DNA of 21,318 nt from a virus. The stretch spans positions 1-21,318 of IMG/VR virus record IMGVR_UViG_3300009790_000098; one strand, written 5' to 3'. The notes beneath the pieces were generated by a model that did not search any database, had not been told where the DNA came from, and saw nothing but the letters and a program-made list of their open reading frames with translations. The position numbers and the translations under genes were made by a program. Each line of letters starts with the position of its first letter. The stretch's first letter is position 1. This document shows positions 1 to 21,318 of the stretch, one piece after another.

Positions 1-2243
1 GCTATTTCACCAATTGTAAAACTTGAGAATGTTAATGCATTATATAATATTGTTGTTAAGTCTGCAGCTGATGATTTTTGGAATCCATATCCAAAATCCA
101 TATTAACAGAGAACGAAAGACCACTACCTGATGATGTGCTCATAGTTCCTGTAGCATTAGCAGAATAACCAGATCCGGGATCAGAAACTGTAATCGATGT
201 TAAAGCACCAGATCCATTAACAGCAAATGTTGCTGTTGCATTACCTGAAACAGCTATTGTATCAGATCCAATATAACCTGTTCCATTAGCAGTCGCTACA
301 GCTGTGCTATTAGCAAATGCATTTACACCTTCATTTGTAATAATGTCTCCTGCAGTAAAAGAACCATTAGCTACATTACGTAATATCATTACAGTAGTAT
401 TAGTAGATTTAATTGTAGCTGTAGCTCCGACTTTTTGAGCTCCCATTATAGAATATAGATTAGCACCACTACCAGATGATGTTGATACTGCAATTGCTGG
501 TTGTTTTTTATAACTAATACCATTATTAGATAATGGAATATCTCTAATAGTACCATTAGCCCATGTTACTACAGTTGCTACTGCGTTAGTTGCTGCTGTA
601 GCACCACTAAATGAAACTGTATCACTATTTGAATAACCTGTACCACCCTTATGAATTGAAATTCTATCTACATATACATTTGCTTCGAATACATTTTGTG
701 TGTTTGCAAATTTACCATTAGCTGCATATGGTGTTACAGTATTAGCTCTACCATTAAATGTTACTTGTGTATCTATTACAATTGAGTCTACAAACCCAAT
801 ACCTGAATTACTTGCATTAGTATAAACATTCGCGAATGGTTTGGGTGAAGTTGATGTATTATTAGCACCTATAATATCAGTAAAGAGTGTTAGTGCTTCT
901 TGTGTAGCTAATGAACCGACTTCATAATCAGCTCCAGATCCTACTGCGACATTAGCTACGTTTGCGTAAGTATTACTATTTCGGCCTACAACAAATGCTT
1001 TAGCTCCAGAATAAAATGCTTTATTATTTGCATTAAGACCTATATGAGTAGAATTCTGAGCTATTAATTCTCCATTAGCGGTTGAATCTGTTAGTGTATC
1101 TATTTGTGCATTAACAGTATTAGCACCAATAAAAAGATAATCTGCTGAAGCAAATGCTCCTGATACTGTTTGTATGATTAATGTTTGTGCAGTTGATTTA
1201 TGTGCATAACCTGTAGCTACGACATTGTGTGCTGAATTAGCACCAGAAATTAAAGTAGTAGTATTAGCTAATGTTTGAAAGTTAGCATTAGATCCTGCAG
1301 ATGTATATGTTATTGTTTTTAAATCTTGTTCTACTGGTTCGAATAAAAAAAAGTCTGTTCTTTCAGTATTAGCATTAGTTATATTAGCTAATTCAATAGT
1401 AGCGTTAGAAGATAATGATCTAGTATAAGCATTTGATGTTGTATATCCATAACCACCATTAGCTAAAAGAAAATTAACTTTACCAGTGGCATCTGTTGTT
1501 CCTGTAATTTTTGCTTTACCACCTTTACCTACTGAAGATATAATATCGAATTGATCTCCAATTGCAAAATTTTGGCCGCCATTAGTAATAGTAACACCAG
1601 ATAAGGATCCCACAATAACTGGAGCATTAAGTAGTGTTCCATCATCGGTAATATATTCATCAGTTACAAAGTTGCCTATAACACTTGACATATAAGCAAC
1701 AGTAATTTGTTTTTTATTAACTAGTTTAGTGACTACACTTTCTACAAAAGCTGTAGCATCTGATTTGGATCCTCTAACAGTTTTACCAACAAAATCTTTT
1801 GTTCTATCTGAACCTGAAAGTTCTAAATATATTGGTTGTTTAAATTCTGAGTCTGATGGATAAGTTACACGAGTTGACGGAAGAAATACTTCAACCTCTT
1901 GACCATAAAACATTTGTAAAAGTAATTCAACAGAACGAACAGATCCTTTAGATTGATAAACATCACTTATATGTTTCAACATAAAGCGTTCATCAACAAC
2001 TGTATTAAATTGTGTTCCGGATAAGAATGTCTTTTTAAAATGAATAATAAAATCAGAAACAGTATTATCAATATCTCTGTTTGATCTTAATTGTCTTAGG
2101 ACTTTAGTGTGTTGACCGGTCTCTTCTAACCACTCATAATACGCCAAGGCAAACGCAACTAACTCAGGACCAGTTGACAAATAATGTTCTGGAAACTGAT
2201 CTTTAATTAGTTGAGAAATATACTCCGGCGTAGGATTTGCCAT
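1..2243 (-). CDS. gp7: Large baseplate structural protein, gp7-like, incomplete (runs off left edge)
   Basis: The frame opened by the ATG at 2243 has no stop down to position 1, giving at least 747 codons, so the C-terminus lies outside the window. The first ~170 residues are non-repetitive (start MANPTPEYISQL) and include a YYEWLEE segment and a YQSKGSVRSVELL segment followed by YGQEVEV. From memory these resemble the part of T4 gp7 with STKGIEAS and NEEVEIE, and similar N-termini occur in large marine T4-like structural proteins. The rest is rich in Asn, Ala, Thr and Ser, with recurrent G-x-G-Y turns (for example GGYGY, GGTGY, NGTGY, PGSGY) typical of beta-rich fibrous repeats. It starts 2 bases after the gp6 stop, so it is co-translated with gp6. 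The role as a wedge component is inferred from the N-terminal resemblance and the position after gp6. It could instead be a separate marine-phage tail protein. Confidence 0.72.
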   Translation of the reverse strand, partial: MANPTPEYISQLIKDQFPEHYLSTGPELVAFALAYYEWLEETGQHTKVLRQLRSNRDIDNTVSDFIIHFKKTFLSGTQFNTVVDERFMLKHISDVYQSKGSVRSVELLLQMFYGQEVEVFLPSTRVTYPSDSEFKQPIYLELSGSDRTKDFVGKTVRGSKSDATAFVESVVTKLVNKKQITVAYMSSVIGNFVTDEYITDDGTLLNAPVIVGSLSGVTITNGGQNFAIGDQFDIISSVGKGGKAKITGTTDATGKVNFLLANGGYGYTTSNAYTRSLSSNATIELANITNANTERTDFFLFEPVEQDLKTITYTSAGSNANFQTLANTTTLISGANSAHNVVATGYAHKSTAQTLIIQTVSGAFASADYLFIGANTVNAQIDTLTDSTANGELIAQNSTHIGLNANNKAFYSGAKAFVVGRNSNTYANVANVAVGSGADYEVGSLATQEALTLFTDIIGANNTSTSPKPFANVYTNASNSGIGFVDSIVIDTQVTFNGRANTVTPYAANGKFANTQNVFEANVYVDRISIHKGGTGYSNSDTVSFSGATAATNAVATVVTWANGTIRDIPLSNNGISYKKQPAIAVSTSSGSGANLYSIMGAQKVGATATIKSTNTTVMILRNVANGSFTAGDIITNEGVNAFANSTAVATANGTGYIGSDTIAVSGNATATFAVNGSGALTSITVSDPGSGYSANATGTMSTSSGSGLSFSVNMDFGYGFQKSSAADLTTILYNALTFSSFTIGEI

Positions 2244-2245
2244 CT

Positions 2246-4063
2246 TTATAACCTTTCTTGCGTAATATTAAATGTTAAGTCATCCGCATTTAACTGAAGA
2301 ATAGAAGCATTCTTAGTTTTGATATCTTTACTCTTACATCGGCTATATATTTTTAATGCTGTTCCAACATAAGTACTTATAGTTATAGAGTTGATATTCA
2401 TTATACCTGTTGTATAATCTATTGTACCAACATTAGTTTTAAGAACTTGATAATTACCTGCTGCAGTTAATTTAGCAATAATTAAACCGCCTTCACCATT
2501 ATCAATAAACATAGCATCAGAGCTTGTGTCATATGTAAATAAAGAAGACTCAATAGCTGGTTTATAAAACTTATTACTTATACCATCTATAAACTTATCA
2601 TCAGGATCTAATACATTATTATCCTCTAATTTCCAAGTAGTGGCAACGTTTGTTGGCTGTAATTTTTTAAATGGTCTATTAACAATTTGTGATGATATAA
2701 TACTATCATCAGCGGCATCAATAGCTGCAGTAGCTTTTGAGTTTCTAAAAATAGAATCAAATGAATTAATATTAATACCTGCCCAATTAGTTAATGCAGT
2801 TTGTGCTTTTGATTTTATACTTTCAGGGTCTTGACTAGTTTGTGTTATGTTATATGAAACATCTATATTAGATTCAATATAAGTAAAGTCAGGTATTACG
2901 ACCTCTGCTTCTATACCCACAGGGGATTTTTTCTTTAAGAAATCTGATATAGCTGTCTTCTTAGTTTCTGGTACACCATCTGCATCTGCCAAATCAACAG
3001 CCACTATAACTTTACCAAATTTAGGTGGTGTTAAATTTTCTCCACCAAATGCTAATATATTTTTAACTTCTGGAAATTCTCTTTGAATAATAATTTTATA
3101 ATCTTCTGCTGTAACTGCTCTTTCTTGAACCTGGAATGCTTTAGGAGCATTGAATTTAATATCTTCAATTGGTTCAGCAACTCTACCACCAGTTGAATTT
3201 GTTACTGTTTCTAATATAATTGAACTATATCCTTGAATAGTATCTGCTGAAGAAAACTTCTTCGCATTGTTACCAGCTTCAGCTTTACTATTTCTATATT
3301 GAACTTCTAATACTTGACCTTGTGATGGTTTTTGTCCAAAGACGCCGTCACCAAATGTTATTTTAAATTGATCATTAGTAGTTGGTTCTAAAAAGAAAAC
3401 ATTAGAAGAAGCATTTACTCCAAATAGAGTGTCTGCTTTTGTCCATGTGCTATTAACGGTACTTGTTTCACTTTCTCTAACCTTTAATGTAAGATGCCTA
3501 GTATCTACATTAGAATTTGTTATTGTAAATGTATAATTATTGGATGTATCTACAACAGCAAATTCTTCTATAGTTCTTCCTTCATATAACGCAACATTTG
3601 CAACTGTATACACTGTTGTGTTGGTTGAAGCATCTGTTGAAGGTTTAATAACATGTTCATTTTGTGTACTGAATACTAATGATTGACCATCAACTGATGC
3701 TTGAAATTCTGTCCACTTAGGAATAGTAATTGAATTTGGTGTATCATCAGGATTAATAGTTATATTAATATATGCTACTGCACCATGAGCTGATCTTGGA
3801 ACATAATTTAATTCCTTTGCATGTGCTACAACGCTATCTTTTTCTAATGCTGTATCTAAGAACATTTCATTAGACAACATATTAAGATAAAAATTATTTA
3901 AATACGTATTATATGATAATACATCTAATAATACATTAATATTAGATCCTTCAAAATCATAATCTCGTATTGCTGACTGACCTTTCATGAAGGTCTTTAA
4001 ATTTGATTTAATAGTATCGAAATCTAAATCGACTACTCTTGTTGATGAATTTGCGCTTGCCAT
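2246..4063 (-). CDS. gp6: Baseplate wedge protein gp6 (baseplate J family)
   Basis: The 605-residue protein is close to T4 gp6 (660). In T4, gp6 dimers form the inner ring that holds the six wedges together and triggers sheath contraction. The N-terminal part has the typical region around residues 10-90 (RDYDFEGSNINVLLDVLSYN and a following NMLSNEMFLDTA stretch). The baseplate-J signature is clear in the middle: RAVTAEDYK followed by REFPEV. The C-terminal third is more divergent. Its ATG shares one base with the gp25 stop (TAATG), so translation is probably coupled, and the gp7-like gene follows 2 bases downstream. Assignment rests on motif recall plus the gp25-gp6-gp7 order, which is that of T4-like phages. 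Confidence 0.88.
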   Translation of the reverse strand: MASANSSTRVVDLDFDTIKSNLKTFMKGQSAIRDYDFEGSNINVLLDVLSYNTYLNNFYLNMLSNEMFLDTALEKDSVVAHAKELNYVPRSAHGAVAYINITINPDDTPNSITIPKWTEFQASVDGQSLVFSTQNEHVIKPSTDASTNTTVYTVANVALYEGRTIEEFAVVDTSNNYTFTITNSNVDTRHLTLKVRESETSTVNSTWTKADTLFGVNASSNVFFLEPTTNDQFKITFGDGVFGQKPSQGQVLEVQYRNSKAEAGNNAKKFSSADTIQGYSSIILETVTNSTGGRVAEPIEDIKFNAPKAFQVQERAVTAEDYKIIIQREFPEVKNILAFGGENLTPPKFGKVIVAVDLADADGVPETKKTAISDFLKKKSPVGIEAEVVIPDFTYIESNIDVSYNITQTSQDPESIKSKAQTALTNWAGININSFDSIFRNSKATAAIDAADDSIISSQIVNRPFKKLQPTNVATTWKLEDNNVLDPDDKFIDGISNKFYKPAIESSLFTYDTSSDAMFIDNGEGGLIIAKLTAAGNYQVLKTNVGTIDYTTGIMNINSITISTYVGTALKIYSRCKSKDIKTKNASILQLNADDLTFNITQERL

Positions 4064-4464
4064 TAGTTTGCCCTGCTTAATATCACGTCAAAGGAGACGG
4101 GATTCTCTTTGTTAACCACATTAAATGTTATTTCAACATCGAAACTATTGTTATCAGGATCACCAACAACAATTACATCAATAATATTACATCTAGGTTC
4201 ATAATTTTCAATTGTCTCTATTATAGCATTTCTTATTCTAGCTTCTGTAATCATAGAGAAGTTTTCAAATAACATTTTTCGAACATCAGATCCTATATCT
4301 GGTTGAAATGGTCTTTCATACCTATTAGTCATTAATAGGTTCTTAATTGAATTCTGTATGGCAAGTTCATTTGTGTTTAATAAGATATCATTAGAAGCAG
4401 GATGAAAGGCCACATCGCTTCTTATGTCTGAATAAACTACTTCTTGTCTTTTTGCATTTGCCAT
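4063..4464 (-). CDS. gp25: Baseplate wedge protein gp25 (sheath initiator)
   Basis: The 133 residues match the T4 gp25 length (132). The family contacts gp6 and gp53 in the wedge and starts sheath polymerisation. The conserved core is visible: RYERPFQPDIGSDVRKMLFE at residues 48-67, and the family's Glu-Pro-Arg motif at 89-91 (YEPR). Its stop overlaps the gp6 start by one base. I see no Shine-Dalgarno sequence ahead of the ATG. Instead a CATAAATA late-type box ends 5 bases upstream, so this gene may be read from its own, possibly leaderless, late transcript as well as from the operon mRNA. Confidence 0.92.
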   Translation of the reverse strand: MANAKRQEVVYSDIRSDVAFHPASNDILLNTNELAIQNSIKNLLMTNRYERPFQPDIGSDVRKMLFENFSMITEARIRNAIIETIENYEPRCNIIDVIVVGDPDNNSFDVEITFNVVNKENPVSFDVILSRAN

Positions 4465-4469
4465 GATTT

Positions 4470-4477
4470 TATTTATG
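4470..4477 (-). promoter_or_regulatory. Candidate T4-type late promoter box ahead of gp25
   Basis: The minus strand reads CATAAATA here, one base from the T4 late consensus TATAAATA. The box overlaps the stop codon of the upstream 232-aa gene and ends 5 bases before the gp25 ATG. With T4-like geometry transcription would start at or next to that ATG. Chance AT-rich matches are possible, and only the position argues for function. Confidence 0.45.
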
Positions 4478-5171
4478 ATACTAACTTAAAGCCAAGTGAA
4501 GAGATTGCTTCATCAACTTCTTTTGTTATTTCTTCTTGTTTTTCTTCTAACTCTGCCAATAGCTCACCATCTATCTTAGCTGCCATCTTTTCTGATGCAG
4601 ATTCTAATACAGCTAGTTGTCCTGCTGTTGCATCTACTGCTTTGGCTAAAGGATTAGCTTCTGGTGGTGGACCTTCTGCTGCTGTAGACGGCTGACCTTT
4701 TTCTTTTACATTACCATCTTTATCACATTCTATATTAGGAACCTGTTTACAAAGATTATCTAAATTAATTTTACCAGAAAATAAGTCTGTTTGTAATTTA
4801 TCAAAATCAACGCCAGGAACATCACCATACTTTTTCTTTAATTCAGCAAAAGCTGCCATAGTATCTGGTCCAATTGGTTTGCCGACTAAAGACATTATAT
4901 CTAATTGCAAACTCATTTTTGGTATTGGTAGTTCAGGTAAAGATAAACCATCAAGACTAAATCCAGGTATTTCTGGCATCTCTATAGTTGGCAACATTTC
5001 TTTTAAGCCACCACCTATGTCGCCCATTAAATCATCAAATTCTGAATTTAAAGAATCTAATGCACCACCTAATCCTTCTGTTGCATCTTCGATTAAGTTA
5101 CCTACTTTATCTTTAGCTGCATCAATCTTCTTACCAAACTTAGCTAATCCTACACCCTTACCACAACTCAT
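4473..5171 (-). CDS. Low-complexity structural protein of the baseplate operon, function unknown
   Basis: I do not recognise a family for these 232 residues. The N-terminus is Gly/Lys-rich with a Cys at position 3. Residues ~60-90 are Pro/Leu/Met-rich (LPTIEMPEIPGFSLDGLSLP), which suggests an extended segment rather than a globular fold. Two Cys near 141 and 149 could pair. The last ~65 residues are Ala/Glu/Lys-rich and likely helical or coiled-coil. There is no signal peptide or membrane segment. The gene starts within 2 bases of the end of the fibre-like gene, with a GGTGG ribosome site inside that gene's last codons. A position between fibre protein and gp25 suggests a virion or baseplate-accessory role, which is inference from context only. 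Confidence 0.7.
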   Translation of the reverse strand: MSCGKGVGLAKFGKKIDAAKDKVGNLIEDATEGLGGALDSLNSEFDDLMGDIGGGLKEMLPTIEMPEIPGFSLDGLSLPELPIPKMSLQLDIMSLVGKPIGPDTMAAFAELKKKYGDVPGVDFDKLQTDLFSGKINLDNLCKQVPNIECDKDGNVKEKGQPSTAAEGPPPEANPLAKAVDATAGQLAVLESASEKMAAKIDGELLAELEEKQEEITKEVDEAISSLGFKLVS

Positions 5172-5172
5172 A

Positions 5173-6168
5173 TTACCACCCCATTAATTGTGCAACTACT
5201 TTTACTGAAGAGTTTGCATTTGTTTGATTGATATATAATCTTACATTACCACTATCTGAATTAGCAGTAATAGAAGAAATTAGATCGCCATGTGATTTTA
5301 ATGTTTTAATTTCTTGTATCTTACTATTAGCATTTGCATCTGATGCTCCACTATCGGATTCATAACCGCCAACAATTAACATTTGTCTAACATAAGTATC
5401 ATTCTTATATGGAGTTGCTGAAACATTTGAATGATTAACTGCTATAGTTACCTCTCCACCAGAATAATCAGCATGCGCATATTCTAATATTAAATGATCT
5501 TCAGATGTATTAGCACCTAGATTAGTATTAGATGCTGTCACTATAGTCATAACACCACCAAACGAATTACCAGTTGATGCTGTTAGATAAGTAGAAGTAT
5601 CAACACTACCATCTGCTTTTAAAAATTGAGATGATGTTCCACCATCTTTCTTTATTGCGGCTGCAGTGACATTACCTGTTACAGTAGCATCTCCGGAAAC
5701 AGCTAAATCATCAGACGCTGTAACATTACCAGTTAAAGTAGAATTACCGCTTACAGTTAATGTGCCAGTAATATCTAATGGTTTATTCATTGTCCACTTA
5801 GTGCCACTGTGTGAATAATTAAATGTTGCTGAAGCTCCATCTACAGTTAATCCAGCACCATCTGCTGCTGCACTATCAGCTGCACTTTTTGCAACTGTAA
5901 TATTTTTATCCGTAACATCTAAGGTAGCAGAATTAACAGTTGTAGTTGTTCCTTGAACTGTTAAGTTACCTGATATTAATGTATTGCCTGCTACTGTTAA
6001 AGTACCATCAGTATTAATTGATGTTGAAGTAATTTCAGTATTAACGGTTGAATTACCAACTACTAATGAATTATTAGAAGGAACTGTATTGGCATTAGCA
6101 TTGGACACAGATAGACCACCCACTTGAAGTGAGAATGTATTACCTTCGTATAAATGTTTAAATGCCAT
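5173..6168 (-). CDS. Tail-fibre-like virion protein with beta repeats
   Basis: The 331 residues have the look of marine T4-like fibre or baseplate-attached proteins. Residues 50-170 carry repeated GNLTV/GTLTV-type strands (TLTVAGNT, GNLTVQGT, GTLTVSGNS, LAVSGDATVTGNV). A VNSATLDVTDKNI block is followed by ADGAGLTVDGA, a pattern I associate with phage fibre proteins of marine myoviruses. Residues ~177-196 contain GTSSQFLKADGS, a common motif before fibre head domains. The C-terminal ~130 residues are a different, non-repetitive domain that may be the exposed tip. A strong AGGAG site lies upstream, inside the 57-aa gene, whose stop shares a base with this ATG. A receptor-binding or decoration role is inferred; the receptor is unknown. 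Confidence 0.78.
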   Translation of the reverse strand: MAFKHLYEGNTFSLQVGGLSVSNANANTVPSNNSLVVGNSTVNTEITSTSINTDGTLTVAGNTLISGNLTVQGTTTTVNSATLDVTDKNITVAKSAADSAAADGAGLTVDGASATFNYSHSGTKWTMNKPLDITGTLTVSGNSTLTGNVTASDDLAVSGDATVTGNVTAAAIKKDGGTSSQFLKADGSVDTSTYLTASTGNSFGGVMTIVTASNTNLGANTSEDHLILEYAHADYSGGEVTIAVNHSNVSATPYKNDTYVRQMLIVGGYESDSGASDANANSKIQEIKTLKSHGDLISSITANSDSGNVRLYINQTNANSSVKVVAQLMGW

Positions 6169-6341
6169 TAGTTAACTCCTGGTATCCAGCATACGGGATA
6201 AACACACCAATATGGATTAGCAAATCCTAGCATCCATAGTATAAGGATCCATAATGGTATTTGTACCCATGTTTTTCCTTTTGACCATTCTCTAAACTTT
6301 AGAGCGTATGGTGCTAATTTATTAAATATCCAATCAGTCAT
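6168..6341 (-). CDS. Small Trp-rich single-pass membrane protein (57 aa)
   Basis: This is a short gene between the spike and fibre genes. Its ATG at 6341 overlaps the gp5 stop (TAATG) and its TAA overlaps the fibre-like ATG at 6168 (TAATG again), so it is tightly coupled on both sides and fills the gap exactly. It starts MTDWIFNKLAPYALKF, has a basic stretch (residues 17-24) and then a hydrophobic span at ~27-43 with IPLWILILWMLGF. Seven of 57 residues are Trp, and there are two Cys in the C-terminal part. I do not recognise a family. It could be a virion protein, a membrane-targeting factor for baseplate assembly, or a lysis accessory. The coupling is direct evidence that it is translated; the function is unknown. 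Confidence 0.75.
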   Translation of the reverse strand: MTDWIFNKLAPYALKFREWSKGKTWVQIPLWILILWMLGFANPYWCVYPVCWIPGVN

Positions 6342-7903
6342 TAATCCGGACTCGATGTTGTTCCAGCACCTAGGCCTTCAGTGTCTGTATGAGTATGTGT
6401 AGCTCCAGACTTGCCTGCAGATACATGATCTGTTGTTGCTGTTGATGTTCCTGTTATATCCACATCATTATTAATATCTAAATTCAGTGAAGCCATTGTT
6501 GCTTGACCGTCAATAGTAGAACTATAAGTTCCATTAGCAGTCTCTACAATATTTCCATTAGCATGCGCAACTATATTTGATGTTACTGCAATATTATGAT
6601 TATTTAGAGTTGTAATATTTAGATTGTCTTCTGCTTTTAAATTCATAATCTTCTTAGCTGTTAATCTAAGTGAATTATTTGTAGCACCAATATCTATAGT
6701 TCCTTTTGTTACTGCTATTATTGCATTGTCAGTTATCATATTAGTATACTTAGATAAATTTGTTTTAGTTTCATCTAACGTTACTGTTTCTGTTTTTGCA
6801 CCACCAATAGTTTCTGTTGTTGATTTTATTATTGCAGTAATGTTATGACCACCGTCGTAATCAGGGCTAGCATTATCTGCATCTCCAATTAGAATAGCAT
6901 TATTGCCACCGACATATACATTTTTATCTGTCATAACTTCTTGTAAATGGTTGCCTTCAATTCTTTCTATTTTATCTTTACGATAATTATAATACGCATT
7001 ACCAGTTACTTCAGTAGTTAAATCACCTTGGAATAATACTTTTGAATTACCTTTTATGGTAACATTACATCCACCTTCTATATAAACATTCTTACCTTCC
7101 AATACAACTTCATAATCTTTACCAACTACTTTAGTTGTTCTAGTTCCATCATTTACAATTTCTTCAAAAGTTCCTGATGCATGATATTTGTTTAATCTCT
7201 TTTGCGAAGGTGTATCATCTGTTTCAAAGATATGACCCGATTCAGATTCTTGAACATGCACCCATGGATATTTGTTTTCGTATGCTTTGCCTACTTTATC
7301 GCCGCCATGAGCTCTTGCATGTGGTTCATCCCATTCTACAGAAACTCTGTCTGATTTATCTCTGTGATCAACAACACTATCATCAGTTGCAGCAGCTTGT
7401 GCTGTCGGTATATCTGTTATTCTTGATTTTCTTCTATTAATTAATGATCTGTGTTTTTCGGATATATCGCCACGAGCTAGTCTGGATAAATCTGATTCGT
7501 TTAATGTATTTCTTCCAACATCATCAAGTCTACGAGGAAATTTTGAATTAGGATCTTTAAATCCATCAACACTCATTACAGGATTTTCTGTAGGTATACC
7601 TGCTATGGATCCTAAGACAAAAGGCTTTTGATAATTACCTTCATCAATAAAAAATCCAACTACCCATGTTCCTGGAACCATTCCAGTTATCGGACCACCA
7701 ACTCCTGACGTCGGTCCTGCACTAGGCGCATTAATTAATGTTGACCATGGAAGTTTATTAACAGGCATTTCATCAAGCTTAGCTGAATGAACGCCATGAT
7801 ATCTTACTCTGACACGACCAAGCTTTAATGGATCATCTCGATCCTCAACAACACCGAAGTGCCATTTGAACTGATTATAATTAATTGTATTGTCTGTTGG
7901 CAT
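6341..7903 (-). CDS. gp5: Baseplate central spike, gp5/VgrG-like, without a lysozyme domain
   Basis: The 520-residue spike has three parts. Residues ~14-105 are an OB-fold of the gp5/VgrG type (WHFGVVEDRDDPLKLGRVRV; later GTWVVGFF and KPFVLGSI). A linker with an EWDEPHARAHG stretch and PWVHVQESESGHIFETDD leads into a long beta-helical region with VxGxN-type steps (for example VYIEGGCNVTIKGNSKVL). The extreme C-terminus has an HTH triad at residues 503-505 in a Gly/Thr-rich tip, like the HxH iron site at the apex of P2-type spikes. T4 gp5 carries a lysozyme domain after its OB-fold; no such insert is visible here. A GAGGTG site precedes the ATG, which overlaps the gp27 stop. The assignment is strong; the tip metal site is inference. 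Confidence 0.88.
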   Translation of the reverse strand: MPTDNTINYNQFKWHFGVVEDRDDPLKLGRVRVRYHGVHSAKLDEMPVNKLPWSTLINAPSAGPTSGVGGPITGMVPGTWVVGFFIDEGNYQKPFVLGSIAGIPTENPVMSVDGFKDPNSKFPRRLDDVGRNTLNESDLSRLARGDISEKHRSLINRRKSRITDIPTAQAAATDDSVVDHRDKSDRVSVEWDEPHARAHGGDKVGKAYENKYPWVHVQESESGHIFETDDTPSQKRLNKYHASGTFEEIVNDGTRTTKVVGKDYEVVLEGKNVYIEGGCNVTIKGNSKVLFQGDLTTEVTGNAYYNYRKDKIERIEGNHLQEVMTDKNVYVGGNNAILIGDADNASPDYDGGHNITAIIKSTTETIGGAKTETVTLDETKTNLSKYTNMITDNAIIAVTKGTIDIGATNNSLRLTAKKIMNLKAEDNLNITTLNNHNIAVTSNIVAHANGNIVETANGTYSSTIDGQATMASLNLDINNDVDITGTSTATTDHVSAGKSGATHTHTDTEGLGAGTTSSPD

Positions 7904-9240
7904 TATGTATTCACCTCATTTTTCTTTTCTGGGTGACCAGGTCTAGTAAGAACAACACTTGTTTTATAGACGTTACCTGGTCTTAATCTATGCACTACAT
8001 CTTTAATTAAAAATTGCCCTGACATAAATTCATCAACATGTAATTCATTCATATTATTATGTGCTTGGTTAACTAGTAGATATATAACTTCTCCTGCTGT
8101 TAAAGCACTATTACCATATACATCCATAGTCATCATATTATTATACATCAAAGACATCATAGCTGTTTTCTTTGACATACTCTCCACAATATTATCACTA
8201 TCACTACTACCATCAACATACGCCATATGATTTTCATATGAATTAGTTGGTTTCTGGGTTAAATATTGTTCTTTAAATGCATCAGAAAGATTTAAATTAT
8301 AAAAATAATTGTATAGTCCATGCATCTCCATAGTTTGTTCTACTTTTTTTGTGAGATAATCAACTTTGGTAATCATATTTCCTAATCCACCAGTTTGTGC
8401 TAATTGAAACATATTACTACGTCTTATTTGTTTTATAGATATTGGATTAAAGTGTAATTGCTTATCATCAGACGAGGCAGCCGACATACCATGAGCAGAG
8501 GTTACTGGATTATATTCATATCTATAATTCGCTTTTTGAGAGTTGAAAGTAGATTCTGCTAACATCATTTGTGCTTGCATATTTCTAAAATGAAACCCGT
8601 CTTTATTTTCATAAAATGCATAATATTGCATTGGTTCTTGTTTGCCCATATCACTATTATTAATTGCACGTGCTGTTAATAATTCAATAGCCTCAAAAGG
8701 ATTCATTCCAGGTATTACAATTCTGCCCTTGCCTTGAGTCTTGTGTGAGTGATCTAATACCGGTTCTGGTAAACCTTTTAAGCCTCTTTGTTTACCATCA
8801 TCAACTAATTTTTGAAATATTTTTTCAATTGCTTTGTGTATTGGTTCTTCAACAACCATATTAATAGAAGTAAATGCATTTTCCCATTGCAGTAAAGATA
8901 CTAATTGCATTTGAACTGTTTTCTTTGTATTGGCACTATTTGGTTGAATATTAGCAAGTTCGGCTATACGAAATGTATGTTCTCTTTCTGGTGCTGCTAT
9001 TTCTTGATCGGGGGATTTCCATTGTATAGTTATAAATTCTGATCCTGTCATTCCCCAACCACCAACAAGATCTTCTGAATCTTCAATTATTAAAGTTGCT
9101 TGCATACTCATTTTATCAACACTTTCAATAACATCGCATGCAACTAATGTGTTGGTTAAGTCTACAACTTTATCTAATTGCTCATTAATCATGGAAATAG
9201 CAATATCACCATGACCTAATTGTATTGTTGAATCAGCCAT
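7903..9240 (-). CDS. gp27: Baseplate hub protein, gp27-like
   Basis: At 445 residues it is somewhat longer than T4 gp27 (391), which forms the trimeric ring holding the gp5 spike. The N-terminal ~120 residues have the strand pattern of hub proteins (IAISMINEQLDKVVDLTNTL, then QATLIIEDSEDLVGGWGMTG). The C-terminal end (GQFLIKDVVHRLRPGNVYKT) fits the end of hub and tube-like domains that measure transport or docking. The strongest support is position: its stop shares a base with the gp5 start, and gp53 overlaps its start by 8 bases. No catalytic motif is visible. Sequence similarity alone would be weak, so the call is partly contextual. Confidence 0.75.
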   Translation of the reverse strand: MADSTIQLGHGDIAISMINEQLDKVVDLTNTLVACDVIESVDKMSMQATLIIEDSEDLVGGWGMTGSEFITIQWKSPDQEIAAPEREHTFRIAELANIQPNSANTKKTVQMQLVSLLQWENAFTSINMVVEEPIHKAIEKIFQKLVDDGKQRGLKGLPEPVLDHSHKTQGKGRIVIPGMNPFEAIELLTARAINNSDMGKQEPMQYYAFYENKDGFHFRNMQAQMMLAESTFNSQKANYRYEYNPVTSAHGMSAASSDDKQLHFNPISIKQIRRSNMFQLAQTGGLGNMITKVDYLTKKVEQTMEMHGLYNYFYNLNLSDAFKEQYLTQKPTNSYENHMAYVDGSSDSDNIVESMSKKTAMMSLMYNNMMTMDVYGNSALTAGEVIYLLVNQAHNNMNELHVDEFMSGQFLIKDVVHRLRPGNVYKTSVVLTRPGHPEKKNEVNT

Positions 9241-9751
9241 CTTTCAATATGCTCTTTAGGTTTCTTTCAGCCTGTTGAGCATATCTACTATCTAAAAGCA
9301 TTATATGTCTCTTGGCTTCATTCAAATCATCTTCATAATCATAAGCATATACTTTAGTCCATTGTGTTTTATCTTGAGACCCTGAATAAAAAGTATATGT
9401 GTCTTTAGAACGTAATTGATTATTAATATCTTTATAATGTAAAATTGTACTTTGTGCTAAGGCTATGGATCCATATTTCTTTTTTAAGAAATCTTCAAAT
9501 TGTCTGGTGTCTAGATACCAATCATAAATTGGATCCACTATATCATTTGACATATACACCAACCAAACTCTGTCTGCAGATCCATAATACATATCAGCAA
9601 TTTGCCATGGAGTATCACCATCTACAATAGTATATGGAAGAAATGCCATAGCTTCTGTTTTTACAATATCACTAATAACTACTTTCTTTAATATATTACG
9701 AGCAGTCATTTGATCATATTGTACTGTTGGGAATTGTTCAAAAAATTTCAT
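9233..9751 (-). CDS. gp53: Baseplate wedge protein gp53 (LysM-like)
   Basis: The 172 residues compare with 196 in T4 gp53, which joins neighbouring wedges. The N-terminus FFEQFPTVQYD and the LysM-like stretch YTIVDGDTPWQIADMYYG at residues ~40-57, followed by VWLVYMSNDIVDPIYDW, are typical of this family. The middle has a FEDFLKKKYGS stretch, another common family feature. The ATG follows a GAGTAACAT ribosome-site region. Its end overlaps the gp27-like gene by 8 bases. Neighbours gp48, gp27 and gp5 confirm a baseplate role. Confidence 0.88.
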   Translation of the reverse strand: MKFFEQFPTVQYDQMTARNILKKVVISDIVKTEAMAFLPYTIVDGDTPWQIADMYYGSADRVWLVYMSNDIVDPIYDWYLDTRQFEDFLKKKYGSIALAQSTILHYKDINNQLRSKDTYTFYSGSQDKTQWTKVYAYDYEDDLNEAKRHIMLLDSRYAQQAERNLKSILKDG

Positions 9752-9754
9752 ATG

Positions 9755-10684
9755 TTACTCTTTCCAATCGTCTCTGGTAATAATGTCTATTTCCATTAAT
9801 TGCATACTTAAATTGTATGTAACTGGATTACCTGTCTTCTTATAAAATGCAGGAGATCCGCCTTCTGAATAATCTACTTTAAAGTCTTGTATAACTGCTG
9901 GTTTAAATCTTGGGGGATTTTCCATTGTTGATCCTTCATATGTTATATGGGCAACATCTGGATATGAAAAACCAAAATTACCACCTTCGCCAAATCCAGA
10001 AAATTCTGGATGCATATGAAGTTTTATAGTATGTATTATTTCTCTTAAAGCAGTTTCTTCTTTTTGATTTCTTGGAGACAATCGCCATGAGAAATTATGT
10101 GACCTTAATGGTACTCCTTTAAATATAGCTGCTTCTACTGGGTTAACTGCTACGCCTGAACCTGCTGATATTGCAGATTCAACTTCATCGCCGGCGACTG
10201 CTGAAACAAGACCTGCTACACCAATTGCTCTTAATGCTTTTGATTTAGCTAATAGACCTGCTGCGCCTGCGCCAGCAGCTTTTTGTCCTGCTTGGGCCCA
10301 GACACCACCTTCAGCTTCAGGATTAAATTTACCAACTGTGGTATTGAATGCATCTTTAAGGTTAGCTCCAGTCCCTTGGTTTGGATCCCAATTATCAACA
10401 ACGGTCATTATCTCTTCAAGAGACTGTCCCATTATTGGTCCTAATTCTTGGTTCGCCCAATTAACTCTATAATCTTCTCTAAACTCTCTTGGGGGTGGTA
10501 ATGCTAATGATGATTTAGTAGTTTGTTCAACCCCAACCCCACTCCATTTATATTCTTTGAAATCAATTAGCATTGCATGGACCGCCAGGTCTTCTGGAAA
10601 TTGTAATGCTCTTGCTTCTTGTCCCTCTTTCTCTTTTCGTAGTTTATCCGCTACTGGGACAAATTTATGTCTCATTCCTGCCAT
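9755..10684 (-). CDS. gp48: Baseplate tail-tube cap, gp48-like
   Basis: In T4, gp48 sits on the hub and, with gp54, starts tube polymerisation. This 309-residue form (T4: 364) begins with a LQFPEDL motif near residue 27, has an Ala/Gly-rich hydrophobic middle (~132-180), and then the tube-like C-terminal domain: FSWRLSPRNQKEETALREII followed by MHPEF, SYPDVAHITYEG, and a YNLSMQLMEID end. These are the gp48-type features of marine T4-like phages. It is the first gene of the leftward operon. The AGAGGA ribosome site lies in a leader of about 14 bases if the AATAAATA box at 10704-10711 is the promoter. The Ala/Gly-rich insertion is not in my memory of T4 gp48 and may mediate membrane or hub contact. 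Confidence 0.8.
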   Translation of the reverse strand: MAGMRHKFVPVADKLRKEKEGQEARALQFPEDLAVHAMLIDFKEYKWSGVGVEQTTKSSLALPPPREFREDYRVNWANQELGPIMGQSLEEIMTVVDNWDPNQGTGANLKDAFNTTVGKFNPEAEGGVWAQAGQKAAGAGAAGLLAKSKALRAIGVAGLVSAVAGDEVESAISAGSGVAVNPVEAAIFKGVPLRSHNFSWRLSPRNQKEETALREIIHTIKLHMHPEFSGFGEGGNFGFSYPDVAHITYEGSTMENPPRFKPAVIQDFKVDYSEGGSPAFYKKTGNPVTYNLSMQLMEIDIITRDDWKE

Positions 10685-10697
10685 TGTAATCCTCTTG

Positions 10698-10711
10698 CAT
10701 AAATATTTATT
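10698..10711. promoter_or_regulatory. Bidirectional late-type promoter on a 12-bp palindrome
   Basis: Only 27 bases separate the divergent gp48 and gp4 start codons. Positions 10699-10710 form the perfect palindrome ATAAATATTTAT. The plus strand reads CATAAATA at 10698-10705 and the minus strand AATAAATA at 10711-10704, each one base from the T4 late consensus TATAAATA. gp33, the T4-type late co-activator, is encoded in the same window, which fits late-promoter use. One palindrome could thus serve both tail operons. Confidence 0.62.
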
Positions 10712-11161
10712 ATGAGTTATAAAGGTAAATTTAAACCTAAAAATGGATATAAGTATTTAGGTAACCCAACTAATATTATTTATCGTTCCTTATGGGAGTG
10801 CAAGCTAATGATTTATTTAGATTCTCATCCGGATGTTATATCATGGGCATCAGAAGAGGTGATAATACCTTATAGAAGTCCTATTGATGGACGTAATCAT
10901 CGATATTTTCCAGACTTTTACGTAAAGAGAAAAATTAATGGGAAAATTAAAGAAACTATTATAGAAGTTAAACCTTCTGAGTATTGTAAACCACCTAAAA
11001 TGTTAGCTACAGGGAAAAAACCAACTAAGAAATATATTACAGAGGTCAGGCGTTGGGGCATTAATGAAGCTAAGTGGAAAGCAGCAACAGAATATTGTAA
11101 AGACCGGGGATGGGACTTTAAATTAATGACCGAAAAGGATTTAGGTATAACATATGGGTAA
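10712..11161 (+). CDS. gp4: Head completion protein gp4, nuclease-like fold
   Basis: The 149 residues match T4-like gp4 (about 150), needed to complete filled heads before tail joining. The start YKGKFKPKNGYKYLGNPTN and IYRSLWE are family hallmarks. The protein has TnsA/PD-(D/E)xK-like residues: E29 in SLWE, P67-D68 in HRYFPDFYV, and E85-V-K87 in IIEVKP. The core of a nuclease site therefore looks intact, although DNA cleavage is inferred and not established here. There is no clear ribosome site before the ATG, which lies 6 bases after a late-type box. The end overlaps the desaturase start by 8 bases. It is the first gene of the rightward operon. Confidence 0.86.
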   Translation: MSYKGKFKPKNGYKYLGNPTNIIYRSLWECKLMIYLDSHPDVISWASEEVIIPYRSPIDGRNHRYFPDFYVKRKINGKIKETIIEVKPSEYCKPPKMLATGKKPTKKYITEVRRWGINEAKWKAATEYCKDRGWDFKLMTEKDLGITYG

Positions 11162-11930
11162 GCGATTTCATAGTGCACTATTAATTAGATCTGTAAGATT
11201 TCTATGCCTTATTGGTTTAATACCTACATGCTTATTATTATCTAACGAATCAAATACTACAATCGCTATAGCTGTATTGTTAACTCTTATAATAGCTAAA
11301 GGCGGGCAACATATAGCACAGCATAGATATTTTTCTCATAGAAGCTTTGAGACAGGACCAAAAAGAGAATGGTTCTTAGGTTTAATCGCCACACTAAGCA
11401 CGACAGGATCTCCTATACATTATTCAGCTATGCATAGAACTCATCACAAACATTCTGATACTAAAGACGATCCACAAGCACCTCATCATGTAGGTTTCTT
11501 TAATGCATTCTTTGCTAATTTAGATTTTAATAAGATAGCTAAGAGCAGCATAATAAGAGATTTAATGCGCTCAAAACCTGCGATATTTTTCCATAATTAT
11601 TATTGGCATACCATTATAGTGTATTGCATCATACTTGCGCTTATATCGCCTGTATGGCTGTTATATGGCTATGTTTTACCGGTAGGTATAAGTAATATAA
11701 TGTCCGGATTATTAAATACAATTGTACATCAGTTTGGCTATCAAACTAGATCTACAAACGATATAAGTTATAACAATCATATAGCGCATATATTAACATT
11801 GGGTGAAGGCATGCATAACAATCATCATCATAAACCTAGCGCATACAATACTAATATAGATAACAAATGGTATGAGTGGGATCCTATGGCAATTATAATA
11901 GAAAAACTTTTTAAGGTACAAAATGGCTAA
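11154..11930 (+). CDS. Membrane fatty-acid desaturase, acyl-lipid/acyl-CoA type
   Basis: This di-iron desaturase would introduce a double bond into an acyl chain in the membrane using O2 and an electron donor that is not encoded nearby. All three histidine boxes are present: H57RYFSH62 (HX4H), H94RTHH98 (HXXHH) and H221NNHH225 (HXXHH, in the typical GEGMHNNHH context). Hydrophobic spans lie at ~15-50, ~75-90 and ~150-195, and the length of 258 is on the short side for the Delta9 group. It overlaps gp4 and the next gene by 8 bases each, so it is fully built into the late structural operon. That placement suggests late expression. It is an auxiliary metabolic gene, probably acquired from a bacterial host. 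Substrate and regiospecificity cannot be read from sequence. Confidence 0.9.
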   Translation: MGKRFHSALLIRSVRFLCLIGLIPTCLLLSNESNTTIAIAVLLTLIIAKGGQHIAQHRYFSHRSFETGPKREWFLGLIATLSTTGSPIHYSAMHRTHHKHSDTKDDPQAPHHVGFFNAFFANLDFNKIAKSSIIRDLMRSKPAIFFHNYYWHTIIVYCIILALISPVWLLYGYVLPVGISNIMSGLLNTIVHQFGYQTRSTNDISYNNHIAHILTLGEGMHNNHHHKPSAYNTNIDNKWYEWDPMAIIIEKLFKVQNG

Positions 11931-12561
11931 TAACGATAAACGATTTTTATTTTCTAATATTGTACAACGAGGTATAGAAGAGGGATTTAAACCTGGAGAT
12001 AGTGAAGCTTCAAGAGAATGGTTTCGAAAGAATGCTCAAAAACTAAGAGACATTAGACCAGACCGTTTAATGAGGCGACCAGGAGCTAATGTAAGAGCAA
12101 ATCTATGGAGACCTGGTGACATGTATCTTTTTAGGTATCATCCACAGGATGTTGGAATTGGTGAAAAGCATGATAGAAAATTACCTTATTATGATCGTTT
12201 TCCTTTAGTGATGATAACTAAAATTAAACAAACGTGGTTTGAAGGTATTAATTTTCATTACTTAAGGCCTGAACATAGAATAATGTTATTAGACAGAATG
12301 TATCAATTTATGAAGAATGATGATTTTTTGGATCCTAATAATCATTTAGTAAATGCAACATATAAACGACTCAATCAAGCAACATCTGGTCGTGACTATG
12401 AGAAGGCAGCTGTTAAACGTTACATAAATAATCAAGTACAATCTAGGTTTATTAAAATACACCCAGCTGAATGGGATATGGTAGTATTATTACCTTTAGA
12501 TAGATTTGTTGGCGCTAATAGAAATAGAGTGTGGGCAGAATCAAAAGAAAAATTTATGTAG
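11923..12561 (+). CDS. Unassigned protein of the tail/head operon (212 aa)
   Basis: I recognise the general type but not a named function. Proteins with LPYYDRFPLV followed by GINFHYLRPEHR occur, as I recall, in marine T4-like phages near gp4 and baseplate genes. Here these lie at residues ~87-120. The N-terminal half is strongly basic (RDIRPDRLMRRPGANVR), with an R-x-W-F segment, and could bind DNA. The C-terminal part has ARG-rich RVWAESKEKF. There is no membrane segment or signal peptide. AAGG lies 7 bases before the ATG, inside the desaturase gene. A virion or head-tail joining role is plausible from context and unproven. Confidence 0.75.
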   Translation: MANNDKRFLFSNIVQRGIEEGFKPGDSEASREWFRKNAQKLRDIRPDRLMRRPGANVRANLWRPGDMYLFRYHPQDVGIGEKHDRKLPYYDRFPLVMITKIKQTWFEGINFHYLRPEHRIMLLDRMYQFMKNDDFLDPNNHLVNATYKRLNQATSGRDYEKAAVKRYINNQVQSRFIKIHPAEWDMVVLLPLDRFVGANRNRVWAESKEKFM

Positions 12562-12567
12562 GATCAA

Positions 12568-13512
12568 ATGGCAGGCTTCAATATATCAGATTTTAAATCT
12601 CAGTTTTCAAAGCAAGGCTTTTTAAGGCCGGATATCTTTATGATTACTCTTTCACCAAAACAGACTGGTGTAAAATATAAAAATGATATTCAATTAAAAC
12701 AAATATCTTTTTTAGCTAGCGCAGTTAACATTCCAGGTTTAACATTAGACATACAAGAAATTCAAAGACAGGGATTTGGTCCTATTGAAAGGAGAGTGCG
12801 TGGTGCTATATTTCCTATGACTGCAGTTACCTTTATGTGTGATGGTGATGGTGCAACACAACAATTCTTGCATGATTGGTTGACTACATGTATATCTACA
12901 GATATACGTAAAAATGAACATAACATCCATGGATTAGAAGGTAAACCTGATAGCTTCGGGCATTTTGGTGAAGTAGGCTATTATGATGATTACGTAATGG
13001 ATATGGATATTACTATATTCAGTGAAGTGGGTGGTGCTGAAGATAAAGGAACAGCTCAACAAAATAGAGCAATTGAAATGGGCAAGGAAAAAAAGAAGGG
13101 AGATATTACGATAAAACCTTCTACATTTGCTAAAGAAGCGGCTGATAAAGCTTCAGCTGCAAAAGCTAGTAAAAATGAGAAATTAAAAGGTGGAGTGATT
13201 AATTATCACTTACAAGATGTCTATCCACAAGTTATGGGTGATCTTAACTTAGGTTGGAGACAAACAGATGAAATATCTGAAATACAAGTACAGTTTACAT
13301 ATAGAACATATAGCGTCGAAACTGCAGTCAATGGTCAATCCATTGCAGAGAGTGAAGGCGGAAGAATGAATTTATTACAATTCATTTCGAAAATGAAAGG
13401 TGCATACGAAATTGTTAAATCAATTAAAAAGCCAAATAATGTTGGTGATGCACTTAATGTATTGAATAATACTAGAACACTATTCAGTGGGAAGAAATTA
13501 TTCGGTGGGTAA
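12568..13512 (+). CDS. gp54: Baseplate tail-tube initiator, gp54-like
   Basis: The 314 residues are close to T4 gp54 (320), which with gp48 caps the baseplate and nucleates the tube. The tube-like fold is suggested by IPGLTLDIQEIQRQGFGPIE, RVRGAIFPMTAVTFMCDGDG and the C-terminal QVQFTYRTYSVE. An insertion rich in Lys and Ala (residues ~165-205, including KKKGD and KEAADKASAAKASK) interrupts the domain. The ribosome site AGGA lies just before the ATG and 6 bases after the preceding stop. A divergent tube protein (gp19) is an alternative, but tube proteins are shorter (~160-200) and lack this insertion. Confidence 0.75.
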   Translation: MAGFNISDFKSQFSKQGFLRPDIFMITLSPKQTGVKYKNDIQLKQISFLASAVNIPGLTLDIQEIQRQGFGPIERRVRGAIFPMTAVTFMCDGDGATQQFLHDWLTTCISTDIRKNEHNIHGLEGKPDSFGHFGEVGYYDDYVMDMDITIFSEVGGAEDKGTAQQNRAIEMGKEKKKGDITIKPSTFAKEAADKASAAKASKNEKLKGGVINYHLQDVYPQVMGDLNLGWRQTDEISEIQVQFTYRTYSVETAVNGQSIAESEGGRMNLLQFISKMKGAYEIVKSIKKPNNVGDALNVLNNTRTLFSGKKLFGG

Positions 13513-13538
13513 TGTTTAAATAATGACAGGAGTATAAT

Positions 13539-14264
13539 ATGAAATTACCAAAAATTGATGTACCAACTACTACATATAAAATGCCAGTATCAGGTACACA
13601 AGTTGAGTTGAGACCTTACACGGTCAAAGAAGAAAAAATATTATTGTTTGCTCAGCAATCCGGAGCCGCAGAAGATGTTGGAAAGGGAGTTAGAAATGTA
13701 ATTGAAAATTGCATTATTAACGAAGTTGATATCGATAAACTTCCAGGTTTTGAAGTTGATCTTATATTTTTAAGATTAAGAGCTATGAGTGTTAATAATA
13801 TAATTAATGTAAAACTTAGATCAGAAGAAATAGCTGAAGACCCAGCAGATCAAAAGTATTACGACGTAGAAGTTAATCTGGATGAGGTTGATATTAAAAT
13901 TCCAGAAGACTATTCAGACACTTTAACATTAAATGGTGAATATTCGGTTAAATTAAAATATCCTAATTTTGGTGATTATGGTAACTTAAAAGTTAATGAA
14001 GAATCCCCACTAGACATTTTATTTGATATGGCTAGCACTTGCATTGATAGTGTCTTTAATGAAGATGAAGTTTTTATCTTCGCTGATTATGATGAAAAAG
14101 AACAGAAAGAATTTGTGGAATCATTAAGCAGTCAGAATTTCCAAGATATACAAGCATTCTTAGGAAATCAACCTGCTTTAGAACATGACATAGTATATGA
14201 TGCTGATGGAGAGATGAAAACAAAAACCCTGAGAGGGCTTTTTGATTTTTTTACCTCTGCCTAA
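13539..14264 (+). CDS. gp26: gp26-type tail assembly chaperone / baseplate hub protein (0-frame product)
   Basis: The 241 residues resemble the T4 gp26 family (208 in T4): an N-terminal strand region (TYKMPVSGTQVELRPYTVKEEKILL), then GVRNVIENCIINEVDIDKLP and DLIFLRLRAMS, and an acidic C-terminal half. The stop TAA lies inside a hairpin just after a run of seven T, so a fraction of ribosomes should shift to -1 and make a 297-residue fusion with the gp51-like segment. That places it with the paired tail assembly chaperones (like lambda G and GT) that coat the tape measure, which is consistent with a tape-measure candidate two genes downstream. A strong AGGAG site precedes the ATG. Confidence 0.78.
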   Translation: MKLPKIDVPTTTYKMPVSGTQVELRPYTVKEEKILLFAQQSGAAEDVGKGVRNVIENCIINEVDIDKLPGFEVDLIFLRLRAMSVNNIINVKLRSEEIAEDPADQKYYDVEVNLDEVDIKIPEDYSDTLTLNGEYSVKLKYPNFGDYGNLKVNEESPLDILFDMASTCIDSVFNEDEVFIFADYDEKEQKEFVESLSSQNFQDIQAFLGNQPALEHDIVYDADGEMKTKTLRGLFDFFTSA

Positions 14265-14282
14265 GTCATAGTGATTTAGGCA
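14246..14282 (+). promoter_or_regulatory. Programmed -1 ribosomal frameshift signal
   Basis: The slippery heptamer T TTT TTT is at 14246-14252 (0 frame: GAT TTT TTT ACC). After a 5-base spacer (14253-14257) comes an 11-bp hairpin: arm TGCCTAAGTCA (14258-14268), loop TAG, arm TGATTTAGGCA (14272-14282), with one G-U pair. The 0-frame TAA is within the 5' arm. The -1 frame has a stop at 14243-14245, just before the heptamer, and is open from there to the TAA at 14429-14431. Confidence 0.85.
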
Positions 14283-14431
14283 ACTATTACCAATTGATGT
14301 TTAATATGGTTCAACATCATAAATATTCTGTAACTGAACTTGAAAATATGTTCCCTTTTGAAAGGGATCTATATGTTGAGATGTTAATGGATCATCTCAA
14401 AGAACAGGCTGAGGCCCAGAAGAAACGTTAA
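14252..14431 (+). CDS. gp51: gp51-like C-terminal extension made by -1 frameshift
   Basis: This is the -1-frame continuation of gp26: 59 codons from TAC at 14252 to TAA at 14429-14431. The product begins YLCLSHSDLGNYYQLM and contains QHHKYSVTELENMFPFERD and EMLMDHLKEQAE. That HHKYS and PFERD pattern is what I recall for small gp51-like baseplate hub assembly proteins of marine T4-like phages. It has no convincing start of its own: the first ATG (14297) has no ribosome site and would drop the conserved SHSDLGNYY part. Expression as a 297-residue gp26-51 fusion is therefore more likely. T4 itself makes gp26 and gp51 from separate genes. Confidence 0.75.
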   Translation, partial: YLCLSHSDLGNYYQLMFNMVQHHKYSVTELENMFPFERDLYVEMLMDHLKEQAEAQKKR

Positions 14432-14442
14432 GAGGAAATAGG

Positions 14443-14820
14443 ATGTCAGAAAATAATGATAACAGTAGGAATGAAGTTGAAATAGATTTAGATAAGTATA
14501 TGAAGCTTATCGACAAGCTCGATAATGCAGAAGATACTATCAAAGAAATGAAGGATGAAGCAGCTGAAGCTAGAAAAAGATTAGCTCCACCTGAAAGAAA
14601 GTTTATGGATCTATTTTTAGATGATAATGATGTAAATGAAAAAGCCATCATTGGATTCATCTCATTCTTTTTAATGGTCGTATTTGGAATGTGTGATTTA
14701 ATTACAGCATTTTGGGATATGGACTTAAAAGTATCTGATACCATTTATACATCATTTGTAGTTGTTACACTTGGTGCATTTGGTATATCAGAAGCCGGCA
14801 AAGCATTCGGCGGGAAATAA
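14443..14820 (+). CDS. Small membrane protein with two transmembrane segments, holin-like
   Basis: The 125 residues have a charged helical N-terminal half (residues 10-48, heptad-like: LDKYMKLIDKLDNAEDTIKE) and two hydrophobic segments, ~68-89 and ~101-119, joined by a short acidic turn (DMDLKVSDT). This topology is common in holins and also in tail-associated membrane proteins. AGAGG precedes the ATG. It sits between the chaperone and the tape-measure candidate in the same operon, which is unusual for a holin, and the lysozyme gene is far away on the other strand. I do not recognise a named family. The membrane topology is certain; holin function is only a possibility. Confidence 0.75.
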   Translation: MSENNDNSRNEVEIDLDKYMKLIDKLDNAEDTIKEMKDEAAEARKRLAPPERKFMDLFLDDNDVNEKAIIGFISFFLMVVFGMCDLITAFWDMDLKVSDTIYTSFVVVTLGAFGISEAGKAFGGK

Positions 14821-14831
14821 GGAACAGTTAA

Positions 14832-17204
14832 ATGGCCAGACCACGAAAAGACGGCACAGGTAATAAGCCAGGACTACCAAAAGGTAGTGGCGAGTTAGCT
14901 AATGCAGAAGCAGTCTTTGAAAAATGGTATAAAGGCAATCAAAAAGTCTTTGGCCATATAGCAGAACAAAACAAACAACTAAGTGGTTTGAATTCTAATT
15001 TTATTAAATTAATTGAAACCCTTATTACAGCAGAAGACATGAAGTCTGTTGCTGAAGCATTAAAAGCAGAAGGAGCTAGCAGTGACCTTGCTGCAGACTT
15101 TGAACCTTGGTTAGGTGAAAAATCGCCTATATTAAATCAACTAGTCATAATGACTACTCACTTGGAGAATTTAAATGGATTTATTTCTCCTATCTCAAAA
15201 TTCTTTACTGAAGCAAATGAAAACGCAGGACCTGGTAGTGTAAATCTATCTGGTGATAAAGATGGTGATGGAATCCCTGACAACTTACAGGGCGGTGGAG
15301 CCGGCGGAGCTGGTGGTGGTGATGGTGGAGGCCTAGGCGGATTGTTTGGCGGTATTGGAAGAGGTGCTGGAATGGCTATGGGTGGTGCTGGAGTATTAGC
15401 CGGTGGTGTTGGTCTTGGTGCTTTAGGTGTCGGTGGTGGAATTTGGCTAGCTATGGACGCTATGTCAAAATTTGATGGTGAAGAAGCTGCTCAAAACTAT
15501 GTTGACTTCGTAAAAAAACTTAATGAACTTGATGCTGGTGAAGTAGCTGAAGCTACTGCAATAATGACCACTGGTGGAATAGGTACGTTATTCTTAGCCT
15601 TTGGTAAAACTGCAACCATTGCGGCTGATGCAATAGAAGAGGTAAATGTAAAATGGGGTTCTGGTTTGACCGCAGCCCAAGCTATAAAAGATGATATTGA
15701 AGCATTAGCTAATATTGATATTGCTCCAGACATCTCAACATGGACAAAACTACAAGTAGGTCTACCACTAATAATGACAGCACTTGCTGCCGCTATGGCC
15801 GTTTGGGGTGTTGGAAAGACTGCTGCTAATGCTGCTGAAGGTATAGAGACTTTAAATAAATCATTCGGTGGTAGAAGAACTGCTGATGGTATTAAAGAAG
15901 ATATTGAAACATTATTGTCAACAAGTCTACAGAGAGCAGGTGGAGATAACTGGGGCAAATTAGAAGGAACAATGATAGGCCTGTCAGTAGCCATGGCTGT
16001 CTGGGGTGCTGGAAAAGGAGTAGCTGGTATTGCTGAAGGTATCGACAATTTAGCTAGCATGGGAGACGATGGTCGAAGAACTTCTGAAGGCATCAAACAC
16101 GATATAGAAACATTATTATCAACTGATATATCTAGAATGCATGGTCAGGATTGGGGTGAATTAGAAGGCGTAATGATGTCACTTGGTGCTGCTATGTCCG
16201 TTTGGGGTATTGGTGATGGTATTGCAGGAGTCGGCAGATTAGTAGAAAATGCTGCTAACTGGTCAAGTGGTGAAGCCGGTCATAAAACTAATGCTGATGC
16301 TATAAAGTATTCTGTTGAAACATTATTATCAACAGATTTAACTACACATAATTCAGCTGAAGATTGGGAAGAGACAGCTAAAGCAATAAGCGCGATAGGT
16401 GGTTCTATGGCAAGTGTAGGATGGGGTCATATCGTAAGTGGTATAGGATCCTTGTGGGATAATTCTGGTGGTGAAGATAACGTTACAAAGATTAAAAATA
16501 CAGTAGAACGATTATTACAAATTACTGATATGAGAGACGTTAAGCAACGTTCAGCAGATTTAAAAGTTATATTAAGTAATGTTGGCGATGCCATGACTGG
16601 TTTTGCAGTTGATGAATGGGGACAGTCATTTATGGGCTTATGGACCGGTATTAATAATTGGCTTTCTGGAGAAGATGGTATGATGGAGAGCTTTACAGCT
16701 TTATTAGAAGCTGGTGAGAATATAGGTGAGCTTAATTCTGGTATGGATATTACTAGAGAAAAGTTAAAGCTTTTCCAAGAGGGTGATTGGTCTATTGATA
16801 CTAATCTTAAAGAATTTGCACAGGACTTGAAAGACTCTGTACCAACCATGGAAGCAGCTATACTGGGTTCAGGTAAATGGAATCCTTTTGTAACAAACAT
16901 TGAAGGTTTAGCTAGTCCAAAAGTTGATTGGGAATTAGCATCAGATAGATTAGCAGGATTTAGAGTTGCATCAGGAAACATGACTATGGAAGATTTTAGT
17001 ACATATCAAAATTCAGTATTAGAAAGACAAAAATTAGACCTAATGAGTGTGATGTCTCGTATGGGCTATACTCAAGGCTTTATGAACCCAACTAATAATA
17101 ATACATCAATGAGCTCTACTGGTGTTCAAATTAATCACAATCAAGCAATGACTACTGTTGCATCAATAGCGCCTGTTTCTTCAGGCATGAAAGTCGGGCA
17201 ATAA
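14832..17204 (+). CDS. gp29: Tail tape-measure protein candidate (gp29-like role)
   Basis: At 790 residues it is the longest gene of this operon and lies just after the chaperone pair, the usual tape-measure position. T4 gp29 is 590 residues. Domains in order: a Lys/Arg/Gly N-terminus; helices with hydrophobic residues (~20-130); a calcium-binding-like loop D142-K-D-G-D-G-I-P-D150 (thrombospondin/dockerin type); a Gly-rich hydrophobic stretch (153-210) that may insert in membranes; then five related units of 63-70 residues (~240-610), marked by MAVWGxGK and GIKxDIETLLST. The C-terminus is Met/Asn-rich. The context is good evidence, but there is little direct similarity to gp29, so a different tail-length or ejection protein is possible. 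Confidence 0.65.
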   Translation: MARPRKDGTGNKPGLPKGSGELANAEAVFEKWYKGNQKVFGHIAEQNKQLSGLNSNFIKLIETLITAEDMKSVAEALKAEGASSDLAADFEPWLGEKSPILNQLVIMTTHLENLNGFISPISKFFTEANENAGPGSVNLSGDKDGDGIPDNLQGGGAGGAGGGDGGGLGGLFGGIGRGAGMAMGGAGVLAGGVGLGALGVGGGIWLAMDAMSKFDGEEAAQNYVDFVKKLNELDAGEVAEATAIMTTGGIGTLFLAFGKTATIAADAIEEVNVKWGSGLTAAQAIKDDIEALANIDIAPDISTWTKLQVGLPLIMTALAAAMAVWGVGKTAANAAEGIETLNKSFGGRRTADGIKEDIETLLSTSLQRAGGDNWGKLEGTMIGLSVAMAVWGAGKGVAGIAEGIDNLASMGDDGRRTSEGIKHDIETLLSTDISRMHGQDWGELEGVMMSLGAAMSVWGIGDGIAGVGRLVENAANWSSGEAGHKTNADAIKYSVETLLSTDLTTHNSAEDWEETAKAISAIGGSMASVGWGHIVSGIGSLWDNSGGEDNVTKIKNTVERLLQITDMRDVKQRSADLKVILSNVGDAMTGFAVDEWGQSFMGLWTGINNWLSGEDGMMESFTALLEAGENIGELNSGMDITREKLKLFQEGDWSIDTNLKEFAQDLKDSVPTMEAAILGSGKWNPFVTNIEGLASPKVDWELASDRLAGFRVASGNMTMEDFSTYQNSVLERQKLDLMSVMSRMGYTQGFMNPTNNNTSMSSTGVQINHNQAMTTVASIAPVSSGMKVGQ
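15549..16662 (+). repeat. Five-unit tandem protein repeat in the tape-measure candidate
   Basis: The unit anchors AIKDDIEAL, GIKEDIETL, GIKHDIETL, AIKYSVETL and KIKNTVERL have Ile at residues 285, 354, 421, 491 and 554 (spacings 69, 67, 70, 63). Units 2-4 share near-identical DNA around GAAACATTATTATCAAC (16105-16330; G for A once in the copy near 15905), which suggests recent duplication. Unit 5 is degenerate. Confidence 0.8.
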
Positions 17205-17230
17205 AAAAGCCCCAACTGCAGTTGAGGCTT
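17203..17230 (-). terminator. Rho-independent terminator for the gp32 transcript
   Basis: On the minus strand, arms 17230-17221 and 17216-17207 form a 10-bp stem around loop TGCA (17217-17220), with one U-G pair at 17225/17212. A run of six T follows on that strand (17208-17203). On the plus strand the same stem has a C-A mismatch and no T tract after it, so termination is directed leftward. It lies 115 bases beyond the gp32 stop and just after the rightward operon ends. Confidence 0.82.
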
Positions 17231-17345
17231 AGTGGCAATTTACTCTGTTAGTTATCTGTGAAAATTTTCCTAACTTTATCCGAGCGGAAGGACGCCAATC
17301 AACTCTATCTATGTCCCTACGTTTTCACCGGGTCGTTTAATTAAC
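17231..17345 (-). other. Untranslated region of the gp32 transcript, possible structured RNA
   Basis: There is no gene here. It is more GC-rich than its surroundings at 17280-17337 and contains pairings: GTTAG (17247-17251) with CTAAC (17270-17274), and GTGAAAA (17258-17264) with TTTTCAC (17322-17328). With the terminator, this could be a 3'-end RNA of about 140 bases. No known RNA family was recognised. Confidence 0.4.
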
Positions 17346-18254
17346 TTACTGGTCAGCAGCTAATTTTTTGAAGAATGATAATGTTTCATCATCTTCAGTA
17401 CTATCTTCTGCAGATGCTGTTGGTTCTTCAACCGTTGCAGCTGATGGGATAGTAGCTTGCTGAGCTGCTACTGTATTAGTAGGTGCAGCATAAGACTCTG
17501 TAGGACTTCCTGCATCAAGAGCTAGAACTCTATACAGTTTAGTCTTCAACTCATCATATGATTTAAAGTTGCTTGGATCGGTAAACTCTGAAAGTTTATA
17601 CTGACTATTCCAAACGGCTTCAAGCTTTTCATCATCATCTAAGAGAGCCGTAGTTGCATCGAACTCAGACTTATCATAATTCCTGTAACCTTCAACGTTT
17701 CTGATTTTTAACTTAAAGTTAGCACCAGTCCATAGATCAAATGGGTTTACAGGAGTTTCATCTTGAAAAGATGGATTCATAAGATCATTCAATTTCTCAA
17801 ATATCTTTTTACCATACTTATACAAGAATACTTTACCTTCGTTATCAGGATTACTAGGATCACTGACAACGTAGATGTTAGAATAAAAACTAAGACGTCT
17901 TTTGTACTTACGTACTAAGTCTTTGTTTGATTCAACACCTGAATTCCAAAGCATATTATTATACTCTGAAATAGGACATTTTTGTCCAAGTGTTGTTAGG
18001 GATTTCTCAATGAACCATTGTCCAGTAGGACCTTGGAATCCATGATCCCAAACTCTTACAAATGGTACATCTTCACCATCGGAAGCAGGCAAGAATCTAA
18101 TAACGGCATAACCATTACCAGCTTTATCTACTTCGGGTTTCCAGAAACGGTCATCAGGACCTCTTTTCTGTGTAGGAGAATTAAGTTTCTCCATTGCGGA
18201 TGTGAGTTTATTGAGCTCGTCACTCGAGCTTTTCTTCATATTAGAAAACGACAT
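17346..18254 (-). CDS. gp32: Single-stranded DNA-binding protein gp32
   Basis: The 302 residues match T4 gp32 (301), the replisome and recombination ssDNA-binding protein. The N-terminal LAST-type motif (MKKSSSDELNK) is needed for cooperative binding. The OB-fold core follows (NGYAVIRFLPAS, VWDHGFQGPTGQWFIEKS, YVVSDPSNPDNEGKVFLYKYGKKIFEKL), then an acidic C-terminus (~275-302) for partner binding. T4 uses H64, C77, C87 and C90 for zinc. Here only H71 and C93 remain in aligned positions; the positions of C77 and C90 hold other residues, so zinc is probably lost. AAGGAG precedes the ATG. It is the last gene of the cluster, 3' of gp59 as in T4, and has its own candidate promoter. Confidence 0.94.
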   Translation of the reverse strand: MSFSNMKKSSSDELNKLTSAMEKLNSPTQKRGPDDRFWKPEVDKAGNGYAVIRFLPASDGEDVPFVRVWDHGFQGPTGQWFIEKSLTTLGQKCPISEYNNMLWNSGVESNKDLVRKYKRRLSFYSNIYVVSDPSNPDNEGKVFLYKYGKKIFEKLNDLMNPSFQDETPVNPFDLWTGANFKLKIRNVEGYRNYDKSEFDATTALLDDDEKLEAVWNSQYKLSEFTDPSNFKSYDELKTKLYRVLALDAGSPTESYAAPTNTVAAQQATIPSAATVEEPTASAEDSTEDDETLSFFKKLAADQ

Positions 18255-18277
18255 ATTTACTCCTTATGTTGCGTTGT

Positions 18278-18305
18278 ATTATACGATGTATTACGTTTTA
18301 TTCAC
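18278..18305 (-). promoter_or_regulatory. Candidate gp32 promoter
   Basis: The minus strand has a perfect TATAAT at 18283-18278, 23 bases before the gp32 start, in the 47-base gap after gp59. A -35 element is poor (GTGAAT with a 16-base spacer, partly in the gp59 end). It could be a weak sigma70 or an activated middle-type promoter giving extra gp32. Confidence 0.45.
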
Positions 18306-18877
18306 TTATTAAAATAATCTAATGTTATAGACTTATATTTATCAGTATTGATACTGAGAAACGGTCTATAATTAATAATTATACCATATTGTTCTTGCCA
18401 AAGCAAGTCATTTTTCAATTCTTTTTGCCAATGTTGAAAATAACCGACTAGCATGTCTAGTATAATCATTGTTTCGATGCAAATATCTTTACGTAGAAAT
18501 AATCTAAATAAAGTTGGATGACCAAACTTAGGCACCTCAAAATTGCTATCAAAATCTTCTTCTAGTTTACTGAGATCATCTTTAAATCTATATGTAAGAC
18601 TTTCTTGTCTCTTTTTCCAACTCATGTAAACGTCATCGGGCTGCGAAGCATTTATATTCCCGACATAGAAATCTTTACCACCTTCTACAAACTGAGCTAA
18701 TAGATAATTCTCAATATCTTTTTTCTTAGCCAACTTCATAAAAAAGTATTTGTCTCTTCTTGTCTCATATGAAGTTTCATTAACTTTCACTTTACCATTA
18801 TACTTATGATAATCATAGCTAGTGGTAAAATGATTCTTTAATGCTATATACTTTTGATATACTTCAAATGGACTCAT
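18302..18877 (-). CDS. gp59: Helicase loader gp59
   Basis: gp59 loads the gp41 helicase onto gp32-coated DNA. The match to T4 gp59 (217 residues) is clear: VYQKYIALKNHFTTSYDYHK, and RRDKYFFMKLAKK against RRDKYFFQKLSEK in T4, plus a C-terminal LLWQEQYGI region. I choose the start at 18877 (MSPFEVY, 191 residues) because the homology begins there and a longer start at 18925 would overlap the oxygenase by 62 bases. The chosen start still overlaps it by 14 bases. A GAGGGG site lies 13 bases upstream, a little far. The order gp33, gp59, gp32 is that of T4. Confidence 0.9.
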   Translation of the reverse strand: MSPFEVYQKYIALKNHFTTSYDYHKYNGKVKVNETSYETRRDKYFFMKLAKKKDIENYLLAQFVEGGKDFYVGNINASQPDDVYMSWKKRQESLTYRFKDDLSKLEEDFDSNFEVPKFGHPTLFRLFLRKDICIETMIILDMLVGYFQHWQKELKNDLLWQEQYGIIINYRPFLSINTDKYKSITLDYFNK

Positions 18878-19529
18878 AATGTTTATTGATCCCCTCAGGG
18901 AATAAGTCTGTATGTTCTGATTCATTCACTTCCTCTTTCCATTCTATAAATTTGTCTCTATGCACTAACCAAATAATTAATGCTTCTCTTGTTCCTTTAG
19001 TGACAGGCTCGACACCATGATATGTGTCTGAATCAAAAATAACCATATCACCTCTATCTAAATCTACTGGTGTTTTTTTACCATCACCAACATCAAGAAT
19101 AAATTGTCCACCTTCATATTCTTCTCTATCATTTAATCCGACAGATATAGACATCTCTCTTTGTGGTGCTATATTCTTTAGATAATCTTTTTCAGGATCA
19201 TCACTACGACCCATATAATAATTTAATCGATCTATATGCCAATCAAATTTACCACCTTGATAATCATGATACGTCTGAACTGACCATGGTTCTAAAAACT
19301 CATAACCACTATCATAATCTTTAGTATCCATAACTGCATCATGAACTTTATCTAAAAGTTCTATTGGCAAATCTCTGTAAGGATCAAATACTTTTGCTTC
19401 AGCTATTCTGCTAGTATCATATGACGCTGCTTGTCCTTTTGATATAGCGGCTTGCTGAATATATTCTCTTGGTTGTTCAAATAGTATTAGATCTTGATCA
19501 CTGAAATAATTTCGAAATAGTTTGTGCAT
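18864..19529 (-). CDS. 2-oxoglutarate/Fe(II)-dependent dioxygenase (PiuC/P4H type)
   Basis: The 221 residues have the double-stranded beta-helix core of the Fe(II)/2OG family. The metal triad is H98-x-D100 (DWHIDRLN) and H171 (TYHGVEP), and R181 (TREALIIWL) should bind 2-oxoglutarate. Upstream strands LEPWSVQTYHDYQGGKF and QREMSISVGLND...YEGGQF are typical of prolyl-hydroxylase-like proteins. These genes are common in marine T4-like phages and their substrates are unknown. It is inserted between gp33 and gp59, 6 bases after gp33, overlapping gp59. No ribosome site is visible, so translation is probably coupled to gp33. Confidence 0.9.
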   Translation of the reverse strand: MHKLFRNYFSDQDLILFEQPREYIQQAAISKGQAASYDTSRIAEAKVFDPYRDLPIELLDKVHDAVMDTKDYDSGYEFLEPWSVQTYHDYQGGKFDWHIDRLNYYMGRSDDPEKDYLKNIAPQREMSISVGLNDREEYEGGQFILDVGDGKKTPVDLDRGDMVIFDSDTYHGVEPVTKGTREALIIWLVHRDKFIEWKEEVNESEHTDLFPEGINKHYESI

Positions 19530-19535
19530 ACATTA

Positions 19536-19799
19536 TCATATAGGTAATTTTCTTGAACTACCTGCTTTAAGTAGTAACTTACCTTCACTCTCAGCTGCTA
19601 ATTTAGCTTTAAGAGTATGTGAATTTTTTACTAATGATCCAATGGTCTCAACTTCGACACCATTTTCTTCGGCATAAATCATTAGCGCTTCTAAATAATC
19701 ACAATTTAATTGTTGTACCCTCTTTTCTATTAGCGCAGAAAATTCTTTAACAGATAAAATATTATCTGATAAATCGGTAGCGGGTACTTTCTTAGCCAA
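19536..19799 (-). CDS. gp33: Late-transcription co-activator gp33
   Basis: gp33 bridges host RNA polymerase and the sliding clamp at late promoters. The 87 residues (T4: 112) match in ALIEKRVQQLNCDYLEALMIYAEENGVEVETI, compared with IIEKMVEEFGMSYLEATTAFLEENSIPETQ in T4. The C-terminus ends SRKLPI and lacks the hydrophobic DFLL-like end that T4 gp33 uses for the clamp, so that contact may differ. The start is TTG: only ACC and GAG separate it from an in-frame TAA (19806-19808), and the next Met is residue 40. AGAG lies 4 bases upstream. It overlaps the lysozyme end by 8 bases. Confidence 0.82.
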   Translation of the reverse strand: MAKKVPATDLSDNILSVKEFSALIEKRVQQLNCDYLEALMIYAEENGVEVETIGSLVKNSHTLKAKLAAESEGKLLLKAGSSRKLPI

Positions 19800-20241
19800 G
19801 GTCTCTTATTCGCTGTTCTAGTCTTTTGGAACGATTGCCGACTTGACCGTACCACCTAGAATCAACCATTTGATCTGCAGCTTCATTAAAATCATCCATC
19901 TGTAATGCTGTAATGAAATTACGAAACTTTGAGAGTCTTGTTCGACCCATATTAAACATCATATTAATAAGTACTTCTTGTACTTCATCATGATAGTCAC
20001 TAAATTCTTCACCGAATAATTCTAAACACTCTTCTACATGATGTTCAAAGTCTTCATCAAATTGTTCGTCAACCCTTTCTGATGGAATCTTTGCGCCTAC
20101 TGGCATTCCATATTCTGGGTCGCTTTCTTTAATTAGATGACCAATTCCAAAAGTAGGTAATCCGAGACTATCTAAATAAACCTCTTCAACTCTTCCTTCA
20201 TCTATCTCTAATTGTTTTCTAACTTGTTCTCTATTATACAT
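19792..20241 (-). CDS. Endolysin, T4 lysozyme family
   Basis: This muramidase would cleave peptidoglycan at lysis. It has no signal peptide, so it needs a holin. The T4 lysozyme catalytic set is present with the same spacing: E15, D24 and T30 (T4 E11, D20, T26) in LEIDEG, VYLDSLGLPTFGIGH. The C-terminal NRSKRLEQRIRDL matches the NRAKR end of T4. Length is 149 against 164. I choose the start at 20241 (MYNREQVRK): GGGAG lies 6 bases upstream, and a sigma70-type promoter at 20266-20294 starts transcription after the alternative ATG at 20289. It is the first gene of the gp33-oxygenase-gp59-gp32 cluster. Confidence 0.92.
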   Translation of the reverse strand: MYNREQVRKQLEIDEGRVEEVYLDSLGLPTFGIGHLIKESDPEYGMPVGAKIPSERVDEQFDEDFEHHVEECLELFGEEFSDYHDEVQEVLINMMFNMGRTRLSKFRNFITALQMDDFNEAADQMVDSRWYGQVGNRSKRLEQRIRDLG

Positions 20242-20253
20242 TCTTTTCTCCCG

Positions 20254-20284
20254 ATGTACTATATTATTATATAGAAAAGTACAT
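20254..20284. promoter_or_regulatory. Imperfect inverted repeat over the -10 element, possible operator
   Basis: Outer arms ATGTAC (20254-20259) and GTACAT (20279-20284) flank inner arms CTATAT (20259-20264) and ATATAG (20269-20274); the right side has a few extra bases. The dyad covers the -10 and start region, as a repressor site would. The AT-rich inner part could arise by chance. Confidence 0.35.
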
Positions 20285-20294
20285 CTCATGTCAA
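20266..20294 (-). promoter_or_regulatory. Perfect sigma70-type promoter for the lysozyme-gp33 cluster
   Basis: On the minus strand, TTGACA (20294-20289) and TATAAT (20271-20266) both match consensus exactly, with an ideal 17-base spacer. The -35 contains the cyclase TGA stop. Transcription would start near 20259, leaving an ~18-base leader with the GGGAG ribosome site. This is a host-polymerase-type (early) signal. Confidence 0.88.
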
Positions 20295-21318
20295 CCTATT
20301 TTTGTAGGACTATATATTCTTATCTCTTCTTCTTTACCTTTAACCTTTATTGTACCAATTTCAGTATTCAAATATCCTTCAGGTAATTGTTCCATAGTAG
20401 CTCTTGAATAAATGGTTTTATGATCCAAGTATTCTCCTCTACCTGCAGTTGCTTCTAACCTAGCGGCAAGGTTGACTGCATCTCCAATAACCGAATAGTC
20501 AAATCTGGATTCACTACCCATGTTACCAACAATACAAGTCCCGGTGTTAACACCAGTGCCAACATTAATGTCAGGCAAATTACGGCTTTTGTAGATTCCT
20601 TTAAGCTCATTTATTTCTTCCTCAATTTCAATTGCAGATTTAATAGCCATCTCTGCGTGGTTCTCACACTCTAATGGTGCGTTCCAAAATGCCATGATAC
20701 AGTCGCCCATATATTTGTCGATTGTACCACCATTCTTTAAAATAATATTAGTCATTCTATTTAAGAACTCATTTACTAATTCTACTAGTCCTTCTGGATC
20801 GTCATTATTTTTATAATGCTCTGATATGGGAGTGAACCCGCATATGTCCATAAAAAGGAAAGTCATCTCTCTTCTTTCACCACCTAACTTTAATAACTCT
20901 GGATTCTTCTGTAACAAGGCTACTTGTCTTGGATCCAAATAAGTTTCAAACTGTTTCTTTATTTGTTGTCTTAATTTAAAGTTAGTATAGAACTGGACAA
21001 ATGAAGCATGACTAAATACTAATACTAAGGATATTATAATCCAAGTAGGATCAAAAAGCAAGTATGAAGAAAAGAAGATTTGCCAAGAAGCTACAGCGAC
21101 GCCGCCAATCAGCAAGACGGATACAATTCCAGAACTCAAAACGTTCGCCCATCTCACTAGAGCGAGAATCAGAAGACCGAGAATTAGAAGAATGGTTAGC
21201 TCAGCAAAAGGAAAATAATCCGGACGCTTAATAGTAGTACCATCAATTAATGTCTTTAATAGATTAGCTTGAACTTCGTGAGGATACATTTTGCCTAATG
21301 GCGTGGTAATTAATTGAC
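20291..21318 (-). CDS. Membrane-bound class III adenylate cyclase, CHASE2-type, N-terminus off the right edge
   Basis: The enzyme would make cAMP from ATP. Numbering from the internal Met at 21289: three membrane spans (~29-47, 52-69, 82-100), a linker (RQQIKKQFETYLDP, NPELLKLGGERRE), and a full cyclase domain. The residues needed are present: metal-binding D148 (FMDICGFT) and D196 (DKYMGD), adenine-selecting K192, S266 where bacterial enzymes usually have Thr or Asp, and N273 and R277 (VNLAARLE). The frame continues without a stop to the window end, adding QLITTPLGK before MYPHEVQANLLKTLIDG, which fits the end of a CHASE2 sensor domain. The Met at 21289 is thus internal. All catalytic residues are intact. 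Nucleotide choice (cAMP, cGMP or pyrimidine) is inferred. Confidence 0.9.
   Translation of the reverse strand, partial: QLITTPLGKMYPHEVQANLLKTLIDGTTIKRPDYFPFAELTILLILGLLILALVRWANVLSSGIVSVLLIGGVAVASWQIFFSSYLLFDPTWIIISLVLVFSHASFVQFYTNFKLRQQIKKQFETYLDPRQVALLQKNPELLKLGGERREMTFLFMDICGFTPISEHYKNNDDPEGLVELVNEFLNRMTNIILKNGGTIDKYMGDCIMAFWNAPLECENHAEMAIKSAIEIEEEINELKGIYKSRNLPDINVGTGVNTGTCIVGNMGSESRFDYSVIGDAVNLAARLEATAGRGEYLDHKTIYSRATMEQLPEGYLNTEIGTIKVKGKEEEIRIYSPTKIG

Follow-up and report, generated by a model that had tools for sequence, protein, structure and literature searches.

Tail assembly chaperones produced through a −1 frameshift have been described for long-tailed phages, including the gpG/gpGT pair of lambda (Levin et al. 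1993; Xu et al. 2004; both as described in PMC5009743). That older review treats T4 as an exception to the general G-T frameshifting rule and reports that, in E. coli, U_UUU_UUU is much less shift-prone than A_AAA_AAG (PMC5009743). PMC10885494, citing Vladimirov et al. 2022, describes T4-like phages that dispense with frameshifting and encode the short form and a longer fusion in two genes. Poly-T signals in T4-like phages have already been named as known (PMC12846349). The tail chaperones of Vandenendeviridae and Andersonviridae, with their GTTTTT site (PMC12846349), resemble the locus studied here in the poly-T nature of the signal, the −1 direction and a −1 frame that is uninterrupted family-wide, but the phage families and the motif differ. 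Systems of this kind are thus already known, and their presence in T4-like phages was published in 2022. The analysis adds to this the extent of the conservation, a downstream stem under selection and what appears to be a variant in Ackermannviridae.

The window, which is the whole stretch of DNA analyzed, is an entire virus-collection record of 21,318 bases with 34% GC. We propose, with a probability of roughly 90% and judging from sequence, that its gp26-family gene (Table 1) encodes both forms of a lambda gpG/gpGT-type tail assembly chaperone in a marine T4-like phage, expressed by −1 programmed frameshifting. The slip site is, on comparative grounds, almost certainly real. The chaperone identity is well supported; chaperone function, actual slippage and its rate are what we infer. 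The first-pass annotation had likewise read the locus as a lambda-style tail assembly chaperone made by a programmed −1 frameshift, and this reading is strongly supported by the comparison of the 123 junctions described below, and further by the tube gene upstream and by a predicted fold resembling that of tail assembly chaperones.

Table 1. Features of the gp26/gp51 locus and its flanking genes in the window.
Feature	Position	Strand	Basis
Tail tube protein, upstream of gp26	12568-13512	+	phrog_45, E 3.7e-24
gp26-family gene, short form of 241 aa, 0 frame	13539-14264	+	PF12322, E 2.5e-46; phrog_150, E 9.6e-53
Slippery heptamer T_TTT_TTT	14246-14252	+	in phase with the 0 frame as X_XXY_YYZ; 123/123 relatives have T_TTT_TTN
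Spacer, 5 nt	14253-14257	+	among relatives whose stems have at least 8 bp, most often 5-6 nt
Hairpin, 11 bp, likely frameshift stimulator	14258-14282	+	fold z −3.99; 0/200 synonymous resamples fold as well
0-frame stop TAA, within the 5' arm of the stem	14262-14264	+	sequence
−1 frame gp51-family tail, 59 residues post-slip	14246-14431, stop 14429-14431	+	phrog_634, E 6.2e-24
790-aa protein, probable tape measure	14832-17204	+	no family match; assigned by position

The gp26-family frame ends with the codons GAT TTT TTT ACC TCT GCC TAA, which phases the T run correctly for a tandem slip by −1. Open from 14246, the −1 frame reads FFYLCLSHSDLGNYYQLMFNMVQHHKYSVTELENMFPFERDLYVEMLMDHLKEQAEAQKKR and extends up to the stop listed in Table 1. 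The first-pass annotation had described the slippery run, a 5-base spacer and an 11-bp hairpin containing the 0-frame stop, and its coordinates are exact to the base; the 59-residue gp51-like tail it derived has the right length and is matched by the gp51 family profile, and its figure for the predicted fusion product is also correct (238 + 59 = 297 aa). Seven matches to a run of seven Ts, two of them overlapping, occur across both strands of the window, so that such a run alone is not rare here. A slippery heptamer followed by a 0-frame stop within 60 nt, with at least 60 open codons before it and at least 35 further open codons in the −1 frame, is present only once on both strands, namely at 14246-14252.

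In the proposed mechanism, most ribosomes would read gp26 and stop at the TAA, giving the 241-aa short form. The hairpin would pause a minority of them, which would move one base back on U_UUU_UUU, with both Phe tRNAs re-pairing, and enter the gp51 frame, so that their product is the 297-aa long form. If the two forms act as gpG and gpGT do in lambda, many copies of the short form may coat the tape measure protein and the rarer long form may recruit tail tube subunits, both departing before the tail is finished. The site differs from the lambda gpG/gpGT type in that its heptamer is poly-T.

The identity of the two parts is indicated by profile searches. PF12322 matches the 0-frame product with 158.6 bits (cut-off 24.5) over profile positions 2-218 of 219, and phrog_634, the gp51 family, matches the −1 segment over positions 56-114 of 121. 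Relatives of gp26 occur in 878 annotated phage records (E up to 1e-5) and relatives of the gp51 tail in 551 (E up to 0.01). Profile searches with gp26 or gp51 against the sequences of solved structures returned nothing convincing. A structure model of gp26 built from 44 relatives (pLDDT 91.8) was compared with solved chains and matched 3fgx with Z 8.2 and gp13, the tail assembly chaperone of HK97 (2ob9), with Z 7.6, the next chain having Z 2.6; Z values of 7-8 can arise without relationship, and we regard this fit of a predicted model as supportive. About 85 residues are aligned, all within the N-terminal ~95 residues, and Foldseek alone gives a weak match of the model to 2ob9 (E 2.6, probability 0.41). 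The gp26 domain of the window is also larger than the HK97 chaperone, 241 aa against a chain of 107 residues, and is matched in part. For the model of the gp51 tail (pLDDT 76, pTM 0.46), a structural match was not found.

The comparison with T4 is instructive for the long form. T4 gp51 (249 aa) contains PF12322 at residues 1-201 (E 4e-52) followed by a C-terminal gp51 tail, and this tail is absent from T4 gp26. Since gp51 combines a gp26-like domain with the tail and gp26 lacks the tail, the short and long forms of T4 are encoded by two genes. These genes are separate and divergent, and those of an Aeromonas Tulanevirus are arranged likewise. The window and T4 therefore share the same two protein families, with an N-terminal domain common to the short and long forms, but the long form comes from a separate, divergently oriented gene in T4 and would come from a −1 frameshift within one gene in the window. 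Vladimirov, Gautam and Davidson reportedly assigned genes 26 and 51 as the T4-like tail assembly chaperones in 2022 (Virology 566:9-15), and our profile results are consistent with that assignment. The first-pass annotation had suggested that the junction would link T4 genes 26 and 51 to lambda-style chaperones; the domain make-up of T4 gp51 supports the link, but it is not new, having been published in 2022, as cited in PMC10885494 and PMC12846349.

In two viral-contig scans, three reference phages and the window, an intact junction was found at 123 loci, whose gp26 diverges down to about 27% identity; removal of near-duplicates left 89 junctions. T_TTT_TTN is in register in all 123 (last base T in 68, C in 52 and A in 3), and all of them have the gp51 tail, 55-68 aa long, in the −1 frame. 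In most, the 0-frame stop starts 10 or 16 nt past the start of the heptamer. A preceding wobble T together with TTT as the first Phe codon is found in 89/89 junctions. If synonymous codons were drawn as these genes use them, and phylogeny is ignored, the two together would have a probability near 10^-31, a figure overstated through the relatedness of the loci but clear in its direction. The T_TTT_TTN junction is present in KVP40, pf16, DLP6, AF3, Astolliot, IG49 and an Aeromonas phage, none of them a cyanophage, as well as in the freshwater cyanophage BUCT-ZZ01.

The gp51 tail could instead be a separate small protein, translated from its own start codon or by re-initiation past the gp26 stop. 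S-PM2, P-SSM2, phiM12 and others are annotated with a gp51 start of its own, and some junctions contain an ATG near the gp26 stop. In the window, however, the first starts in the −1 frame (TTG 14294 and ATG 14297) follow 16 mostly conserved residues and have no Shine-Dalgarno-like sequence. Across the family, a start with a Shine-Dalgarno-like sequence occurs within the first 14 codons in only 3 of 123 junctions, and on this survey an independent gp51 start was rejected. The conserved −1 frame opens at the heptamer, and every plausible start codon lies further downstream; residues F1, F2, H8, L11 and Y15, which lie ahead of such starts, are invariant or nearly so, and among the matches listed the gp51-tail alignments begin at the first −1-frame residue in nearly all cases. 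A separate gp51 gene would not need an invariant T run in register. Many records do annotate gp51 as independent, the case that the first-pass annotation named as refuting, but this independence is superficial because the −1 frame begins at the heptamer and the truly separate gp51 of T4 includes a full gp26-like domain. We consider separate translation of the tail improbable.

With frameshifting as the preferred reading, the small separate gene that annotations of hundreds of marine phages call "baseplate hub assembly catalyst gp51" most probably encodes the C-terminus of a long chaperone made by frameshifting. Gene calls and proteomic searches that rely on the annotated gp51 start do not see the junction. 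Cyanophage gp51 has been described as short of about 200 N-terminal residues (PMC3037559). It looked truncated because the missing part is gp26, which the frameshift would supply.

The RNA downstream of the heptamer was examined as well. In the window, 14258-14268 is predicted to pair with 14272-14282 around a 3-nt loop, and the 68-nt stretch starting at 14253 folds with −19.8 kcal/mol (the z in Table 1 being relative to dinucleotide shuffles). The mean fold z over the 45 nt past the heptamer is −1.38, compared with −0.39 for stretches elsewhere in these loci. When codons of the −1 frame were resampled, structure exceeded the synonymous expectation (lowest 5%, p below 0.05) at 39/89 sites versus 9/89 controls, the control being a stretch 60 nt further downstream. 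The same test with the codon usage of each locus gave 37 versus 10 of 89 (Mann-Whitney p 3e-11). This family-level excess over synonymous resampling indicates that RNA structure after the T run is under selection. Stems of at least 8 bp are predicted in 47/89 junctions and start mostly 5 or 6 nt past the heptamer (5 in the window). A clear stem is absent in roughly half of the junctions, stem sequences vary between lineages, and a comparison of mean pairing yielded no single stem common to the 89. A downstream stem is accordingly best described as favored in the gp26/gp51 family, as predicted from these folds, and not universal. The position of the window's stem is common to two relatives (L005 and L006). 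Its nearest relatives show two differences in the stem, one strengthening and one breaking a pair, and no compensatory change. Of the covariation of heptamer, spacer and stem that might be sought in relatives, the invariant heptamer and the common 5-6 nt spacing were found, but no compensatory change in the window's own stem among its nearest relatives; support for the stem therefore comes from the family-level statistics.

A fusion could also arise if RNA polymerase slipped on the T run and produced mixed mRNAs. Slippage of bacterial polymerases on homopolymer runs is known, and the run in the window comprises seven Ts. We judge this transcriptional route very unlikely because about half of the junctions carry only six Ts, either as TTTTTTC (41/89) or as TTTTTTA (3/89), which is short for efficient slippage. 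Moreover, the run keeps a strict codon register, and selected RNA structure past it is the expectation for ribosomal frameshifting. There is a negligible chance that the frame break merely reflects faulty sequencing, or a mutation that disabled and split one gene: homopolymer runs are prone to errors and the long form of T4 is in a single frame, but the identical frame break and site recur in 123 loci and in several independently sequenced isolates, among them KVP40, S-PM2 and phiM12, and this conservation already refutes it.

The −1-frame gp51-like tail is apparently also kept in Ackermannviridae behind a different shift site. In three loci of this family (L134, L139 and L144) and in Vibrio phage D509 (L138), the gp26 stop is followed by 52-57 open codons in the −1 frame, which encode a gp51-like tail (phrog_9633; in Serratia 3M, phrog_634 with E 8e-8). 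The shift site in these four loci is NTT TTC, with no T6 run; that of Serratia 3M is G_GTT_TTC, which we take to be the shift site of T7 gene 10. Tails of this type occur in 280 phage records, and the annotation at this place often lists gp26 alone. Considering T4-like phages and Ackermannviridae together, the chances seem even that the ancestral state was a frameshifted gp26/gp51 pair. The two genes of T4 would then have arisen later by duplication and fusion, and the shift signals would have been exchanged between T_TTT_TTN, often with a stem, and NTT_TTC, with the −1 direction kept.

The gene order around the locus can be compared with that of reference phages. Genes of S-PM2 and phiM12 at the corresponding downstream position match tape-measure families. 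For the 790-aa neighbor in the window, profile searches found no family and BLASTP gave no tie to the tape-measure-like gene of phiM12. The S-PM2 gene after gp51 (L002, 3182-6180) is tape-measure-like and also matches peptidase and endolysin families; a length ruler and a cell-wall enzyme may be joined there in one protein.

Several other genes of the window can be identified from their domains. A fatty acid desaturase (11154-11930, + strand; PF00487, E 8e-16) lies between the head closure and DNA end protector genes, and a 2OG-Fe(II) oxygenase (18864-19529, − strand; PF13640, E 3e-12) adjoins the gp59 helicase loader gene. At the contig end, beside T4-like genes, is a class III adenylate/guanylate cyclase catalytic domain (20291-21289, − strand; PF00211, E 4e-20), which to our knowledge is unusual in a phage.

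Follow-up and report, generated by a model that had tools for sequence, protein, structure and literature searches.

The closest described counterparts of the gene analyzed here are the cyclases of marine phage curli cassettes. The curli operon was reported in PMC7029224, and in 2022 FecR and an adenylate cyclase were described as parts of the type VIII secretion (curli) module that pelagiphages, both myo- and podoviruses, carry, together with an alphaproteobacterial origin of the module, its transfer between viral families, the expression of its viral genes in ocean metatranscriptomes, and the statement that bacterial curli operons are without FecR and cyclase (PMC9599517). The term 'CHASE' has no matches in that paper, where the CHASE2 sensor goes unnamed. 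In the cultured Pelagibacter phage HTVC008M (KC465899; protein AGE60353.1, annotated 'adenylate/guanylyl cyclase') and the methylophage Melnitz (QZI95054.1; discussed in PMC9004378, which also holds an idea linking curli to lysis), the cyclase closes a CsgF-CsgG-curlin-FecR-curlin cassette. Two puzzles surround this gene: it is always found together with FecR and an exporter of surface fibres, and the streamlined hosts are mostly without a recognisable cyclase or CRP, yet their viruses keep an active-looking cAMP sensor.

The window, the whole stretch of 21,318 nucleotides that was analyzed (G000), is an entire IMG/VR record, IMGVR_UViG_3300009790_000098, and a cyclase frame on its minus strand runs open through the window edge, as the earlier note had observed, and so through the end of the record. 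A second IMG/VR record, L002 (8,663 bp), shares 6,610 nt with the window, apart from a single mismatch (window position = 23372 - L002 position) and contains the complete gene (L002:1249-3081), which encodes 610 amino acids with CHASE2 and class III cyclase domains. The features around the edge are as follows.

17346 to 18254, minus strand: gp32 single-strand DNA-binding protein (PF08804, E 6.5e-45)
18302 to 18925, minus strand: gp59 helicase loader (PF08993/PF08994, phrog_269)
19536 to 19799, minus strand: gp33-like late-transcription coactivator (PF16805, E 8.3e-15)
19792 to 20289, minus strand: phage lysozyme (PF00959, E 3.8e-9)
20266 to 20294, minus strand: perfect sigma-70-like promoter, TTGACA-17-TATAAT, equivalent to L002 3078-3106 and overlapping the 3' end of the cyclase
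20291 to 21316, minus strand: receptor adenylyl cyclase, C-terminal 341 amino acids (residues 270-610; phrog_35576 at 438 bits, PF00211, L002 overlap)
20324 to 20869, minus strand: class III cyclase catalytic domain (PF00211, about 72.4-74.1 bits, E 4.5e-20; catalytic residues conserved)
20945 to 21211, minus strand: three transmembrane helices, residues 304-392 (hydropathy and AlphaFold; positions converted from residue numbers)
21212 to 21318, minus strand: final part of the extracytoplasmic CHASE2 domain, the remainder lying beyond the window (PF05226 in the full protein)

The earlier note had proposed extending the sequence rightward to look for CHASE2, and had named a stop or frameshift just past the edge as counting against its reading; in the gene as extended by L002, no stop, frameshift or misassembly was found. 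Upstream of the cyclase, L002 contains a curlin-repeat-like gene (L002:533-1249), identified by similarity to phage curlins and without matches in a Pfam search, and the C-terminus of a FecR protein (L002:2-322), identified by similarity to the FecR ORFs of relatives. The gene order in the window's virus is FecR C-terminus, curlin, cyclase, and L002 stops within FecR, which leaves this virus's CsgG and CsgF out of view. This cassette escaped the earlier note because it lies beyond the window edge. Tblastn recovered orthologues that carry cyclase annotations, one in HTVC008M that is 57% identical across the part inside the window and those of the Melnitz phages at 33%, and PMC9599517 describes the cyclase in its module; since the gene is an already known feature of marine phages and not new, the surprise that the earlier note expressed at meeting it in a T4-like phage falls away. 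Compared with phage records by megablast, the window as a whole had no matches, and an Rfam search of it likewise gave none.

The full protein has CHASE2 (PF05226) at residues 11-321 (E 6.9e-37), which bears out the suggestion that the end of such a sensor lies at the edge, and hydropathy places hydrophobic spans at residues 305-323, 328-346 and 360-378, in agreement both with the three membrane spans noticed before the cyclase and with an AlphaFold model (pLDDT 87) that places an N-terminal helix ahead of CHASE2 (about 41-300), long helices (304-392) and the cyclase (416-606). The nearest solved enzymes to the modelled cyclase domain are CyaB and CyaC (TM-score 0.88 by target length and E 1.5e-16 against P. 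aeruginosa CyaB, PDB 3r5g). The window's virus, HTVC008M and Melnitz each have CHASE2 and Guanylate_cyc (PF00211, curated cut-off 21.9 bits) scoring above the Pfam cut-offs. The catalytic set, which consists of two metal aspartates, lysine and aspartate purine selectors, and asparagine and arginine transition-state residues, is D426, K470, D474, D548, N551 and R555; the earlier note had correctly named D148, K192, D196, N273 and R277, which are the same residues numbered 278 lower, and had left D548 unlisted. Of the 76 viral proteins in the first family, 74 keep this DKDDNR pattern, as do all 72 proteins of a second viral family, although the conservation of K470 and D474 is partly due to selection, since the peptide patterns by which relatives were fetched include both of them but not D426, D548, N551 or R555. 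One of the two exceptions has an ambiguous base, and the other is the Melnitz cyclase (L083:5167-7218), where serine replaces the transition-state asparagine and activity may therefore be altered. Mean identity among the viral proteins is 44% in CHASE2 and 74% in the cyclase part, and the faster divergence of CHASE2 would suit a sensor adapted to a partner that itself varies. The lysine and aspartate purine selectors predict ATP as substrate and not pyrimidines, and the protein is best supported as an intact CHASE2-type class III cyclase, putatively of adenylyl type, in a T4-like phage.

The phage is called T4-like because the window contains gp32; baseplate wedge subunits, tail tube, DNA end protector, gp33 and gp59 are further T4-type genes present, and the lysozyme and replication genes that the earlier note placed beside the cyclase are there. 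A 2OG-Fe(II) oxygenase is also among the neighbours. The window further encodes a fatty acid desaturase (11154-11930), in a phage that also has a curli-linked cyclase; in PMC7029224, desaturase is listed as special to freshwater fonsimyophages, which are without curli.

At least 597 IMG/VR loci encode relatives of the cyclase. Linkage was assessed in the best 80 of these viral relatives together with HTVC008M and Melnitz: FecR and CsgG lie upstream in all 38 sampled loci with at least 4 kb of upstream sequence, and the full set including CsgF in 37, the single remaining locus being cut by its contig end. Most cassettes also have, before csgF, a pair of 83-100 aa proteins (for example, L085:3255-3835, L088:7724-8256 and L082:3104-3666), each with one hydrophobic segment and a charged tail, for which Pfam gave no significant match. 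They may correspond to the published 'histidine kinase', for which they are too short. A podophage-like contig with a terminase and a curli cassette with cyclase also occurs inside a SAR11-type genome bin (L201, G648:C1).

The second viral family was reached from L088, a contig that had been binned into a Rickettsiales MAG and whose cyclase has 302 viral relatives. Where 1 kb or more of upstream sequence is available (31 loci), exporter genes are always present: type I secretion in 24 and curli in eight, with one having both. The type I set contains a TolC-like protein (TIGR01844, 1.7e-34), a short HlyD (TIGR01843, 3.9e-47) and an LssB-like permease fragment of about 250 aa without the ATPase part, all three matching below the NCBIfam curated cut-offs, as well as a large adhesin with cadherin or RTX repeats. 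A FecR domain is found near the N-terminus of every complete adhesin ORF (seven loci, two of them identical). Because the second family adjoins a type I set whose adhesin has its own FecR domain, the combination of FecR with a CHASE2 cyclase is, judging by gene content, one that accompanies two unrelated fibre exporters, and this is new. In the tree, the type I secretion-linked cyclases form one clade with a separate curli-linked lineage as its sister, so the exporter with which the cyclase is paired has changed at least once. Both IMG/VR and PHROG content mark these contigs as viral; since the T4 gp6 family was not found in the type I secretion phages, we do not assign them as T4-like. The TolC-like protein has no matches in a collection of 50,697 phage records, the type I secretion adhesin was not found in cultured phages, and a literature search on phage type I secretion adhesins and FecR-cyclase-adhesin links, with subscription journals mostly outside its coverage, returned nothing relevant. 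Cassettes of this kind, ending in the CHASE2 cyclase, are seen among L222-L301 (for example, L247:815-8926). In each of two loci (L224:1926-10536 and L287:3-7842) there are two CHASE2 cyclases, one of which lies next to an inverted curli set; the second cyclase of L224 comes after type I secretion genes.

FecR lies within 500 bp of a CHASE2 cyclase in eight of 76 bacterial loci, L087 among them, and in others the cyclase has a giant FecR-containing RTX protein at a distance of about 2 kb. At L087:3959-10016 and L200:4242-10262, the order CsgF-CsgG-curlin-curlin-FecR-cyclase is found between ordinary chromosomal genes of Caulobacteraceae type. The CsgG proteins of these two loci are nested inside the viral ones (support 97/97), as are their FecR proteins (95), and their cyclases are placed next to the viral curli clade (SH-aLRT 94, less clearly at 78 with the second family added). 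Transfer from phage to bacterium is likely and is the simplest reading of these trees, and an unsampled common donor is a possible alternative. That two Caulobacteraceae-type chromosomes have, by their gene order, a FecR/cyclase curli operon is new. Among the 20 curli loci fetched, nearly all of them alphaproteobacterial, 18 are without FecR and cyclase nearby, and one of the two that have both is a podophage contig.

The architecture, the conservation of catalytic residues and the strict linkage to FecR-domain proteins and fibre or adhesin export genes are established at the level of sequence. We propose, with moderate confidence, that the cyclase is a periplasmic receptor, the last gene of the curli cassette, that reads the status of FecR or fibre export into cAMP, whose receptor is probably not a classical CRP. 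By its architecture it is an inner-membrane protein: an N-terminal helix and a periplasmic CHASE2 domain are followed by three helices in the membrane and by a class III cyclase on the cytoplasmic side. CHASE2 may read the FecR-domain protein, or the export state that FecR reports, in the periplasm of the infected cell; the dimeric cyclase domains would then turn ATP into cAMP, which may tune fibre production or the timing of infection through a receptor that is probably other than classical CRP. Given the version with type I secretion, FecR-to-CHASE2 coupling, with nothing specific to curli, becomes the leading hypothesis, and independent systems are available for testing it. A broader statement seems to us about evenly balanced: that FecR and the CHASE2 cyclase form a portable periplasm-to-cytoplasm unit, used on unrelated phage exporters with a non-CRP receptor, and that at least one such operon was taken up by Caulobacteraceae-like bacteria.

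The earlier note had suggested instead that the phage raises cAMP to reprogram host transcription, which would presumably act through a host CRP-type regulator. The cyclase appears intact with ATP-type residues, and PMC9599517 cites the control of E. coli curli by CRP-cAMP, but no cNMP-binding domain was found in HTVC008M, Melnitz or seven large viral contigs, and only nine of 147 SAR11-type genomes have one (three as short CRP-like frames). These genomes were picked through a MAG named Candidatus Pelagibacter (G009), a name from which we infer their SAR11 identity, and may not be the host group of the window's phage. A class I cyclase is found in none of the 147 and a class III cyclase in three, at least two of which are phage cassettes. 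It is new that a CRP-type receptor gene appears to be missing from the phages and rare in SAR11-type genomes; because of this, the output path is missing and the idea of host reprogramming is weakened to the point where we think it unlikely.

Equally unlikely, in our judgement, is a role in lysis timing, in which the cyclase, holin-like small membrane proteins and lysozyme would link the state of the envelope to lysis; this extends the curli-lysis idea of PMC9004378. The lysozyme does come directly after the cyclase in the window, and one of the two one-helix proteins before csgF in most viral loci weakly matches a holin family. However, the perfect sigma-70 promoter, of a type with 56 exact occurrences in 735,258 bp of viral loci, stands between cyclase and lysozyme, upstream of a probable lysozyme start (an ATG preceded by GGGAG, at codon 17 in the ORF as listed), and likely marks a transcription boundary after the cyclase. 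Given this promoter and a start with a good ribosome site, the lysozyme and replication genes are probably a separate unit. In other viruses the lysozyme is elsewhere or not nearby, and cellular operons retain FecR and cyclase without lysis genes; as a general operon partner of the cyclase, the lysozyme was rejected.

Slightly less probable again is that the cyclase is no longer needed and is simply passed on with the cassette as a passenger. The lost asparagine in Melnitz and the lack of a known cAMP receptor would fit a passenger, whereas catalytic residues are otherwise kept despite the low CHASE2 identity, and linkage holds across two secretion systems. Interference with, or derivation from, cyclic-nucleotide defence such as Pycsar, also raised in the earlier note, is very improbable: a PycTM (Pycsar effector) gene directly follows the cyclase at L087 (10458-11051, E 8.8e-25), but it is absent from the sister locus L200, from all nine phage records and from all 147 SAR11-type genomes, and the predicted substrate is not a pyrimidine. 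Misassembled host DNA, a worry that the ORF's stopping at the record edge might feed, deserves practically no credence and is refuted by L002, which repeats the cyclase-lysozyme-gp33-gp59-gp32 junction, and relatives in viral contigs and cultured phages speak against it too.

Among known systems, the CHASE2 adenylyl cyclases of Alphaproteobacteria and SAR86 (L089-L163) have the same domain order and catalytic residues at 31-36% identity, but form a clade separate from the viral proteins. The catalytic domain of P. aeruginosa CyaB shares the cyclase fold at 35% identity, whereas its membrane sensor, MASE2, differs from that of the window's cyclase. A FecR-LysM and CHASE2 histidine kinase operon of Burkholderia and Pseudomonas (PMC5192318) likewise pairs FecR with CHASE2, in a biofilm setting, but it is bacterial, has a histidine kinase as output and is without a fibre exporter. 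The L087 and L200 operons are an exception to the statement in PMC9599517 about bacterial curli operons. The pelagiphage curli module shares with the window's virus an orthologous full-length protein, its position at the cassette end and a T4-like phage; its order is CsgF-CsgG-curlin-FecR-(curlin)-AC, where L002 has FecR C-terminus, curlin and AC. Compared with HTVC008M and Melnitz, the window's virus is a different lineage, in which lysozyme, gp33, gp59 and gp32 come after the cyclase.
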